64,000 nt of DNA, from IMG/VR virus record IMGVR_UViG_3300035162_004467, positions 1 through 64,000 of that record; one strand, written 5' to 3'. The notes beneath the pieces were generated by a model that was not told the DNA's origin, searched no databases, and was given only the letters and a program-made list of their open reading frames with translations. The position numbers and the translations under genes were made by a program. Positions 1-64,000 of the stretch are shown here, one piece after another; the stretch's first letter is position 1, and every line of letters begins with the position of its first letter. This DNA comes from a virus.

Positions 1-83
1 CGGACCACCCTCCACGCACCATCAACTTTTTCTTGGATACTTAGGCATCGCTTGTGACGGTTGTAGTAAACTTTTATTTCCAT
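1..83 (-). CDS. Partial hypothetical protein (N-terminus only)
   Basis: An open frame reads from the ATG at 81-83 to the left edge of the window. It encodes at least 27 residues beginning MEIKVYYNRHKRCLSIQE. The start is supported by an AATACT hexamer ending exactly 6 nt upstream, the spacing shared by most early genes here, and its upstream sequence is nearly the same as that of the gene starting at 2076. The product family is not recognised and the rest lies outside the window. Confidence 0.6.
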   Translation of the reverse strand, partial: MEIKVYYNRHKRCLSIQEKVDGAWRVV

Positions 84-120
84 AACGAGAGTATTCTGAC
101 AGAATTTCGTTCTACAACAA
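84..120 (-). promoter_or_regulatory. Early promoter, leaderless type, for the gene starting at 83
   Basis: On the minus strand AATACT (90-95) ends 6 nt before the ATG and a TTGTTG lies 19 nt further upstream (115-120). The block CTGTCAGAATACT is shared with the gene starting at 2076. A start site 6-8 nt after the hexamer would fall on the ATG itself. Confidence 0.55.
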
Positions 121-154
121 GCCTTTTTAAATGTTTTTAATCTAAAAAAAACTT

Positions 155-240
155 CATAAGTCACTGAACGATAAGGAGTTAGGCGGTCACGCCCCCCGCC
201 CCGCCCTAACCCGTTGACGCTCAACGAGTTACGGGGGTTT
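155..240. repeat. Double-palindrome element 1
   Basis: Two 25-bp imperfect palindromes at 157-181 and 207-231 are offset by exactly 50 bp around a 25-bp GC-rich core. The right unit, TAACCCGTTG-5 nt-CAACGAGTTA, is a good hairpin flanked by CCC/GGG and followed by TTTT. The left side is preceded by an A-run, so the minus strand also ends in T's. It therefore looks like a bidirectional terminator, between the stop of the gene at 245 and the promoter of the gene at 83. Confidence 0.7.
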
Positions 241-244
241 TCAT

Positions 245-514
245 TTAATCGTCTACCTCTTCAAAGTTGCGCATATGAGATCTAGCATATCGATATACCT
301 TGTTCATAGCTTCGCAGACTTCTGTTCTTTCTATCAAAGCTTGATTCCAAGCCTCCTCTCCTAAAGGGTAGTAATCTCTCTGGTGGAAGTCTACTTCAAG
401 GAGTTTAGCCTGAGCATCTCTTACCGCGCAAAACAAATCGTTGTATCGTCTGCGGAGGCTTTCTTCATCCGATCCATTCATGTGAATGACGGGGAATGTT
501 AATTTTTTAATCAT
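245..514 (-). CDS. Small phage protein with an 'HMNG' N-terminal motif, function unknown
   Basis: An 89-residue soluble protein. After a short beta-like start (FPVIHMNGSDEESL) it looks alpha-helical, with a conserved-looking RDYYPLGEEAW segment in the middle. From memory, small phage proteins with an 'HLNGT'-like start followed by 'RDYY' are widespread and uncharacterised, and I place it with those on pattern alone. Its start overlaps the stop of the upstream gene (ATGA-type overlap at 511-514), so it is translationally coupled in the 245-920 minus-strand operon. Confidence 0.75.
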   Translation of the reverse strand: MIKKLTFPVIHMNGSDEESLRRRYNDLFCAVRDAQAKLLEVDFHQRDYYPLGEEAWNQALIERTEVCEAMNKVYRYARSHMRNFEEVDD

Positions 515-738
515 ATGAATTTGTTGTAGCCTTTTGGGTGGATTTGCGTAAAGCCTAACTTTCTAAATGTATCGGCCAACTTGGTCGCGCCGTGTGTCGA
601 GATAGGGATGCGAGTTTGCTCCTTATCAAAATCCCATTCAATGGAATATTCTAAGCCCTTATAGCCATTCTCTTCCTTTTTAACGCTAAAGGTTTTATCG
701 AAATGTCCTGTCAATTTAATTGTTGGTGTTTCGTTCAT
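511..738 (-). CDS. Hypothetical protein, 75 aa
   Basis: A small protein rich in charged beta-type segments, with no signal peptide or membrane segment and no recognised family. It overlaps both neighbours by 4 bases (511-514 and 735-738), the tight coupling expected of a real polycistronic phage operon. That overlap is the main evidence that it is a gene. Confidence 0.7.
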   Translation of the reverse strand: MNETPTIKLTGHFDKTFSVKKEENGYKGLEYSIEWDFDKEQTRIPISTHGATKLADTFRKLGFTQIHPKGYNKFI

Positions 739-920
739 CTTGTTTTATTTTCTTTTTCTTTTTCTCGCTTTCTCCTATCCCCGAACCAAGAAGGGTCAGG
801 GACTTCCATGTTTCTACGTCGCCAAAAATTATTGTAGGCTTTGTTGAACTGATCTGTGAATCCTCTATTTAAGGCAGCGAACTTGTTTGCTTCTGAGAAG
901 TCTGGTTTTATTGGTTCCAT
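735..920 (-). CDS. Hypothetical basic protein, 61 aa
   Basis: A short, strongly basic protein with a lysine/arginine-rich tail (RRKREKEKENK) and an aromatic core. Function is unknown; nucleic-acid binding would fit the charge but is only a guess. The ATG at 918-920 lies two bases after the stop of the 24-residue membrane peptide at 922-996, and the ATGA overlap with the next gene continues the operon. Confidence 0.65.
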   Translation of the reverse strand: MEPIKPDFSEANKFAALNRGFTDQFNKAYNNFWRRRNMEVPDPSWFGDRRKREKEKENKTR

Positions 921-921
921 T

Positions 922-996
922 CTATTTTCTTCTGAGTATTAACGATATTAAGGTCATTAAAAGGACAACGGCAGTTTCTAATTCTCCTTTGTTCAT
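922..996 (-). CDS. 24-residue single-span membrane peptide
   Basis: A 24-codon frame beginning MNKGELETAVV. It encodes a short polar head, a hydrophobic stretch of about 14 residues (AVVLLMTLISLIL) and a basic RRK end, the look of a one-pass membrane micropeptide. Its ATG overlaps the TGA stop of the upstream gene (ATGA at 993-996), and its own stop is one base before the ATG of the next gene at 920. This packing argues that it is translated. Function is unknown; a small accessory membrane peptide acting on the host envelope is possible. Confidence 0.55.
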   Translation of the reverse strand: MNKGELETAVVLLMTLISLILRRK

Positions 997-1703
997 TTAG
1001 GCTCAACAACAAATCCTGTTTCGTCTTTCTTTGCAAGACCTTTCTCGACTAATCCGACAACCACGCCCTTGGGATCTTTAAACCGCAAATCGTTCTCATC
1101 TCCATTCACAACGGGGGAGCCAAGATAAGTTTTAGGAAGAGAACCACGGAAAACGACGGCGACGTTGCCGCCTAGCGAAAGAATCTTTTTTATTCTGTCA
1201 TCGCTAGTCTCTTCACTGCGGGAGAATGTTAGATGATAGTTGTCAGGCATTTTACCATCAAGCCAAGCTCTCATTCTATAAAAGCCTTTTGTATAATCAT
1301 AAAAATTCACCTGTGGGAACTCTTCCATGACGTTTATTTTATCAGCCCTATGCTTTCGGATATTCTCCCAAGGAATGTCGCTTGTGAGGTTAAGGCGAAA
1401 ACAAGGAGTAAGACTTTTCTTCGCCGCGCTTTTGATAGCCTTGCCGATTTCAATCCTGAGATCCGACATGAAAGCGAAGTTATCCTTAAAGAATCTTTGC
1501 GTTTTCGCGATCCTAGCGGTTTGGACGTTGGACATACAACCGCGACCGGCAGTATCCAAACACGCTGCACGGCATCCCGCGCTTGACCATTGACAGACGT
1601 TGAATCCTGATTTAGCAGCAGGGGATAGATGGAGTCCGAACGTGCGGAATCCAACCTTTTCGCCCTTGAGTGTTTTGGCATTGCCTTGATTTAGTAATTT
1701 CAT
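993..1703 (-). CDS. GP88-like cysteine-rich phage protein
   Basis: A 236-residue protein. Residues about 37-56 form a cysteine cluster (CQWSSAGCRAACLDTAGRGC) followed by a helical segment with TARIAKTQRFF. This pattern matches my recollection of the 'gene product 88' family found in actinophages and many other phages, whose biochemical role is unknown. The cysteines suggest a metal or Fe-S site. The ATG at 1701-1703 is preceded by an AT-rich TATAAA-like stretch. The stop overlaps the start of the 24-residue peptide downstream. Confidence 0.75.
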   Translation of the reverse strand: MKLLNQGNAKTLKGEKVGFRTFGLHLSPAAKSGFNVCQWSSAGCRAACLDTAGRGCMSNVQTARIAKTQRFFKDNFAFMSDLRIEIGKAIKSAAKKSLTPCFRLNLTSDIPWENIRKHRADKINVMEEFPQVNFYDYTKGFYRMRAWLDGKMPDNYHLTFSRSEETSDDRIKKILSLGGNVAVVFRGSLPKTYLGSPVVNGDENDLRFKDPKGVVVGLVEKGLAKKDETGFVVEPK

Positions 1704-1725
1704 CGTGTTTTTTTATATTAAAAAT

Positions 1726-2076
1726 TTACCACCAGCAAGAATAAAAGACTTTTTCTCCATTATTAATGGCCTTGAGACCGGCCTTGGTAAAGTCGAGATC
1801 CTTCTCTTTGCGCCAATCATCTTGGCTACTGTCAGGACCGTAAAAGAAACCTTGCGTTTCTGGCAAATCGCCAGCTTCGACGACTGACCGGAGAATCTTT
1901 AAATCCTCGGCAGTCAATTCCATGGGCTCACCATTCAATTCACTTTCTGGCTTCCCAGTTTTAATCGCCCAGAGTTTTTCCATCCACCCTTGCAAGGCGT
2001 TGTGCTTCCTCCAATCACAGATTTCAAAATCTTCTCCATTGGAGTCCCGACTGTTTGCGTATTGATCTAATCCCAT
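1726..2076 (-). CDS. Conserved 'MGLDQYA' phage/bacterial protein, function unknown
   Basis: A 116-residue protein with the hallmarks MGLDQYA at the start, WRKHNALQGWMEKLW in the N-terminal third and LPETQGFFYG in the C-terminal third. Similar proteins are common in phages and prophages and, as I recall, are sometimes mislabelled as phosphoglycerate kinase; nothing in this sequence supports a kinase. The start is fixed by the MGLD motif and by AATACT ending 6 nt upstream. Confidence 0.8.
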   Translation of the reverse strand: MGLDQYANSRDSNGEDFEICDWRKHNALQGWMEKLWAIKTGKPESELNGEPMELTAEDLKILRSVVEAGDLPETQGFFYGPDSSQDDWRKEKDLDFTKAGLKAINNGEKVFYSCWW

Positions 2077-2113
2077 AACGAAAGTATTCTGACAGGATTT
2101 TCAACTCGGACAA
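2077..2113 (-). promoter_or_regulatory. Early promoter, leaderless type, for the gene starting at 2076
   Basis: Minus-strand AATACT (2083-2088) ends exactly 6 nt before the ATG, with TTGTCC 19 nt further upstream (2108-2113). The segment from GGCTTGT through GTCAGAATACT is almost the same as upstream of the gene at 83, so the two genes probably share regulation. Confidence 0.55.
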
Positions 2114-2148
2114 GCCTTTTTTAATGATTATTAATTATTTTTTAGTGC

Positions 2149-2275
2149 TTGACTTATGCGGATTAAACACTAAGCAGAAAACCTTCCTAACTCACTGAGT
2201 GATAGCTAGTTACGGGGTGCGGCGGGGGCGCGGCCCCTAACTCATTGATACTCAACGACTTACAGCGATTTTATT
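2149..2275. repeat. Double-palindrome element 2 with conserved upstream block
   Basis: 25-bp units at 2188-2212 and 2238-2262 are again exactly 50 bp apart, around a GC-rich core and ending in a T-rich run. A 39-bp plus-strand block beginning TTGAC (2149-2187) matches at many positions the block before element 4 at the same distance. It sits between the terminator at 2292-2327 and the promoter of the gene at 2076. Confidence 0.7.
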
Positions 2276-2291
2276 TTATTTTATTAACAAA

Positions 2292-2327
2292 AGAAAAACC
2301 CCGCCCCCCATGCAGAGGGGACGGGGC
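2292..2327 (-). terminator. Rho-independent terminator of the DUF932-like gene
   Basis: On the minus strand GCCCCGTCCCC pairs with GGGGGGCGGGG across a short loop and is followed by TTTTTCTTTT. It lies about 20 bases after the stop of the gene at 2346-3143. Confidence 0.8.
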
Positions 2328-2345
2328 TTGCTATGTCAAGGAAAT

Positions 2346-3143
2346 TTAAGCGGGAAGCACTAGGGCCGAATTTTTATCTGCCTCAGTAATCAAGGAAGGA
2401 TTCGCGACCCTGTCAAGAATATTTTGAGCCTCCATTGTCATGCGTGGAAGGTGCATGACATTGTTAGCGGTTAGACCTTTGTAAGACTCTGTGATAGCAT
2501 TAAAGATATTCCAAAGTGTTCCACGGTATTCGTGGAAGGCTCCTTTAGTGCCATCCACATCGACACCGCCATTCTGAACAAGGTCGAAGAACTCACCAAT
2601 CTTGGTCGGCTTGACGAGACCAGCCTTGAGGAGCTTATTGATTACCTCGACCTCATTAGCCTCAGTATTTTTGTAAGCATCAATGCGCTTTCCTTCATTG
2701 TCCCAAGTCTGCTGGATGGACTGGATCGCGTTGTTCATGATAAGCGGGAGATCTGCAAAGATGTTACGGGTGTGCTTACGCGACAAGGTGATATCAGAAG
2801 AGAAGCAAAGGTTTTCACACACAAGCATCGAAGAACCAACCGCGACAGAACTAGAGAACTTCTGATTGTGAGAGTTCCGAAGACCAAAGACAAGCTCGCG
2901 GTCGGTATTGTCGAAGTCTGATTTGCGAATGGCGAAACCAGAAAAGCAATTCATGCCTTTCTCGGAAAGCCCGTGCTCCTCTTGTGCAACATCGAAGCCA
3001 TTGGCCCCCAACTCACGCTTGGCGATATCAACCAACTCGTGATGGTCGATAGGGAAGTGACGCGAACCCATAGGCGCAGGCTTTTTGATTTCCTTGAGCT
3101 GATCGTAGCTGACTTTATTGGAGGAGTAGATTAGGTTTTTCAT
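2346..3143 (-). CDS. DUF932-like protein
   Basis: A 265-residue protein resembling the DUF932 family of phages and plasmids. The central part has the family's look: a beta-rich segment with FGLRNSHNQ, then VCENLCFSS and SRKHTRN, followed by helical regions. The biochemical role of the family is unknown. It is the largest gene of the left early region, has its own terminator, and starts from the ATG at 3141-3143 with GAAACT ending 6 nt upstream. A TCAGAG/CTCTGA inverted repeat (3170-3187) near the expected -35 could be an operator. Confidence 0.75.
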   Translation of the reverse strand: MKNLIYSSNKVSYDQLKEIKKPAPMGSRHFPIDHHELVDIAKRELGANGFDVAQEEHGLSEKGMNCFSGFAIRKSDFDNTDRELVFGLRNSHNQKFSSSVAVGSSMLVCENLCFSSDITLSRKHTRNIFADLPLIMNNAIQSIQQTWDNEGKRIDAYKNTEANEVEVINKLLKAGLVKPTKIGEFFDLVQNGGVDVDGTKGAFHEYRGTLWNIFNAITESYKGLTANNVMHLPRMTMEAQNILDRVANPSLITEADKNSALVLPA

Positions 3144-3187
3144 AGTAGTAGTTTCTAATTGGTTGACTGTCAGAGAACTGCCTCTGA
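3144..3187 (-). promoter_or_regulatory. Promoter with possible operator for the DUF932-like gene
   Basis: GAAACT (3150-3155, minus strand) ends 6 nt before the ATG. There is no good -35. Instead a 6-bp inverted repeat, TCAGAG-6 nt-CTCTGA, covers 3170-3187 and may bind a regulator. Confidence 0.4.
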
Positions 3188-3387
3188 ACTGGTGAGAGTA
3201 TAAACCATTTTTTTATCAAGCACAATACCTTTTTGCGTTAAAAGTGATTTTTTTTTGGGCCAACAATGCCAAATATTTTTACAAATAATCTTGACAAACA
3301 TCGCCAGATATTTAAGCAAATAATTGGTTAAGGTCACTAAGGTTAAATGCAAATAAGCCAAATATATAGGCCCAGATCTATAAGAGA

Positions 3388-3513
3388 TAACCTACTGATA
3401 CTCAGTGAGTTAAAGTTCACGAAAAACGTCCTAAGTCACTACTACTCAACGAGTTAGAGCCGGGCGCGGGGGCTTCCGCGCTAACTCACTGATATTCAAC
3501 GAGTTACAGCGTT
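3388..3513. repeat. Triple-palindrome element 3
   Basis: Three 25-bp units lie at 3388-3412, 3432-3456 and 3482-3506. The last two keep the exact 50-bp offset; the first is 44 bp upstream. The core between the last two contains GCGCGG-6 nt-CCGCGC. GAAAAACG before the pair and CGTTTTTTTC after it are complementary, making the whole element palindromic. It occupies the gene-free stretch 3144-3617, in which I see no further coding sequence. Confidence 0.7.
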
Positions 3514-3578
3514 TTTTTCTAAAATGATTTTTGCGAGGAGGTCAACTAAAAAAGAATTTATTTTTTGCTTGCAAGCAC

Positions 3579-3601
3579 AAAAAAAACCTGCCCCCCGCAG
3601 G
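3579..3601 (-). terminator. Terminator of the 52-residue gene
   Basis: CCTGC/GCAGG stem (3587-3591 with 3597-3601) followed on the minus strand by eight T's, 16 bases past the stop codon. A perfect 12-bp palindrome TGCTTGCAAGCA lies just beyond. Confidence 0.65.
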
Positions 3602-3617
3602 GGATAGGCCGATCATA

Positions 3618-3776
3618 TTATTTAGAGGCTTTTAGGATTTGAGTTTTCTTTTCAGAAATTAACTTTTCTCCCTCAAGGGTGGAAAGGCCGTAGGATTTGA
3701 GCTTTCTTAAACCTTCTTTCATTCCTCTCAATTCTGCTTTATACATTCTTACTGTCCAGTTATCGTTTTCGCTCAT
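3618..3776 (-). CDS. Hypothetical basic helical protein, 52 aa
   Basis: A 52-codon frame beginning MSENDNWTVRMYKAELRG. It is predicted to be helical and is lysine-rich at the C-terminus (LISEKKTQILKASK). It has its own terminator 16 bases downstream and an AAATAC six bases before the ATG at 3774-3776. The following minus-strand gene (3797-4009) ends 20 bases upstream. Family not recognised. Confidence 0.6.
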   Translation of the reverse strand: MSENDNWTVRMYKAELRGMKEGLRKLKSYGLSTLEGEKLISEKKTQILKASK

Positions 3777-3796
3777 GGGTATGTATTTAATTTAAT

Positions 3797-4009
3797 TTAA
3801 TTTTGAATGCGTGAGAAGTGGAGAGTTCTGAAAATTTGCTTCTTGCCGGTTTTGCTGTCATGGCTCACATCAACCACTTTGCAAACTGCGAATTCCTTAG
3901 TAGAACGCTCAACTCCGCGAAGTTGATACATACGGAGATTTTCATTGTTGGAAGTAGTATAAGTGAACTGCTTCTTGATTAGGCGAGTGATATTGTCTTG
4001 GTTTGTCAT
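3797..4009 (-). CDS. Hypothetical small beta-type protein with FRTLH motif
   Basis: A 70-residue protein that looks mainly beta-stranded. Its C-terminal part, KVVDVSHDSKTGKKQIFRTLH, resembles the C-terminal part of the protein at 4889-5260 (KVQDL..., then KFRTLHVAGI), so the two may share a small fold. The start at 4007-4009 is supported by TTTTAA-17 nt-TAAAAT-6 nt-ATG. Function is unknown. Confidence 0.65.
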   Translation of the reverse strand: MTNQDNITRLIKKQFTYTTSNNENLRMYQLRGVERSTKEFAVCKVVDVSHDSKTGKKQIFRTLHFSRIQN

Positions 4010-4044
4010 GTGGATATTTTACTTTAAAAACGCAGAAATTAAAA
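4010..4044 (-). promoter_or_regulatory. Early promoter, leaderless type, for the gene starting at 4009
   Basis: TTTTAA (4039-4044), 17 nt, TAAAAT (4016-4021), 6 nt, ATG. The A-rich run plus CTTTTAA at the -35 position is shared with the promoters at 4527-4561 and 6346-6380. Confidence 0.6.
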
Positions 4045-4073
4045 GGTTTTTCTGTATGTATTTTAATCTTTTT

Positions 4074-4253
4074 TTAAGGGAGAAATCTTCCGTCTTGCTC
4101 TGGGGCATCTGGGAGAACCGCTTGGAATTCTTTTTGGGATGCTTCGCAATCTTTTATGAACTGGCCCGAAACCTCGACAGTCTCATCCACCATTTTGTTC
4201 CATGCTTGTTCTGCTTTTGCCATTGCTGCGAGGGCTTCTTGTGATGTGGTCAT
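4074..4253 (-). CDS. Hypothetical helical protein, 59 aa
   Basis: A 59-residue frame beginning MTTSQEALAAMAKAEQAW, largely amphipathic helix, acidic overall and ending DAPEQDGRFLP. The ATG at 4251-4253 has AACACT ending 6 nt upstream and lies 24 bases after the stop of the gene at 4278-4526, so it may be read from its own promoter or as the second gene of that unit. Family not recognised. Confidence 0.6.
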   Translation of the reverse strand: MTTSQEALAAMAKAEQAWNKMVDETVEVSGQFIKDCEASQKEFQAVLPDAPEQDGRFLP

Positions 4254-4277
4254 AATGTCAGTGTTTTTATTGTTTTT

Positions 4278-4526
4278 TTATCCTTCAAAGTAAAGACCCA
4301 ATCCCTTTTCAGTGGGGATGTAGTGATTTTGATTTACCCAAGCAAAGCAAGTGATCAAGCCCAATTTGGTCAAGAGATCTCTGGAGTCGCTAGACTGGCA
4401 CTGCAATGCCCATTCATTCGGATAAAGCGCATCTTCCGTTCCCTCCACGCTGGCAGCAGGGCGACAGATTTTGATCAAGAGTTTAGCAGCGGAGAAGGGG
4501 AGTCTGGTTTGGTTCAGGTCGGACAT
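4278..4526 (-). CDS. Hypothetical protein, 82 aa, possible winged-helix-like
   Basis: The frame is open further upstream, to 4574, but the ATG at 4524-4526 is chosen because TATACT ends exactly 6 nt before it, as at the gene starting at 6345; the longer reading would begin upstream of the promoter. The C-terminal half (DLLTKLGLI, then YIPTEKGLG) looks like the helix-hairpin of a small winged-helix domain, which is only a suggestion. No family recognised. Confidence 0.6.
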   Translation of the reverse strand: MSDLNQTRLPFSAAKLLIKICRPAASVEGTEDALYPNEWALQCQSSDSRDLLTKLGLITCFAWVNQNHYIPTEKGLGLYFEG

Positions 4527-4561
4527 GGGCATAGTATAAAGGAAAATCTCAGAGATTAAAA
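4527..4561 (-). promoter_or_regulatory. Early promoter, leaderless type, for the gene starting at 4526
   Basis: TTTTAA (4556-4561), 17 nt, TATACT (4533-4538), 6 nt, ATG on the minus strand. The arrangement equals that of the gene at 6345, including the sequence GCCCATG at the start. Confidence 0.65.
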
Positions 4562-4605
4562 GTTTTTTCTGCATGTATTTAATCTTTTTTTTTATTTAAA
4601 AAGGC

Positions 4606-4730
4606 TTGACATAGGCGAGCTATAGAGTAGGGGGAAAAGCCTCGTAAGTCGTTGATACCCAACGAGTTAGCGCCCAAGGGGGGGCGCTCCGCTCTAAGTC
4701 GTTGTCGCTCAGTGAGTTAGAGCGTTTTTA
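4606..4730. repeat. Double-palindrome element 4 with conserved upstream block
   Basis: Units at 4645-4669 and 4695-4719, 50 bp apart, with a GCGCCC/GGGCGC core. The right unit extends to CGCTCTAA...TTAGAGCG and is followed by TTTTT, a terminator-like hairpin in the plus direction. The 39 bases from TTGACA at 4606 to the first unit align with those of element 2 at identical spacing. The 4527-4888 interval holds this element, a second plus-strand TTGACA near 4770 and a minus-strand terminator, and no further gene. Confidence 0.7.
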
Positions 4731-4834
4731 TTTAAATGTTTTTTATTTACTTTTTTAACCCTGAAAGGCTTGACACTCTCGCCATTCTGATTTAAGGTGA
4801 GGTGACACCCTCGTTCCAAGAGGCCAGCCGCAGA

Positions 4835-4868
4835 AGAAAACCCGCCAGCCTCCGAAGAGACTGACGGG
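4835..4868 (-). terminator. Rho-independent terminator with UUCG loop
   Basis: On the minus strand a 12-bp stem (CCCGTCAGTCTC / GAGGCTGGCGGG, with two G-U pairs) closes a TTCG loop and is followed by TTTTCTT. It terminates the gene at 4889-5260. Confidence 0.85.
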
Positions 4869-4888
4869 ATACACACTTAACACAGAAA

Positions 4889-5260
4889 CTAGTAAACTGA
4901 TTTCGCCAGTGCAATGGCCGTGGCCAAGCGGCCTTTTACTTTGGTGATCCCTGCAACGTGCAGGGTGCGGAACTTAGCCTCGCCTCCATCGTCTAGGTCT
5001 TGGACTTTGCCTTGGATGTAGCGACGGCCCGTACTTTTAGCATAGCCAGAGCGCTCAATTTCTTTGATTACTAACTGACGGATTCCGTCAGCCTTAACAG
5101 TAGACTCGCCTTTATTAAGGTAGGTCACGACACGATTGGTCAACTTGTTCTTGAGGTCTTCGTCACTGAGGCGATAGAGGGGATTCCCGCCAGTGCCGAC
5201 CCAGTGATCGCAGCGGGAGGAGGTGGAGGAGGTGGAGGAGGTGGTAGTGTTGTTTTTCAT
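4889..5260 (-). CDS. Hypothetical protein with Thr/Ser-rich N-terminus
   Basis: A 123-residue protein. The first 16 residues are a low-complexity Thr/Ser tract encoded by a 9-base repeat; a helical part follows (residues about 30-75), then a beta-rich C-terminal part with KFRTLHVAGI shared with the protein at 3797-4009. No membrane segment. The start at 5258-5260 is supported by AATACT ending 6 nt upstream and the CTCGTTATG block seen at the gene at 83. It has a strong terminator. Family unknown. Confidence 0.65.
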   Translation of the reverse strand: MKNNTTTSSTSSTSSRCDHWVGTGGNPLYRLSDEDLKNKLTNRVVTYLNKGESTVKADGIRQLVIKEIERSGYAKSTGRRYIQGKVQDLDDGGEAKFRTLHVAGITKVKGRLATAIALAKSVY

Positions 5261-5298
5261 AACGAGAGTATTTTAACTTATTTTTGGACTGCTTACAA
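5261..5298 (-). promoter_or_regulatory. Early promoter, leaderless type, for the gene starting at 5260
   Basis: AATACT (5267-5272) ends 6 nt before the ATG; a TTGTAA lies 20 nt further upstream. The sequence from AATACT to ATG is identical to that at the gene at 83. Confidence 0.5.
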
Positions 5299-5317
5299 GG
5301 ATTGTTTTGCAGTTTTC

Positions 5318-5563
5318 TTATTTTATTTCGTAGAACTTCTTCAAGGTGAGATCTCCTATCACTAGGAGAACCGCGCCGACAATGCTCGGCAGGAACATGA
5401 CAGCGAGAAAGTCAAGGCCATCCCATCCGTGCAGCACGGACGCTAAGAGTTCAGGGCCAGAGCCTAGCAAAATGACAGAGACTATGGCTACGAGATTGAA
5501 GCTTACGCATATCATCATGGAGAAGAGGAAGCGATCTACTAGGCGGTTGATTATTTTTTTCAT
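5318..5563 (-). CDS. Small integral membrane protein
   Basis: An 81-residue protein with two hydrophobic segments (about residues 12-36 and 50-71) separated by a short loop, and basic residues at both ends. This is a two-span inner-membrane topology. It could be an early host-membrane effector, but no family is recognised. ACAACT ends 6 nt before the ATG, a weak version of the local promoter. Confidence 0.6.
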   Translation of the reverse strand: MKKIINRLVDRFLFSMMICVSFNLVAIVSVILLGSGPELLASVLHGWDGLDFLAVMFLPSIVGAVLLVIGDLTLKKFYEIK

Positions 5564-5607
5564 GTGGGTAGTTGTGGTTTAATGTTTGGTGGAGTTAAGT
5601 AAGGTGA

Positions 5608-5799
5608 TTAGAACCAATGCTGATCTCTGTCTTCCTTGTGCTTTGCGAGAACTTTCTCAAGTCTTTCTTTGATCTCAGGGTTGTCGAATGTCAGGAGACC
5701 AGTGATATAACAAAGTTCGTAACGCATGTCGCTTGCGGCAGTGCTCTCTTTAATGAACATGTCAAAGTAGTTTTTTTCTGTGTCGGTCGTCTCAGTCAT
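5608..5799 (-). CDS. Hypothetical acidic helical protein, 63 aa
   Basis: The longer frame could begin at 5835, but that ATG lies inside the promoter. The ATG at 5797-5799 is preceded by TTGACA-18 nt-TATACT-6 nt, so the protein starts MTETTDTEKNYFDMF. It is short, acidic and helical (EIKERLEKVLAKHKED), with no family recognised. Confidence 0.65.
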   Translation of the reverse strand: MTETTDTEKNYFDMFIKESTAASDMRYELCYITGLLTFDNPEIKERLEKVLAKHKEDRDQHWF

Positions 5800-5835
5800 G
5801 GAAGTAGTATAGTTGAAAAGCGGGGGGATTGTCAA
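5800..5835 (-). promoter_or_regulatory. Consensus sigma70-type early promoter, leaderless
   Basis: TTGACA (5830-5835), 18 nt, TATACT (5806-5811), 6 nt, ATG on the minus strand. The -35 box sits in the loop of a GGGGGG/CCCCCC hairpin. The promoter overlaps the upstream part of the open frame, which decides the gene start. Confidence 0.75.
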
Positions 5836-5856
5836 CCCCCCTTTTAAATGTTTTTT

Positions 5857-6051
5857 TTAGGAAGTGAAGACTTTCCAGAAGGTTTTATTTGCATGGCAGC
5901 ATTTTACTTCGAAGGTCTCGCCTTGGTAGCAAGTGACCGATCCTAATTTTTCAGCACACATTTGCTTGAACTCTTCAGGGTTTTCGCCCCATCCGTTCAT
6001 TGTGCCTAGGTTTTTGTACGTGTCTTGGATTTGTTTCAGTGTCATTCTCAT
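5857..6051 (-). CDS. Hypothetical protein, 64 aa
   Basis: A small protein starting MRMTLKQIQDTYKNLG, with three cysteines in its C-terminal half (CYQGETFEVKCC) that could bind a metal. TTGCAA-17 nt-TAAACT-6 nt precedes the ATG at 6049-6051. No family recognised. Confidence 0.65.
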   Translation of the reverse strand: MRMTLKQIQDTYKNLGTMNGWGENPEEFKQMCAEKLGSVTCYQGETFEVKCCHANKTFWKVFTS

Positions 6052-6086
6052 GTGGGTAGTTTACTTTATTTTCTTGAGTGTTGCAA
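6052..6086 (-). promoter_or_regulatory. Early promoter, leaderless type, for the gene starting at 6051
   Basis: TTGCAA (6081-6086), 17 nt, TAAACT (6058-6063), 6 nt, ATG on the minus strand. Confidence 0.6.
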
Positions 6087-6096
6087 GCTTTCTTTG

Positions 6097-6345
6097 CTAG
6101 TAAATTGCTTCCTCTAATTTCTGGCAGAAAAGGTCTGTGTCTTCCATGATGAAGTCGAGCTCTTCTTCCGATGCCTTGCGCCATGCACCATCGAACTTGC
6201 GGATGCTAGCTGAAGTGATAAAAGCATCGCAGAAGTCAGGGGCATCGCTGGCATCGATGCCGTCGATCACGATATTTTCGACCTCGTAGACCTCGTTGAT
6301 GATGTTGACCCTGTCGGCTTTGGCGCTGTAGTTATTTTTTTCCAT
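6097..6345 (-). CDS. Hypothetical acidic protein, 82 aa
   Basis: The protein starts MEKNNYSAKADRVN at the ATG at 6343-6345. A TTG two codons earlier is open but lies between the -10 box and the ATG, so it is rejected as a start. It has a beta-rich first half and an acidic helical end (EEELDFIMEDTDLF). No family recognised. It is the first gene of the leftward early block, divergent from the phoH-like gene. Confidence 0.65.
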   Translation of the reverse strand: MEKNNYSAKADRVNIINEVYEVENIVIDGIDASDAPDFCDAFITSASIRKFDGAWRKASEEELDFIMEDTDLFCQKLEEAIY

Positions 6346-6380
6346 GGGCAAAGTATAACCTAAGCAGCTCAGATTTAAAA
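6346..6380 (-). promoter_or_regulatory. Early promoter, leaderless type, for the gene starting at 6345
   Basis: TTTTAA (6375-6380), 17 nt, TATACT (6352-6357), 6 nt, ATG on the minus strand. The rest of the divergent interval up to 6552 is AT-rich with runs of T and G and shows no gene. Confidence 0.65.
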
Positions 6381-6552
6381 GCTTTTTCTTGTACTATTTC
6401 AGCTTTTTTTTATAGGGGGGGGTTTTCTGAAAGTTTTTGCTTTTTCACTTGACTCGCACACAGCAGGGGGGTGGTGAACACTATAAGTAAACTTTTTTTA
6501 TAACTAATGGAGGATACGTCATATAATAAAATACAGCTACAAGGATAAACCC

Positions 6553-6560
6553 GTGTAATA
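6553..6560 (+). promoter_or_regulatory. Late-type promoter element before the phoH-like gene
   Basis: GTGTAATA, 19 nt from its first base to the ATG at 6572. It matches the element before the portal, protease and tape-measure genes. No -35 box is visible. Confidence 0.4.
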
Positions 6561-6571
6561 GATAAAAACAA

Positions 6572-7246
6572 ATGGCAAGAGATAATAGCTTATTGTTGGG
6601 TCATATAGAATTGACAGAGAAACAAAGAGAATTCTATGACATCATGACAGATGACAAAACACGAATAGTGTTTATTGGGGGTCCAGCAGGAACCGCTAAG
6701 ACATTCCTTTCTGTTTACTCCGCATTAGATTTATACAATAGCGACAAAAGCTTAAAAATATTGTATTTGCGTAGTGTGGTGGAGAGTGCGGATAGGGGGA
6801 TGGGTTTTCTGAAAGGAGACATTGATGATAAGTTTGGGCCATATATGGCTCCGCTTTTAGATAAGATCGATGAGTTGCTGAATAAGCCAGAGAAAGACCA
6901 ATTAAAAAATAAAAGGGTACTGGAAGCGGAACCGATAAACTTTTTGCGCGGATGTACTTGGAGGGAAAAGGTGGTTATTGTGGATGAAGCTCAGAATATG
7001 AGTGTGAGAGAATTGACTACTGTGCTTACAAGGATAGGTCGGGGTAGTAAGTTATTTCTATGTGGGGACAGTTTGCAGAGTGACATTAGGAATAGTGGTT
7101 TTGCTAAGTTGGCTGATTTATTTAGAGACGAGCGGAGTTCCGAAAAAGGGGTGCATAGTGTCGAATTTAGCAAAGAAGATGTGATAAGAGATAAAATTAT
7201 CAGTTATATTGTAGAAAAAATTGAATTATTAGCAAGAAAGCACTAA
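6572..7246 (+). CDS. phoH: PhoH-like ATPase
   Basis: A 224-residue P-loop ATPase of the PhoH family, common in marine and aquatic phages. The Walker A motif is GGPAGTAKT (residues about 37-45) and Walker B is KVVIVDEAQNM (around 137-147). The segment VVESADRGMGFLKGD and the GDSLQSD motif are both typical of the family. It hydrolyses ATP; the family has been linked to RNA metabolism and phosphate stress, but its phage role is not settled. It opens the rightward region and is followed after 8 bases by the zinc ribbon gene. Confidence 0.9.
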   Translation: MARDNSLLLGHIELTEKQREFYDIMTDDKTRIVFIGGPAGTAKTFLSVYSALDLYNSDKSLKILYLRSVVESADRGMGFLKGDIDDKFGPYMAPLLDKIDELLNKPEKDQLKNKRVLEAEPINFLRGCTWREKVVIVDEAQNMSVRELTTVLTRIGRGSKLFLCGDSLQSDIRNSGFAKLADLFRDERSSEKGVHSVEFSKEDVIRDKIISYIVEKIELLARKH

Positions 7247-7254
7247 AATTTCAT

Positions 7255-7629
7255 ATGAATAAAGTTTTCTGCTCTTCCTGCGGTCACAAAAACGTGTACG
7301 AAGTGACCAAGTCTAAGTTTTGTACGGCGTGTGGTTCTCCGATTGGATCGGCTACTCCTGAACCAGCTCGTAAAGAAGCTGTTGCAGGAATCGAACATGA
7401 AGAAGAGGGTTCCACCTCTTTTGACTTACGTAAAATGAAGAATGATATTGTTTCTGAAGCGAACACACAACAAACCACTTTAACTGATCTTTGGAAATCT
7501 GCGACTCCTGAAGACGCTAACAAGAGTAAGGTTTCTAGGCCAGCATCAAATTTGCCTGATGGCGATGCTATAATTAAACAAAATCAAACTGACTGTGCGT
7601 CATCTAGAGTCCAAGACATTGATGGTTAA
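7255..7629 (+). CDS. Zinc ribbon protein
   Basis: A 124-residue protein whose first 30 residues form a zinc ribbon (CSSCGH, then CTACGS). The rest is polar, low in hydrophobic residues and probably disordered. A regulator or adaptor working with the neighbouring sigma-like factor is plausible; this rests on position alone. Its stop codon overlaps the start of the sigma-like gene. Confidence 0.65.
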   Translation: MNKVFCSSCGHKNVYEVTKSKFCTACGSPIGSATPEPARKEAVAGIEHEEEGSTSFDLRKMKNDIVSEANTQQTTLTDLWKSATPEDANKSKVSRPASNLPDGDAIIKQNQTDCASSRVQDIDG

Positions 7630-8296
7630 GACTTACGAAGACCTCATCCCAGAAATCGAAGAACTTTTAAGTAGGTATAGGACCAAGTGGCAGCTTAACT
7701 CCATAGCTTGGTTGGATTATGATGATGTATCTCAAATAATCCGTACTCATCTTTTTAAAAAGTGGCATTTGTGGGACCAGAAGAGAGCATTCAAGCCTTG
7801 GGCTTCTATGTTGATTAGTAATCAGATAAAGAATCTGGTAAGGAATCATTATGGGAACTTCGCTAAACCATGCTTGCGTTGTTCTTTTTATTTTGGGGGA
7901 GATGAATGTGGTTTTACTAAGAGTAGGGTGCAGGATGAAGAGTGTGGTGATTTTGCTAAATGGAAGAGTAAAAAGCAGAGTGCATTTCACTTAAAAATGC
8001 CAGTATCTTTAGATTCATTAATTTCTGTTAAAGACCGAATGAACGAAGATGAATTAGACTACGACAAGAAAACGGCTAAGATGCATAAGTTGGTCATGTC
8101 TGAATTGAATGATAAACATAAAGAGATATACAAGTTATTATTTATAGACCACATGGATGAAGTTGAGGTTGCCAAGCAGTTTGGGTTCAAGCGAGATACA
8201 AGTAAAAGAAAAACGCCTAGATACAAACAAATAAACAACCTGAAGAAGAAGTTTTATAATATAGCCGCGAAGTTAATAAAAGAGGAAGATTTGTAA
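7622..8296 (+). CDS. RNA polymerase sigma-like factor with zinc insert
   Basis: A 224-residue protein from the preferred ATG at 7622 (the frame is open from 7595 but that would overlap the previous gene more). The N-terminal segment (DYDDVSQIIR..., then FKPWASMLISNQIKNLVRNHY) looks like sigma region 2. A cysteine cluster follows (CLRCSFYFGGDEC), and the C-terminal part (EVEVAKQFGF, then a basic stretch) looks like the region 4 helix-turn-helix. It probably redirects host RNA polymerase to phage late promoters. The short overlap with the zinc ribbon gene suggests they are produced together. Confidence 0.7.
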   Translation: MVKTYEDLIPEIEELLSRYRTKWQLNSIAWLDYDDVSQIIRTHLFKKWHLWDQKRAFKPWASMLISNQIKNLVRNHYGNFAKPCLRCSFYFGGDECGFTKSRVQDEECGDFAKWKSKKQSAFHLKMPVSLDSLISVKDRMNEDELDYDKKTAKMHKLVMSELNDKHKEIYKLLFIDHMDEVEVAKQFGFKRDTSKRKTPRYKQINNLKKKFYNIAAKLIKEEDL

Positions 8297-9354
8297 TGAT
8301 ATATGATTTAACGGAGGAGCAGAAAGAGGAAATCTTAAAACTGTTTAAAAAAAACCCTGACTTAATGTTTATAACCCGCAAGATATTTGGGGATGAGACT
8401 ATTGATGGGAGGTCTAAACAAGGTCGTGCCGTGAGGAAGTTCTTAGCAGGACAAGACAAGAAAGCGAATACATCTCTTGTCCCCAAAGTAGAGCAGATTC
8501 ATTTGACAAAAGAGCAAAAAGAGTTCTTGATGACTGACAATATCGAAGTTGGCATGAATGCTTTAGAAATTGCCAGACTTACTTTCAAAGATCGTGACGT
8601 TCAACCCTTGAGTATTAAGCACAGAATCATTGTTGATTTCTTAAGAACTTACAGGCCAGAGGTTGTAGACGATAACGAAATTATTACAAAAGAGAAGTGG
8701 ACTCCACCTAAGTCTATAAACAGAGCGATTGTTAAGATAAATAACTTCTGCGGCACTCGTCTAGAGGAACTGAACCTCCAAACAAAACAAAAGAGATTAG
8801 TAGAGCAATTAATTCTTTATTTTAAAAGTCCTCGCTTCAACCATTTTATTAATCAGTATGCGACTATAGCTGACAGAAGCTTATTCGAAAGCGAGTTTGT
8901 CCGTGCTGTTTGGGACAAGCCTGACCTCACTAACGACGAATTGAATCTATATGTGACTGTATGTGCTAACTACGTGCGCCAGAAACACATCCAGATGCGT
9001 ATTGACAAGCTTAATGCACTACTAGACGACCAAGACAACGAAAGGGACATCACAATGCGTCTGACGGAGATTATCAAGGCGACCAGTGAAGAGCTTAACC
9101 AGTGCGAGAAGCGTATTGAGTCTTTAACAAAGGACTTGAATGGATCTAGAACTGCAAGGCTGAAGGCCAAGGGAGAAGAGAACGGTTCTATCTTCGCTTT
9201 GGTTGAGGCTTTCCAAGACCGTGAAGAGCGTGACCGTATGATCATGATGGCTGAACTTCAAAATAAATTAATTGAAGAAGAGGCTGATAGGTTGGAGAGC
9301 ATGGACGATTATAAAGCAAGGATCTTGGGAATATCCAAAAAAGAATTATTATGA
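8296..9354 (+). CDS. Candidate small terminase subunit (DNA-binding, coiled coil)
   Basis: A 352-residue protein. The first 50 residues (LTEEQKEEILKLFKKNPDLM) look like a helix-turn-helix, and residues about 235-330 are a long charged coiled coil (DALLDDQDNERDI region onward). Its position directly before a packaging-type nuclease and the large terminase, with one-base and four-base overlaps, makes a DNA-recognition terminase subunit the best guess. It is longer than typical TerS proteins, so this is an inference from context, not sequence identity. Confidence 0.5.
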   Translation: MIYDLTEEQKEEILKLFKKNPDLMFITRKIFGDETIDGRSKQGRAVRKFLAGQDKKANTSLVPKVEQIHLTKEQKEFLMTDNIEVGMNALEIARLTFKDRDVQPLSIKHRIIVDFLRTYRPEVVDDNEIITKEKWTPPKSINRAIVKINNFCGTRLEELNLQTKQKRLVEQLILYFKSPRFNHFINQYATIADRSLFESEFVRAVWDKPDLTNDELNLYVTVCANYVRQKHIQMRIDKLNALLDDQDNERDITMRLTEIIKATSEELNQCEKRIESLTKDLNGSRTARLKAKGEENGSIFALVEAFQDREERDRMIMMAELQNKLIEEEADRLESMDDYKARILGISKKELL

Positions 9355-10304
9355 ATGAGTTTGTTTGCAGAGTGTGCGGTAAGTCCTTTGATAATCGCAG
9401 GAGTTTCCACGCTCACCTTAAAGCGCATAGTACTTCTATTGGGGAGTATTATGTGGAGCATTATGCTAAAAGAGATCTTTATACAAAAGAATTATTGCAA
9501 TTCAAAAACTACGACCAATATTTCTCAGAGGATTTCAACAATGTAGATAACTATTTGTCTTGGCTGAAAACGACTTCCCCTATCAAAGCAAAAAAATACT
9601 TAATCAAGCATATCCGCGAAAGGTTTGAGAAGAAGGACGTTAGGTTCACTCCACCAGACTTATACTATATGTTGGCTCAAATGCCCAACATCGATTACTA
9701 TCGAAAAATGTGGACATCTTACTCTGAGTTCTCTGAGGACTTGGGAATAAAATCTTGGTTTATCAAAAATTTGCCCAAAAACTTCTGGGAGCAAGAGATT
9801 GAAGATATGCAGATATTTGTCGATACTAGAGAGCAAAAGCCCCTTAACTTCGATAATAGTGTAAGTAATAAATTAGACTTCGGTGATTACACCGCCGCTG
9901 GAGAGTATTACTCAAAAACCTTTGTAGACAGAAAAGCTCAAGATGATTTCAGACAAACATTCGGAAAAGATATCGAAAGGTTCAGGCGTGAAATGGATCG
10001 TTGTGTCCAGTTTAATTCTTACATGTTCATTGTTGTCGAGTCTTCTATTGAAAAAATCGAAGAAGATAACAAGGTATCGAAGTTCAAATCGAATTTAGGT
10101 TACTTGTGGCACAATGTTCGTAGTCTTATGATAGACTACCCAGAAAACATACAGTTTGTTTTTGCTTACTCAAGAGCGGGTGCAAAGAAAATTATCCCGA
10201 AGATACTACATTCTGGACAGCGTCTTTGGCACGTTGACGTTCAATATCATTTAGAAAAAAAAGTTTATGGCATGGCAGAAAGGAAAACAGCGGTATCGAA
10301 ATGA
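9351..10304 (+). CDS. C2H2 zinc finger-ERCC4-type nuclease fusion
   Basis: A 317-residue protein. Residues 4-27 form a C2H2-like zinc finger (FVCRVCGKSF then HAHLKAH). A helical linker follows. From about residue 158 there is an ERCC4/XPF-type nuclease core: VDTREQKPL, LDFGDYTAAG and FVDRKAQDDF, which correspond to the family's catalytic GD and ERK-x3-D motifs. It overlaps the upstream gene by 4 bases and the large terminase by 38 bases. A structure-specific endonuclease resolving branched DNA before or during packaging would fit. Confidence 0.8.
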   Translation: MNEFVCRVCGKSFDNRRSFHAHLKAHSTSIGEYYVEHYAKRDLYTKELLQFKNYDQYFSEDFNNVDNYLSWLKTTSPIKAKKYLIKHIRERFEKKDVRFTPPDLYYMLAQMPNIDYYRKMWTSYSEFSEDLGIKSWFIKNLPKNFWEQEIEDMQIFVDTREQKPLNFDNSVSNKLDFGDYTAAGEYYSKTFVDRKAQDDFRQTFGKDIERFRREMDRCVQFNSYMFIVVESSIEKIEEDNKVSKFKSNLGYLWHNVRSLMIDYPENIQFVFAYSRAGAKKIIPKILHSGQRLWHVDVQYHLEKKVYGMAERKTAVSK

Positions 10305-12174
10305 ATACTCCGCTACGGAATTTAATAATTACTTAAAAACATTTGAAGGCGACTTGCCTGACGAGGAAGCGAAGTATTTGTTGTATAAATTCTTAAGGGC
10401 TAATATTGCATTTACCACTGAGTTATTTTTAGGAGTAAAGTTGTTCCCATTTCAGGCTATGGCCATTAAGGGGATGATGGTATCTGACTACTCTATGTTC
10501 GTATTCTCACGGGGTATGTCGAAAACCTTCTCTACAGCTATTTATGTATTACTTGAATGTCTACTGAACCCTAACGCTAATATTGGTGTTATTGCAGGTA
10601 GCTTTAGGCAATCAAAACAAATCTTCCAGAAGATGGAAGACATCCTTTGTAAGCCAGAAGCGAAGCTCGTAAAAGAATGCGGAGTTAAAATAACAAAAGG
10701 AACTGACCAGTGGACCTTAAGAATTGGTAATAGCCGCGCTATAGCTTTACCGTTGGCTAACGGAGAAAGATTACGTGGATTTCGATTTAATAGGATTGTA
10801 TTGGATGAGTTCTTAACAATACCAGAAAAGATTTTCAATGAAGTTATTATTCCATTCCTTGGCGTAGTGGAAAATCCAATTGAAAGAGAGGAATTACATA
10901 AACTGGAATCCCGCCTTATCGACAAAGGCGAGCTGAAAGAGAGTGAGAGGTATGTATGGCCCAATAATAAATTAATAATACTTTCATCTCCATCCTTCAA
11001 ATTTGAATACATGTTTAAACTCTACAAGAAGTATGAGGGGCTTATTCTTGGAGAATTTGATCATAATAAAAATCATGATGATGAGGAGGATGAGGAACAA
11101 TCTGCTGATGATGCTTACAGATTAATAATGCAATTAAGTTATGATTGCGCCCCTGCTAGGTTATACGATCAAAACCTACTCAAACAAGCAAAAGAAACCA
11201 TGTCTGAAATGCAGTTCAAACGAGAGTTTGGCGCTCAATTTGTGGACGAGAGTGACGGTTACTTCAGGTTATCTAAGATGGCAGCTTGCACTATTGCTGA
11301 TGGAGAATTTCCTGCTGTTGAGGTGGTTGGAAACCCAAGTGACGACTATATTCTTGCTTTTGACCCCAACTGGGCTGGCAACACAAGTGCTGACCACTTC
11401 GCGATGCACGTATTTAAGGTTCTGAGAGACGACCAGAAGGTTTGCCTTGTCCATAGTTACGCTTTGGCTGGAGTGTCCTTAAAAGACCATATGAGGTATT
11501 TCTTATATCTCCTAGAGTCTTTCAATATTGTGGGTATATGTGGTGACTACAACGGAGGGGTCCAATTTATTAATTCTTGTAATGAAAGTCAATTGTTTAA
11601 AACAGCCAAGGTCGATATTGGCGTTATAGAAGTAGACTTAGAAAAACCTGACCAATGGCATAATGACGTACTTAGTTTCAAGAACCAATATAATCAGAAA
11701 GAAAGAAAATACTGCATCTTAAGAAAACCTACAGTTAACTGGATTAGAAGCGGTAATGAGATGTTACAAGCAGCCATAGACCATAAAAGAATACTATTTG
11801 CTTCCAGAGCGGTGGATGACCACTTCGACCAGCAGAGAAAAAAGAATTTACCTATTGATGAGATAAAGTGGGACAATAAAATTACAGCCAGTTCTAAAGG
11901 CGCTAAAATGATTGACCTTATTGACCAACAGAAAAGTAACATTGAACTTACAAAGTCAGAATGCGCCAACATTGAGGTCACCACAAACCCCCAAGGGTCA
12001 CAGTCATTTAATCTACCGCAAAACATCCGAAGACAAAAAGGGCCGAATAGAGCGCGTAAAGACTCTTATTCTGCCTTGATTCTAGGGAATTGGTTTGCTA
12101 AAGTGTATTTCGATTCTTTACACGTTAAGCCTGAGAAAAAACCTACTTCTACATTTATACCGTTTACTATTTGA
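10267..12174 (+). CDS. terL: Terminase large subunit
   Basis: A 635-residue packaging motor protein. The ATPase domain shows an adenine-binding region (FPFQAMAIKG), the classical terminase P-loop variant FSRGMSKTF (around residues 79-87) and Walker B IVLDEF. The C-terminal RNase H-like nuclease has YILAFDPNWAGN and GICGDYNGG, supplying the acidic metal ligands. It cuts concatemeric DNA and pumps it into the prohead together with the portal. It overlaps the nuclease gene by 38 bases, suggesting translational coupling. Confidence 0.93.
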   Translation: MAWQKGKQRYRNEYSATEFNNYLKTFEGDLPDEEAKYLLYKFLRANIAFTTELFLGVKLFPFQAMAIKGMMVSDYSMFVFSRGMSKTFSTAIYVLLECLLNPNANIGVIAGSFRQSKQIFQKMEDILCKPEAKLVKECGVKITKGTDQWTLRIGNSRAIALPLANGERLRGFRFNRIVLDEFLTIPEKIFNEVIIPFLGVVENPIEREELHKLESRLIDKGELKESERYVWPNNKLIILSSPSFKFEYMFKLYKKYEGLILGEFDHNKNHDDEEDEEQSADDAYRLIMQLSYDCAPARLYDQNLLKQAKETMSEMQFKREFGAQFVDESDGYFRLSKMAACTIADGEFPAVEVVGNPSDDYILAFDPNWAGNTSADHFAMHVFKVLRDDQKVCLVHSYALAGVSLKDHMRYFLYLLESFNIVGICGDYNGGVQFINSCNESQLFKTAKVDIGVIEVDLEKPDQWHNDVLSFKNQYNQKERKYCILRKPTVNWIRSGNEMLQAAIDHKRILFASRAVDDHFDQQRKKNLPIDEIKWDNKITASSKGAKMIDLIDQQKSNIELTKSECANIEVTTNPQGSQSFNLPQNIRRQKGPNRARKDSYSALILGNWFAKVYFDSLHVKPEKKPTSTFIPFTI

Positions 12175-12203
12175 AAAGTTCTAAAGTAACTTCTATAACT
12201 TTA

Positions 12204-12210
12204 GTGTAAC
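12204..12210 (+). promoter_or_regulatory. Late-type promoter element before the portal gene
   Basis: TTTAGTGTAAC, with the GTGTAAC 17 nt before the ATG at 12221. The TTTAG is also the right arm of a CTAAAGT/ACTTTAG inverted repeat (12181-12204). No -35 box is visible. Confidence 0.5.
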
Positions 12211-12220
12211 AATTGTTAGC

Positions 12221-14182
12221 ATGGCAAAGCGTAAGTATATAAAGAGGTCAGAATATTGGAGTCAGTTTAAAGACAGCACTCCTAATCACAATTTAGAAGA
12301 CATAACCAATCAATCTTTGGCAGAAGAGTTCTCTCCTGAACTGGTCGGAGAATCGTTATATGAGGCTACAGCCTCTCGTCTTGCAGACCCCTCAAGGCGT
12401 TCTAGCTCAAGGACTAACAGTATTACTCAGAGCTATACTAAAAATAGATTTAAGAATATTGATGATGGACTACTTCCGTTTGATTACTCGCGTGATTCAG
12501 TAAATGTCCGTGATGCTATCCAGTTATGCCAAAAAGCTTACTTTAATGTCCCTGCATTCAGAAGTACAATTGACATGCTCTCTGACTTTGCTGATTCTGA
12601 TTTGTTTTTAGAGGGTGGATCTGCTAAAGCTAGAAACTTTATAAACGCTTGGTTTAAAAGAATTAAAATTCATGATATCAAGTCACAATACTTCCGTGAA
12701 TACTATCGCTCAGGCAATGTTTTCATGTATCGTGTTGATGGTAAAATCAAAACCTCTGATACAGGAAGGGTTTTGGAAACCTATGGGGCTACTAAGAGCG
12801 TCCCTATTCCAATCAAGTATTTGATTGTAAACCCAACTGATATTGCCACAAAGGGTTCTATTTCATTTAATGATTTTCAGTATTTTAAAGTTCTGACTCC
12901 ATATGAAATCTCTAGACTCAAAGATCCCAAAACTGAGCATGAGATTGAAATGTACAATTCTTTACCAGAAGATGTTCAGGTAAGAATCCAAAACAACACT
13001 GCTACTACCACTGAGCGTCTTTATATTAAATTAAATTCGGAGCTATTGCATGTTGTGTTTGCTAAGAAGCAGGACTATGAGCCGCTTTCTGTTCCATATG
13101 CTTTCTCTGTGCTTGATGACATCAATAAGAAACTAGAACTTAAGAAAATTGACCAAGCCATCTCTCGTTCCATTGAGAATGTTGTTTTATTGGTTACTAT
13201 GGGCGCAGAGCCAGATAAGGGTGGAGTTAATCATAAAGCATTAGCTGCGATGCAAAATATTTTCAAGAATCAAAGTGTCGGGCGTGTTCTTGTATCTGAT
13301 TATACCACAAAAGCTGACTTTATTATTCCTGATCTCCGTAAAGTAATTGGCCCTGAAAAATATGAGATTTTGAACCGTGACATTCAAGAGGGGCTTCAGA
13401 ATGTTCTCCTTGGAGATAACAAATATGCAGATGGACAGCTTAAGATGAAGATATTCATCCAGCGTCTTGAAGAATCTCGTAGCCAATTTGTTAAAGACTT
13501 CCTACAGCCAGAGATCCGCCGTATTTGTAAAGCTGCGGGTATGCGTTCTTGGCCAGAAGTTAAATTTGTTAAAACAGATACTCTTGATAACTCTGATATG
13601 ACTAGGCTTGCTACTCGCATGATGGAGCTTGGAGTTCTTACCCCAGAACAAGGTATGAGCGTTGTCCATAATGGGATATTCCCCAAAGCAGAAGAATTAG
13701 TGCCAGCTCAAGACAAGTTTAAAGAGCAGAGGGAAGATGGTTATTATATGCCTCTAGTAAATAGTATTAACCTTTACCAAAACGAAGAAGACTCCGTTCC
13801 AGAGGCCAAGCCAGAAGCTGCTCCTATTGCGCCTTCTGGCGGTCGTCCTGTTGGAGTGTCTAATTCGAACTTCTCCAAAAAACATATCGTTGAAGCTACC
13901 CAAATAGTTAGCGAATTCGAACTTAGAGCTTATCGCGACTTCGCTCTTAAGTTTGGCTTAGAAGAACTTGATGAAGAAAGGAGAGATTTAGTTTCTCGCG
14001 CTTGTGAGTCGATTATTGTTTCTAAACCACTGGTGGAATGGGATGAGACCTTGTCTAGTATTGTAGATAATTTAGACAATCTTTCTAAACTAGATGTTGC
14101 TCCAGAAGTATTAGATATGGGTTCTAAACATCAGCTTGATGACATGTCTGCTGCAATTTTATATCACTCAACCAAAATTTAA
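12221..14182 (+). CDS. Portal protein
   Basis: A 653-residue protein directly after the large terminase. It has the typical portal layout: an N-terminal polar segment, then a helical core (FNVPAFRSTIDMLSDFA), the segment YYRSGNVFMYRV seen in many portals, and long helices corresponding to stem and clip. The last 120 residues are acidic and helical. It forms the dodecameric ring at the packaging vertex, binding terminase outside and the head-tail connectors after packaging. It has its own late-type promoter element. Confidence 0.88.
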   Translation: MAKRKYIKRSEYWSQFKDSTPNHNLEDITNQSLAEEFSPELVGESLYEATASRLADPSRRSSSRTNSITQSYTKNRFKNIDDGLLPFDYSRDSVNVRDAIQLCQKAYFNVPAFRSTIDMLSDFADSDLFLEGGSAKARNFINAWFKRIKIHDIKSQYFREYYRSGNVFMYRVDGKIKTSDTGRVLETYGATKSVPIPIKYLIVNPTDIATKGSISFNDFQYFKVLTPYEISRLKDPKTEHEIEMYNSLPEDVQVRIQNNTATTTERLYIKLNSELLHVVFAKKQDYEPLSVPYAFSVLDDINKKLELKKIDQAISRSIENVVLLVTMGAEPDKGGVNHKALAAMQNIFKNQSVGRVLVSDYTTKADFIIPDLRKVIGPEKYEILNRDIQEGLQNVLLGDNKYADGQLKMKIFIQRLEESRSQFVKDFLQPEIRRICKAAGMRSWPEVKFVKTDTLDNSDMTRLATRMMELGVLTPEQGMSVVHNGIFPKAEELVPAQDKFKEQREDGYYMPLVNSINLYQNEEDSVPEAKPEAAPIAPSGGRPVGVSNSNFSKKHIVEATQIVSEFELRAYRDFALKFGLEELDEERRDLVSRACESIIVSKPLVEWDETLSSIVDNLDNLSKLDVAPEVLDMGSKHQLDDMSAAILYHSTKI

Positions 14183-14190
14183 GTGTATAA
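14183..14190 (+). promoter_or_regulatory. Late-type promoter element before the protease/scaffold gene
   Basis: AAGTGTATAA, with the GTG 14 nt before the ATG at 14197. If it acts as a -10-like element, transcription would begin on or next to the ATG. Confidence 0.5.
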
Positions 14191-14196
14191 CATTTT

Positions 14197-15720
14197 ATGG
14201 ATTTAAAAGATTTTGAGGTAAGTAGCTTTGATTGTAACATCAAGGCTCTCAAAGAAGCTGACTACGAGAAATTCGGAGTATCGGAAGGGTCTATTGCAGA
14301 AGCAGCTAAATCTTTACTGCCTGACGACTTTGACCCATCCGCGAATGTAGATGTATTACCTGTAGTATTTAACTTAGCCCTCGTCAACGAATTTAACAAA
14401 AACGGTGACGGCATAGATTCTAAAACAGCAGTAGAAGCCGTAAAAAGATTTATTAATAAGCCAATTAACATCGAACACAAGAAGCATAAGATCGTAGGCC
14501 ACATGATCAATGCTTCTTTCTCTATGGAGGAATATGATTTTAAAGATAACGCCATCGAATCATATGCCGACGAAAAAGAGCCATTTTATATCAACGCTGC
14601 TGGTTTAATTTATAAAAATATTTTTCCAGAGTTAGCAGAAGCTATTGAAACAGCCGAAAAAGAAGAGAATGAAGAATATCAGAGTATTGCTACTAGTTGG
14701 GAACTTGCATTTAAGAGCTATAAAGTCGTCTATGGATCTAATAGATTGGACGAGTGCGAAGTTGCCGAAGGTTCAAAGAAAGAAGAGCTGAAGCAGTATG
14801 TAAAAGGTTTCGGCGGCAAAGGCGTAGATGAAGATGGCATACCAGTTCATCGGTTAATACATGGTGAAACTTATCCCTTGGGAGCTGCATTAACATATAA
14901 ACCTGCTGCTAGAGTTAAAGGAATTTATACATCAGAGCTAGAAAAAAATGAAAAGCCTGTTGATAATTCTTTAGCAAAACAAGATAATATTAATATTAAA
15001 AATTCCCTAAACAAAAAAAACGCTGTAACAGAAAACAAATTCGACATTTTAAACATGGATAAAGAACAATTCGAAACACTAATGACACAAGTTGCGGAAA
15101 GCGTAGCTTCTGTGGTCAAGAAGGACGATCAAGCCAACTCTCTTGGTGAGATTATGCGTAATGCTCTTACTGAGCATTCTGAAAACTGGAAATCTAAAGT
15201 TCAACTTGAAGCCGAAGCTCGTGAGAAAGCAGAAGTAGATCTGACTGAAATGAAAGCCTCTTTTGATGCTGTTCAGACAGAACTCTCCGCTCTTAAATCT
15301 GAGATGGAAGCTCAAGCTGCTGTTGAGTTATTTAACTCTCGCATGAACTTTATCGACTCCACATACGAACTTACTGAAGCAGAGCTTAAGTTGGTCGTAG
15401 ATGAGTTGAAGGTTGTTGAAGCTTCTAACGAGGCTTTCGATACCTTTAAAGAAAAACTTTCTATTCTTTTAGCAAGCAAGACTAAAGAGTCTATTGCAGC
15501 TCAGGAAGAGGTAATCAAAGCTAAAATCGAAGAGGCTATCGCTTCCAAGATGGCAGAAGATACCCCTGAGAATAAGGAAGAAGTTAAGGCTAGTGAAGAT
15601 GAGTTGGAAGTTGAAGAGGTTAAGGCCGCTTCTATCCCCAACAATAATGCTGAAGCCTCAGAAAAAATTTCTTTGGTTGAAAAACTTAAGGAGAACTTCT
15701 CTGTTGAAGTTACAAAATAA
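14197..15720 (+). CDS. Prohead protease fused to scaffold-like domain
   Basis: A 507-residue protein. The N-terminal part (to about residue 250) resembles phage prohead proteases: VFNLALVNEFNKNGDGI, INKPINIEHKKH, IVGHMINASF, with histidines in the expected region. The C-terminal half (from about residue 287) is a highly acidic coiled coil, typical of scaffold. The enzyme would mature the capsid by cleaving scaffold and head proteins. An in-frame ATG at 15055 (residue 287) could give a separate scaffold protein, as lambda C and Nu3 do. Confidence 0.75.
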   Translation: MDLKDFEVSSFDCNIKALKEADYEKFGVSEGSIAEAAKSLLPDDFDPSANVDVLPVVFNLALVNEFNKNGDGIDSKTAVEAVKRFINKPINIEHKKHKIVGHMINASFSMEEYDFKDNAIESYADEKEPFYINAAGLIYKNIFPELAEAIETAEKEENEEYQSIATSWELAFKSYKVVYGSNRLDECEVAEGSKKEELKQYVKGFGGKGVDEDGIPVHRLIHGETYPLGAALTYKPAARVKGIYTSELEKNEKPVDNSLAKQDNINIKNSLNKKNAVTENKFDILNMDKEQFETLMTQVAESVASVVKKDDQANSLGEIMRNALTEHSENWKSKVQLEAEAREKAEVDLTEMKASFDAVQTELSALKSEMEAQAAVELFNSRMNFIDSTYELTEAELKLVVDELKVVEASNEAFDTFKEKLSILLASKTKESIAAQEEVIKAKIEEAIASKMAEDTPENKEEVKASEDELEVEEVKAASIPNNNAEASEKISLVEKLKENFSVEVTK

Positions 15721-15743
15721 AAATCTAATTATAATATAAAATT

Positions 15744-16322
15744 ATGGCTAATGAAATTACCAAATTGCTACCATTTCGCCAATATGACGATAACGATGTT
15801 ATCAACATGTTCGCTTATGAAGGCACTAATGTAGGGGCGGGTACTGTTGTTAAAGTATCTGCTGCTAATCTCGACAACGATCTTATCGATCTTGTTGACG
15901 GTGGAAGCGCATTCCTGACTTCTCAGGGCAATGCTTACTCTCCACTTGCTGTGAACCCACTTCGTGTGGCTTCTGCCGCTTCTGGCAATTCAGCTATTGG
16001 AATTCTCCTTCGCGACGTTCGCGAAACAGATGAAAATGGCGAGAAGCTTCGCTTCTACCCCCAGAAGAAAGAAGAGCTTCAGTGCGTTCTTTCTGGAGAG
16101 ACTGTCCCTGTTGCAACGAAAGGAACGTTTACTCTTTTAGAGGGAGCTTTCTCTGGTTCGCTTCTCCCCGCCCCAGCTGCTGAACTCGGACTTCGTGCTA
16201 ACGGTCTGCTTGCTACTGCTGTTGCCGCTGACACTGTTGTCGGTAAGGTTCTCGCAACTGGATCTCGTGCTGCTGGTGATACCCATGCAGGAGGATACGC
16301 AATTGTCAGCATCAACTTCTAA
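15744..16322 (+). CDS. Capsid decoration protein (DUF2190-like)
   Basis: A 192-residue, alanine/glycine-rich, beta-type protein between the protease/scaffold and the major capsid protein, the usual place of head decoration proteins. The C-terminal part (VVGKVLATGSRAAGDTHAGGYAIVSINF region) has the 'VGKVL...GYAIV' ending seen in such proteins. It probably binds the outer capsid surface and stabilises the expanded shell. Like the next gene it uses more C-ending codons than its neighbours, consistent with high expression. Confidence 0.7.
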   Translation: MANEITKLLPFRQYDDNDVINMFAYEGTNVGAGTVVKVSAANLDNDLIDLVDGGSAFLTSQGNAYSPLAVNPLRVASAASGNSAIGILLRDVRETDENGEKLRFYPQKKEELQCVLSGETVPVATKGTFTLLEGAFSGSLLPAPAAELGLRANGLLATAVAADTVVGKVLATGSRAAGDTHAGGYAIVSINF

Positions 16323-16337
16323 TTCAAATCACAGATT

Positions 16338-17432
16338 ATGAAAATTACTATTAAAAGAACTGAAGATCAGTTGGCCCTAGTTCGCGCTATGGGTTCAAAT
16401 AATCGTGAAGAAGCTTACGAGGCTCAGGCCGCTGTTGCAGAACTTCTTGGGCCTGTGGTCACTGAAGTTATCAACAACGCTGTTACCGTTGGAAATCTTT
16501 TCACCACCTTGACTTATCAAGCTGATGATAATCCTTCCCTCCCTCTTGATCTCTTCCACGACATCACTGATGAAGATTATGTACAAGTTTACTCTCAGCA
16601 AGTTGCTGGAGGACTTCCTTACAACCAAGTGTTCCCAGCTCATAACGAGCTGAAATTTAGCACTTACACTCTTGATAGCGCACTCGCTTTCGACCGTAAG
16701 TATGCTAAGAAGGCTCGTGTTGACGTTGTTTCTAAGACCTTCACTCGCATGGCTCAGGAAATTATGCTTAAGCAGGAGCGCACTGCATTCAACGTGCTTG
16801 CTACCGCTCTTGTTGGTGGGAACAGCTTGACTGCTACTGCTGGTGACCATATCACTGCTGCTGCTGGCACTAGCCTTGTTCTTGATGACTTGAACAAGCT
16901 TATCACACTCTCTAAGCGTGTGAATAGCTCGTTTGTCGGTGGAACTCCTGTTGGCGGCTCCAAGTCTGGCGTTACGGATCTTCTCGTTTCTCCCGAAGTT
17001 ATTGAAGATATCCGGGCTATGGCATACAACCCTATTAACACTCGTCAAGCAACTTCTGGAACTACCAGTATGGCTGCTCCTGAAGAACTTCGTTCTCAGC
17101 TTTACAGTGCTGCTGGACTTCCAAGCTTCTATGGTATCAATATCATCGAAGTTCTTGAAATGGGCAAAGGACAGCGTTTCAATAAGATCTTTGATGCTGT
17201 TAAGGGTGGCGTGAGCTTTACTCAAGCTTCTGAGCAGATCCTTATCGGTGTTGATCGTTCTCGTGACGCTCTGCTCCGTCCTGTCGTTCTTGACGAAGGT
17301 TCTACTGGTGAACTCAGCGTTCTCGTTGATGACCAGTTCTCCGTCCGTCAGAACAAGATTGGTTACTACGGTAAAGTCGAAGAGGGTCGCGTTTGTATCG
17401 ACGACCGCGCTCTTTGTGGAATCATCCTCTAA
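16338..17432 (+). CDS. Major capsid protein
   Basis: A 364-residue protein with the size, position and composition of an HK97-fold capsid subunit: an N-terminal helical segment (EEAYEAQAAVAELLGPVV), a beta-rich middle with a long helix, and a beta-rich end. It follows the decoration gene by 15 bases and is closed by a terminator at 17453-17483. Codon use is biased toward C-ending codons, as expected for the most abundant virion protein. Maturation cleavage by the upstream protease cannot be located from sequence. Confidence 0.88.
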   Translation: MKITIKRTEDQLALVRAMGSNNREEAYEAQAAVAELLGPVVTEVINNAVTVGNLFTTLTYQADDNPSLPLDLFHDITDEDYVQVYSQQVAGGLPYNQVFPAHNELKFSTYTLDSALAFDRKYAKKARVDVVSKTFTRMAQEIMLKQERTAFNVLATALVGGNSLTATAGDHITAAAGTSLVLDDLNKLITLSKRVNSSFVGGTPVGGSKSGVTDLLVSPEVIEDIRAMAYNPINTRQATSGTTSMAAPEELRSQLYSAAGLPSFYGINIIEVLEMGKGQRFNKIFDAVKGGVSFTQASEQILIGVDRSRDALLRPVVLDEGSTGELSVLVDDQFSVRQNKIGYYGKVEEGRVCIDDRALCGIIL

Positions 17433-17452
17433 TTGAGGTTTCCTAAATTTAA

Positions 17453-17483
17453 GGGTCGCCCTACGGGGCGGCTCTTTTTTTTT
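17453..17483 (+). terminator. Rho-independent terminator after the capsid gene
   Basis: Stem GTCGCCC/GGGCGGC (17455-17461 with 17466-17472, one G-U pair) followed by nine T's. Confidence 0.85.
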
Positions 17484-17492
17484 GATTTTTTT

Positions 17493-17500
17493 AGTATAAT
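17493..17500 (+). promoter_or_regulatory. Late-type promoter element before the gene at 17516
   Basis: TTTAGTATAATCTATT, directly after the capsid terminator and 16-23 nt before the ATG. A related string (TTTAGATAATCTATT) precedes the fibre-like gene at 40341. Confidence 0.45.
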
Positions 17501-17515
17501 CTATTATGATAAGAT

Positions 17516-17899
17516 ATGGCAAACAAAAAGGAATTTTTAGAAGAGTTCAACGTTATTGACGGCAAAGAACGTTCTGAGCGAGAAGATAAGATCCAAAAAG
17601 TAAAAGAATTAGAAGATCTTTTGGGGATCAAGGATGTTAACTCATATGGAACAAATAACAAAGATGTTTTTGCTAGTAATCTTGGTAGCATGTCTATCGG
17701 AGAAATGACGACTCTTGCTCAAAGGGTCGGTCTACCAGCTTCCTCTATTGATACTCCATCAGTATTAAAAAAGAATTTACTTAAGTCTTTCGATATTTAT
17801 GTCCAACAAAATAATGTGACAGTGGCTGGAATAGCGGAACCTGCTGTTGATCCAAAGTCTGAGAATTACGATGAAGTAAAGAAGCTGTTTGAGCTGTAG
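17516..17899 (+). CDS. Hypothetical head-region protein
   Basis: A 127-residue, charged, helical protein with an N-terminal coiled-coil-like segment and a middle part (MTTLAQRVGLPAS) that resembles a small helical DNA- or protein-binding unit. It lies between the capsid protein and the connector genes, where some phages keep head-completion or minor head proteins. No family recognised. Confidence 0.6.
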   Translation: MANKKEFLEEFNVIDGKERSEREDKIQKVKELEDLLGIKDVNSYGTNNKDVFASNLGSMSIGEMTTLAQRVGLPASSIDTPSVLKKNLLKSFDIYVQQNNVTVAGIAEPAVDPKSENYDEVKKLFEL

Positions 17900-17921
17900 A
17901 GTTCCCTAAATGGCTGTTTTA

Positions 17922-17930
17922 CTGTAAGAT
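17922..17930 (+). promoter_or_regulatory. Possible late-type promoter element before the connector genes
   Basis: TTTACTGTAAGAT, 15 nt from CTGTA to the ATG at 17937. It is a one-base variant of the GTGTAA element at the usual distance. Confidence 0.3.
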
Positions 17931-17936
17931 TATTTA

Positions 17937-18458
17937 ATGAATGATCTTGGCTCACTAGCAACAAAAATAGTCAATTACGAATTTTCAGAAGACAGGCAGA
18001 GGTTTCCTGTGTCCTATGTTTCTGGTTGGCTTGAGGTTAATATTGGTGAGCTCAATGGACTGACTAATGAGGAATTTTATGTTAATAATACTGGAGCGAT
18101 AGAGGTTACTACTGGTTCTAGCTTATTGCCCATTGAAGAAAATATTTTCTCGACCCTTTATGAAATTCACTATTACGAGAAGGCTTCTAGAGACTCTCTT
18201 CGCGGCTTTACTTACGGAGGAGATACAGATTGGATAACTCTAAAAGAGGGTGACACCACCATTCAAAGACAAAACAAAAACTCTGTTGCTAAAACATACA
18301 GAGACTTGAAGGTTGATGCCACTGATCGTTTAAATGACTTGGTTGGTCGCTATAACCAATACAAGTCTTCTCCCTTGCAGGTGTTTGGTCGAGATGGGGT
18401 TGATCCTGTTGACAGCATTGACTCCTATCAATCTACAAGTTCTTACAGATCATTATAA
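17937..18458 (+). CDS. Head-tail connector / head completion protein
   Basis: A 173-residue protein in the adaptor position right after the head genes. It is mostly beta and loop at the start, with a C-terminal helix (DLKVDATDRLNDLVGRYNQY). It probably sits on the portal ring as an adaptor. It shares one base with the next start (TAATG), showing coupling. The assignment rests on gene order and size. Confidence 0.55.
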   Translation: MNDLGSLATKIVNYEFSEDRQRFPVSYVSGWLEVNIGELNGLTNEEFYVNNTGAIEVTTGSSLLPIEENIFSTLYEIHYYEKASRDSLRGFTYGGDTDWITLKEGDTTIQRQNKNSVAKTYRDLKVDATDRLNDLVGRYNQYKSSPLQVFGRDGVDPVDSIDSYQSTSSYRSL

Positions 18459-18907
18459 TGGCTTCATTGCTTACATCTTCTCAAAAGTCAGCGATCCAAA
18501 GTGCGTTAGGCGAAGTTCATGATACTTTCGCTAGAGACATTTATGTTTACATCGAAAAGAAGGTTTCCACAAGACCCTCTAATTTGAACTATAATCCATT
18601 GTATGGCCGTACTAAGGACGACTCTAGGTTGAGTTCACAAACTACGCTAGTCAAGCACACAGTGAAAGCTAGAGTCAATTACACGCCAAATCAGGGAGAG
18701 TCTGTCGTGGATGGTGGAGCACAATTTAATTTGACCGCTTCTCATGGCAAGGTGAGGATCAAAGTTGATTCAGATGGCCACGACAAGGTGAAAGATTCTA
18801 GTAGGATTGAAATTGATGATATTTTATTTACCGTAGATACTGATGCCAAAAATGTGGGGCCATTCTCGACTCAATACTACACTGTGTTCCTTAAACGAGA
18901 AAACTAA
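18458..18907 (+). CDS. Head closure-like protein
   Basis: A 149-residue protein with a beta-rich core. The segment SSRIEIDDILFTV resembles the 'i...D.i...g..y.V' strand pattern of head-closure proteins (SPP1 gp16-like), which seal the portal channel after packaging. It follows the adaptor candidate and overlaps the next gene by one base. Inference from position and strand pattern. Confidence 0.5.
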   Translation: MASLLTSSQKSAIQSALGEVHDTFARDIYVYIEKKVSTRPSNLNYNPLYGRTKDDSRLSSQTTLVKHTVKARVNYTPNQGESVVDGGAQFNLTASHGKVRIKVDSDGHDKVKDSSRIEIDDILFTVDTDAKNVGPFSTQYYTVFLKREN

Positions 18908-19533
18908 TGTCTAAAGCATTTATATCAGCAACCAAGTTTAAAGTAACTATAAATAAGGCCGCACTTCTCAACGAAGTGACTGCTGGCAGAAATGGTAAGA
19001 TCACTGGGCGAGAAGTAAGAAGTTATGTTCTTCCTATTATTGAAAAAGCACAGGAAGTGTTGGTTAGGGATTTTTACAATCACCCTGTTACAAAAGAAGT
19101 CCAAGCTGGCGCAAATGCTTCAAATAGCTCTGGCACTCTGGGTGGTTACGGGAACCTTTTTGCATTCATTGGTTTCGATAGTGGTGATAACCCCACCCAA
19201 GGTATAGAAGAAATTTTAAAACAAAAGCTCTCTGTTACAGTCAGGGCTATATCTAATGGTAGATTTCGAATATCTATTTTAAATGCTGCATCAAAAGATG
19301 ATATTTTTAGCGTATCTCAAATACCTTGGGCTAGCGGTTCTAGTTGGACAGAAGGAATAGAGAAGGGACTCTCTAATCTTGGTTCGTTTTTATACAGCAA
19401 TAAGGGTATATCTAGATCTAAATCTGGAACAGGTATACAAGTGTTAAATGATTTAAGATCTACTAATTTTAAAACTCAACCTTACATCTCTAACATTATA
19501 AATAGATTCTACAAAAACGTTACAAATTTTTAA
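18907..19533 (+). CDS. Head-tail joining / tail completion protein candidate
   Basis: A 208-residue protein with an N-terminal helical region (REVRSYVLPIIEKAQEVLV) like that of HK97 gp10-type tail-completion proteins, then a glycine/serine-rich middle. Next to the closure and terminator candidates, a role at the head-tail interface is likely. No clear catalytic motif. Confidence 0.5.
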   Translation: MSKAFISATKFKVTINKAALLNEVTAGRNGKITGREVRSYVLPIIEKAQEVLVRDFYNHPVTKEVQAGANASNSSGTLGGYGNLFAFIGFDSGDNPTQGIEEILKQKLSVTVRAISNGRFRISILNAASKDDIFSVSQIPWASGSSWTEGIEKGLSNLGSFLYSNKGISRSKSGTGIQVLNDLRSTNFKTQPYISNIINRFYKNVTNF

Positions 19534-19536
19534 AAC

Positions 19537-20415
19537 ATGAAAGCTCAATTTGATCAAAATTTATTATCCAGCTTTTACTTATGGTTAGAGAACCGTTTGT
19601 TAAAATCTGACACAAAGGCTTATATTACCGGATTAGAAAATAATTTTCGTTATGTTGATTTCGATGATATTCCTTCAGATATGGTTGGGTATCAAGGTGA
19701 GTATAGGCAGCTAGTAGCAGAGTCTAGTATAGACACAGTTAATTCAGGTTTTTTTGTTGGAAATGATTTTATTACGGGAGATTCAAGTGCGAATGGAAAT
19801 GTGTATACAGATTACAATAATGGTCGTATCTTATTCCCTACGGCTTCTGGGACTGGGTTAAATATATCTGGAACCTATTCTGTAAAAGAAGTGAATACTT
19901 ACATCTCTCACGATGATGATGTAGAATTTTTAGTTCATTCTGATTTCTTAGAAAATGGGCAAGATTCCCCCTACTTCTATAATGAAACAGGAGTTCTTGA
20001 TCAAGGGTCTTATTTCCTTCCAGCCTGTTTTGTTTCCTTAGCTTCTTCTCAGAATGAAGAATTCTCATTTGGTGGGGAGGAAGACACTCAAAGTAGGGTT
20101 CGTGTAATGGTACTAACTAAAGATTCTTATGTTTTAGATTCTGTTATTTCTAGACTTAGAGACACAGTAAGAGAGAAGGTCACTCATATTCCTTATGAGA
20201 ATTTCCCATACGCTTATTCTTACTCTGTAAAAGATTTCCCCTATACCTATACTGGCGTTGTAGGAGACCAAGGTAGTAACCCCTTATGTTCTTACATTAA
20301 TAATGTCACAGCTTCAAAAGTTGTTTCTGAAGCTTTGAGAGAAAAAATAAACAAAGACTTCTCTATAGCGTTCTTAGATTTCGATTTATCAACATATCGT
20401 TTCCCAAGGACTTAA
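19537..20415 (+). CDS. Tail terminator-like virion protein candidate
   Basis: A 292-residue protein just upstream of the tail tube gene. It has aromatic-rich N-terminal strands and a region (RVRVMVLTKDSYVLDSVISRLRDTVREK) typical of proteins that cap the tube, with a helix packed on a sheet. Tail terminator proteins are usually shorter, so an added domain is present. The call rests mainly on gene order. Confidence 0.45.
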   Translation: MKAQFDQNLLSSFYLWLENRLLKSDTKAYITGLENNFRYVDFDDIPSDMVGYQGEYRQLVAESSIDTVNSGFFVGNDFITGDSSANGNVYTDYNNGRILFPTASGTGLNISGTYSVKEVNTYISHDDDVEFLVHSDFLENGQDSPYFYNETGVLDQGSYFLPACFVSLASSQNEEFSFGGEEDTQSRVRVMVLTKDSYVLDSVISRLRDTVREKVTHIPYENFPYAYSYSVKDFPYTYTGVVGDQGSNPLCSYINNVTASKVVSEALREKINKDFSIAFLDFDLSTYRFPRT

Positions 20416-20419
20416 ACGA

Positions 20420-20429
20420 GTGTATTTAA
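20420..20429 (+). promoter_or_regulatory. Possible late-type promoter element before the tail tube gene
   Basis: GAGTGTATTTAAAA with the GTG 31 nt before the ATG at 20451, further than in the other cases; a TATATAAAT also sits just before the ATG. Confidence 0.35.
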
Positions 20430-20450
20430 AATAAACCCTTTTATATAAAT

Positions 20451-21689
20451 ATGGCCACAAGAACAAGAGTAATTTCACAAAACAAAGCTGTCTATGTCAC
20501 TCCCACTGGCTGGGCTTCACACACCGCACTGACCCCTGTAACGGGCAGAAGTCAGATAAATGCAAAGCACCTTCATCGTGTAGATACATTTTCTTTTGAA
20601 ATGGATCTTGCTGGAGCGCGTCAAGATGTAAGAGAATTTGGCCAGTTGGCACGAATCGGAACTGTTAACCTTACCGAAATTAATCCGACTTTGAGTTTCG
20701 GATACTTTTTGGGAGACGGAGAAAATGAATTAGCGCTTGGTTTCCAAAAATCGATTAATGCTATCGGCAGTTCTGAAGCGGTTGAAGGTCAAATGTGTTC
20801 TGGCCAATTAAAAGAAGACTCAATCTTGAAAGAACGCAATGTTTTCCTTTTAACGGTTGAAGAAGGGGAAGATGCTTTCGCATCGACCACTCCGGCTTTA
20901 ATGGCTGCTAATGAAAATAAGCATGATGTTGTTGGATTCGGAAACTGCTTTATTTCTAGCTACAGTGCAAACTTTAGCGTTGGAGAAATTCCAAGGGCTG
21001 ATATTGAGATGCAAGCTTCTAATGTTGTTTTTTACACTGGCGTTAATTCTGGACTCATTAATCCATCACTTAACCTAGAGGGACAGAGAACCGACTCTGG
21101 TATTACCAATCTTCCCTCTCCAAGTTCTGATGTTGATAATCTTCCATTGGTTCTTCGTCCTCAAGATGTTACTGTCACTTTTGGTGATGCAGGTGATGGT
21201 GTTTCCCCAATTGGTGGACCTTCATTTAGTCAGCTACCAATTCAAAGTGCCTCTATCGAACTACCATTGGCTCGTGAAGTTATTGAGGCTCTTGGTAACG
21301 AGCTTGCTTACGCTAAACTCCTTGAATTCCCAATTGACGTAACCATGAGCATTAGTTCACTTACTAGGGACTTTGCTTCAGGCGCACTTGAGTATGCTTT
21401 GACTGGAACTGCTGAGAATAATAAGACTGACATCACGTTGGATGTTAAAGAAGAGGGAGCTGATAAGCTAAAATACGTTCTCAAAGGAGCTGTTCTTGAT
21501 AATCAGTCATTCTCGCAAGGGCTTGATGACAACGAGACTGTTGATCTTACCTTCTCTGCTCAGATTGGTGGTGCTGCTACCACTGACCAAGGTTTGTTCT
21601 TCTTCCCACAAGCTACTGTCCCTCCATTTGCAGTTGTAAGTGGAGCTGCACACAAAGAGACGGCCCAGCCGATCTCTTTCATTTCGTAG
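20451..21689 (+). CDS. Major tail tube protein
   Basis: A 412-residue beta-rich protein with no sheath gene beside it, in the position of a siphovirus tail tube subunit. It ends with a repeated-strand, Ig-like portion (about residues 230-400) that could decorate the tube. C-biased codons similar to the capsid genes suggest high expression. A strong terminator follows at 21722. It is too long for a minimal tube protein, so an added surface domain is likely. A sheath protein seems unlikely because a separate tube gene is absent. Confidence 0.7.
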   Translation: MATRTRVISQNKAVYVTPTGWASHTALTPVTGRSQINAKHLHRVDTFSFEMDLAGARQDVREFGQLARIGTVNLTEINPTLSFGYFLGDGENELALGFQKSINAIGSSEAVEGQMCSGQLKEDSILKERNVFLLTVEEGEDAFASTTPALMAANENKHDVVGFGNCFISSYSANFSVGEIPRADIEMQASNVVFYTGVNSGLINPSLNLEGQRTDSGITNLPSPSSDVDNLPLVLRPQDVTVTFGDAGDGVSPIGGPSFSQLPIQSASIELPLAREVIEALGNELAYAKLLEFPIDVTMSISSLTRDFASGALEYALTGTAENNKTDITLDVKEEGADKLKYVLKGAVLDNQSFSQGLDDNETVDLTFSAQIGGAATTDQGLFFFPQATVPPFAVVSGAAHKETAQPISFIS

Positions 21690-21721
21690 AGGAGCAATAA
21701 AAAACTATAAAACTCACAAAG

Positions 21722-21752
21722 CAGCCTCACCGAAAGGTGGGGCTGTTTTTTT
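21722..21752 (+). terminator. Rho-independent terminator with GAAA tetraloop
   Basis: Ten-bp stem CAGCCTCACC/GGTGGGGCTG (one G-U pair) closed by GAAA, then seven T's. The next promoter element starts on the following base. Confidence 0.92.
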
Positions 21753-21760
21753 GTGTAATA
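21753..21760 (+). promoter_or_regulatory. Late-type promoter element before the gene at 21769
   Basis: GTGTAATATATAG directly after the terminator T-run, with the GTG 16 nt before the ATG. Confidence 0.5.
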
Positions 21761-21768
21761 TATAGAGA

Positions 21769-22155
21769 ATGAAGGTTTATCAGCAAGTAACAGGTAAAGA
21801 AGAGTCAATTGTTAATTTAGATATATTAGTCGAGAATACTTACTCTGGATTCTATGTAGCTGCTGGCACTGGAGATGTTGTTACTGGAGAAGGAGGTAGC
21901 ACAGGATTACTTAACAGTGGCTTTGTGTTTTCTGGATATGAGGGGTATGTGTTTGATCAGTCTGGCAGGTTTGTTGGAGGATATGCACCAAATGTCCCAG
22001 TCAATATTTCCGTTCATATGAAAAGCGACGACACTTACTCTTATTTTATCGATGATGTGTTGATCGCCAATAATGTTTCGGGTTCGACTGGATTTGATTA
22101 TATTGAGTTTGAAAAACATGGGGATGCTTCTCTTAATATTGAGTATATTTTTTAG
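21769..22155 (+). CDS. Small beta-sandwich-like virion protein
   Basis: A 128-residue glycine-rich beta protein. The segment NISVHMKSDDTYSYFIDDVLI looks like strands of a concanavalin/LamG-type carbohydrate-binding sandwich. It lies alone between the tail tube and the tail chaperone genes, with its own terminator upstream and promoter element, so it may be expressed at a distinct level, perhaps as a tube decoration. This is inference from fold appearance. Confidence 0.55.
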   Translation: MKVYQQVTGKEESIVNLDILVENTYSGFYVAAGTGDVVTGEGGSTGLLNSGFVFSGYEGYVFDQSGRFVGGYAPNVPVNISVHMKSDDTYSYFIDDVLIANNVSGSTGFDYIEFEKHGDASLNIEYIF

Positions 22156-22206
22156 TATTTGTTGATATATTCTTTTTTTTTACGATAATATGTCGTTGAA
22201 AAGCAT

Positions 22207-22989
22207 ATGAAAGAGCTGTATTCATTCCAAATTAAAAGAAAAGCAAAGCTTAAAACCATTGTCCAGAAAGAGAATGCGAAAGGGAAGATTGTAGAGTCTA
22301 CAAAGACTACAACTAAAACCATTTCTCACAAAGTTATTTTTGCTAAGCCCTCTTACGCAGAAATTGAAAATGCAGAATTCTTTTATGGGCAGCAATATAA
22401 TGATTACATTAATGCTGGGTATCTTACTAGATACTTATTAAATAAGAAAATTGAGGATGCTGGAGGAGGTTCTTCTAAGTCAAGTAATGATTTCATTAAT
22501 AAAGCTTTTGTTGACAATATGGAGGCAGCTAAAGTTATTGAGTTCTACGAAGGTCAAAAAGATTTAGATGAGGAACAAAAGAAAAAATTAGAGGGAGCTA
22601 AAGAGGTATTTGTTGAAACACAAAAAAATGTATCGGATTTCGAAGAGTTCCATAGAATCCAATATAATCAGACAGCAGAAGCAAAATCTGAACAAAAGCT
22701 TATTGAGTGGTTTATTTTTAATTTTTCTTACTATGAAGATAAAATACAAGACTCTACTGAGACTTTCCCGCTTTTTGTAGGGGATGATTTCACAGAAAAA
22801 AGAGAGCATTACTTGCAACTTTGTGAAGATGAGGAGGATCTAGAAGACCCAACTATCTTGAAGAACAAAGGTATTTTTGACCTTTCTTTCGAGACCTTGG
22901 CTAAAGTGGCGAACTTGTGGTATAACAAGATGGGTTCAGGCCAAAAAGAAATTGAAGAGAGTATTAAGGAAGTATTTGGTGATGGATGA
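22207..22989 (+). CDS. Tail assembly chaperone candidate
   Basis: A 260-residue protein, acidic and helical, in the place of the lambda G-type chaperone before the tape measure. The N-terminal 60 residues are beta-like; the remainder is charged helix. It overlaps the next gene by ATGA (22986-22989). Chaperones of this kind coat the tape measure protein during tail assembly. Sequence alone does not prove the assignment. Confidence 0.55.
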   Translation: MKELYSFQIKRKAKLKTIVQKENAKGKIVESTKTTTKTISHKVIFAKPSYAEIENAEFFYGQQYNDYINAGYLTRYLLNKKIEDAGGGSSKSSNDFINKAFVDNMEAAKVIEFYEGQKDLDEEQKKKLEGAKEVFVETQKNVSDFEEFHRIQYNQTAEAKSEQKLIEWFIFNFSYYEDKIQDSTETFPLFVGDDFTEKREHYLQLCEDEEDLEDPTILKNKGIFDLSFETLAKVANLWYNKMGSGQKEIEESIKEVFGDG

Positions 22990-23846
22990 GCGAACGAACT
23001 TCATTGCTACTCTTAGATATATTAAGGGGTTATAGTAAAATAACCTATAAATATAAAAAATACTATTTTAAACACTTCAAGATATACGATAGTCTAAAAC
23101 TTGAAGAGTTTGAGTCAGATTGTATACATCAAGCTAAGAAACAGGGCATTAAGGGTGAAAAGCAACTCTTAGAACAAGCTATTAAAAGAGGCAATTGGTC
23201 GAAGGAGGAGGAAGCTTCACAGAAAGATTTGAAGTGGATGATTGATAAATCAAGAAAAGCCTCTTTAAAGATAGCAGATAATAATACGAAAAAAAGTTTT
23301 GAGGATTCTATTCGGAAACAAGTTGATGAACTTGCCGAACTAGAAATTAAAAAAAATCAATTCATCATTCATAGTGCTGAAAATTTAGCCAGAAGGAAAA
23401 GGGTAAATGAAGAAATTAGTCTGAGTCTTTTTTACAATGAAGAGATGACAGAAATTATTAGTGAAGACGACCTAATTTTATTACTTCCCGAAGTTAACTT
23501 ATTAATAAATGACCTAAGTAATTCTGAAAAGATACTTAAGGTTTCTTACGATCCTTCTTTTTTTGATATCTATTGTTTAAATTATAGACAGCCGAACAAG
23601 ATAATAGACAAAACCATTTATGACATAACTATATGGCAAAAAAATCTGTTGTCTTACGCTTCTGTTCTTTTAAATAAGCTGCAAAACTATGATATTCCTG
23701 ACGATGTTAAAGAGGATGCATTGAAATTATATAATTTCCAGCAAAAAGAGGACTCCTCGAAAGAAGATAAAGTCACAGAAGGGGTATCTGATCTGAGGGC
23801 TAAAATGGCGCAAAATGGAGGAAAGCTGACAGCAGAAGACTTTTAG
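22986..23846 (+). CDS. Second tail assembly chaperone candidate
   Basis: A 286-residue charged helical protein (basic first half with KITYKYKKYYFKHF, acidic second half) directly before the tape measure, where lambda has the GT product. No slippery heptamer is visible at the junction with the upstream gene; the ATGA overlap suggests reinitiation instead of frameshifting. Its TAG stop overlaps the late promoter element of the tape measure gene. Confidence 0.5.
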   Translation: MSERTSLLLLDILRGYSKITYKYKKYYFKHFKIYDSLKLEEFESDCIHQAKKQGIKGEKQLLEQAIKRGNWSKEEEASQKDLKWMIDKSRKASLKIADNNTKKSFEDSIRKQVDELAELEIKKNQFIIHSAENLARRKRVNEEISLSLFYNEEMTEIISEDDLILLLPEVNLLINDLSNSEKILKVSYDPSFFDIYCLNYRQPNKIIDKTIYDITIWQKNLLSYASVLLNKLQNYDIPDDVKEDALKLYNFQQKEDSSKEDKVTEGVSDLRAKMAQNGGKLTAEDF

Positions 23847-23855
23847 TGTATTAAA
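23846..23855 (+). promoter_or_regulatory. Late-type promoter element before the tape measure gene
   Basis: TTTTAGTGTATTAAA, with the GTG 15 nt before the ATG at 23861. The TAG of the upstream stop codon is part of the element. Confidence 0.5.
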
Positions 23856-23860
23856 TTGCG

Positions 23861-26800
23861 ATGCCTGCTCCAATTAATATTAATGCTAATTTAAACTTAA
23901 ATCCAGCTAGTATCAATGCCTCTGCCAAGCAGGTGCAACAAGCTTTAGGTAGAATTACAGGCCAAGCTTCTGAGTTTCAAAAATCTCTAGATGCGTCTAC
24001 CGCTCGTGTCTTTGCTTTTGGAGCTACTACTACTGTGATTAACGGGATTACCCAATCTTTTAGGGCATTAGTGTCAACCACTATTAATGTAGAAGCGAAG
24101 TTAAAAGAGATTAATTCTATCTTAGGTGCAGGAGCTTCAGAGTTCAACAAATATAGAAATTCAATTTTTCAGGTAGCTAAAAGCACAGGGCAATCGTTTA
24201 ACACTGTAGCAGAAGGTGCTGCTGAACTTGCTAGGCAAGGTCTTGGTGCAGCAGAGAGTGCTAAAAGATTAGAAGCCGCTCTTGTTCTTACTAGGATTTC
24301 TGGACTTGGAGCGGAGCAATCAGTGAAGGCTCTAACAGCAGCAATGAATGGTTTCACTTCTGCTGGGTTAACTGCGGAGCAAGTGGTTAACAAAATTGTT
24401 GCTGTTGATACTGCATTTGCTGTTTCTGCTCAAGACCTTGCCGATGGTTTTAGTCGAGCTGGATCTACGGCAGAAGATGCGGGAGTTTCTTTCGATGAAC
24501 TGCTTGGTTTAATTACCGCTGTTGAGCAGAGGACTGCGCGAGGTGGAGCTGTTATTGGTAACGCATTTAAATCAATTTTTACTCGCTTGAGCAGGGGTTC
24601 TACAATCGAAGATCTACAATCATTGGGCGTTGCGATAGATGCAAACCAGTCTGGTGTACAAAAATTAAAATCTTTATCTGACGCATTGGAAAAGATATCT
24701 GATCCAACTATAGCAAGTCAAATCAAAGAACTCGCTGGTGGTGTGTTCCAAATTAACGTTGTTAGTGCCGCATTAAAAGATATTGGCAACGATGCTTCTA
24801 TTTTTGGGGAGGCCACCACGACTTCTTTTAAGGCTATAAACGAAGCTACGGAAAAAAATAATGCTCTTAATGATACACTGAAAGCCAACTTAAATTCTCT
24901 TGTTGTTAGCGCGACAAGCCTTGGAGAGAAGATAGGCCAGCTTACTTTCGCTCCTTTGTTGGGGAGCCTAGTTGGGATTGGGACAACCTTAGCAGAAGGG
25001 CTAGATAAAGCTCTTGATCCAGAAAAAGGCAATAAATTTGTTCAAGGATTATTCAAGATTATTGGAGGATTTATCTCTGGTCCGGGGTTAGCATTATTTA
25101 CATTAGCTTTTGTTAAGATCTTTAAGACCGTCCTCAGATTCGCTAGAGAAGGATTTAAGACGGTAATGGAAATGGGTTCTGCTGCCGAAAGAGTCAAGAA
25201 TATTGAAGGTGGTATTGTTGGCTTATTACAGAAAGATGCTGGCTTAAGGAAGAAACTTGTAAGCACTACTGCGACACAAGCTCAAAAAGAACAAGCTGTA
25301 ATCGCGGCCATTAAAAAAGAGAACAGCTTATTAACTCAACAAGAACAGCTAGTAAGAAGGATTGCGAAGGCAACAGCTGCAAGAGGAGTTAGAGGGTATG
25401 GTGGATCAACTGGTTTCACTGGCAAGCGAGGGAAGCGTTTCGCTGCTGGAGGGGAGGGACAAATGGAGCCGAACTTGATGACCGCTATGGCGAAGGAGGC
25501 TAGAGATGCTCCTAGTGGAGCGTCTCCTTTTGTAACTAATTTTAGAGGCAACCCTGCTGTTATGAACACTTCCGAAATGCAAGTTCGCATTAATGGAAGA
25601 GAACAAATCTTGCGCGAAGATCAAATCCCTAGATTTAACAAAGGTAGCGGGAAGAAGAACAAATTCAAAGGTCCAAAAGCGGGAGCCACAGGGACTAAGG
25701 TTGCGAATGATAAAGAATTTGGAGATCGTTTCGTGATGTTGACTCCGAAAATAGACGAAAGAAGTCATTTCGGTCCAATGACGGTGGATGATAAGAAGCA
25801 CAAGGCGACGCATCAAGTTCATGGAATAAAGTCATCTCAAATTAAAAAAGCGTCTGACAAGGAAGAAAATTCTCTAGAGAAAAGAGTTAAAGACAATTTA
25901 TTTAAAGAGGCTGCTGATTGGACTTCAAGAATAAAGCCATTAGATAAATCTGCACCAGTATCTGAAATAGCAAAAGGATTTGATAGTACTCGTGGGGCCA
26001 AAGGAGCTTTACAAGCTGCTATTGGGTCTGCATTTGAAGTGGGCATAAGCAAATCTTTAAAGTATGAGGCTAGAGAGAGAGATCAGGGTGGTGATTTCGA
26101 TGTTAGAGGAGGGCCAAATATCAGCCAAATTCAAAAGCTTTTTGGGATACGTCAGACTATTGGTGATTTTAAAAATGCTAGCTCTGATGGAAACAAGAGA
26201 TCATTCGTAAGAAAAGTAAGAAGAGAGAAACTGGCTGGAGCATTTACTAAAGAAGAGGCCGATCAACAAGCTGCAAAAGCAGCCGACAAAAAAGGAACGA
26301 ACCTTAGATCCGAAAAGAGGAAAGCATATAGCGCACAAAGAGCGAGTAGAATGCCAAACTTACGTCGTAGAGTCCCAACTAATGCGAAAGGTTCATTGCC
26401 AAATTTAAAGTTAAACAAACATGTCCCTAATTACGCAGCTGGTAGTCTAATAAGACCTTTGCTAGGTCTTCTCAAAGGAGGGGGGAGAAGTAGTAAACTT
26501 CTTGGAGGAGGGGCGAGGAAAGCTTCTTTTGGGAAGAGAGCGAAACACCTTGTAGGCAGAGGGGTTGAGGGCGCAAAGCAGAGAGTCAAGGGTAGCGGAA
26601 GTTTAGGCGCGAGTATCGGCTTGAGCATGTTGTCAACCCAACTGCAAGAGGCGAACAAAGCAATAGAAGGTGAAGCGATAACTACCAAGCAAGCTCTTAC
26701 GACTGTCGGGACTGAGATGGCTAGTTTCGCTGCGACCGGAGCAGCGATAGGGGGTCCGATTGGTGCAGCTGCTGGAGCTTTAGTTGGTTTAGGAATAGGC

Positions 26801-28258
26801 TTATTTAAAAATAAATCAGCTTTGGAAGAATACGGGGCAGCGTTGAAAGCTAATGAAGAGAAACAAAAGAAGCTTCAAAAAATAACGATAGCTCAAAGCG
26901 AAGGCTTTCAAGGGCGGAGTAAAGATACTGTCATGAGCCAATTAAGCAAGGTTGGTGGGGCAGGTTTCGAGAATCTTGATCTTAGAGCACCACTCCAAAA
27001 TTTAGAGAACCAACTAAAAGCATTAACAATGGAAGCTCCTACAGAAGAAAGGGGGCAGGATCAGATTGATAAGGAGCATGCAGCCACTTTAGTACAATAT
27101 ACAAAAAAAACAAAAGAAGCAGGGGCAATAGCAGCAAAAACTGGGGAAATAATAAGAAAAGTAAATAAAGTAAGAGAACTTGAAGCAAAAATATTAAAAT
27201 TTAAAAGCCAAAACGAAGGAAAAGCATTAAAATCAGCAGTAGCAAAACAGAGATCGAAACTTGATGATGCGTCAGACTTAATGAAAGGAGTCCAAGGGCC
27301 ATTTGCAGGGATTATAAACAGAGACCTTGATGTTGGAAAAAAACAAACAGATGCGGCTGATGCGAGGGGTGATCTTGAAGATTTAAAAACTCAGTTAAGA
27401 GTAACGCAAAATCCAACCGAAAGGCTCGCGCTTAATGCAGAAATAAATAAGGCATCAGAAAACTTTAGCAAAAAAGTAAAAGATGCCGCTATTTTCATGG
27501 TGCAGAAGCAAACAGAAATAGCGAATAGACAAGCAGAAGTTGCTAAAGAGTCTGCTAAATTACAAACTGAAGCTATTCAGACTGCTATATCAGGCATCTC
27601 CAAAGGAGTCCGAGGCGAAAAGATTAATCTCAACAATATATCAGATTTCAGGAAAGATTTCAAGGGCGCAAAGACAGACGAAGACAAGGCCAAGCTTATT
27701 GCTGAATTTGAAGGAACGACACTTTCTGGTTTGTCTGAAGCAATGAAAGAGGCTTTAAGGAAAGCGGCTGGATTAGCGTCTGGAGACAGTAGAGAGCTAA
27801 TAGGCGAAAGTGGTCTAACGAGCCTTAATGAAAGTGCTCGTATCGAAGGAGGGGACAAGCTAGATAAAAAATCAAGAGATGATATCTATAATTCGATGCC
27901 ATCAAAAGCTAATGACAAAAGAAGGAACGATTTGGACCAAATTGCAGCAGCATTAAAAACACAAGCTGATGGATTAGCGACAAAAATGAAGGACTTCGGG
28001 AAAGCATTTCAGGCTGAAGCCGTAACAGCTGAGATGGCGAAAGTGGGAGCGGCATTGAACAAAGCAGCTGAAAATGCAGAAGCATTAGCTGGGGCGACAG
28101 GTGTAGTTACCAGCATAGCAACAAAGGTCAATGGACTAATAACTAGGGTCGATGTAAACCTTGATGTCCAAGCGAAAAGACTGGATGTACTTGAAGGACA
28201 AAGAGATACAACGAACGCACAAGTGAACGACATGGCTGAAGCTCTAGCACCCAAATGA
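23861..28258 (+). CDS. Tape measure protein with internal nuclease-like domain
   Basis: A 1465-residue protein, the longest gene here, which sets tail length; the usual scaling of about 1.5 angstrom per residue would give roughly 0.2 micrometre. It has alpha-helical phage-type repeats at the N-terminus (ALGRITGQ..., ELARQGLG), hydrophobic segments near residues 390-420 and about 950-985, and long coiled coils to the C-terminus. Around residues 715-790 it holds a PD-(D/E)XK-like pattern: E726 (SAFEVGISK), GGDFDV with D745/D747, and IGDFKN with D769 and K771. A motif like HVPNYAAGSL near residue 855 recalls repeats seen in large tail proteins of aquatic phages. Confidence 0.88.
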   Translation: MPAPININANLNLNPASINASAKQVQQALGRITGQASEFQKSLDASTARVFAFGATTTVINGITQSFRALVSTTINVEAKLKEINSILGAGASEFNKYRNSIFQVAKSTGQSFNTVAEGAAELARQGLGAAESAKRLEAALVLTRISGLGAEQSVKALTAAMNGFTSAGLTAEQVVNKIVAVDTAFAVSAQDLADGFSRAGSTAEDAGVSFDELLGLITAVEQRTARGGAVIGNAFKSIFTRLSRGSTIEDLQSLGVAIDANQSGVQKLKSLSDALEKISDPTIASQIKELAGGVFQINVVSAALKDIGNDASIFGEATTTSFKAINEATEKNNALNDTLKANLNSLVVSATSLGEKIGQLTFAPLLGSLVGIGTTLAEGLDKALDPEKGNKFVQGLFKIIGGFISGPGLALFTLAFVKIFKTVLRFAREGFKTVMEMGSAAERVKNIEGGIVGLLQKDAGLRKKLVSTTATQAQKEQAVIAAIKKENSLLTQQEQLVRRIAKATAARGVRGYGGSTGFTGKRGKRFAAGGEGQMEPNLMTAMAKEARDAPSGASPFVTNFRGNPAVMNTSEMQVRINGREQILREDQIPRFNKGSGKKNKFKGPKAGATGTKVANDKEFGDRFVMLTPKIDERSHFGPMTVDDKKHKATHQVHGIKSSQIKKASDKEENSLEKRVKDNLFKEAADWTSRIKPLDKSAPVSEIAKGFDSTRGAKGALQAAIGSAFEVGISKSLKYEARERDQGGDFDVRGGPNISQIQKLFGIRQTIGDFKNASSDGNKRSFVRKVRREKLAGAFTKEEADQQAAKAADKKGTNLRSEKRKAYSAQRASRMPNLRRRVPTNAKGSLPNLKLNKHVPNYAAGSLIRPLLGLLKGGGRSSKLLGGGARKASFGKRAKHLVGRGVEGAKQRVKGSGSLGASIGLSMLSTQLQEANKAIEGEAITTKQALTTVGTEMASFAATGAAIGGPIGAAAGALVGLGIGLFKNKSALEEYGAALKANEEKQKKLQKITIAQSEGFQGRSKDTVMSQLSKVGGAGFENLDLRAPLQNLENQLKALTMEAPTEERGQDQIDKEHAATLVQYTKKTKEAGAIAAKTGEIIRKVNKVRELEAKILKFKSQNEGKALKSAVAKQRSKLDDASDLMKGVQGPFAGIINRDLDVGKKQTDAADARGDLEDLKTQLRVTQNPTERLALNAEINKASENFSKKVKDAAIFMVQKQTEIANRQAEVAKESAKLQTEAIQTAISGISKGVRGEKINLNNISDFRKDFKGAKTDEDKAKLIAEFEGTTLSGLSEAMKEALRKAAGLASGDSRELIGESGLTSLNESARIEGGDKLDKKSRDDIYNSMPSKANDKRRNDLDQIAAALKTQADGLATKMKDFGKAFQAEAVTAEMAKVGAALNKAAENAEALAGATGVVTSIATKVNGLITRVDVNLDVQAKRLDVLEGQRDTTNAQVNDMAEALAPK

Positions 28259-28279
28259 TTAGCTGATAATTTTTTTTAA

Positions 28280-29824
28280 ATGAGCCTTTTAGTAAATAAT
28301 GTAGTCGATTCTAACTCGCAAATCTCGTACTCTTATTTAGAGAGTGAAGATGTCTTTGGGTATTTAGTTACTTTAAACTATACTTTAAAAATAGAAGATG
28401 TGCTTTTCGATAATAACGATGGAGTTCTTCTTTCTGGTAGAGCAGCAATTAGGGCAGCTTACAAAAGACAAAATATAACAGCAAGGATCGCTGGTGACGA
28501 AATCCTTAATGGATTAATTACTAACGTTTCCTTTGGAGAAGGATCTCTCAATGGTGAAGATACAGTTAGTATTGGGATTCAAGAAAGGAGGAGATTAGAT
28601 GATTACAGTTCAAAGACTTTTGCGAAATACATCCCTAACCCTCATTTATTAGAAAGCTTCGCAGAAAGCTATACATTCAGTAGGTCTGGTTCAGATTACT
28701 CATATTCAAGGAATATATCTATTAAGTATTCTCAAGATGCAGGAAATCAATTTTTGACAAACGCCAAGATATTTCTCACTAACTATTACTACTCTAATAG
28801 GCCCAACTTAGGATACTATGAAGATGGTATATCTGAAAACGCTAGGTTTAATGATAATTATAATGGAACTCTCAATCAGGCAATAGATTTAGTAAACTTA
28901 TCTGTTAATCTTCAAGAAAATTTTGACTCTTCTTTTATTGTTGATTCTGAAAATGTATCTAAGAAAATTACTAATTCAATCTCTATTGATCAAAGAGGTT
29001 ATTTGGAGAAAGTAATTAATGTTGAATTTACTTCTATAAAGTATGATTCATCTAATGTTTTAGGTTCTGCTATCGCGTCAACAATAGATAGCATAATTTC
29101 TGACGAACAGACTAAATTTGGGAAGCCATTTTCAATAGAAAAAGGGATAGCCAAAGATTCAAGAAGGGCTAATCTATCTATTAGCTTCTCTACTAACCCA
29201 GCGCTATCACAAGATAATAGCGTTATTTATAACTGCGCCAAAAATAAAGCTGGAGCATTTTTTGAATACGATTTGAGTGTTACATACAAAGCTAAAGATA
29301 AGAACTCTCAAACAAGATATGACAGCGTTTTAGCTTTATGGACCTCCAACAAAGATAAAAATGAAAGCAAGGTTGTAGGTTTGTTTTCAGAAGCCACAGA
29401 CATATACGAGAAATCAAGATCGTCTACAATTGATAAACCCAAAGGGTTAGTGACAGAAAATATAAAATATACTACTGATGACTCGTATGACTCTGGTCCT
29501 TTACCAAAAGGCATATTAAAATTCAATATTTCGGTTCAGAAGCAAGATAAGGTTAAAAGAAGTTCTGTTGTTCTTGATTTAACAAATCTAAAGCAAAAGC
29601 TCGTGACTTCCGATTTAAATAAGCTGGGTTCAGCTACTGTCACAGCTACCGTTACTTCAGACCCAGCATACGGGAACTTTCATGGGAAGGACTTCTTAAA
29701 TGGGAAAACCTCAGAAATGAATGCATTTTTAGAAGAGACAACCTTTTATGCTGCGAGTGATATTGTATCATCTAATTTGTCAGATGGGACTACAACTCGT
29801 GTAATACAATATATAATCGCTTAA
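28280..29824 (+). CDS. Distal tail structural protein
   Basis: A 514-residue beta-rich protein directly after the tape measure, where Dit-type distal tail proteins occur. It shows repeated strand segments (SRNISIKYSQDA, LSISFSTNPALS) and no enzymatic motif. TGATAATTTT upstream of the ATG is a weak relative of the late promoter element. It probably forms the ring joining tube and tip. Confidence 0.6.
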   Translation: MSLLVNNVVDSNSQISYSYLESEDVFGYLVTLNYTLKIEDVLFDNNDGVLLSGRAAIRAAYKRQNITARIAGDEILNGLITNVSFGEGSLNGEDTVSIGIQERRRLDDYSSKTFAKYIPNPHLLESFAESYTFSRSGSDYSYSRNISIKYSQDAGNQFLTNAKIFLTNYYYSNRPNLGYYEDGISENARFNDNYNGTLNQAIDLVNLSVNLQENFDSSFIVDSENVSKKITNSISIDQRGYLEKVINVEFTSIKYDSSNVLGSAIASTIDSIISDEQTKFGKPFSIEKGIAKDSRRANLSISFSTNPALSQDNSVIYNCAKNKAGAFFEYDLSVTYKAKDKNSQTRYDSVLALWTSNKDKNESKVVGLFSEATDIYEKSRSSTIDKPKGLVTENIKYTTDDSYDSGPLPKGILKFNISVQKQDKVKRSSVVLDLTNLKQKLVTSDLNKLGSATVTATVTSDPAYGNFHGKDFLNGKTSEMNAFLEETTFYAASDIVSSNLSDGTTTRVIQYIIA

Positions 29825-29825
29825 A

Positions 29826-31439
29826 ATGGCAACTTCGATCACATACGGGAGCTACTCTTTCCCAGAACCAATACCTCTTTTCTCCGAAGAAGATCAGGTT
29901 GTGAAACTTGCTGGCCTTTCGGATCATAGCACAATTAGGGTGAATTTGATTGGTTTTCTCACTGGGAGTGATTTAAGTGGATTATATTTGCAAAAAATGC
30001 AAATGGTTAGTGGTTTTCTAAATGAATATGAAGACTTAACTATTACAATTGGGAATGAGACTAAAACTTGTCCTTGTTCCTTCGTAGAGGGTGTTGAGTT
30101 CGGTCAAAGTGACTCTACTACAGTCCTACCATATAACTTAACTGCACTATATTATTCTGGAGAAACTTTTTCAGAATATTTTGGAGTTACAGACCCACAA
30201 AACTCTTGGTCTTATGACGAGGGGGATAATAAAGTAATTACCGCTACTCATACTCTTTCGGCGAAAGGACTGAAAGTAAATTCTGAAGATCCCTTTAGTA
30301 ATGCTCGTACATTTGTGGAAGGGAAGCTTGCTGATGGATTTGAAAATATCGCTTTATTCAATAGTGGCGATAATGCCTTCTTGATATCTAGGACGGAAAA
30401 TGTAGATAAAAAATCTAATGTTTATGGAGTCACTGAGGTATACTCATACTCTGCTGCTGATAGAGATAACTCTGCTAGATCTTATTCTGATAGTGGCGTT
30501 GTAGATCTTTCAACTTCTATTAGCTTTAGTAACGATAGTCAACTTTCAATTGCTGTTAATGGGAGTATCAAAGGCAGTATAGATGCAAACACAGGTACTC
30601 AAGTTGGGTTATTAACTACTGGGAATTTTACTTCAGCACAAGCGACTGATGTTGCGATGAATGCGCTAGTTAATTCCTACTCTGATTATGAATCAGGGGT
30701 TTATAGTTTTGTCCAAGAAGGTCCAACTGCGTTTAATTACAATTTAAATACTGGAGCTAATTTACTTGAATTTTCATTCACTTTCGATGACGCTGATAAA
30801 GTAGATTTAATAAATGGTAACGTTTTACATTCCTACGTTTCCTCTATTAGTTTGTCAAAAGATTCTGCTGTGTCTTCTGTCTCCATCCAAGGAGATCTAA
30901 AATATTTTGGGACTTTGTCTATTGACTCGACAGGAGAATTTGAAAACAATGCTCGCTTTCAGGCTATAGAATCAGCCCTCAGTGAAGTAGATCAATATTC
31001 AATAGCTGTATCTGCCATTCAAGATTTCTCTGGAGTAGCTACTGGTTACGAAATTAATTCATCTTATATCAAAGTCGAGCCAGAATCTTTCTCTATATCG
31101 AAAGATCCTGTTGAAAATACCATTTCATATAATTATAATTATAATAACCAAATAGACTTTTCGACAGGGCAATTAAAAAATTTATCTCTTAACATTCAGG
31201 ACAAACCACCTCTTGTTATTAATAGTGTCCAAGAAACAATAAGTGGATTCCAAGCTGCTGAAGTTATATCTAGAAGTTTAGGCAATTATTCTATTTCGGC
31301 AACCTGTAATAATGATGGGAGTAAATTAGATACGTTGAGGGGGCTGATATCTGGTTATTGCACTGGAGTTTATGTCATATCAGAGTCTTATTCTACAGGA
31401 CAAAATTCAATATCATATAATTTAGCAAAATATTACTAA
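29826..31439 (+). CDS. Tail tip structural protein
   Basis: A 537-residue serine/asparagine-rich beta protein starting MATSITYGSYSFPEP. Its C-terminal half (NTISYNYNYNNQIDF, LSLNIQDKPP) has a strand-and-spacer style like the preceding gene, so the two may be distant paralogues building stacked rings. It overlaps the next gene by one base (TAATG). Confidence 0.6.
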   Translation: MATSITYGSYSFPEPIPLFSEEDQVVKLAGLSDHSTIRVNLIGFLTGSDLSGLYLQKMQMVSGFLNEYEDLTITIGNETKTCPCSFVEGVEFGQSDSTTVLPYNLTALYYSGETFSEYFGVTDPQNSWSYDEGDNKVITATHTLSAKGLKVNSEDPFSNARTFVEGKLADGFENIALFNSGDNAFLISRTENVDKKSNVYGVTEVYSYSAADRDNSARSYSDSGVVDLSTSISFSNDSQLSIAVNGSIKGSIDANTGTQVGLLTTGNFTSAQATDVAMNALVNSYSDYESGVYSFVQEGPTAFNYNLNTGANLLEFSFTFDDADKVDLINGNVLHSYVSSISLSKDSAVSSVSIQGDLKYFGTLSIDSTGEFENNARFQAIESALSEVDQYSIAVSAIQDFSGVATGYEINSSYIKVEPESFSISKDPVENTISYNYNYNNQIDFSTGQLKNLSLNIQDKPPLVINSVQETISGFQAAEVISRSLGNYSISATCNNDGSKLDTLRGLISGYCTGVYVISESYSTGQNSISYNLAKYY

Positions 31440-32821
31440 TGAGCGATATAGGTTTACTTTTTAAATTGCAAGATAAGCAATCGTCTAACCAGAAGCTATC
31501 AGCTTTTTATGATTTTACATTTGACTCTTCAGATGAAGCCAATGTACAAGGAGATAGTAGTAGTTCGACTTACACAGGAGTGCAAGTCAACTCTACTTTC
31601 GCCAATGATACTTCTTTACATACTGGATTTTTACTTGGGTCTATAGATAGTAGTGAAGCTAGTTCACTGATAAAGGCTTCGGGTATATTGCAAGGAAATA
31701 AGCTAAATTTAACTTCTGGAAATTTTCAAGTTCCTTTCGATGGTTTGAACGCAAACGATATATCAGTCTTGATCGATTTCGAGTTTGCTGACGGAGATTT
31801 TGATGATGGAATTATCATGGGTTGTTTCAAAACTGGAGAAGAAACGATTAATTCCTTAAATATAGAAACTTCTGAAGGATTCAATATTGGAGTTACCGAT
31901 AGGGGTCATTTGTTTTGTCAAACTTTTGGACCTAATGGTGATGCGATTAATATAGCTCACCCTATAGAGCTATCTAAAAGAAATTTAATTTCAGTATCTA
32001 CAACAGATACTTTTATCACACTTAGTTATTTTGATTATTTCAATGACTTAGTGAGAAGCTTGGCGTTGCCTGTAGATAGAAATTATATTTCCTCTACTTC
32101 AGTGTTGAATTTCGGAGGTAGCGATACTTATTTTAGATCAACGGACAATGAAACTGCAACATTTAGCGGGAGTTTAAATAGTCTAGCCATTTTCTCTGGT
32201 TACATAGAAGAAGAGTTTTTAAAAGATTTGGGGGAAGGTATGCTTGGTAGTTACAGCTTTACTGCTGGGTCTACAGTCACAGAGCAAAGACTTACTGGAT
32301 ATGCTGATACAATCAGTTATAAAACTGGAATAACTGGCTATGATTATATCTCTACTGGCACATTAGAGATAATTACAGGAAGAGAAGAATTTACTGGTAG
32401 TACATCACCGGCTTCTCCAGACAGTAAAAAAGAAGGGGAGCGTTACTACAAGTATTATACGTTAAATAATGGTAACGTTAAAACATTCTATAAAGAAGAG
32501 TTGGGCCAACTCCATTCAGATTCTGGATATATTTATTATCCAACGGGAGAAGGCGCTTTTGACACTTTAGGTTTAAACGATATATCTGAATCAATAGATG
32601 CTTATACAGAGCTTACTGGGATGACTCAAGATAAAATAACGATTGATTTGTTTGGGAAGACTCCTTTGACTGGCACACTTTCTGAAGTCAGTGGAGTTGT
32701 CCAGACTGCTTTGGAAGAAACTTATTCTATATATACCCCAAGTTCTTCTGGAGTAACTCTTGAAGAAGATAGCGAAGATTTTAAGAAAAACTTTATTTAT
32801 TACATGGGAGGTCGGTCATGA
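31439..32821 (+). CDS. Tail tip protein with LamG/concanavalin-like domain
   Basis: A 460-residue beta protein. Residues about 20-260 resemble a concanavalin/laminin-G sandwich (ISVLIDFEFADGDFDDGII, FNIGVTDRGHLF, ISVSTTDTFITLSYFD), a fold that binds glycans or decorates tail tips. The remainder is threonine/glycine-rich. It overlaps the next gene by four bases. Host-surface contact is a reasonable inference. Confidence 0.6.
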   Translation: MSDIGLLFKLQDKQSSNQKLSAFYDFTFDSSDEANVQGDSSSSTYTGVQVNSTFANDTSLHTGFLLGSIDSSEASSLIKASGILQGNKLNLTSGNFQVPFDGLNANDISVLIDFEFADGDFDDGIIMGCFKTGEETINSLNIETSEGFNIGVTDRGHLFCQTFGPNGDAINIAHPIELSKRNLISVSTTDTFITLSYFDYFNDLVRSLALPVDRNYISSTSVLNFGGSDTYFRSTDNETATFSGSLNSLAIFSGYIEEEFLKDLGEGMLGSYSFTAGSTVTEQRLTGYADTISYKTGITGYDYISTGTLEIITGREEFTGSTSPASPDSKKEGERYYKYYTLNNGNVKTFYKEELGQLHSDSGYIYYPTGEGAFDTLGLNDISESIDAYTELTGMTQDKITIDLFGKTPLTGTLSEVSGVVQTALEETYSIYTPSSSGVTLEEDSEDFKKNFIYYMGGRS

Positions 32822-33624
32822 CTTACAATTATATTGTATCTACTGGAGACTCTACTATATCAGGTAGTGTTCTAAATATTTTGGATAACAATCAAATCTC
32901 TTATTCTAGACAACAATATGAAAAAGATATATATGTCATTCGAGACGAGGATGGGGAACAAAAAGAAAACCCATTTTATTTTAATGATTCTATAATCACG
33001 GGATCAAATTGCTCTTTATTAAGCCTCAACTCTCAAACTTTACTTGAGGGAGGATTTTCTATCACAACTGGGGCAAACAAATATTATTATAATATAAATG
33101 ACTCTGGTAATTATGTTGTTGATGCAGAGAATTCAAAAGGTAATATTATTTTTGATCCAGTTTTAACCTTAGGCTATCAGGATTTCATCCTTTATGATAA
33201 AAGAGATTTTGCTACTGGAATTTTAATTTACTCTACTTCTTCTTTTGATTTTATAGCTATTGATGCTCTTAGATCTAAAGTAGATTCTGCTTATTCTAAT
33301 GCTTCGACAGCAGGGCTTTTATTTGATAATTACGATGTTTTTTTTAATGGGCAAAAGTTAAAGTTATATGAATACCCCAATTCTACTGTTACAGGGAACT
33401 TCTTTGCTATCCCCAAAAAAGATGGAATAATTGATGTGCATTCTGATGAGCCTGATTTATTCGGGTCAGGATTTGTAGAGCACCACCTTGATCTTTATTT
33501 AAATGGAATGGAGCAAGATAATCAAGATTGTCTTCAATTGTATACTGGAGTGTATATGATAGAGACAGGGGTGAACTCTTCGTTCACTTTGGTTAGTGAA
33601 GAAACAGAAACTTATGTATTGTAA
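32818..33624 (+). CDS. Tail tip protein, 268 aa
   Basis: A beta-rich, tyrosine- and asparagine-rich protein placed between the LamG-like protein and the putative tail hub. The middle (VFFNGQKLKLYEYPNSTVTG) recalls domains that display ligands on tail tips. It shares ATGA-type and one-base overlaps with its neighbours, so the five tail-tip genes form one transcript. No family identified. Confidence 0.55.
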   Translation: MTYNYIVSTGDSTISGSVLNILDNNQISYSRQQYEKDIYVIRDEDGEQKENPFYFNDSIITGSNCSLLSLNSQTLLEGGFSITTGANKYYYNINDSGNYVVDAENSKGNIIFDPVLTLGYQDFILYDKRDFATGILIYSTSSFDFIAIDALRSKVDSAYSNASTAGLLFDNYDVFFNGQKLKLYEYPNSTVTGNFFAIPKKDGIIDVHSDEPDLFGSGFVEHHLDLYLNGMEQDNQDCLQLYTGVYMIETGVNSSFTLVSEETETYVL

Positions 33625-36140
33625 TGGCTATTATTGGTGAAAGAGAAACATTAACATCTTTAGACTTTAATTTCTCCAGTTCAGGAGGTAATCATTCTGC
33701 AACTGTTCAAAGCGTTTTTGACGCAAAAGATTTGTCTGATTCAGAAAGTGAACTTGGGACATTGATTGGTTCTAGTGCTGGTAAGGTTACATTTTCTAAT
33801 GATGAAATTGATAACTTGATGAAGAATTTCATACAAGTTGAGAAGACCGTGCAACAAGATGGAAACAAAAAAACAGTTTCTAGAAAACTTCAAGATTCAA
33901 CATCTCTAAGATTAAAATCTCACTGTTTTATTGTCAGAGGTAGGGACTCCCATCCTCATGATAAGGGGGTTTCTGGAATAAGTAATGCTCAAGTAAGAGA
34001 TTTGACTGCTTCTGGAATGCTGATTGACGGATTGGGGATTTCTAAGCCTAGAGTTTCTTCTGGAGCAGGAGCAGAAGTAATTCTTCCTTATTTCGGAGAA
34101 TTACCTAATAGCCCAATAACAAGTTCTGCACAAAGATTTCCCTTCAGGAGACCGACAAGGTTGAATGGTAGTGGGGTTATAGCAATTGGGAATGTTTATA
34201 ATGAAGAAAGCTCTGTAAATTCTGACGGAAGAAAAACTTCTTTGTCTTATCAAAGTGGGGATCTGAAAGAGAAGATTAGTTTCAACGAAGAGTACGTAAG
34301 TACTTTTTATAAAGACAATCCAGATTTATCTAATTACGACTTGAATTTTGGCTACACTTTGCGGGAAGCGAAGCGAGGTTTCGGTTTGGCTGGCATCACA
34401 TTGGCAGGATTGCCAGAATCAGCCACAGATGAAGTCTTGTTTAGCGAGTCTGGAACTTTAGATTCAATAGCGTCAAGCATTGCTTCTAAATATGGATATT
34501 ATTGGTTTATCGATCCATTTAGCTTTGGATTAATAAAATTCATAAACTCAGCTTCTGCTTCTCAATTAGGTATAACAAATCCATTGACGCAATCAGGAGA
34601 TCTTCAAGAAAAATATGTAAACGCTTCATTCACGCAAAGCAATCTATCCCCAAAGATAGTCAATGCCTTTGGTTCGACAATTGAGAAACGGACTCAAACT
34701 TTTGATTTTGCTGAAGGCCAAAGATATGTTCGTTTCCATAAGCTGCAAATGAAGGGGATGAGTCAGTTTTTTAAATTTGATGAAAGTTTATTAGGATTAT
34801 TTTATGGATTATATCTCTCTGGTAAATTTGATGCATTTACTTTCGATGCTTTAGCTCATTATGCTACCTTTATAGACAAAAACAATAATGTTGAATGGGG
34901 TGACAATTGGGGAAATTCAGATCAAATCCGTGATGGGAAAACATGTGGATGGGGTACTTCTATAGCTGGTACGACAGTTAGAAAATACATGGAAGATCAA
35001 TGGGATGGAGATTTCAATTTAAAAACTGGAACATATGTGACGTTCCGAAAAAGTGTTGGCGGTGTGACAGGGGGGGGGAGGTTAACCAACCCATCTAGAA
35101 ATAAGATATTTGGAAATCTAAAAGATTTTTTCGATTTAATATCTAGTTCTATTTATGTGTCTAACAAATTCTCACAATATAAAGCTAGAAGAATGCAGTG
35201 GGGAAGCTCAGATATGAGCATCTCTGGTCCTTTCGACATTCACGATAAGGACATCTCAGAGGTAGATGGACTTCAAACATTATACTCAGTATTAGAGTTA
35301 AATGGATTTGGAAATAAGAAATTAAATGATATATTTGCAAAATCAGACTCTTCTGGGACAGGGGGAAACCATGGATTTGTTGGAATAATTAAGGGGAACC
35401 AAAGACTTGCTGCGGGAAATAGCAAAAAAGATTTTGATTACGAGGCCGTTAATGATGAAAATTTTATTTTCATCAAAAATCCTCACACTAACGAAAACTT
35501 TTTTGGTTTCTCTAATAAATTCAAGAACAGCGTAGATAATTTGATAACGAAATCTGTTGGGATGTATCAAAAAATTAAGGCATCGGAAAGCCGAGATGCT
35601 CCAAACACATCAAAAGCTTATTATACTAGAGTTAGACAGCCAACAGATGAAGAAGGAACAGAAGAAGACAGAAAGCAGGAGGAAGCCAGAAATAGAAGGC
35701 AAGCAGGACTTGATGCCGCTGCTGAAAAACTCTCAGAGGTAGCGGAAAGATTTGATATAAGATACTTTAACGTTAAAACGAATGGGGCTTCTGGTGATCC
35801 GCTAGTTCCTATTACTCTTGACACAAAGAATGGGAAAATTTCAGACATCAAAGCTTTAGAAGCAGCGAACTTTTCCGCAAGGCAATCTAGCTCTCAAAAA
35901 ACTGCAACTTCTAGTAGGACTATAGTTGGTATCAGTTTACCGGATGTTTTTTCTGTTACACTTTCTGGCCTGACCCTAAAGCTGGGCAGTTCTGGAGTGA
36001 CCACAACGATTCAAGAATCGACGATGAAGCTATTGAAGCCTGATGAACAATTAATAATCAATGATGGCCAAAGAGCAGCCTTGGCTACAAGTTTCAATAC
36101 TAATTTCTCTGCGAAACAGAAAAACTTCTTGGGGCTATAA
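33624..36140 (+). CDS. Tail hub / tip protein
   Basis: An 838-residue protein, the last of the rightward virion block. The central part (SIASSIASKYGYYWFIDPFSFGLI, then VNASFTQSNLSPKIVNAFGS) resembles tail hub proteins of the gp27/Tal type, with a helical charged stretch around residues 670-710. It is likely the central tip through which DNA is ejected. It ends six bases into the convergent gene at 36135, so the two transcripts meet tail to tail. Confidence 0.6.
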   Translation: MAIIGERETLTSLDFNFSSSGGNHSATVQSVFDAKDLSDSESELGTLIGSSAGKVTFSNDEIDNLMKNFIQVEKTVQQDGNKKTVSRKLQDSTSLRLKSHCFIVRGRDSHPHDKGVSGISNAQVRDLTASGMLIDGLGISKPRVSSGAGAEVILPYFGELPNSPITSSAQRFPFRRPTRLNGSGVIAIGNVYNEESSVNSDGRKTSLSYQSGDLKEKISFNEEYVSTFYKDNPDLSNYDLNFGYTLREAKRGFGLAGITLAGLPESATDEVLFSESGTLDSIASSIASKYGYYWFIDPFSFGLIKFINSASASQLGITNPLTQSGDLQEKYVNASFTQSNLSPKIVNAFGSTIEKRTQTFDFAEGQRYVRFHKLQMKGMSQFFKFDESLLGLFYGLYLSGKFDAFTFDALAHYATFIDKNNNVEWGDNWGNSDQIRDGKTCGWGTSIAGTTVRKYMEDQWDGDFNLKTGTYVTFRKSVGGVTGGGRLTNPSRNKIFGNLKDFFDLISSSIYVSNKFSQYKARRMQWGSSDMSISGPFDIHDKDISEVDGLQTLYSVLELNGFGNKKLNDIFAKSDSSGTGGNHGFVGIIKGNQRLAAGNSKKDFDYEAVNDENFIFIKNPHTNENFFGFSNKFKNSVDNLITKSVGMYQKIKASESRDAPNTSKAYYTRVRQPTDEEGTEEDRKQEEARNRRQAGLDAAAEKLSEVAERFDIRYFNVKTNGASGDPLVPITLDTKNGKISDIKALEAANFSARQSSSQKTATSSRTIVGISLPDVFSVTLSGLTLKLGSSGVTTTIQESTMKLLKPDEQLIINDGQRAALATSFNTNFSAKQKNFLGL

Positions 36141-36911
36141 TTTTCTGATCGCAGCCCTTATCTTCCGAACTTCTTTTACTGGGATATCGCTAAAATCATT
36201 CCAGTTTTGAGCGTCTTCATTTTTATAAATTTCTTGCTTCCATAAAGAACGCAAAGCTCCTTTTTTAAAGTCTTCAAAATTGTGGCCTCCACCAGTTTGA
36301 TCTTGCCAGTCTTGGAATAGTCTTGCATGAGGAGAAAGAATACGATCTATACTTTCATCGCTACAAGATTCAATTGATTGCGAATTGACAGCTCCTTTCG
36401 ATTTATCAATCTCATCAGCTCCAACGATATGAATGTTCAGGAAGTTACGGACACATCTTACGAAAGCTCTATTACAAGCAATAGTCTCTAGAAACTTTGC
36501 CGCGAAAGAACCTGTATTTTGCAATGTAGCATTCGCCACATCTTGGTAACCAATGCGCTCTTTGTTGCTTTCATAGTTAGGAGACCAAACAATTTCACAA
36601 CTAGCCACAACATAAGTATCGTTAAGGTGGTTAGTATCGAATGAGACGCTTTCAAATCCTCTGAGTCGGGCCAACTCTTTAATGCCTCCTAACATAATCA
36701 AGAGCTGTTTATCATCCAAGCCTTCTGAAGAAGTGGGGACATCTTTTTTGCGAGCTTCAAACCAGTCCTTGTTTGGATAAAGGAACTCTGATTTAATCAT
36801 TGCCCTCCAATCTACAGAACCATCCTCGCTAAATTCGTATTCTACATTTTCTAAAAGCCCATGTTCATTGCGCTTGTAAAGATCAGGTCCGTAAATTTTT
36901 TTATCACTCAT
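36135..36911 (-). CDS. Candidate recombination / strand-annealing protein
   Basis: A 258-residue protein of a family I do not recognise with certainty. The middle shows VASCEIVWSPNYES followed by NTGSFAAKFLETIACNRAFV and RCVRNFLNIHIVG. A helix ending 'R-A-x-x-R' before a short strand is the style of RecT/Rad52-type annealing proteins. It lies near an SSB-like gene. It has its own promoter, TTGACT-17 nt-TATACT-7 nt-ATG, so it can be expressed early and alone. Confidence 0.5.
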   Translation of the reverse strand: MSDKKIYGPDLYKRNEHGLLENVEYEFSEDGSVDWRAMIKSEFLYPNKDWFEARKKDVPTSSEGLDDKQLLIMLGGIKELARLRGFESVSFDTNHLNDTYVVASCEIVWSPNYESNKERIGYQDVANATLQNTGSFAAKFLETIACNRAFVRCVRNFLNIHIVGADEIDKSKGAVNSQSIESCSDESIDRILSPHARLFQDWQDQTGGGHNFEDFKKGALRSLWKQEIYKNEDAQNWNDFSDIPVKEVRKIRAAIRKL

Positions 36912-36947
36912 TTCAATCAGTATAAAGCATAAGTTTATCTAAGTCAA
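36912..36947 (-). promoter_or_regulatory. Consensus sigma70-type early promoter, near-leaderless
   Basis: TTGACT (36942-36947), 17 nt, TATACT (36919-36924), 7 nt, ATG at 36911. It lies inside the end of the upstream glycosyltransferase gene, giving the annealing candidate an independent start. Confidence 0.75.
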
Positions 36948-38022
36948 CGAAAATATCGTCTAAATTTTCTTCGCTGTTAGCTTCGAAAAGAGAGTGATAC
37001 GCTTTTCTATTCTTGAAGTAAATTGTATAAGATTTTATTTTTAAATTCTTTTTAGGCAGTTTTAGCTGTTTTTTATTTTTTTCTATTTTTTCAGATTCGT
37101 CAATTAGAGCGATCTGATCATCAAAAAACTTATACCTTTCCTCTTCGAGAGTTTCTTCGTTTGTGCAAAACAAACGCAAAGCAACTCCTTTCTTTTTAGC
37201 TTGTTCGATGAACTCTGCATCAAAGCGATCAGAGAAATAATTTATACAGTTTATGTTTTTTTGACTTAAAACTTGGTCCCCTAAAGGTTTGTTGGTAACG
37301 ATTGAAATTTGGTTGTCTTTGAATAAATGAAGAGTATTTTCTTCGTTATGAAGTAAATCAAACCTAAGGACTATCTTTTTGGAAGATGCATCATATTTAT
37401 GATCTGGTATAATATGAATGAATTCTTCTTTATATTTACCCCCAATAAAAATCGTTTTTCTAGAACTTTTATTTTTACCTAATTTTTTAAGAATAGCATT
37501 AGCTATTTGCTCTGGATTAATTAAGTTAATTTGTTTGGGGTTCTCTTTCAAAGAGTAGGATGGTTTCTTCCCATTTCTATGAGATTCAATTATCGCATGG
37601 TTCTTTTTCGAACCCCAAACTGGACTGCAAGTAGAGGCATGTGTGTGCGCGTATATCGCAACAATAGGCTTGTCAAAAGAAGAGGCAATGTGAACTGGCA
37701 AACTATCTATCCCAACATGCATAAGCCCATTCTTAATAATGTAAGCAGATTGCTTGATACTTTGAGTAGCAGCGAACTTTGTAACGTTTTTTATTTTTGG
37801 TTCTCCCCCAGAGCCTATTTGAATAAACTTAATATCTGGAGCTTTTTGCTTGACTAAAGATATAACCTCCTCCCAATAATCGTATTCTTTAGATTGAACT
37901 TTATTATCATTGTGAATGGTAATATAATTCTCTTCAAGAAGAGGAAAAAAATGAGGTTTAAAATGTGGTTCACCAATCTTAACTCCCAAATCTTTTGCGT
38001 AAACTTCTACTAGGTGGCTCAT
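36913..38022 (-). CDS. GT9 (heptosyltransferase-type) C-terminal half plus extra domain
   Basis: A 369-residue protein. Its first 170 residues are the C-terminal nucleotide-sugar domain of a glycosyltransferase family 9 enzyme: IKFIQIGSGGEP, then YIIKNGLMHVGIDSLPVHIA and the Asp/Ser-Pro-x-His region. The N-terminal acceptor domain is missing and is instead found at the C-terminus of the upstream gene. The start codon overlaps the upstream stop (ATGA, 38019-38022). The remaining 200 residues are an unassigned alpha/beta region with IVTNKPLGDQVL. Together the two proteins could rebuild one GT9 enzyme. Confidence 0.7.
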   Translation of the reverse strand: MSHLVEVYAKDLGVKIGEPHFKPHFFPLLEENYITIHNDNKVQSKEYDYWEEVISLVKQKAPDIKFIQIGSGGEPKIKNVTKFAATQSIKQSAYIIKNGLMHVGIDSLPVHIASSFDKPIVAIYAHTHASTCSPVWGSKKNHAIIESHRNGKKPSYSLKENPKQINLINPEQIANAILKKLGKNKSSRKTIFIGGKYKEEFIHIIPDHKYDASSKKIVLRFDLLHNEENTLHLFKDNQISIVTNKPLGDQVLSQKNINCINYFSDRFDAEFIEQAKKKGVALRLFCTNEETLEEERYKFFDDQIALIDESEKIEKNKKQLKLPKKNLKIKSYTIYFKNRKAYHSLFEANSEENLDDIFVDLDKLMLYTD

Positions 38023-39743
38023 CTTAATCTAAATTGAATTTTATCTTTCCCGTTGTGGTTGTAGCTGTATGTTTTTTGAGTCATGCAGTGTGGTAAGAAA
38101 GCAATATCGAAAAGACCTTCGTGGTCGCCCCTACCCTCAAGTACATACATATTATCAAGAGAGTCAGAATATGGTATAACTTTGTGGACAAAAGGATTGT
38201 CATTTATAAGGTCATAAAATTCTGGCTGAGTAACGAAGAATATTTTTTTATTAGGATAAAGGTTATGCAGATTCTCCATCAGAGAGTTTGCCATTAATAC
38301 ATCTCCTGCTGACCTTGGAAGAACTACAGCGATTCTATCTTTGAGAGGCACATCTTTTAGGAAGTCTTCTAGTTTCGGTTTCTGAGCTTTCGGCTCTTCT
38401 TCCTTTTTCTTCTTTGTTCTTAATTCAACTGATTTAATAAAATGCTTTAATCTCTCTGTTGTGTTTTGAACTGAGAATCTTTCTTGAACATATTTTTTGC
38501 CAGTTTCAATGAGTTTTAATTTAGACTCTTCGTCCATTTCGTAAACTTGCTGTAGCCTCTCGCAAATACTATCTGGACATGTCGTGGCTTTGATGAACTG
38601 AGTGCTTGGTTCTCTATATTCATTCCAAGCTAAAGGAATCCCACCTTGATGCTCATATGCGGAGTCAGTCCCGCAAGAGTAGTCTGTAACGAGAGTAATA
38701 AGACCAGCGGCTTTAGCTTCTTGAATAGGTAGTTCTTGCCCTCCACTTGTAAATGGATGGCAGTAAACATCCATCATGTTGTATAGTTCATTTAACTCCT
38801 TCTCTCCTACCCCCTTACCGCTATTTTTAGTTTTTACAGATTTCTTAGAACCGCAAGAAGAGCAATCTTTATCTTCTCCAAAATATGGTTGAACAAAGTA
38901 GTCATCGCATTTGTGGCAGATATAAGTCGCCAAGACACTTTTATCTTCAAGATTCTTCTCTTTTAGGTATCTTGGAATATCCCACCCTTGTTGTTTCTCT
39001 CCCCAGTCTGTATGGAGTAGGAGTTTAGCTGATACCTCTGGATTTTTTGCTTTGAATTTTTTAAATCCTTCAAGTAGGTTTGGAACGGACTTCCTGAGTT
39101 GATTTTTGAAAACAAACCCAACCACAAAATCGTCTTTTAGCCCATGAAGCTCTCTTAGCTTATCTCTATCGTCTAGTGGCTTGAAATGGCTGTAATCTAC
39201 GGCCCCGTGGACAGTTTCCACTGTAGAATGCCCAAGTTCCTTCATTGCCTTCTCAGCAAAGCTAGCCCAAACTAGCATTTGATCACATTTAGGTTCCATG
39301 TCGATAGCTTGATCTAAAATCGGCAAGCTATCTAAAGTTGTCCAAATTATTTTCCTTGTTTCATCCCACCAAGATTTTTTTTCATAATCTCTAAACGCCC
39401 AAACATCTTCAATTCCTAAAAATACATCTGGCTTAACTTTTTCTACAATTTTGTCGATTGAATAGAATCCATATTGAGCAGCTCTCTTTCTTACTGGCTC
39501 CTTCTCTATTTCGATTAAAGTTTTCTGGTCCGAAGGATATGTCCCATAAGATTCCCAAGGCGTATAGATGTCTCTACCGTATGGGACTCCATTGGCAGCT
39601 TCTACTACTTCAATATCTGGATCATTATGAAGAGCTAAGAGAATATTTTTCATATTCTTCCCAAACCCCGTTACCATACGGGAATAATTAGATTGAACTA
39701 ATACTTTAATTTTAGAAGGGGACATCATCATCGTCGTCCTCAA
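38019..39743 (-). CDS. GT4 glycosyltransferase with zinc insert, fused to GT9 N-terminal half
   Basis: A 574-residue fusion. Residues about 10-450 are a GT-B family 4 transferase, with VVGFVFKNQLRKSVPNLLEGF and SGGQELPIQEAKAAGLITLV, the nucleotide-sugar site. Inside it lies a zinc ribbon (CHKCDDYF, then CSSCGSKK). After a charged linker, residues about 480-570 match the start of a GT9 enzyme (IAVVLPRSAGDVLMANSLMENL) and stop abruptly where the next gene continues the fold. Starts: the first ATGs all overlap the end of the SSB-like gene, and the ATG at 39725 is an equally good choice. Confidence 0.75.
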   Translation of the reverse strand: MRTTMMMSPSKIKVLVQSNYSRMVTGFGKNMKNILLALHNDPDIEVVEAANGVPYGRDIYTPWESYGTYPSDQKTLIEIEKEPVRKRAAQYGFYSIDKIVEKVKPDVFLGIEDVWAFRDYEKKSWWDETRKIIWTTLDSLPILDQAIDMEPKCDQMLVWASFAEKAMKELGHSTVETVHGAVDYSHFKPLDDRDKLRELHGLKDDFVVGFVFKNQLRKSVPNLLEGFKKFKAKNPEVSAKLLLHTDWGEKQQGWDIPRYLKEKNLEDKSVLATYICHKCDDYFVQPYFGEDKDCSSCGSKKSVKTKNSGKGVGEKELNELYNMMDVYCHPFTSGGQELPIQEAKAAGLITLVTDYSCGTDSAYEHQGGIPLAWNEYREPSTQFIKATTCPDSICERLQQVYEMDEESKLKLIETGKKYVQERFSVQNTTERLKHFIKSVELRTKKKKEEEPKAQKPKLEDFLKDVPLKDRIAVVLPRSAGDVLMANSLMENLHNLYPNKKIFFVTQPEFYDLINDNPFVHKVIPYSDSLDNMYVLEGRGDHEGLFDIAFLPHCMTQKTYSYNHNGKDKIQFRLR

Positions 39744-40302
39744 CTACGGACGCTTTAGGTGCAGATTTCTGATAAGTTTTTTGTGACTGTTCCTGTTTAT
39801 AATCCTTCTTGTAAGCTTCTGATTGAGCAATCAGGCTTTCTTTAATATACCCTTCAAGGAGAACCGCTAAACATTCAGCTTCTCCAGCTTCAATTGGTAG
39901 CTTGAAGAATTGTGAAGAGTTTTTTGTAATAGTTAAACCCCAAGCTGGAGATTTGAAGGTTTCTTGGCCATCTTTGTTCTTGATAATGCGATTTTTATCC
40001 CAAGGAGTAAATTTAATGATGGTGGTTTTTTCTTCTGTTTTATGAAAGCCCACAAAAGGAATGCGTGTTTTCATGCAAGACAGGAATTCGCCAGCTTCAT
40101 TTTCTGTTAACTTAATCGTAGTTGACTTATCTGGATTTTTAGCATTTTGCTTAAAAGAGCCTGTTTTCGTCTGATCATTCCAACTGTGTTGTAGGATCAT
40201 TGAAACAAAAAGTACAGACTTCCCATTTCTGTCTTTAGTAGAATCAAAAGTGAAAGCAGATCCAGTATTCTTAGCATTTGGCTTATAAAGTGTAAATTTC
40301 AT
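39712..40302 (-). CDS. Single-stranded DNA-binding protein-like, acidic tail
   Basis: A 196-residue protein. A basic, beta-rich core (to about residue 150) carries tandem strand-rich segments, and after a glutamine-rich linker it ends in an acidic tail, EDDDDDVPF. This tail is the signature of SSB proteins, where it recruits replication partners. The core is not an obvious OB-fold SSB and may belong to another phage SSB class. It likely protects single strands for the replication machinery at 52-62 kb. TACACT ends 6 nt before the ATG. Confidence 0.65.
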   Translation of the reverse strand: MKFTLYKPNAKNTGSAFTFDSTKDRNGKSVLFVSMILQHSWNDQTKTGSFKQNAKNPDKSTTIKLTENEAGEFLSCMKTRIPFVGFHKTEEKTTIIKFTPWDKNRIIKNKDGQETFKSPAWGLTITKNSSQFFKLPIEAGEAECLAVLLEGYIKESLIAQSEAYKKDYKQEQSQKTYQKSAPKASVVEDDDDDVPF

Positions 40303-40314
40303 AGAAAAAGTGTA
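40303..40314 (-). promoter_or_regulatory. Early promoter -10, leaderless type, for the SSB-like gene
   Basis: On the minus strand TACACT (40309-40314) ends 6 nt before the ATG at 40302. Its complement AGTGTA reads as a late-type element on the plus strand, so the divergent region up to 40341 could serve both directions. Confidence 0.45.
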
Positions 40315-40340
40315 TTCTTATTTAGATAATCTATTGTAAC

Positions 40341-41333
40341 ATGGCATTTACTAAAATTCAACCACAACAATTACAATTACCTACTTTTACTAGTCCTAGT
40401 GGTGATTTTTCATTTACTGATCTCTCCACTGGAATCCAGATCAATTTAGATAGGACTATCACTGGTCCAATGGTCATCACTGAACTCAAAACCAGTGCAG
40501 AAACAACTATTCTTACTGTCGCAGATAATAATTCATTTTCGGAAAATTCAATTTGCATTGCTGGCGTGAACAATCGTGTTTCAGGAGATAATAATGTTTT
40601 ATTAAACGGACGATCCACAACTGAATTTTCAGGATCATTTAACACTCTTGTTAACGGAAAATCAGTTAATTTTGGGGCGAGTGGACAGCAAAATACAATT
40701 TTAGGTGGAGACGGAGTCTCTTTTGCCGATCAAGTCACAGGATCAGTGATATTAGCTGATCACGAGACAGCTGTAACTAATAGCACGAATCATTCTTTAA
40801 TGGTTTCTTTTGAAAGCGGGGTTACCTTCCAAAATGGTGATGTCCAATTCAATGGTGATAATGCTAATTTTAGCTCCCATCTAAAAGTTGATTCAAGTCA
40901 CTCTGGAATATTTAGCGGAAATTGCTCTATAGGAGGGGCTCTAGATGTACACGATCTGATTGTTACTGGAGCCACTCAATTTTCTGGATCTGTTGATATG
41001 GATGATCCAGTAAGATTTCACGACAGTGTACTTTTACAAGACTCTTCGGAAGCAGCATCACAGACTTGGGTTAACGAAACGGGAGTTAAGTTGCTAATGG
41101 GCGCACCCGGAAATTCAGCTTTAGCGCCTTACTTAAATACTGCGGTTGGAACTAGTTTCGGAACGAACGCTTTTTCTAAAATGGGTACGAATGATACCTT
41201 GTCAGGCCATTTATTAGTAGATACTATTGGAGACCCAGACAAGGCAAGATTAGTATTCACCTGCCATGGATTTACAGGAGTAATTGCTTTTGACGCTTTC
41301 CAAACTGGAGCGATTCCCGAACACTTTCCTTAG
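40341..41333 (+). CDS. Beta-structured fibre-like virion protein
   Basis: A 330-residue protein of repeated short beta strands (NNRVSGDNNVLLNGRS, VNFGASGQQNTILGG, NHSLMVSFESGVTF), rich in Ser, Gly, Asn and Asp. This is the look of a tail fibre or spike, or of the YadA-type beta-roll. There is no separate chaperone domain at the end. It lies away from the tail block, between two leftward operons, which is typical of exchangeable receptor-binding genes. TTTAGATAATCTATT lies upstream of the ATG. Confidence 0.6.
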   Translation: MAFTKIQPQQLQLPTFTSPSGDFSFTDLSTGIQINLDRTITGPMVITELKTSAETTILTVADNNSFSENSICIAGVNNRVSGDNNVLLNGRSTTEFSGSFNTLVNGKSVNFGASGQQNTILGGDGVSFADQVTGSVILADHETAVTNSTNHSLMVSFESGVTFQNGDVQFNGDNANFSSHLKVDSSHSGIFSGNCSIGGALDVHDLIVTGATQFSGSVDMDDPVRFHDSVLLQDSSEAASQTWVNETGVKLLMGAPGNSALAPYLNTAVGTSFGTNAFSKMGTNDTLSGHLLVDTIGDPDKARLVFTCHGFTGVIAFDAFQTGAIPEHFP

Positions 41334-41358
41334 GCGCATCAATATCTTCTCCAACATC

Positions 41359-41742
41359 TTAATCAAGATCTATCTTTATCTTGGGAGTTCCGATAGCCTT
41401 TTGTTTGTCGGACATGTGCTTTTTGCCCACTTTCTTTTCGTAGTCATTAAAAGCTTTCCTTTTGACTGGATCTTCTCCACCGTTAGCTCCTGCCCTTTTC
41501 TCTGACAATTCTGAGGAATAATCCAGAACATCACCTATAGTTCCTTTCATTTTGCCAGTTTTCTCTACAAACCCATTGTGATCCCAAGCGTCATCTTTAG
41601 TGTCAATTGATGCATGAGGGGCTATAAATACTCTTTTCCATTCTAGGCCGAACTCATCAATATGGATGTGTTCTTCATTCATTCCTTGAACGACTTCTTT
41701 GTGTTCTCCTGTCTCTGGGTGTTTGTAGATATAAATGGCCAT
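41359..41742 (-). CDS. FmdB-like small protein without cysteines
   Basis: A 127-residue protein whose first 45 residues (MAIYIYKHPETGEH, then LEWKRVFIAPHASI) resemble the 'P.Y.Y.C..CG' ribbon of FmdB-type regulators, but the cysteines are absent, so it cannot bind zinc in the usual way. Such proteins occur in phage head and replication modules; the role is unknown. It lies one base from the glycosyltransferase gene upstream and shares its transcript. Confidence 0.5.
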   Translation of the reverse strand: MAIYIYKHPETGEHKEVVQGMNEEHIHIDEFGLEWKRVFIAPHASIDTKDDAWDHNGFVEKTGKMKGTIGDVLDYSSELSEKRAGANGGEDPVKRKAFNDYEKKVGKKHMSDKQKAIGTPKIKIDLD

Positions 41743-41743
41743 A

Positions 41744-42826
41744 TTAGTAGATTTTTTCTAGAATTTTTTCAATACTTTTTTCGTAAGTAAACTCTTTCTG
41801 CAATTTTAATCCCTCTGTATTTTCTGATTTAGCCATCTGGACGGATTGATCAATTGATGCTGAAATCTGCTCTCCGTTGAGTCTGTAATATTCTCCTTGA
41901 TTGAATTTAGCTCCTTGGTGGAAAAAGATATTATCATAGCAGGGTTGTTTGCCTATAGGATTTAAAAGTAAAGAATTATTTTCATTAGCCCAATCTTTAT
42001 GTGAGCTGCAATTACTGACTATAGACCACTTCCCCAAAGCTGTTGCATTAAATGCTGGCAAGTTCCAACCCTCTCCATTGGATAAACCAGACAAGTCAAT
42101 ATCAATTGAATTGATTAAATCATTTACCTCGCTGTTTGTTTTAAGTCGGGGCAAAAAGTTTACATTTGAATATTTTTGATTATTCGTCGCTTGAACGCAC
42201 ATTTGATGCATTTGTTCTTTTTTTAAGAACGGGTTTCCGACTAAACAAGTTAGTTGATACCTTGGATTGTTACCAAATTTATTACACCATAGCTGTATGA
42301 GAGCTTGGGTGTTTTTTCTACGTTCCATCTTCCCAATAAGTCCAAAATGTATTATATCCTCACCAAGGTATTCTTTATTTGTCTTGTGGAAGTCTGGGTC
42401 AAAACCAAGGGGGACATAGGACACATTATTACACCCCTTATCCTTAAATGATTGAGCAGCCTCAGAGCAAGAAAAGAAAACATGGTTTTGAGCTTTTACA
42501 ATGCTAACCTCCTCTTCTGTAGGAGAGTCCACTTCATAAAAAGTATATAAAAATTGATTATCTCCGATCTTTTTTTCTGATCCGTTAATATGCCAAACTT
42601 TTAGAGTGGGGGTTGACCTATCTAAACGACTTACCGCTTTGTCGGCATTTTGAGTTATGTAGTCTTGGTCTTCTTTTGATAACTTGTCAAAGGCTGAGAA
42701 GTCTAAATTGCCTATTGGGAAGATGTTTAGATCTAAATCTTTTTTCTTTAATTGCCTAAGAAAGTTTAAAGAAACATTCCCTAAGCTTAAAGAGTTGAAT
42801 GGTGCATTGAGGTTCAGCTTATGCAT
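41744..42826 (-). CDS. Glycosyltransferase (GT4-type)
   Basis: A 360-residue GT-B enzyme. The C-terminal domain shows FGLIGKMERRKNTQALIQLW, the NP/INSIDIDLSGLSNGEGWNLP motif and SIVSNCSSHKDWANENNSLLL, which mark the nucleotide-sugar site. Donor and acceptor cannot be predicted. With the other transferases in this genome it probably modifies a host glycan or the virion. It overlaps the sigma-like gene upstream by eight bases. Confidence 0.8.
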   Translation of the reverse strand: MHKLNLNAPFNSLSLGNVSLNFLRQLKKKDLDLNIFPIGNLDFSAFDKLSKEDQDYITQNADKAVSRLDRSTPTLKVWHINGSEKKIGDNQFLYTFYEVDSPTEEEVSIVKAQNHVFFSCSEAAQSFKDKGCNNVSYVPLGFDPDFHKTNKEYLGEDIIHFGLIGKMERRKNTQALIQLWCNKFGNNPRYQLTCLVGNPFLKKEQMHQMCVQATNNQKYSNVNFLPRLKTNSEVNDLINSIDIDLSGLSNGEGWNLPAFNATALGKWSIVSNCSSHKDWANENNSLLLNPIGKQPCYDNIFFHQGAKFNQGEYYRLNGEQISASIDQSVQMAKSENTEGLKLQKEFTYEKSIEKILEKIY

Positions 42827-43406
42827 TTTTTTTAATTTGTTTTTTAAATTCTTGTAGAGACTTGTGGTGTATGTTTATACATCCTTGGGCAGATATGCCG
42901 ATCTTATCTCCAATATTCTTCCAAGTGTTGAGTTTACCTCTCTCTCCTCCGAAATATCTTTCTTTAAAAATAATTTTTACTCTTTCGTCACGATGGTTAT
43001 TTATCAAGTCAATGATTGCGGTGAAGCTTTCTCTGATTTGACAGCTTTGATCTGGGTGTAAATCCTTAGACTCTTCAGAATAATCAATAGAATCGAAAGA
43101 CAGAGTGTTTTTGTTTTTTTTCCTAGCAGTCTTTCTGCTTAAACAGAGGTATTTGGCTTTATTGCCAACATGGGTCGAAAATTTAGCTTTATTTTCATCA
43201 TAATCTAAAGCTGCCTTATAGATAATATAATCTTTGTCGTTGATAATATCGGCTATGTCATTGGTGGGAAGAGACTTGGATGCGTACCTCCTAACCATAT
43301 CAATGTATATGCCAGAGTGTCTGCATATTAAAAGATTTAATGCTTCCTCGTGATCTTCCTCTTTGATCAAGTTTGTTAATTCGGGGTCGGTAGATTGATT
43401 ATCCAT
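42819..43406 (-). CDS. Second sigma-like factor
   Basis: A 195-residue protein. Residues about 18-105 look like sigma region 2 (LTNLIKEEDHEEALNLLICRH, then FSTHVGNKAKYLCLSRKTARK) and residues about 150-190 like the region 4 helix-turn-helix (NTWKNIGDKIGISAQGCI). With the sigma-like factor at 7622 the phage has two candidate promoter-selecting subunits. It starts the leftward operon with a transferase and the FmdB-like gene. TAGCATAAT lies 12 nt before the ATG. Confidence 0.75.
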   Translation of the reverse strand: MDNQSTDPELTNLIKEEDHEEALNLLICRHSGIYIDMVRRYASKSLPTNDIADIINDKDYIIYKAALDYDENKAKFSTHVGNKAKYLCLSRKTARKKNKNTLSFDSIDYSEESKDLHPDQSCQIRESFTAIIDLINNHRDERVKIIFKERYFGGERGKLNTWKNIGDKIGISAQGCINIHHKSLQEFKKQIKKNA

Positions 43407-43563
43407 GCTTAACTATGGATTATGCTAGGGGTATTCTGGTAAAAATCAAGTAATTTTTTTTTGTTGACGGATTTTTTTCCACCAATAGAATAGACGTATT
43501 GGAAGCCGCATCAGTAAGGATACGAACCTTTGCAGTACAGTAAGGATGCGTAGTAAAGATACG

Positions 43564-43602
43564 TATTCTATTAATACTCACTTCGTTCGCATTAATAGAA
43601 TA
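43564..43602. repeat. 12-bp inverted repeat in the divergent intergenic region
   Basis: TATTCTATTAAT and ATTAATAGAATA are perfect inverted copies separated by 15 bases. The surrounding interval 43407-43665 also holds short ATACG/ATGCG repeats (around 43516, 43546 and 43557) and a distant third copy of AATAGAATA near 43485. No gene is visible here. It could be an operator or attenuator for the ribonucleotide reductase genes. Confidence 0.55.
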
Positions 43603-43629
43603 GCTTCGCCAGATTTTTTCATTTTTTCC

Positions 43630-43656
43630 TTGCCTATCAACTCCGCTGGTGTAATT
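43630..43656 (+). promoter_or_regulatory. Promoter candidate for the nrdB-nrdA-Hsp20 region
   Basis: GGTGTAATTAGA, with the GTG at 43649, 17 nt before the ATG at 43666. The same stretch can be read as TTGCCT-16 nt-TAATTA, so early or late use cannot be decided. A weak AGGAAATG sits at the start. Confidence 0.4.
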
Positions 43657-43665
43657 AGATAGGAA

Positions 43666-44637
43666 ATGATTTTTGAAGAGCAAGTATCACGCAAGCCTGA
43701 CCACTATTCTTGGGCAGGAGATTTTATCGAAGCAATGCACAACGGGTTTTGGACCGACAAAGAATTTAGTTTCACCTCTGATTTGCAAGACTTCAACGTG
43801 TCATTAAGTGAGCAGGAAAAAGAGATCATTGTCAGGACTCTTTCAGCTATTGGGCAGATCGAAGTCGCTGTTAAAAAGTTTTGGAGTAAGTTGGGAGATA
43901 ATTTGCCTCACCCATCATTGAGTGATTTGGGATTTGTTATGGCGAACGTAGAAGTTATTCACAATAATGCTTACGAGCGGTTGCTTCAGGTGTTGGGCTT
44001 AGAAGAAGTATTTGAGGAGAACCTAAAATTAGATTTTATTGAGGGGCGGGTGAATTATTTGCGGAAGTATACGCACAAGTTTTATAAGAATAGTAAGAAG
44101 CAATATGTTTATGCCTTAATTCTATTCACCCTTTTTGTGGAGAATGTGTCGTTGTTTTCCCAATTTTACGTTATAAACTGGTTTGCCCGTCATAAGAATG
44201 TATTAAAGGACACTGATCAACAAGTTAAGTATACTCGTAACGAAGAGAACCTCCATGCTTTTGTCGGAATGAAGATAATTAATACCATCCGCGAAGAACA
44301 TCCTGAGCTTTTCGACGAAGAGTTAGAAGCGCGTGTTCTTGATGAAGCCCAAGAAGCTTTCAATGCTGAAAGCAAGATTGTAGATTGGATGATTAATGGT
44401 ATTCGTGAGAAAGGATTAAACGCAATTGTACTCAAGGAGTTCATTAAAAATAGAATTAACGATTCTTTGGATAAAATAGGCTTCAAACAAGCTTTTGATG
44501 TTGACAAAAATCTGCTGAAAGATACCATCTGGTTTGAAGAGGAGTTGCTTGGAAATAATGCCACTGACTTCTTTTATGCTCGACCAGTCGAGTATTCAAA
44601 AAATTCGCAGACGTTCAACGCCGACGACTTGTTTTAA
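43666..44637 (+). CDS. nrdB: Ribonucleotide reductase class I, beta subunit
   Basis: A 323-residue di-iron/tyrosyl-radical subunit. Motifs are VEVIHNNAY (E-x-x-H with the radical Tyr four residues on), FVENVSLFSQF (Glu ligand) and RNEENLHAF (E-x-x-H). The first ligand seems to be the Glu in QIEVAV, in place of the Asp of the E. coli enzyme. The C-terminus TFNADDLF is the typical peptide that docks into NrdA. With NrdA it makes deoxyribonucleotides for phage DNA synthesis. It abuts nrdA directly. Confidence 0.93.
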   Translation: MIFEEQVSRKPDHYSWAGDFIEAMHNGFWTDKEFSFTSDLQDFNVSLSEQEKEIIVRTLSAIGQIEVAVKKFWSKLGDNLPHPSLSDLGFVMANVEVIHNNAYERLLQVLGLEEVFEENLKLDFIEGRVNYLRKYTHKFYKNSKKQYVYALILFTLFVENVSLFSQFYVINWFARHKNVLKDTDQQVKYTRNEENLHAFVGMKIINTIREEHPELFDEELEARVLDEAQEAFNAESKIVDWMINGIREKGLNAIVLKEFIKNRINDSLDKIGFKQAFDVDKNLLKDTIWFEEELLGNNATDFFYARPVEYSKNSQTFNADDLF

Positions 44638-46284
44638 ATGACTGATTACTATTGGCTAAATGATAAATCAAGGTTATTCCTTGAGCGGGGATATCTTGAA
44701 AAAGGAGAAACTCCAGAACAGAGGATTCGTGATATTGCAGATACTGCCGAAGCGTATCTCAATATGGACGGGTTTGCTGACAAGTTCGTAAGTTATATGA
44801 AGCGGGGGTTTTTCTCTCTAGCTTCTCCTGTATGGTCTAATTTTGGTCGTGATCGTGGCTTGCCTATATCTTGCAATGGAGTTTATGTGCCAGATAGGAT
44901 GGATGGCATTTTAGCTAAACAGTGTGAGGTGGGCATGCAGACAAAGTATGGCTCAGGGACATCTGCTTACTTCGGAGATCTTCGCGAGCGTGGCGCACCA
45001 ATCAATTCTGGAGGAGAATCTTCTGGGGCCGTCCATTTTATGGAACTGTTTGATAAGGTCGCTGCTGTTGTTTCTCAGGGGAATGTTCGTCGTGGTTCTT
45101 TCGCGGCTTATCTCCCTATCGAACATCCTGATGTAAAAGAGTTTCTCCGCATTAAGAGTGAGGGTAACGCTATTCAAGAGATGTCTTTCGCTCTTACTGT
45201 AACTGATGATTGGATGGAAAGCATGATTGATGGTGATCAAGAAAAGCGTCAGCTTTGGGCTTCTATAATCAGAAAGCGTTTCGAGACTGGGTATCCATAC
45301 ATCTTTTTTCAAGACACTGCGAATAAGAATGCGCCTGATTGTTATAAAGACAAAGGCATGAAGATTTATGCTTCTAATCTTTGCAACGAGATTAGCTTGC
45401 CGTCTAAAGAAGATGAGTCTTTTGTTTGCTGTTTATCCTCTTTGAATCTAGTTAGATGGGATGATATTATAGAGACTGATGCCATTGAAATCTTAGTCAA
45501 GTTCCTTGACGCAGTAATGGAGGAATACATCCTGAAAACAAATAATATGCCGTTCATGGAGTCTTCCCATAACTTTGCCAAGCGTCACAGAGCTTTGGGC
45601 ATGGGAGTTCTTGGTTGGCACTCTTACCTACAAAGCAAGATGATCAGCTTTGAAAGTATGGAGGCTAAAATGCAAAATAGTTCTATTTGGAAGACTATCC
45701 GTCAACGTGCAGATAAGGCTACAGAAGAATTGGCTCAAGAGTTAGGGGAACCTATGTATTGTGAGGGCTATGGTCGTCGGAATACCACCACCCTAGCTAT
45801 CGCCCCGACTACAAGTAGCTCGTTTATCTTGGGTCAGGTTTCTCCGTCTATCGAACCTCTCAATGGTAATTATTTTACTAAAGCCCTCGCCAAAGGTAAA
45901 TTCACCTTTAGGAATCCTTACCTCAAAACCCTCTTGGCCGAGAAGGGTAAAGATAATGACGAAGTTTGGATGAGTATTCTAGGAACAGGAGGGTCAGTGC
46001 AGCATTTATCCTTCTTTTCTGAGGAAGAGAAGGAAGTATTCAAAACTTTTGGAGAGATCAGCCAAAAAGAAATTGTTATTCAAGCAGCCCAAAGACAAAA
46101 GTATATTGATCAAGGGCAATCTTTAAATCTCATGGTTGCTCCTAAAGCTCCCGCGAAAGAAGTGAACCAGCTTCTAATTTATGGATGGCAGAATGGCATC
46201 AAAGGATTCTATTATCAGAGAAGTGCTAACCCTAGCCAAGAACTAGCAAGATCCATGATGGAATGTAAATCTTGTGAAGGGTAA
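44638..46284 (+). CDS. nrdA: Ribonucleotide reductase class I, alpha subunit, compact
   Basis: A 548-residue catalytic subunit. The essential residues are present: the redox Cys of LPISCNGVYVP, NLCNEISLP with Asn, Cys and Glu, the second redox Cys in FVCCLSSLNL, paired Tyr in GFYYQRSANP for radical transfer, and a C-terminal C-x-x-C (ECKSCEG). It is about 200 residues shorter than the E. coli enzyme and lacks the N-terminal ATP-cone, so overall allosteric control of activity is probably absent. The ATG directly follows the nrdB stop. Confidence 0.93.
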   Translation: MTDYYWLNDKSRLFLERGYLEKGETPEQRIRDIADTAEAYLNMDGFADKFVSYMKRGFFSLASPVWSNFGRDRGLPISCNGVYVPDRMDGILAKQCEVGMQTKYGSGTSAYFGDLRERGAPINSGGESSGAVHFMELFDKVAAVVSQGNVRRGSFAAYLPIEHPDVKEFLRIKSEGNAIQEMSFALTVTDDWMESMIDGDQEKRQLWASIIRKRFETGYPYIFFQDTANKNAPDCYKDKGMKIYASNLCNEISLPSKEDESFVCCLSSLNLVRWDDIIETDAIEILVKFLDAVMEEYILKTNNMPFMESSHNFAKRHRALGMGVLGWHSYLQSKMISFESMEAKMQNSSIWKTIRQRADKATEELAQELGEPMYCEGYGRRNTTTLAIAPTTSSSFILGQVSPSIEPLNGNYFTKALAKGKFTFRNPYLKTLLAEKGKDNDEVWMSILGTGGSVQHLSFFSEEEKEVFKTFGEISQKEIVIQAAQRQKYIDQGQSLNLMVAPKAPAKEVNQLLIYGWQNGIKGFYYQRSANPSQELARSMMECKSCEG

Positions 46285-46305
46285 AATTCCCCAAGATTCT
46301 GGATC

Positions 46306-46314
46306 GTGTATATA
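46306..46314 (+). promoter_or_regulatory. Late-type promoter element after nrdA
   Basis: GATCGTGTATATA, with the GTG 17 nt before the ATG of the 33-codon frame at 46323; it may serve that frame and the Hsp20 gene. A second similar string, TTTAGTATATC, is at 46425-46435. Confidence 0.4.
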
Positions 46315-46322
46315 CATGCACT

Positions 46323-46424
46323 ATGACTGAACCGGAAATTAATTTTACAGACGAGGTAGAACTCGACGAAACAATAGCATTTATACTAGACCGTATCGAC
46401 GAAGCACAATTCGGCGAAGATTGA
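46323..46424 (+). CDS. Possible acidic micropeptide, 33 aa
   Basis: A 33-codon frame beginning MTEPEINFTDEVELDET. It is strongly acidic (11 Asp/Glu) with a helical centre (IAFILDRIDEAQF). It sits alone between nrdA and the Hsp20 gene, 17 nt after a late-type promoter element. The evidence for translation is only this context and its composition, so the call is tentative. Confidence 0.35.
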   Translation: MTEPEINFTDEVELDETIAFILDRIDEAQFGED

Positions 46425-46464
46425 TTTAGTATATCTCTATTGTCTGAGAATTTCCAGCACCCAA

Positions 46465-46929
46465 ATGGGGCTAGAAAAACAAAAACTAACTAAAAATAGT
46501 AGTATGACAATGATGATAAACAAAATGTTGGCTCCCTTGGTTTTCGAGGGAGATATCTTTAAGCGTATGCAGTTGTTAGCTAATGAAGCTAATGCTCCAT
46601 TGTATTCAGGCTCTGAGCCTTTTGATGCTTATAAAGACAAGGATGATAATTTTATTCTTGAGTTTGCATTGGTCGGATTAGATCAGAAAGATATTTCTGT
46701 ATTTGTAGCTGGTCAAACCTTAAAGATTGAGGCAGGATCTCAGCAAAAAGATAACGATGCTGAATTCTACCATAGAAAAATATCTCGACGCTCTGTCAAG
46801 AAGCACTTTACCTTGCACCAGAACGTTGATAAGGATTCCATTGAGGCAGAATATAAAAATGGCCTATTAAGAATCAAAATACCTCTTGAGAAAGAGGAAC
46901 AAAAAGATATAATGATCAAAGTTAAGTAA
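46465..46929 (+). CDS. Small heat shock protein (Hsp20 / alpha-crystallin)
   Basis: A 154-residue chaperone. The alpha-crystallin domain runs from about residue 50 to 154, with PFDAYKDKDDNFILEFAL at its start, the HRKISRRSVKKHFTL strand region and the conserved A/G-x-L motif as NGLLRIKIPL. The N-terminal 45 residues are the variable arm. Such ATP-independent holdases occur in several large aquatic phages and may protect virion proteins during assembly. It is followed by a strong terminator. Confidence 0.93.
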   Translation: MGLEKQKLTKNSSMTMMINKMLAPLVFEGDIFKRMQLLANEANAPLYSGSEPFDAYKDKDDNFILEFALVGLDQKDISVFVAGQTLKIEAGSQQKDNDAEFYHRKISRRSVKKHFTLHQNVDKDSIEAEYKNGLLRIKIPLEKEEQKDIMIKVK

Positions 46930-46951
46930 GGCTTTGAGGTGACTTGTATCG

Positions 46952-46989
46952 CTCCTTCTAGGTTGTGCTTACCTAGAAGGAGTTTTTTT
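46952..46989 (+). terminator. Rho-independent terminator after Hsp20
   Basis: Perfect 11-bp stem CTCCTTCTAGG/CCTAGAAGGAG with a 9-base loop and seven T's. The ATG of the next gene begins at the base directly after the T-run. Confidence 0.93.
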
Positions 46990-47604
46990 ATGATCACTTA
47001 CGGCATAACAGTAGCAGACGAGTTTTTCGAATTTAAAAGATTAATTAATTCACTTGAGCCATATGTTTTACCAGATGAGGAGATTGTCATCTTGGCAGAT
47101 CAGAACAAAGTAACCAAAGAGATCGAAGAGTTTTGTGAGCTTTGCGGGTTGGAAGTGAACTATTTTGATTTCCAAAAAGATTTTTCTGAGTTTAAAAACA
47201 CTTTGTTTGACTTGTCTACTAAAGACTACTTGATGCAGATAGATGCTGATGAGCAGATACCCCCTTCTCTACTACATGCTTTGAGGACTGTCGGCCAACA
47301 AAAGCCAGAGATTGACCTCCTTTGGATACCAAGAATTAACGTTGTTCGCGGGGCGACAGGAGAGCATATCAAAAAATACAACTGGAAAATAGACGATATG
47401 GGCTGGGAAGGATTTCCTGATTTTCAATCTCGTTTTGCTTCTACCAAAGGCCATATTAAGTGGGAGAATAAAGTTCACGAGGTTTTAGTGGGATCGAACA
47501 ACCCATCAAAACTTCTTGAATTCCCAGTTGAGAATTTTTCTATCCTTCATGTTAAGGATATTCAGAAGCAAGAAAAACAAAATGAACTCTACGAAACTAT
47601 ATAA
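46990..47604 (+). CDS. Glycosyltransferase (GT2-like)
   Basis: A 204-residue GT-A type enzyme starting MITYGITVADEFFEF. Motifs are EIVILADQNKV and the D-x-D metal site in QIDADEQIPPSLL. The frame is open up to 46939, but that segment is the terminator hairpin, so the ATG at 46990 is chosen. It opens the glycan island at 47-52.5 kb. Donor sugar unknown. With the ATG abutting the terminator T-run it has no room for a conventional ribosome binding site. Confidence 0.75.
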   Translation: MITYGITVADEFFEFKRLINSLEPYVLPDEEIVILADQNKVTKEIEEFCELCGLEVNYFDFQKDFSEFKNTLFDLSTKDYLMQIDADEQIPPSLLHALRTVGQQKPEIDLLWIPRINVVRGATGEHIKKYNWKIDDMGWEGFPDFQSRFASTKGHIKWENKVHEVLVGSNNPSKLLEFPVENFSILHVKDIQKQEKQNELYETI

Positions 47605-47606
47605 TT

Positions 47607-48182
47607 ATGAACATTAATTTTGAAGGTATTGAACGTATTAACCATGTTTGTGAAGTTGGTTGTTTTTTGCCAGACACTATTCAATCAAAACAGTTTTTAG
47701 GCACACACGTAAAAACAACTTTAATAGAGCCAAATCCAAAAGCATTTAAACAGTTGCAAAAGTCTTTTGGTAGTCATAAAAATGTTTCATTGTTGAATTT
47801 GGCGATTACGGATAAAGGGGGAAAAGTAAAAATGTATAATAGGTGGGATGATGCAGATGCTTCTTGCTTTGTCGATTCGGAGTTTAGTCCAGCTATTGTA
47901 AATGATCAATATGTAAAAAACGATGAAGATAGCTTTATGGTAGATTCTGTATCCTTTGATAAAATTGATAATGGTAATATAGATATTTTATCCGTTGATA
48001 CAGAAGGTCATGAATGGTTTGTGATTAAAAACATGAAGAGTAGACCAAAGTTTATAATCTTGGAAACTCATGGTCAAAGTTATATTAATCCGTATATTAA
48101 TAATATCACAATGTGGATGAATCAAAACGGTTACGTTGTCTTAAAAAAAGATGAGTCAGATACATTATACTCAAAGACTTAA
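47607..48182 (+). CDS. FkbM-type methyltransferase
   Basis: A 191-residue SAM-dependent methyltransferase. It shows the family's pattern: VCEVGCFLPDTIQ for SAM binding, LIEPNPKAFKQLQ, LNLAITDKGGKVKMY, IDILSVDTEGHEWFV and IILETHGQS. FkbM-like enzymes O-methylate sugars and lipids. In this island it likely caps a glycan. Two bases separate it from the GT2-like gene, and the next gene overlaps by 32 bases. Confidence 0.8.
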   Translation: MNINFEGIERINHVCEVGCFLPDTIQSKQFLGTHVKTTLIEPNPKAFKQLQKSFGSHKNVSLLNLAITDKGGKVKMYNRWDDADASCFVDSEFSPAIVNDQYVKNDEDSFMVDSVSFDKIDNGNIDILSVDTEGHEWFVIKNMKSRPKFIILETHGQSYINPYINNITMWMNQNGYVVLKKDESDTLYSKT

Positions 48183-48984
48183 TATTTTAGTTAGAGTTGA
48201 AGGTGGGTTAGGAGATTGCTTACTTTCTAATAGATTTATTCCTGCCATCAGGGAATATCACTCTGATTGTCATATTACTTTCGCATTCGATAATGATAGG
48301 GGAGAGGGTTACCAACTAGATGTCTTAAAAAAATTCTATCCAAGCATATCTGATAGATATTGTTTTTGGGGTGAGATTGATAAAAGTGATTATGATTTCT
48401 TTTATGATCTCCATATCGACAAAATGGAATGGACGACTTATGATTTTGATTGGTTGAGTAGATTCTATTATTTCCCCAAGCCAGAGATTACAGTCCAAAA
48501 AGGAGATTATGTTTGTTTGCATTTGACTCATAATTTATGGGAGCCAAAAAATCTTAAGAAGGATTATGTCACCAAACTGGTCAACTCTCTTTATGATACT
48601 GGCAATAAGCTAGTCGCGATTTGCACAGAAAAAGAAAAAGAGCGTTACTCTGATGTTTTGGATAAAGTTAAAATAGTTTGCTCTAGTATTGATAAAGCAT
48701 GTATTACCGTAATGGGAGCTAAAGCTTTTGTAACTATTGATTCTGGTTTTAAATATATAGCTTATGCGAATGGAGTTCCGACTATTGAAACAGCAGATTA
48801 TTATTCTCAAGTCGGGGCTACTCATCCAATGATTAAAGCAAGGTGGTTGCCATTCCAAGAGCGTGGTTTACCACTTTATTCTGATCCTGAGTATTTCTTA
48901 GTTGGTTTGAGAAGCATTTTAGAAAATAGAATTTCTTCTATATTCCCTTATAATAATTCCAATAAAAAAACATTTAAACTATGA
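48151..48984 (+). CDS. GT9-type (heptosyltransferase-like) glycosyltransferase
   Basis: A 277-residue GT-B enzyme. Its start ILVRVEGGLGDCLLSNRFIPAI is the classic GT9 N-terminal motif. The second domain has YVCLHLTHNLWEPK, VAICTEKEKER and the GAKAFVTIDSGFKYIAYANGVPTI nucleotide-sugar region. It is somewhat shorter than bacterial heptosyltransferases (about 320-350 residues). The first ATG overlaps the upstream gene by 32 bases; no better start exists. Confidence 0.75.
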   Translation: MSQIHYTQRLNILVRVEGGLGDCLLSNRFIPAIREYHSDCHITFAFDNDRGEGYQLDVLKKFYPSISDRYCFWGEIDKSDYDFFYDLHIDKMEWTTYDFDWLSRFYYFPKPEITVQKGDYVCLHLTHNLWEPKNLKKDYVTKLVNSLYDTGNKLVAICTEKEKERYSDVLDKVKIVCSSIDKACITVMGAKAFVTIDSGFKYIAYANGVPTIETADYYSQVGATHPMIKARWLPFQERGLPLYSDPEYFLVGLRSILENRISSIFPYNNSNKKTFKL

Positions 48985-49700
48985 ATAAGTTACAAATAGT
49001 AGAAGGTATACTTGATGAGTTAAGACCATATGCGATTCCTTTCACTATGCGTAGGTATGGCAATCCAAATAGAGATGGTGGATATGGTTTACTAAAAAAA
49101 ATTACTGAAGAGTCTCCAATTGTTTACTCTCTAGGCGTAGGGGTGTTTATTGAAAATATTTTATTCGATTTACAAATGGCTGACTCTGGGAAAAGGGTAT
49201 ACCTATATGATGATAACTTAGATGAGCTACCCAAAAACCACGAAAACTTTACTTACAAAAGAAGTTATGTCTCTTCTGAAAATGCGTCAAAGCATATTGA
49301 AGAAAATGGGCATAAAGATGAAACAGATATTCTCGGACAAATAGACATTGAAGGTGCTGAGTATGAATTATTTTCTGAAGTAGATGAGTCTTATTTCAAA
49401 CATTTTTCTCAACTAAGCGTAGAATTTCATGATCTTCACGAGCCTACGGTTGAAATGTTGAATGTATTTAAAAAGTTAAATAAGTATTATTATATTTATC
49501 ATATTCATGCTAATAATAATAGAATGGTGTTTGATTCAGAAAAAGGGATTCTTCCGCAAGTTTTGGAGATTTGTTTTTTAAGAAAAGATAAGTTGGATTT
49601 TAATCCTTATTTCTGTAAAATACCTCGGCCTATTAACGGTATAGATAAACCTTGCAGGATTGAAGATCCAGATATTTTTTTACAATGGTGGTGTGATTAG
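48981..49700 (+). CDS. FkbM-like methyltransferase-type protein
   Basis: A 239-residue protein. MRRYGNPNRDGGYGLL is the start typical of this branch; VYSLGVGVFIENILFD is a SAM-site-like strand, and ILGQIDIEGAEYELFSEV is the FkbM signature. The C-terminal part is alpha/beta with many Tyr. A sugar O-methyltransferase is likely. It overlaps the upstream gene by ATGA. Confidence 0.7.
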   Translation: MNKLQIVEGILDELRPYAIPFTMRRYGNPNRDGGYGLLKKITEESPIVYSLGVGVFIENILFDLQMADSGKRVYLYDDNLDELPKNHENFTYKRSYVSSENASKHIEENGHKDETDILGQIDIEGAEYELFSEVDESYFKHFSQLSVEFHDLHEPTVEMLNVFKKLNKYYYIYHIHANNNRMVFDSEKGILPQVLEICFLRKDKLDFNPYFCKIPRPINGIDKPCRIEDPDIFLQWWCD

Positions 49701-49702
49701 TT

Positions 49703-50443
49703 ATGGAAAAATTAGGAATAGTAATACCAGAGATACTAGGAGTAGGAGATAAAGTTCAATTTTCTCATATTCCAGAAAATTTCTATAAAAATCATGGTAT
49801 TAAATTAATTGATATTTCTAAATGCTGGACTCTTGATAAAAATCCATACATTCAAAGAGGAGTCAAGCCTGATAAAGTTCTTGATTTGTGGAAACTATCT
49901 TGTAGTTCTGGCCATTACTTAAGCAGGGCAGAATTAATGAATTCCGTTTTAAAATTTGAAAAAATATATTGTCGATCTCCTAGACTTTATTTTAACGAAG
50001 AGCCGAAATATGTTATACAAAATAAAATTTGTTTACATTCTCAGGGAGTTAGTTCAAAATCAATTTTTTCTGATAAGATAATCAAAACTATTAAGGAGAG
50101 ATATCCTAATTATCATATTGTTCAGATAGGAGGGGGAGGTGATGTTGATTGTGGTGTAAATGATTTGCGTGGGTTAAATATGTGGGATACTGTTAGAGAG
50201 ATTTCGACTTCTGCTATTTTTATTGGTGTTAATAGTGGGATGATGAATATAGCTAATTGCTACCCGCATATAAATAAAAAACTCATAATTGATTTGTCTT
50301 CTGGAGAATTTGATCAAAATTTGAATAAATTTCATCCCTTATCCTTTAATCATCATTTATTTTTATGGGTGGATTATGGTTGGCAATATTACAATGATTC
50401 CGAAATTGATATTGGATGCACTTATTCTTACAATAAAATATAA
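49703..50443 (+). CDS. GT9-like sugar-binding protein
   Basis: A 246-residue protein. Its C-terminal two thirds resemble the second domain of GT9 transferases: ICLHSQGVSSKSIFSDKIIK, YHIVQIGGGGDVDCG, and STSAIFIGVNSGMMNIANCY. The N-terminal domain is shortened and unlike a full GT9 acceptor domain. It could be a minimal transferase. It shares one base with the next gene (TAATG). Confidence 0.6.
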   Translation: MEKLGIVIPEILGVGDKVQFSHIPENFYKNHGIKLIDISKCWTLDKNPYIQRGVKPDKVLDLWKLSCSSGHYLSRAELMNSVLKFEKIYCRSPRLYFNEEPKYVIQNKICLHSQGVSSKSIFSDKIIKTIKERYPNYHIVQIGGGGDVDCGVNDLRGLNMWDTVREISTSAIFIGVNSGMMNIANCYPHINKKLIIDLSSGEFDQNLNKFHPLSFNHHLFLWVDYGWQYYNDSEIDIGCTYSYNKI

Positions 50444-50784
50444 TGATTAAGTTAAAAGTAGATGAGGGATACGCTTTTGATTACTTAGCTATCCTAGAGG
50501 TTAAGAAGAACAATAATGCAGAACAGACAGAACTTTGGCTAAATTGCTCTGCTTATTTATCAAGTCAATTTTCTAAAGAGTTTTGGGACAATTTAATCTC
50601 GTCCAAAGAATACGAGGATATGGTTTTAGTTAACCAGAAAACTTTTGATGCAGTTGATAAAGCTCGTTATGGAGAAATAACTGCCAAAGAAGTTGATGAT
50701 TGTAATATGGAAAGATATAATGCTAAACAAACCTTCCTCAATAAATTTTTTCCAGAAAGTGGCCAGCAAGAATTCAAAACATAA
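50443..50784 (+). CDS. Hypothetical protein inside the glycan island
   Basis: A 113-residue alpha-helical protein (MIKLKVDEGYAFDYLAILEVK, then FSKEFWDNLISSKEYEDM). No recognised domain; it may assist a neighbouring transferase, since it sits between a GT9-like and a DUF5672-like gene and overlaps both. Confidence 0.6.
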   Translation: MIKLKVDEGYAFDYLAILEVKKNNNAEQTELWLNCSAYLSSQFSKEFWDNLISSKEYEDMVLVNQKTFDAVDKARYGEITAKEVDDCNMERYNAKQTFLNKFFPESGQQEFKT

Positions 50785-51484
50785 TCATAAAAGAGCATTT
50801 GATAAAACGATATCTCTTTTTACTTATATTTCATCAGAAGATGAGGTAGAGATAACCTTGGGGGTTGTTGAACATTGCACTTCTGTTTTCGAATTTGATG
50901 ATATAGTTATCTGCTCAAAAATTCCTAATCTAGATACCTCTAAATTTGAAACACTTGGAGCTAGATTCGTTTTTGAAGATGACTTAGACTCCAGTTATGA
51001 ATCCTATAATTTTTTTAAACTTAATCGTTTAGATGATCATATAAAGACGGATTTTGTTTTGACGGTAGAAAATGATGGCTTTATCATTGATGCTTCACTT
51101 TGGAAAGATGAATTTCTTGATTATGATTACATCGCCCCCCCTTGGTATGACCCAGTAGATGATCCTAAATATAGAGTTGGGAATGGGGGCTTTTCTCTTA
51201 GAAGCAAGAAATTATTGGAGGCAACTAAAATAATAACAGATTCTCGTGATGGCCCCTTTGGTAATGAAGATATATTCATTTGTTGGAAGTCGAAAAAAGT
51301 GCTGGAGTCCTTCTATAAAGTCAAATTTGCTCCAGTTGAGTTGGCAGCTGAATTCGGAGTTGAGAATAATCTTTGCCCAGAACAGAATCACGTTGTAATG
51401 GACAACCTCTCAACTTATGACACATTTGGGTTTCATGGTTTTGAACATATACCTTTGATGCATTCTACTTTTTTAAAAAAATAA
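50720..51484 (+). CDS. DUF5672-like putative glycosyltransferase
   Basis: A 254-residue protein. It has the family's features: DFVLTVENDGFIIDASLW (with an acidic metal-site-like END), FLDYDYIAPPWYDP, RVGNGGFSLRSKKLL, FGNEDIFICW and FGFHGFEHIPLM. The family is predicted to be GT-A-type transferases. The frame is open from 50693, but the ATG at 50720 is preceded by GGAAAG at a good ribosome-binding distance, so I prefer it. It overlaps the upstream gene by 65 bases. Confidence 0.7.
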   Translation: MLNKPSSINFFQKVASKNSKHNHKRAFDKTISLFTYISSEDEVEITLGVVEHCTSVFEFDDIVICSKIPNLDTSKFETLGARFVFEDDLDSSYESYNFFKLNRLDDHIKTDFVLTVENDGFIIDASLWKDEFLDYDYIAPPWYDPVDDPKYRVGNGGFSLRSKKLLEATKIITDSRDGPFGNEDIFICWKSKKVLESFYKVKFAPVELAAEFGVENNLCPEQNHVVMDNLSTYDTFGFHGFEHIPLMHSTFLKK

Positions 51485-51487
51485 GAT

Positions 51488-52516
51488 ATGAAAAAAATAA
51501 TTATTACAGGAGTAACAGGGCAAGATGGTAGCTTCATGGCAGACTACCTTTTGAAGAATACTGAACATGCTATTGTCGCTGGAGTTCGACGTTTGAGTGT
51601 AAAAAACCATGGTAACATTAATCATCTGGTAGATAATCCACGATTCAAGCTCATTGATCTTGACGTTGCAGATCAGGCTAATACAGAGGCAGTGATAGAA
51701 GAGGAGAAGCCAGATTACTTCATTAATTTCGCCGCTAATTCTTTTGTCGGTGTGAGTTGGAAAATGCCAGTTAATCACATGGAGACAAACGCGATGGCTG
51801 TTCTTTATCAACTAGAAGCTATAAGGAAGCATCGCCCTAATTGCCGCTACTACAACGCTGGCTCCTCAGAGGAGTTTGGGGACGTTTTACATTCTCCTCA
51901 GTCAGAGCTTCATCCTTTGCGTCCAAGAAGCCCCTACGGGGTTTCTAAGGCTAGCGCGAGGCACATGGTAAAAGCATGGAGGGATTCTTATAACCTTTAC
52001 GCTATTCAGGGCTGGTTATTCAACCACGAAGGAACTCGTCGCGGGGAAGAATTTGTTACCCGTAAGATCACCAAGAATGTCGCTCGTATCAAATACGAGT
52101 ATATTTTAAATGATTTTAAACCCCTTGAGTTAGGCAATATTGATGCGAAGAGAGACTGGAGCGATGCTGAAGATTTTGTTGAAGGCGTTTGGTTGATGCT
52201 CAACCAAGAGTACCCAAAAGAATACGTGCTTTCTTCAAACGAAACTCATACCATTCGTGAATTTGTTGAGGAGGCTTTTAATTTTGCAGGGTTTGGTTCC
52301 GAGAAGTGTCGTTGGGAAGGCCGTGGAGTTGATGAAAAATATTACCACGGAGATAAGGTGCTGGTGCAGATCAACCCTGAATTCTATCGTCCTGCTGAAG
52401 TAGACCTCCTTTTAGGAGATTCCTCATTAGCAAGAAGAGAGCTTAACTGGAACCCTCAGACTGATTTTCTAGAATTAGTCAGAAAAATGGTTGCACACGA
52501 TCTCAGGGAGTGCTAA
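51488..52516 (+). CDS. gmd: GDP-mannose 4,6-dehydratase
   Basis: A 342-residue NAD(P)-dependent short-chain dehydratase that converts GDP-D-mannose to GDP-4-keto-6-deoxy-D-mannose, the precursor of GDP-fucose, rhamnose and related sugars. Motifs are ITGVTGQDGSFMADYLL (dinucleotide site), NAGSSEEFG (catalytic Ser/Glu), SPYGVSKASARHM (Tyr-x3-Lys) and the substrate-binding NHEGTRRGEEFVTRKIT. It is complete in length. It supplies an activated deoxysugar for the transferases next to it. The last codons overlap the promoter of the replication module. Confidence 0.93.
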   Translation: MKKIIITGVTGQDGSFMADYLLKNTEHAIVAGVRRLSVKNHGNINHLVDNPRFKLIDLDVADQANTEAVIEEEKPDYFINFAANSFVGVSWKMPVNHMETNAMAVLYQLEAIRKHRPNCRYYNAGSSEEFGDVLHSPQSELHPLRPRSPYGVSKASARHMVKAWRDSYNLYAIQGWLFNHEGTRRGEEFVTRKITKNVARIKYEYILNDFKPLELGNIDAKRDWSDAEDFVEGVWLMLNQEYPKEYVLSSNETHTIREFVEEAFNFAGFGSEKCRWEGRGVDEKYYHGDKVLVQINPEFYRPAEVDLLLGDSSLARRELNWNPQTDFLELVRKMVAHDLREC

Positions 52517-52525
52517 CCTAGATTC
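52491..52525 (+). promoter_or_regulatory. Early promoter, leaderless type, for the replication module
   Basis: TTGCAC (52491-52496), 17 nt, TAACCT (52514-52519), 6 nt, ATG. It lies inside the end of the gmd gene; the -10 contains the gmd stop codon. Confidence 0.55.
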
Positions 52526-52972
52526 ATGCCAAGAGGTAAAAGGGAATGTCCAAAGTGTTCTGCTTCATGTTCTACCCGCGCTTCAGTGTGTGAGTGCGGT
52601 TTTAGTTTTAAAAGCCAAAAAAAAATACCCAAAAAGCCTACTTATTTTAAAGAGAGGCAACAGTTTATAAGGAAGATGCTGAATGATCAGTCTTCTATTG
52701 ACTATAAACTGGATATGATCGCAGCTACAAAGCTGTTCAAGCATTTCAAAAATGAGGTTGACTTTTTGCTGAAGGTTAAAGCTCCTTTCAAGTTTGATCG
52801 TTCAATAAAATATTTTTTATCCAAGGAGGGTTTAGATTATTTAGATAAAAAACATAAAGAGTTTCACTATAAGCCAAAAAACTCTGAGAAAATGGTTGAC
52901 CAAAAGGTCAAATCAGGAGAGGATATGTTGATCGAAAAAAGAAAAACCCTGAGAGATTTTTTAGATGAGTAA
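52526..52972 (+). CDS. Zinc ribbon protein of the replication module
   Basis: A 148-residue basic protein. Residues 7-25 form a zinc ribbon (CPKCSASC, then CECGF). The rest is helical and lysine-rich, ending in an acidic hydrophobic LRDFLDE. It overlaps the recombinase gene by eight bases. A recombination mediator or a transcription co-factor is possible; neither is shown by the sequence. Confidence 0.65.
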   Translation: MPRGKRECPKCSASCSTRASVCECGFSFKSQKKIPKKPTYFKERQQFIRKMLNDQSSIDYKLDMIAATKLFKHFKNEVDFLLKVKAPFKFDRSIKYFLSKEGLDYLDKKHKEFHYKPKNSEKMVDQKVKSGEDMLIEKRKTLRDFLDE

Positions 52973-54092
52973 GAAAAGTACGAAAGAAACAGTTGGGACT
53001 TCGGAATTCATGTCGAAGTTTTTTAAGAGCAATAAAGATTACCATTACAACTACGAAGAAACTGCGAAACCTTATGTGGTTTCAACTGGCTCTCTAATTC
53101 TGGATCAGTTTGTAGGTGGTGGTCTTGGAGCTGGACTCCAGCGTTTTATTGGTTGCAATGAGGGGGGCAAAACAAATGAAGCACTTCATGTTATGAAGAA
53201 TATGCTTGAGACTGTAGAAAAAACAAAAGGTCTGTATATTAAAGCGGAAGGTCGTTTGTCAGAAGATATTCAAAAACGTTCTGGCTTGAAATTTGTGACC
53301 GACCCAGAAGACTGGGAATTGGGTAATTGCCTTGTTTGGGAGTGCAATATTTATGATGTAGTTTTCGATGGCCTTAGAGAACTACTAAAGAATAACCCAG
53401 ATAAAGAAAAATTTTGCATTGTCATCGATAGTATGGATAGCTTGCTTCCTAAATCTGATCTAGAGAAGACCACCAGTGACGCAGCAAAAGTTGCAGCAGG
53501 TGCGTCTCTAACTTCAGATTTCCTAAAGCGAGTTAGTCTTGGTATGGGTAAGTTTGGTCATATGTGCATTATGATCTCTCAGGTTCGGTCAACTATTAAA
53601 ACGAGTCAGTATGCGGCTAGTGATCCAAACAACCAAACTAATTCTAGCGGTGGCAATGCAGCTCTTCACTATCCAGACTGGATTATAAACTTCGAAAGAA
53701 GAAATCAGTCTGATTTGATTTTACAAGATCAAAAAGCAAGACCAAGCCCAGAGAATTCTATCATAGGCCATTATGCGAAAGTTCATATTCAGAAGTCTAC
53801 GAATGAAAGCACTGGGATGCGTATCCGTTACCCAATCAAGCATGGTCGTACTGACGGGAAGTCTATTTGGATTGAGCGAGAGATTATTGAAATGCTTTTA
53901 ATGTGGAACTTCATTGAGAAGGCTGGTTCTTGGTTCAAGATTGATGATGAGCTTATTAAGTATCTCGCTGATAGGGGAGTTGAAGTTCAAGAGAAGTATC
54001 AGGGAATGAAATCTCTCTATGACCTTTTGGAGAACAATGAAGAAACAGCCAAAGGAATGCACTTGTTTATTGCTGAGAATATTTTTGTATGA
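52965..54092 (+). CDS. RecA/UvsX-type recombinase
   Basis: A 375-residue strand-exchange ATPase. The Walker A motif is GCNEGGKT (residues about 63-70), with KAEGRLSEDIQKR for the following region and CIVIDSMDSLLP as Walker B. The L1/L2 region includes ISQVRSTIKTSQYAAS and NQTNSSGGNAALHYPDW. It pairs homologous DNA for recombination-dependent replication and repair. It overlaps the endonuclease gene downstream by four bases. Confidence 0.85.
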   Translation: MSKKSTKETVGTSEFMSKFFKSNKDYHYNYEETAKPYVVSTGSLILDQFVGGGLGAGLQRFIGCNEGGKTNEALHVMKNMLETVEKTKGLYIKAEGRLSEDIQKRSGLKFVTDPEDWELGNCLVWECNIYDVVFDGLRELLKNNPDKEKFCIVIDSMDSLLPKSDLEKTTSDAAKVAAGASLTSDFLKRVSLGMGKFGHMCIMISQVRSTIKTSQYAASDPNNQTNSSGGNAALHYPDWIINFERRNQSDLILQDQKARPSPENSIIGHYAKVHIQKSTNESTGMRIRYPIKHGRTDGKSIWIEREIIEMLLMWNFIEKAGSWFKIDDELIKYLADRGVEVQEKYQGMKSLYDLLENNEETAKGMHLFIAENIFV

Positions 54093-54496
54093 TTTTTCTG
54101 ACGACAACTGGTCGTGAACAGAAGCTGAAAAACTCTTCGAAATATTTAATCAACTGGGACGAGAAATGTCGTAGTAAAATCCAAAAAAGAGTAAAAGACC
54201 TTTTGCACTCACACTGGATCTCTGATATAGTTTTTGAAGAGTTCCCTGTTCTTGGGACTAGAATGACTATAGACTTCTACAACGCAAATAAAAAACTTGC
54301 AATAGAAGTCGATGGCAATCAGCATTACAAATATAATAAATTTTTCCATTCAAACTCTAGGCAGAATTTCTTGTCACAATTGCAGAGAGATGAGAAGAAG
54401 GAATATTTTTGCGAAATCAACAAAATTAGACTTGTAAGAATACTGGAGAAGGATACTCTCAATGAAGATCTGCTGAACAAGTTAGACGTAATATGA
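54089..54496 (+). CDS. PD-(D/E)XK endonuclease (Vsr/DUF559-like)
   Basis: A 135-residue small nuclease. TRMTIDFYNANKKLAIEVDGNQHY supplies the active-site pattern (Asp, Glu-x-Asp and the 'DGNQH' signature), followed by LQRDEKKEYFCEINKIRLVRI, the helix and last strand of Vsr/DUF559-type enzymes. It probably cuts DNA at specific or structured sites during replication. It overlaps the recombinase gene and the next small gene by four bases each. Confidence 0.8.
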   Translation: MIFLTTTGREQKLKNSSKYLINWDEKCRSKIQKRVKDLLHSHWISDIVFEEFPVLGTRMTIDFYNANKKLAIEVDGNQHYKYNKFFHSNSRQNFLSQLQRDEKKEYFCEINKIRLVRILEKDTLNEDLLNKLDVI

Positions 54497-54714
54497 ACTT
54501 TTTTGACAAAACAGACAATACCTTACCTCAAAGCATTCTTACTAAATTGTTCGACTGCACTGGCTCCCCAAGTGGAGGAAACAAAGGGTTCTTCCTATTT
54601 TACATAAATGAAGTTGGTCATCCTACTCTCTCGACTAAAACAGACAATACTTGTGTTGATATGGCTCTCTCTAAATTAGTCGAAATATCTCAACAGCAGG
54701 AGGTGAGCGAATGA
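54493..54714 (+). CDS. Hypothetical protein, 73 aa
   Basis: A short protein (MNFFDKTDNTLPQSILTKLFD) with a central beta segment (GGNKGFFLFYINEVGHPTL). Four-base overlaps on both sides place it firmly in the replication operon between the nuclease and the helicase. No family recognised; a helicase-loading or accessory factor would fit the position only. Confidence 0.6.
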   Translation: MNFFDKTDNTLPQSILTKLFDCTGSPSGGNKGFFLFYINEVGHPTLSTKTDNTCVDMALSKLVEISQQQEVSE

Positions 54715-56258
54715 TAGCTAGCTTAGACTTAGAGAAGACGGTTTTAAAGGGACTTCTCCAACATCCCAATAAGTGGGCTGAAGCTTCAGTATTCTTAAAT
54801 CAAAAAGATTTCTTTAGCGATGATTCTGTTGTAAACCTCTCTATCTTTAAACTCATCCGAAATGCTCTGGATAATGCAGAGACTATAGATGACACTATAC
54901 TCATACCAAGGTTAGAACAACTCAAGGTTAGTTTCCCAGACAGCATCGATCTTCCAGAATACATACGGTCTTTGGTTTACCACAAGATAACCGAAGATAT
55001 CTTTATTTCTTCGGTTAGAGAATTAAAGAAGTTCTCTGCTCGTAGAGAAATTTATCGTGCTGCGAAAGACGTTGCGTCTTACGTTAAGAAGGTAGACCCA
55101 AATCTCAAGTATTCAGAGATTATTGACAAGTCAGACGAAATTTATAACAAGAATATAAAAGAGTTTGAGTTCAATGATGAAGGTCCAATCAACCTATTCG
55201 ATATTATGGAAGAGTTGGTTGAAGGCAGGGGGAACAATCCGATTGAAGAAGCTGGTCTAATGGGGCCGCACCAACGCATCAATGATATTTACGGTTCTCT
55301 ACTTTTAGAAGGTAACATCTCTGTTATTGTTGCTCGCTCTGGTGTTGGTAAAACTCAGTTCTGTATGGACTATACAATTAGAACTGGAGCTAAATACAAT
55401 ATCCCTATTCTTCACTTCGATAATGGAGAGATGAGTGAAGAAGAGTTAACTCTTCGCCAGTGTTCTGCAATGACAGGTATACCAATTTATCTTTTGCAAA
55501 GTGGTAAGTGGAGAACATCTAGTTATAAAGACTGGACTGTAGAACAGGTTATAGGAAAAGTTCGTAGTGCTTGGCAGCAGATTAAGGAAGGTAAGATGAA
55601 ATTCTATTACCAAAATGTTGCTGGTATGTCTGCTGAAGAGATGTGTTCTTATTTGAAAAGGTTTTATTACTCTAAAGTTGGTAGGGGGAATAAGATGATT
55701 TTTAGCTTTGATTACATTAAAACAGACTTTAATAATCTGGGTAAAAACGAAGGTTGGCAACAAGTAGCCTCAATGGTTCATTTGTTTAAACAAACGATTC
55801 ATAGGGATTTGTGTTTTGATGGCAAACCTTGCGTCTCAATGATGACTTCTGTTCAAGCGAATAGGCTTGGGATAACAGGGAATAGGGGAGTAGATTCGAT
55901 AGTCGATGATGAAAGCGTAGTCTCTCTTTCAGATGGCATCACTCAGTTTTGTTCTCATTTGTTTTTATTGAGGAAAAAAATACCAGATGAAGTTCATGAA
56001 GATGGAGATCGTTTCGGCACTCATAAGCTAGTTAACCTAAAGGCTCGGCACTTGGGTAAAGATGCCCTTCGTGCGATCAATCCTGTAGAAATGCCAGATG
56101 GCTCTAATCGTAAAAACTTCATCAACTTGAATATTGAAAACTTCAGGGTTGAGGAAAGGGGCGACCTTCAAGATGTTGTAAACTCTGCCAATAATATTGA
56201 CGTTTCTTTGGAGACTAATGAAGAGAATGACGATATCCCAATGGTTCTTTCGCGATGA
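54711..56258 (+). CDS. Replicative DNA helicase (DnaB-type)
   Basis: A 515-residue helicase. The N-terminal 130 residues match the DnaB N-terminal domain (EKTVLKGLLQHPNKWAEA). The RecA-type motor shows SVIVARSGVGKTQFCMDY (Walker A), LHFDNGEMSEEELTLRQ, MIFSFDYIKTDFNN (Walker B) and SVQANRLG. It unwinds the fork ahead of the DnaE-type polymerase and loads with the primase encoded next. ATGA-type overlaps join it to both neighbours. Confidence 0.9.
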   Translation: MIASLDLEKTVLKGLLQHPNKWAEASVFLNQKDFFSDDSVVNLSIFKLIRNALDNAETIDDTILIPRLEQLKVSFPDSIDLPEYIRSLVYHKITEDIFISSVRELKKFSARREIYRAAKDVASYVKKVDPNLKYSEIIDKSDEIYNKNIKEFEFNDEGPINLFDIMEELVEGRGNNPIEEAGLMGPHQRINDIYGSLLLEGNISVIVARSGVGKTQFCMDYTIRTGAKYNIPILHFDNGEMSEEELTLRQCSAMTGIPIYLLQSGKWRTSSYKDWTVEQVIGKVRSAWQQIKEGKMKFYYQNVAGMSAEEMCSYLKRFYYSKVGRGNKMIFSFDYIKTDFNNLGKNEGWQQVASMVHLFKQTIHRDLCFDGKPCVSMMTSVQANRLGITGNRGVDSIVDDESVVSLSDGITQFCSHLFLLRKKIPDEVHEDGDRFGTHKLVNLKARHLGKDALRAINPVEMPDGSNRKNFINLNIENFRVEERGDLQDVVNSANNIDVSLETNEENDDIPMVLSR

Positions 56259-57304
56259 CTGATTACAGATCTATTTTAGAGGACTTAGGTTATAAGCTAA
56301 AAGACCACGGCTCTTATTGGAGAACTAGTGCAGTCTACAGGTCTGGGGGCAATAATACTGCCCTTCAAATTTACAAAGACACTGGAGTCTGGAAAGATTA
56401 TGTGGAGGATTCTATATTCCTTCCGTTTGAAGCGTTACTTCAAAAAACTCTCAATACAAACGATAAGAATGTTTTAAGTTCTTATTTAAAGACTGATGGT
56501 GTAAATATATATGAACGCACCAAAAAAAAGCATCTTTTGAGTGAGGAAAAAACATACCCAGACACTTGTTTGAATAGGCTATTGCCTCATTATGATTTTT
56601 ATTTTAATAGAGGAATCTCAGAAGATACTCTCAAAAAATTTAAATGTGGGCTAGCTATGTCTGGCAAAATGTATCAGCGAGTTATATTCCCTATCTCACG
56701 CTCTGATGGTAAGATACATGGGTTTTCAGGTCGCAAGGTAACAGATGACCCTAGACCTAAGTGGTTACACAATGGGCGTTGTTCAGACTGGTTCTATCCT
56801 TACTATACTATAGATGATGTTGCTGCTGCAATTCAGGAGCATCGTTGCGTATATGTCGTAGAATCTATTGGAGACTGTATTTCTTTGTTTGATGCTGGAG
56901 TCAAAAATGTTCTTGTTTCTTTTGGGTTGAATATTTCGCCAAAGTTTATTTCTAAACTACATGGCTTGCCTTTGGATAAAGTCATCATTGCTTTTAATAA
57001 TGATTTTAATTCAGGTTCCAACAGAGGATTTGAAGGTTCGATCAAGTCTATATTTAAACTCTGTGATCAAATTGATTTTGACAAAGTATTCTTTTCTCCT
57101 CCTCCAGAAAATGACTTTGGGGACATGAGCGAGAAGCAAATACATAAATATGTTGAATATTGTGCGTCGATTCAGCATAATGAATCGATGGCTAACGTTA
57201 TTGATTTCGCCAAAGAGATGAATAAGCGAGGAGTCAACAAAACTTTCTCTAGTAATTTGAGAAAGCTTGAAAAGAAATTCGACTTCCATTATGGAGAAAT
57301 CTGA
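56255..57304 (+). CDS. DNA primase (Toprim type)
   Basis: A 349-residue primase. Its N-terminal part (LKDHGSYWRTSAVYRSGGNNT, then YKDTGVWKDYVED) resembles the zinc-binding domain of T4-like gp61, but no Cys/His cluster is visible there. The catalytic part has YFNRGISEDTLKKFKCG and a Toprim signature: CVYVVESIGDCISLFDAGVKNVLVSFGLN, then IIAFNNDFNSGSNRG with acidic residues. It makes RNA primers for the fork. Overlaps link it to the helicase and to the nuclease. Confidence 0.85.
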   Translation: MTDYRSILEDLGYKLKDHGSYWRTSAVYRSGGNNTALQIYKDTGVWKDYVEDSIFLPFEALLQKTLNTNDKNVLSSYLKTDGVNIYERTKKKHLLSEEKTYPDTCLNRLLPHYDFYFNRGISEDTLKKFKCGLAMSGKMYQRVIFPISRSDGKIHGFSGRKVTDDPRPKWLHNGRCSDWFYPYYTIDDVAAAIQEHRCVYVVESIGDCISLFDAGVKNVLVSFGLNISPKFISKLHGLPLDKVIIAFNNDFNSGSNRGFEGSIKSIFKLCDQIDFDKVFFSPPPENDFGDMSEKQIHKYVEYCASIQHNESMANVIDFAKEMNKRGVNKTFSSNLRKLEKKFDFHYGEI

Positions 57305-58337
57305 AAATAAGCCCTTATCAGCATCTCGCATCAAAACGATGCAAACCTGCACTTGGCAATATTGGGCGAAGTATCACTTGCGTTTGCCAGACAAGTCTAA
57401 TCACGGCTCTCTTCGTGGAACCATTTGTCACGCAGTATTTGAGAATCTAGGAAATCCTCGTCATAGAAAGCACTATAGAGCGATTATAAAGGCTCAAGAT
57501 ATAAATGTCAGTTCTTCGATCAAGAGAATGGTGGAAGCTTATGCCAAAAAGTATGAGATAGACGATTTCGAAAATATGGATTTGATCAACAAGATGACAG
57601 TTGAGGGTCTAAATTTTGATTTCTTTGGAGACACAGATAGTAAGCCCACAGAATCCATCTCTGAGAAAGATTTCGATATATCTGTAGCAGATGGAGATAA
57701 AAACTATAGAATCTTAGGATTTATTGACAAACTCTTTTTGTTCAAGAGGAGGAAGACTGCTATCATTAGAGACTTTAAAACTTCTAAAAGTATTTTTGAG
57801 GGCAAAGAGTATTCGGACAATATGCAGGACTACATGTATTGCCTTGCGGTAAAATATCTATACCCAGAATACCTAAAACGCAAGATGGAATTTTTATTTT
57901 TAAAATTTGACCTTGAAGGGGAAGGTTGTTTGGAAATGCAACCACTAGACGACTTAGATTTAGAGGGCTTCGAATACTTCTTAACTGACATCCAAAAAGT
58001 CATCAATAACTTTAATGAAAAAACAGCCGTAAGTGGACTTGCTTGGGACAAGGGATACCCTGCAAAAGAAGATGGGTTTGCGGGTAAGATTGTTTGCGGT
58101 AGGGCGACTTACGTTGGTCAGTTAAAAAAGAATGGAGACTTGATGTGGCATTGTCCGTTTAAGTTCCCATTTGATTATTATCATCTACTTGGCGACAACG
58201 ATAAGTTCATTAAATCCTCTTATGTCAAAAAAGACTTGCAATACATGCTCGACGAAGGAGTGGGAACTCATATCGAAAGCAAAAAATATTCAGGATGCCC
58301 TTCTTTTTCATTTGACAAGTCGGTAGATCTTATTTAG
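57291..58337 (+). CDS. PD-(D/E)XK exonuclease (Cas4/RecB-like)
   Basis: A 348-residue nuclease. LSASRIKTMQTCTWQYWAKY is the characteristic opening, RGTICHAVFENL gives the conserved His, then LGFIDKLFLF (Asp), IIRDFKTSKSIF (D-x-K motif III) and NMQDYMYCLAV (Q-x3-Y). The ATG at 57291 fits MEKSENKPLSAS; an upstream ATG at 57267 is also open. It probably processes DNA ends for recombination. The -35 box of the next promoter lies near its 3' end. Confidence 0.85.
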   Translation: MEKSENKPLSASRIKTMQTCTWQYWAKYHLRLPDKSNHGSLRGTICHAVFENLGNPRHRKHYRAIIKAQDINVSSSIKRMVEAYAKKYEIDDFENMDLINKMTVEGLNFDFFGDTDSKPTESISEKDFDISVADGDKNYRILGFIDKLFLFKRRKTAIIRDFKTSKSIFEGKEYSDNMQDYMYCLAVKYLYPEYLKRKMEFLFLKFDLEGEGCLEMQPLDDLDLEGFEYFLTDIQKVINNFNEKTAVSGLAWDKGYPAKEDGFAGKIVCGRATYVGQLKKNGDLMWHCPFKFPFDYYHLLGDNDKFIKSSYVKKDLQYMLDEGVGTHIESKKYSGCPSFSFDKSVDLI

Positions 58338-58346
58338 GATCTAGCC
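58312..58346 (+). promoter_or_regulatory. Consensus early promoter, leaderless type, before the PHP gene
   Basis: TTGACA (58312-58317), 17 nt, TAGGAT (58335-58340), 6 nt, ATG at 58347. It allows the three-part polymerase to be transcribed on its own. Confidence 0.7.
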
Positions 58347-59048
58347 ATGGTTCCTCTTTTTAAGAGTCAATTCAGTGTAGGAAAGTCTATCCTCACCTCA
58401 GAGAAAATATTAGACATAGCTAAAATAAACCAATTAGAAAAGGTTGTTTTATTGGAGGATACTTTTTATGGGTTTAGGGTATTCAATAAGCTCTTTCAGG
58501 AGGAAGGAATCCCTCTTGTTTTTGGATTGAGAATATCTGTTGTTAATACGGATGGAGATTTTAATGAAAAACCTAGCAAGCTAGCTATTTTTGCAAAAAA
58601 TAATCAAGGAATACAAGATTTAAAGAGGATATCTTCTAATGCAGCTTTGAATGATCGGAACTCTCTAGTCTTGTCTGAATATGGCGAAAGTGATTTTGAG
58701 AATCTAAAGGTTTGCGTCCCCTTCTACGATTCTTATGTATTTAATAATTTATTCCACTTTGGGCTATCCCACATAGATATTAAACATTTAGATCCAGTTT
58801 ACTTTATCGAAGATAATAATCACCCATTTGATTTCCAAATCAAGTCTGTTATTGACAATCTGGGAGTAAAAACTCAAACTGCAAAAACAATCCTCCACCA
58901 CAACAAAGATGAATTTGAGGCTTTGCAAATGTATAAGGCTTCTTGTAGTAGATCTCAAGGACGAGCGCCTACTTTTCAAAGACCAAACTTAGACCACTTC
59001 TGTTCAGATAATTTCTGTTGGGAGTCTTATAAAGATGTTACCGTATAA
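58347..59048 (+). CDS. DnaE PHP-domain protein, stand-alone and metal-site-degenerate
   Basis: A 233-residue protein matching the PHP domain that starts bacterial DNA polymerase III alpha. VVLLEDTFYGFRVFNKLFQEE and GIPLVFGLRISV align with the family's 'TDHG..YG..EFYKA..' and 'IKPIIGCE.Y' blocks, and LAIFAKNNQGIQDLKRISS with 'LLAKNEEGY.NL..L.S'. The H-x-H at the start is replaced (FKSQFS) and the D-H of 'TDHG' is lost (LEDTFYG), so metal-dependent catalysis is unlikely. It would be a structural subunit of the polymerase encoded two genes on. It overlaps the exonuclease gene by 14 bases. Confidence 0.75.
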   Translation: MVPLFKSQFSVGKSILTSEKILDIAKINQLEKVVLLEDTFYGFRVFNKLFQEEGIPLVFGLRISVVNTDGDFNEKPSKLAIFAKNNQGIQDLKRISSNAALNDRNSLVLSEYGESDFENLKVCVPFYDSYVFNNLFHFGLSHIDIKHLDPVYFIEDNNHPFDFQIKSVIDNLGVKTQTAKTILHHNKDEFEALQMYKASCSRSQGRAPTFQRPNLDHFCSDNFCWESYKDVTV

Positions 59049-59649
59049 TCAAAAATATTTAGTATTCGATACTGAGACGGAGGGTTTGAATCTTCATTCT
59101 TCTCGCACTTGGCAAGTCTCTTGGCTTATATGTCAGGGAGGTAGGGTTTTGAAAGAAAATGATCGGTATATAAACCACAACAATCTACAGATAAATTCAG
59201 TTGTAGCTAAATTAACGGGTTTTTCTTGGGAAGAATATGATCGAAGGAAGGAGCCTTTGAAAAATGTCTGGTCTGATTTTAAAAAAGATTTATTCAATCC
59301 TGAGTATAAGGTTGTTGGTCAAAATTTATTAGGTTTTGATGTTTATATGGTAGCAGCGATGCAAAGAGCTTTGGGTGAGATCCCAGACTATAGTTACTTA
59401 GAAAGAATTTACGATACTAGAGCTTTCGGCAAGGCTTACAGGGAAGATCTTGGCAAACCCAAGAAGGATTTATTGAGTTGGCAGTATAAGATAATTCATG
59501 ACCGATCCCTCAAGGCGAGAGTTTCTCAAAATCAGTTGCTCAAATTCTTCGGTATAGAATTTGAGGAAGATAAACTGCATGATGCCTTATATGATAACAA
59601 GATGTGCTTTAAGGTTTTTTCTGCACTTAAAAAAGAAATGAATTTGTGA
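59035..59649 (+). CDS. 3'-5' proofreading exonuclease (DnaQ-like, DEDD)
   Basis: A 204-residue exonuclease. Motif I is YLVFDTETEGLN, Exo II is KVVGQNLLGFDVYM and Exo III includes HDALYDNKMCFKVF. The last motif looks like the DEDDh type (His-Asp with the downstream Asp). It would remove misincorporated bases for the polymerase core encoded next, as DnaQ does for DnaE. It overlaps both neighbours (14 and 4 bases), so the products are likely made together. Confidence 0.85.
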   Translation: MLPYNQKYLVFDTETEGLNLHSSRTWQVSWLICQGGRVLKENDRYINHNNLQINSVVAKLTGFSWEEYDRRKEPLKNVWSDFKKDLFNPEYKVVGQNLLGFDVYMVAAMQRALGEIPDYSYLERIYDTRAFGKAYREDLGKPKKDLLSWQYKIIHDRSLKARVSQNQLLKFFGIEFEEDKLHDALYDNKMCFKVFSALKKEMNL

Positions 59650-62210
59650 TGTTTGAAGATTTTTCTATTTATGATGATTGTGAGCCGCTTGGTGTGGAAT
59701 TGCCAAAGACTTCAGTGAGCGAAACTGTTTTGAAGAGCATCGACCTTGATAAAAAAAGCTCGACTAAAGAGATCATGTATGAGCTTGCTCGTAAGGGTTT
59801 ACGAGACAAGGGCATTACAAACTTTAGTAATAAAAAAGAATATTTTGATAGGACTATACAAGAGCTAGAAACTTTCGAAGAGCTTGGGTTTACAGATTAT
59901 ATTTTGTTGAACTGGGATGTTCTAAACTTCTGTCATGAGAATAAAATTCCTACTGGAGCAGGTCGCGGCTCCGCTGCTGGGTCTTTAGTTTTGTATTTGC
60001 TTGGGGTCACTAATATTGATCCTATCCCTCATAATTTGTTCTTTGAACGTTTTGTATCAAAGAGTCGTGCTAAAAAAGTTTACGATAAACGAAACAAAGA
60101 GTTCCTTGTTGGTAGTCTTCTTCCTGACGTTGACTCAGATATTAGTTACGATCAGAGGCAAAAAGTGATTCAATATATTGAAAAAAAACATGAGGGCAGG
60201 ACAGCAAAGATCTTAACCTTCAACACTTTTAGTTCCAAGCTTTGCATCAGAGAAGCCACTAAGTATTTTGATGAAGCTAAGGAAGACCAAGCTAATTCGG
60301 TTAGTGACATGATCCCCAAGCTTCATGGTAAGGTGTCCTCTTTAGAGAGCGCGAGAGAAGAGAATGAAAGGTTTGACAGTTGGGCAATTAAACATGATAG
60401 GACTTTTGTCAATGCTAAGAGGATTGAGAATCTAATTAAAAATACGGGTGTTCATCCATCTGGCATTGCTATTTGCTCACAATCAATCGGAGATGTTGTG
60501 CCTCTTCAAAAGACCAAAGATGGAGACTTGATAACAGGCTATAACATGCATGATGTCGCTGACCTTATGGTTAAGTTCGATATTCTTGGACTAAGAACAC
60601 TTACAATCGCTCACAGAACTTGTGACAAAATTGGGATTAGCGTAGATGATATAGATGCTAATGACTCATTCATATACGATAAACTTCAAAGTTACAACCA
60701 CCCAGAAGGTCTTTTCCAAATCTCTGCGGATACTAACTTTAGGGTTTGCCAAGAAGTTAAGCCAGATAATCTAGACGAGCTTTCTGACGTTGTCGCTCTG
60801 GCTCGCCCCGCTGCCTTGCAATTCGTTGCTGAGTATTGTAACCAGAAGATGGCTCCTTCTGATTTGAATCTTCACCCAGAGTTAGATAAGATTCTTTCTT
60901 GGTCTAAAAATGTTATCTTGTACCAAGAGCAGTTGATGCAAATTGCTCACAAGGTGTTTGGGTTTACACTTGAAGAGGCTGAAACACTTAGGCGTATCGT
61001 TGGTAAGAAGAAAGTTGATGAGATGCCAGCATGGGAAGAAAAAATTTATACTGCTGGAGAAAAGCTTGGTCTTGGAGAAGAGATTTGTAAATTCTACTGG
61101 GACGCTCTTGATGCTTCTGCGAACTATTCCTTTAATAAGTCCCACAGTTTTGCTTACGCTGAATTAGCAGCGAAGACTGTATACTTAAAATACAAATACC
61201 CTAGAGAGTTTTTCTTATCTGTTCTTGAGTCTTCTGAGTTCGACCCAGATCCTTTGGGAGTTGTCTCTTCTGTCCATCAAGAGTTAGACTACTTTGGTAT
61301 TAAATTACTTCCCCCGAATTTATTTAAATCGAAAATGAATTTTTCTATTGAGGGAGATGATATCAGATATGGTCTAAATGGCATTAAAGGCATTTCCTCT
61401 AAATCTAAAGAGGGTCTTTTGTCTTTCAAAGGGTCAGATGGTTTTGAAGGTAAGTATGATGTATTCGCTGCTGCAAAGAATTGTGGCATTAACATTTCGG
61501 TATTAGCTGCTTTGATCCAAGCAGGAGCTATGGACGAGTCTACAAACAAAAGAGGAAGACTAGTTTTAGAGGCTCAAGCTTTCAACATCTTGACAGATAG
61601 GGAGAAGAGAAATTTTAATCTATTTAAAGAGAGGTTCGGCGATGATATTCTAAAAGCAATATCAGAAGTGATGAGGGTAAATGCTGTTGCTGATGATGGC
61701 CGTCCAATAATGAAGGAGTCTAGGTTTGAGACTTTTAAGAGGAACTTCAAGAACTATAAAGAAATTTTTGACAAAAATAAGCCATTCCAGAAGTTTTGTA
61801 ATTGGTGGTATGAGAACACTTTGCTGGGCTATAGTTACTCTTTCGATTTGAGAGATTGCTTCGAAGATGAATTTGGCTCCATGAGCTGTTTAAGAGACGT
61901 AGATGAAATCTCAGAAAGAACAAGCTTCAAGGTGGTTTGCCAAGTAAAAGATTTTTTTACGAACATATCTCAAAGCGGTAATAAGTATATGATGATTCAT
62001 GGTTCTGACAATACAGGATCAGCTAAATTCTTAATTATGGATAATTCTAGATCAAGCACTCTCTCTGATTTTCTCTCACAATACAAAATATCAAAAGATT
62101 GCATTTTGGTCTTGAACGCCAGCAAGGGTCGTGGTACTAGTTTTGTGAACTCAGCGAGGGTGGTCGATACAAAGATTATGATGAAGCTGAAAGATCTGAA
62201 TAAAAAATGA
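59646..62210 (+). CDS. dnaE: DNA polymerase III alpha core (DnaE-type), without PHP domain
   Basis: An 854-residue C-family polymerase that starts where bacterial DnaE leaves the PHP domain. Motifs are GAGRGSAAGSLVLYLLG, LPDVDSDISYDQR (the P-D-x-D-x-D catalytic pair), VKFDILGLRTL (third Asp), LYQEQLMQIAHKVFGF, and KSHSFAYAELAAKTVYLK. Near the end a helix-hairpin-helix (VLAALIQAGAMDE) and an OB-fold (VVCQVKDFFTNIS...) are visible. It is the phage replicase, with exonuclease and PHP provided by the two genes before it. A clamp or clamp loader is not seen in this window. Confidence 0.93.
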   Translation: MMFEDFSIYDDCEPLGVELPKTSVSETVLKSIDLDKKSSTKEIMYELARKGLRDKGITNFSNKKEYFDRTIQELETFEELGFTDYILLNWDVLNFCHENKIPTGAGRGSAAGSLVLYLLGVTNIDPIPHNLFFERFVSKSRAKKVYDKRNKEFLVGSLLPDVDSDISYDQRQKVIQYIEKKHEGRTAKILTFNTFSSKLCIREATKYFDEAKEDQANSVSDMIPKLHGKVSSLESAREENERFDSWAIKHDRTFVNAKRIENLIKNTGVHPSGIAICSQSIGDVVPLQKTKDGDLITGYNMHDVADLMVKFDILGLRTLTIAHRTCDKIGISVDDIDANDSFIYDKLQSYNHPEGLFQISADTNFRVCQEVKPDNLDELSDVVALARPAALQFVAEYCNQKMAPSDLNLHPELDKILSWSKNVILYQEQLMQIAHKVFGFTLEEAETLRRIVGKKKVDEMPAWEEKIYTAGEKLGLGEEICKFYWDALDASANYSFNKSHSFAYAELAAKTVYLKYKYPREFFLSVLESSEFDPDPLGVVSSVHQELDYFGIKLLPPNLFKSKMNFSIEGDDIRYGLNGIKGISSKSKEGLLSFKGSDGFEGKYDVFAAAKNCGINISVLAALIQAGAMDESTNKRGRLVLEAQAFNILTDREKRNFNLFKERFGDDILKAISEVMRVNAVADDGRPIMKESRFETFKRNFKNYKEIFDKNKPFQKFCNWWYENTLLGYSYSFDLRDCFEDEFGSMSCLRDVDEISERTSFKVVCQVKDFFTNISQSGNKYMMIHGSDNTGSAKFLIMDNSRSSTLSDFLSQYKISKDCILVLNASKGRGTSFVNSARVVDTKIMMKLKDLNKK

Positions 62211-64000
62211 TTGATTTAACTTTTACTCCTCAAATTAGGTCTGTATTCGAAAAGTCTCGTGACTTGTCTCTTGATTTGAAGAGGAACGGTGTGGATATGG
62301 ACATATTCTTCCACTGTTTCATTCATGACCTTAGTTTGTCTTGTCAGACTATACTGGATAAATATAGATGCCTCAATGCCTTGAAATTGGCCTCTAAGAA
62401 GGTTATGTCCGAGAAGAAAGAGACTAAAGTAATTTCTAAGAGATACACCCCCAAGTTAAATAAATTTATTGAGTATTGTGAAATAACGCAGTTGGAGTTT
62501 TTTGGAGGAGATTATATTTCGCCAGAAATAATCCTTTTAAACTTTCTTAATGAAGACTATACTCCCAAGGCTTTTTCTGAAGTTTTAGATCAGGACATAC
62601 ATACAGATTTGGTTTATGATATATCAAAGTTTTGTCGGGACGAGGATGTTGAAGAAGAGATACAAGATGGTTCATGGGAATCTCTTTCCAAAGATGTCAC
62701 AGAAGATTGGATAGACATGTTTGATGAAAACCCAACTCTTGATCAGTTCGCAGAAAATTTAAATTTGAAAGCTTCCCGCCAAGAGTTTGATAAAATAGTA
62801 GATTTTGATGATAAAATATCAGAGATAGCCACCATCCTTTGTCGGAAGAAAAAGCCAAATGCAATTTTAGTGGGACCAGCGGGAACTGGTAAAACATCTT
62901 TGATTGAAGGATTAGCGTCTCAAATCGTCAATGGAGAAGCTCCAGAGCTTATTGCTAATAAAGTGATCTACTCTCTTAGCTTGTCTAGTATGGTTGCTGG
63001 AACGCAGTATCGTGGTCAGTTTGAAGAGAGGTTGGAAAAGTTTGTGGATGAAATTAAGAAGTACAATAATATTATTTTGTTTATTGACGAAGTCCATACT
63101 CTTGTCGGGGCTGGAGGAACTACAGAAAATTCTTTAGAAGCTTCTAATATACTCAAGCCTGAGCTTGCTCGTGGTACTATTAGTTGCATTGGAGCTACCA
63201 CAATTAACGAATATACAAACACGATTAAAAAAGACTCTGCTTTAGATCGTCGTTTTGAAAGAGTGGTCATCAAAGAGCCTTCCAAGTTCCAGATGAAGGA
63301 GATCCTACCTACTATAGCTTCTCACTACGAAGACTTTCATGCGGTAAAGTATACTGAAGATTTTATTGATCATGTTATTGATTTCTGTGAGAAATATATC
63401 CCCAATAAATTTTATCCAGATAAGGCGATTGATGTGATTGATCATTGTGGAGCGCAAGCTAAAGTTTCTCACTGGGGAAGCGATAGCTCATTAAAAGACT
63501 TGCGGAAAGAAATAGAAGATAGTGATGTAGATCTTGCCTCAACAGAATCGTTATTGTCATTTGTAACAGGGAAATTATCAGATTGGTCTGAAAGTAAGGA
63601 TGTTGAAGACCCAAATGTTACAATAAAGCATCTTAAAGATTTCTTTTCAAAGAAAGAGAACCCTCTTAGGAAACCAAAAAATTTATCTGACCTCTCTACG
63701 GGCTTGAAGAAAAAGCTTATAGGTAATAACAAGGTTATCGATTCTCTTATTGGATCGATCTCTCTATCTAATTACGGGATGCATAAAAAAGGGGCAGCTC
63801 CTAGTATTTATTGTATCACTGGAGTAGAGTCTAGCGGCAAAAGCTTTTTCTGTTCAACTTTGAAGGATTCTCTTGAGAAAAGTGGGATAAATGTGCTGAA
63901 CTACAGCGGAGTCCATTTTTCTGACGAGTTTGCTAAGTTCAAAGTTTTGCCAGAAGTGATGAACAATACTTCTCTATGTGAGAAGATCAATATCCACCCC
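62207..64000 (+). CDS. ClpA/ClpB-like double AAA+ ATPase (partial, cut by window end)
   Basis: At least 598 residues, starting at the ATG that overlaps the polymerase stop (ATGA, 62207-62210). An N-terminal helical region of about 190 residues precedes the first AAA+ module: NAILVGPAGTGKTSLIEG (Walker A), NIILFIDEVHTLVGAGG (Walker B), GATTINEYTN and DSALDRRFERV (arginine finger). A second module begins with ITGVESSGKSFFCSTL. This order is that of Hsp100 unfoldases. In a replication operon it could remodel replisomes or work with a host protease; the C-terminus that would decide this is missing. Confidence 0.85.
   Translation, partial: MIDLTFTPQIRSVFEKSRDLSLDLKRNGVDMDIFFHCFIHDLSLSCQTILDKYRCLNALKLASKKVMSEKKETKVISKRYTPKLNKFIEYCEITQLEFFGGDYISPEIILLNFLNEDYTPKAFSEVLDQDIHTDLVYDISKFCRDEDVEEEIQDGSWESLSKDVTEDWIDMFDENPTLDQFAENLNLKASRQEFDKIVDFDDKISEIATILCRKKKPNAILVGPAGTGKTSLIEGLASQIVNGEAPELIANKVIYSLSLSSMVAGTQYRGQFEERLEKFVDEIKKYNNIILFIDEVHTLVGAGGTTENSLEASNILKPELARGTISCIGATTINEYTNTIKKDSALDRRFERVVIKEPSKFQMKEILPTIASHYEDFHAVKYTEDFIDHVIDFCEKYIPNKFYPDKAIDVIDHCGAQAKVSHWGSDSSLKDLRKEIEDSDVDLASTESLLSFVTGKLSDWSESKDVEDPNVTIKHLKDFFSKKENPLRKPKNLSDLSTGLKKKLIGNNKVIDSLIGSISLSNYGMHKKGAAPSIYCITGVESSGKSFFCSTLKDSLEKSGINVLNYSGVHFSDEFAKFKVLPEVMNNTSLCEKINIHP

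Follow-up and report, generated by a model that had tools for sequence, protein, structure and literature searches.

Tailed phages of a large, never-cultured group carry a bacterial-type DNA polymerase III as three proteins: a stand-alone PHP-domain protein (PHP), a separate exonuclease (EXO) and a polymerase core of the DnaE type (POL). In bacteria and most phages, by contrast, the PHP and polymerase parts share a single chain. Almost all bacterial replicative polymerases have a PHP domain; in many of them it is dead, and what it does is a matter of debate. In these phages the replicative polymerase is probably a three-subunit core, in which a dead PHP scaffold and a separate proofreading exonuclease would assemble with POL. 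The locus was studied in a window of 64,000 nt, positions 1-64,000 of IMGVR_UViG_3300035162_004467 (full record 85,310 bases), with the following features:

54711..56258, + strand: DnaB-like helicase, upstream, in a conserved replication block (PF03796 and PF00772; order kept in 28 loci)
56255..57304, + strand: DnaG-type primase (PF08275 and Toprim; conserved order)
57267..58337, + strand: PD-(D/E)XK (Cas4/RecB-like) nuclease directly 5' of PHP, with the promoter inside the 3' end of its gene (PF12705; conserved order)
58312..58340, + strand: sigma-70-like promoter, TTGACA-N17-TAGGAT (consensus match and conservation in relatives)
58347..59048, + strand: stand-alone protein of 233 aa with a PHP domain of DnaE-type fold that has lost the metal-ligand motif (Pfam PF02811; hhalign against fused phage DnaEs, E 3e-6; AlphaFold and Foldseek; alignments)
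59035..59649, + strand: DEDDh 3'-5' exonuclease of 204 aa with a DnaQ fold and no C-terminal tail like that of epsilon (PF00929; PHROG 192, 'DNA polymerase exonuclease subunit'; invariant DEDDh residues; PDB relatives 8h18 and 2p1j)
59646..62210, + strand: Pol III alpha core of the DnaE type, 853-854 aa, with palm, fingers, HhH and an OB-like C-terminus but without PHP (PF07733/PF17657/PF14579; DnaE profiles; PDB 3e0d; AlphaFold and Foldseek; invariant D162, D164 and D311)
62207..64000, + strand: Clp-like AAA+ ATPase directly 3' of POL, running past the window edge (AAA_lid_9 and AAA); 763 aa in the near-identical locus L002

Gene layout and its conservation

The three genes are separate, overlapping and in the order given, as the sequence-only reading had proposed, and they recur as three genes, always in the order PHP, EXO, POL, in 151 of 151 distinct environmental phage loci. 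The PHP and EXO reading frames overlap by 14 nt, and those of EXO and POL by 1-4 nt, according to whether POL starts at GTG 59646 or ATG 59649. Overlaps of this size resemble frameshift sites, and could be taken to mean that an ordinary dnaE has been broken by sequencing or assembly frameshifts, or that the chains are joined by programmed frameshifting; this is, however, very improbable, as the genes are split in every locus, PHP and EXO lie up to 3.4 kb apart (L084, L089), other ORFs intervene among the three genes (L021, L228), and a simple break in dnaE would not place an exonuclease between PHP and core. The constant split, the insertions and the kilobase gaps refute the artefact as a general explanation. 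The only loci with POL and without PHP are those in which the contig or the examined stretch ends close upstream.

The three-gene family forms a single clade (support 100/100), whose members retain a separate PHP even at 33-50% identity, and none of which was found in the cultured-phage collection. Each of 16 records of 85-203 kb holds one core and one exonuclease. Neither the 85,310-base record nor 15 longer relatives yielded a second Pol III alpha or an intact DnaE elsewhere, these records being possibly incomplete. The 16 records contain no match to the beta clamp family PF02768 either, and the host clamp may therefore be used. Contigs of metagenome-assembled genomes that carry the family fall in several bins, often of Bacteroidota; binning of phage contigs is unreliable, and no host is claimed.

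The -10 element of the promoter assigned to the unit shares bases with the upstream gene's stop codon, and 6 nt separate its end from the start codon of PHP. A scan of the single sequence is uninformative (29 sites against 24.8+/-4.6 expected, not significant), and the call is decided by comparison across relatives, where a TTGACA-N17-TATAAT-like site is conserved, ending 6-7 nt 5' of the PHP start codon: a score of at least 9/12 is reached in 83% of 84 deduplicated PHP upstreams, against 6% of shuffles, 16% of EXO upstreams and 3% of POL upstreams. Of the claimed early promoter of the unit, its being the unit's own is thus borne out comparatively, while the early timing is a presumption. The short distance from the -10 element to the start codon suggests that the PHP mRNA is leaderless. 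The three genes may be transcribed partly independently of the upstream helicase-primase genes.

The three proteins

Sequence searches of the PDB and of the phage collection with PHP returned nothing useful, and the identity of the protein is settled only by alignment, AlphaFold model and Foldseek. Residues 6-103 match Pfam PHP (E 3.3e-7). The model, built from a 55-sequence alignment (pLDDT 89.7, pTM 0.87), has the PHP domains of Pol III alpha as its top PDB matches (2hnh, E 2.8e-11; 3e0d, TM 0.79 by query length), while free-standing PHP phosphoesterases rank lower (TM about 0.43), which rules out that the protein is one of these. The product of the gene at 58347, read as PHP-like from the start, is thus a genuine PHP domain of the DnaE type, and almost the whole domain is present in its model, ahead of the exonuclease gene.

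The metal-binding motif of active PHP proofreading exonucleases, HHDHEH[C/H]DH (PMC12926913), is absent from PHP, its positions being replaced in the alignments; judged by these, the domain is complete in fold but catalytically degenerate. In the active-site loops new, family-specific residues are conserved instead (S10, S14, Y127, D128, E155, D162), and these may reflect an unrecognised activity of PHP. If the acidic ones among the cleft-loop residues (D38, D128, E155, D162) were altered metal ligands, PHP could still be a nuclease or phosphatase, and the replicase would possess two proofreaders; this is quite unlikely given the loss of the motif, whereas the PHP proteins of actinophages, split independently, keep recognisable HxH, EHG and DVHY motifs.

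EXO matches RNase_T (Pfam, E 1.4e-9), and its DEDDh residues D12, E14, D102, H182 and D187 are invariant in 30 relatives. The chain stops directly behind the last conserved stretch of its fold and lacks the PHP-binding C-terminal tail of E. coli epsilon; it is for this reason not classed as an epsilon orthologue, and its mode of docking must differ.

POL shows DNA_pol3_alpha (E 3e-58), finger (E 1e-31) and HhH_6 (E 2e-16) domains in Pfam, matches DnaE 3e0d in the PDB (E 5e-93) and has a catalytic triad, D162, D164 and D311, that is invariant in 44 sequences. It is a C-family core of the DnaE type, in a variant that divides the DnaE chain between PHP domain and palm and has the PHP domain outside the polypeptide: the alignment to E. 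coli DnaE starts at DnaE residue 285, opposite POL residue 36, so that no PHP can hide at its N-terminus. This N-terminus carries a conserved C-x-P-x-G-V-x-L-P, similar to the final segment of PHP. At the other end, the AlphaFold model shows a beta-rich, OB-like domain, for which Foldseek also finds RPA-type OB folds in addition to an alignment that spans DnaE. The chain stops just after this domain; a tau-binding domain is not apparent, though a poorly conserved one could escape, and some bacterial DnaEs also do without it (PMC3919608).

The gene order PHP-exonuclease-polymerase had been said to recall PolC, with the difference that the three are separate proteins. Both the order and the separateness hold, and EXO shows weak matches to PolC exonuclease profiles (E 7e-8) and to the Thermotoga PolC exonuclease 2p1j. 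That the locus represents a PolC broken up into separate domains is nevertheless barely tenable: POL matches DnaE profiles at E 2e-133 (about 1e-132) and PolC only at 3e-7, its structure fits DnaE far better in Foldseek, its C-terminal OB-like domain is placed as in DnaE, and PHP is almost complete ahead of the exonuclease gene, which does not interrupt it. A PolC identity is rejected on these profiles and structures.

The proposed three-subunit replicase

In the proposed three-subunit core, PHP and POL would re-associate non-covalently through the surface that they share in fused DnaE, helped by the conserved N-terminus of POL. PHP would act as a structural scaffold and also as the docking site of the exonuclease, which would supply all proofreading. 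Precedents for parts of this arrangement are seen in E. coli, where epsilon packs against the PHP domain of alpha through its C-terminal helix (PMC4703070), and in the recurrent bacterial pattern in which a DnaQ proofreader makes up for an inactive PHP (PMC12926913).

PHP could also stand outside the replicase, as a free protein with another job, such as host-protein binding or regulation, and POL could work with EXO alone. Its own promoter, the newly conserved residues of its active-site loops and its distance from EXO in some loci, up to the 3.4 kb given above, speak for this; it always precedes EXO and POL, however, its fold is nearest the PHP domain of DnaE and not the free-standing PHP enzymes, and POL retains a segment like the end of PHP, all of which makes a free role unlikely. 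More tentatively than the three-subunit core itself, one might suppose that the dead PHP is its obligate stand-alone adaptor, made from its own leaderless transcript, and that, as a separate protein, it can couple the proofreader to the polymerase or release it. No description of such a replicase was found in bacteria or cultured phages, with an earlier mention possible in the viral-replicase review of Kazlauskas and Venclovas.

A dead PHP that has long been separate in a phage lineage suggests a need for the domain even where it neither catalyses a reaction nor is covalently joined to the core, and offers a natural system in which it can be left out, titrated or swapped.

Comparison with known systems

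The E. coli Pol III core (DnaE alpha and DnaQ epsilon) likewise combines a DnaE-type polymerase, an inactive PHP and a separate DEDDh exonuclease; unlike here, its PHP and core form one chain, and its epsilon carries a clamp motif together with a long tail for PHP binding, which the phage exonuclease lacks. PolC of Firmicutes has the same order of PHP, exonuclease and polymerase, in a single chain with the exonuclease inside PHP and an N-terminal OB domain (PMC3919608), whereas the core here is of the DnaE type. In the DnaE1 of Bacteroidetes, an exonuclease is physically joined to a DnaE-type alpha, in one chain and N-terminal to PHP (PMC3919608). DnaE1 of the M. tuberculosis type has an active PHP proofreader with the HHDHEH[C/H]DH motif that PHP lacks here.

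Among phages, the jumbo phages of group 2.2 also distribute a minimal Pol III alpha over separate genes, but there the break falls inside the catalytic module, PHP is absent and a family B polymerase is present as well (PMC7824862). Cellulophaga phiST, Pseudomonas PA5, Rossellomorea phiT1 and Alicyclobacillus KKP_3916 have alpha in two or more pieces as well, but the breaks fall within the polymerase (near E. coli positions 397, 463, 574 and several) and not at the PHP boundary. In a control of 80 phage DnaEs, PHP region and core share one ORF throughout, one being cut further downstream; as a fused query was used to rank these by similarity, they give no estimate of the frequency of splits.

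The closest parallel is found in actinophages (Microbacterium cluster EF, e.g. Erudite; Rhodococcus ChewyVIII; Gordonia BiteSize; Mycobacterium Papyrus), where PHP and core are likewise separate proteins; that cluster EF phages have two genes for the alpha subunit was already noted in 2020 (PMC7302621). The initial statement that PHP and core are one chain in bacteria therefore stands for bacteria (PMC3919608), but fails if extended to all phages. The actinophage cut lies near the same boundary, at E. coli DnaE about 272|287, slightly later than here and after the last PHP helix. These proteins form a separate clade, sister to fused Samistivirus-type phage DnaEs, and since both split clades are supported at 100/100, the split arose independently in the two. 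The split between PHP and core thus has a precedent in some cultured actinophages, from which the three-gene arrangement differs by an inactive PHP and an exonuclease in between: the actinophage PHP keeps its motifs and matches Pfam PHP at E about 1e-34, and the genes intervening there are short ORFs that match nothing in Pfam. The contrast with a separated PHP that is apparently active, and with no exonuclease gene between, makes the question of scaffold versus nuclease directly testable.

A polymerase block of three genes

With its genes for a large terminase, a tape measure protein and a ribonucleotide reductase, the source record (85,310 bases) is that of a tailed phage. Downstream of genes for a DnaB-like helicase, a DnaG-type primase and a PD-(D/E)XK nuclease, and upstream of a Clp-like AAA+ gene, positions 58347-62210 hold three overlapping genes:

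58347-59048, + strand, PHP (Pfam PHP, E 3.3e-7, residues 6-103)
59035-59649, + strand, EXO, exonuclease (Pfam RNase_T, E 1.4e-9)
59646/59649-62210, + strand, POL, DnaE-type Pol III alpha core (Pfam DNA_pol3_alpha, E 3e-58; finger, E 1e-31; HhH_6, E 2e-16)

The sequence-only reading, which saw here a DnaE split in three, was right, and the split reaches far beyond one genome. Scans with the core alone, which select neither for nor against a PHP partner, gathered at least 581 related viral contigs; among those fetched, 151 distinct loci contain all three genes, invariably in the order PHP, EXO, POL and never fused (0/151). The arrangement is the same, wherever it is complete, in twelve contigs that binning had assigned to bacterial or archaeal MAGs. 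Nor was a second intact DnaE found beside the split: each of 16 long records (85-203 kb, the source record included) has one core and one exonuclease, with at most one PHP by Pfam. None of the 16 matches the beta-clamp family PF02768, which suggests that these phages rely on the host clamp or use none. In the tree, the split family is a single clade (100/100 support) on a long stem; in the cultured-phage collection, the window PHP has no match, and no core among the best hits exceeds about 32% identity.

The junctions mostly overlap or nearly do so, with gaps of up to 3.4 kb, and other ORFs can separate the genes in some loci. One relative (L021) carries a LAGLIDADG-type ORF (8748-9662), which probably encodes a homing endonuclease, as an insertion precisely between PHP and EXO; in another (L228), ORFs of 159 aa (4642-5121) and 71 aa (5766-5981), both without a Pfam match, lie between PHP and EXO and between EXO and POL, respectively, and many members of its subclade have gaps of similar size. 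Interruptions of the polymerase gene itself, perhaps an intron or a frame break, occur in L076 (5995-9042) and L204 (7980-10964).

The promoter before PHP

A consensus promoter scan of the window was not significant; it is conservation that supports the proposal that the block has its own promoter. TTGACA stands upstream of PHP in all 25 relatives compared, even when overlapping codons differ, and 83% of 84 deduplicated upstreams have a match of at least 9/12 just before the PHP start; the corresponding figures are 6% for shuffles, 16% for EXO upstreams and 3% for POL upstreams. The most frequent arrangements have the -10 element stopping 6-7 nt short of the start codon; transcription would then begin at that codon or beside it, and the PHP message would be leaderless. 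Sites of the form TTGACW-N17/18-TATACT, likewise ending 6-7 nt short of a start codon, precede other window ORFs at 36135-36911 and 5608-5799 (both - strand), and leaderless promoters may be general in this phage.

A degenerate PHP beside intact catalytic sites

From sequence alone, the PHP identity of the first product is marginal: PDB sequence searches failed, and against fused phage DnaEs the profiles align over only 100 columns (E 3e-6). A model built from a 55-member alignment (pLDDT 89.7, pTM 0.87) matches Pol III alpha best: the first 20 PDB hits, with E as low as 2.8e-11 and query TM as high as 0.79, are all entries for that subunit (DnaE or PolC) or its PHP-epsilon chimeras, and free-standing PHP enzymes come behind (TM 0.43). 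More distant relatives score as Pfam PHP (E 3.5e-16) and can be aligned to E. coli DnaE itself over residues 44-242 (E 1e-18). The product is PHP-like, as first read. The metal-binding motif HHDHEH[C/H]DH (PMC12926913) is lost in alignments of the family: the first HxH position falls in an LFKSxxSxGKSIL segment that lacks the two histidines, and SIYY or similar replaces NDxHY. Judged by these residues, the PHP is catalytically dead.

The other two active sites are, by their residues, intact. EXO keeps D12, E14, D102, H182 and D187 in 30/30 diverse relatives; in POL, D162, D164 and D311 do not vary across 44 sequences and fall in PDVDSD and KFDILG, matching the corresponding DnaE motifs; they correspond to D401, D403 and D555, the catalytic residues of the E. 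coli enzyme. The alignment starts with POL residue 36 paired to E. coli DnaE residue 285. The POL model (pLDDT 87.3) finds DnaE structures ahead of PolC; kinship with PolC, which the gene order recalls, is not supported. The model ends in a beta-rich OB-like domain, with no tau-binding domain apparent at the C-terminus.

Proposed reassembly and known systems

The three proteins probably re-associate non-covalently as a DnaE-like core, in which PHP would act as a scaffold and EXO as the sole proofreader. E. coli offers a model for this contact: there, epsilon lays its C-terminal helix against PHP (PMC4703070). The phage EXO lacks such a tail, and its docking must therefore differ. The POL N-terminus is conserved (C-x-P-x-G-V-x-L-P), is similar to the stretch that ends PHP in DnaE, and may help to keep PHP on the palm.

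The cultured phages examined closely mostly have a one-chain alpha. In phiST, PA5, phiT1 and KKP_3916 it is cut elsewhere in the polymerase; in the last, an Alicyclobacillus phage (L215, 2607-9221), it occupies four ORFs with others between, the breaks probably being introns or mobile elements. For jumbo phages, a 2021 survey reported another kind of two-piece alpha, minimal and lacking PHP (PMC7824862), and two Pol III alpha genes were noted in cluster EF phages, the cluster of Erudite (2020 survey, PMC7302621). The PHP-core cut is not unique to the split family, as four actinophages are divided at almost the same site (E. coli positions 272-287):

Erudite, L401 3001-6349
ChewyVIII, L402 3001-6564
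BiteSize, L405 3004-6636
Papyrus, L406 3001-6622

Their alphas, however, form a clade apart, sister to single-chain Samistivirus-type DnaEs, so that the separation arose at least twice, independently in the actinophages. The PHP-core gap holds short ORFs without a Pfam match in three of the four. Whereas the separate actinophage PHP retains the HxH, EHG and DVHY motifs and no exonuclease gene follows it before the core, the split family is set apart by its dead PHP, the proofreading gene in between and its wide environmental spread.
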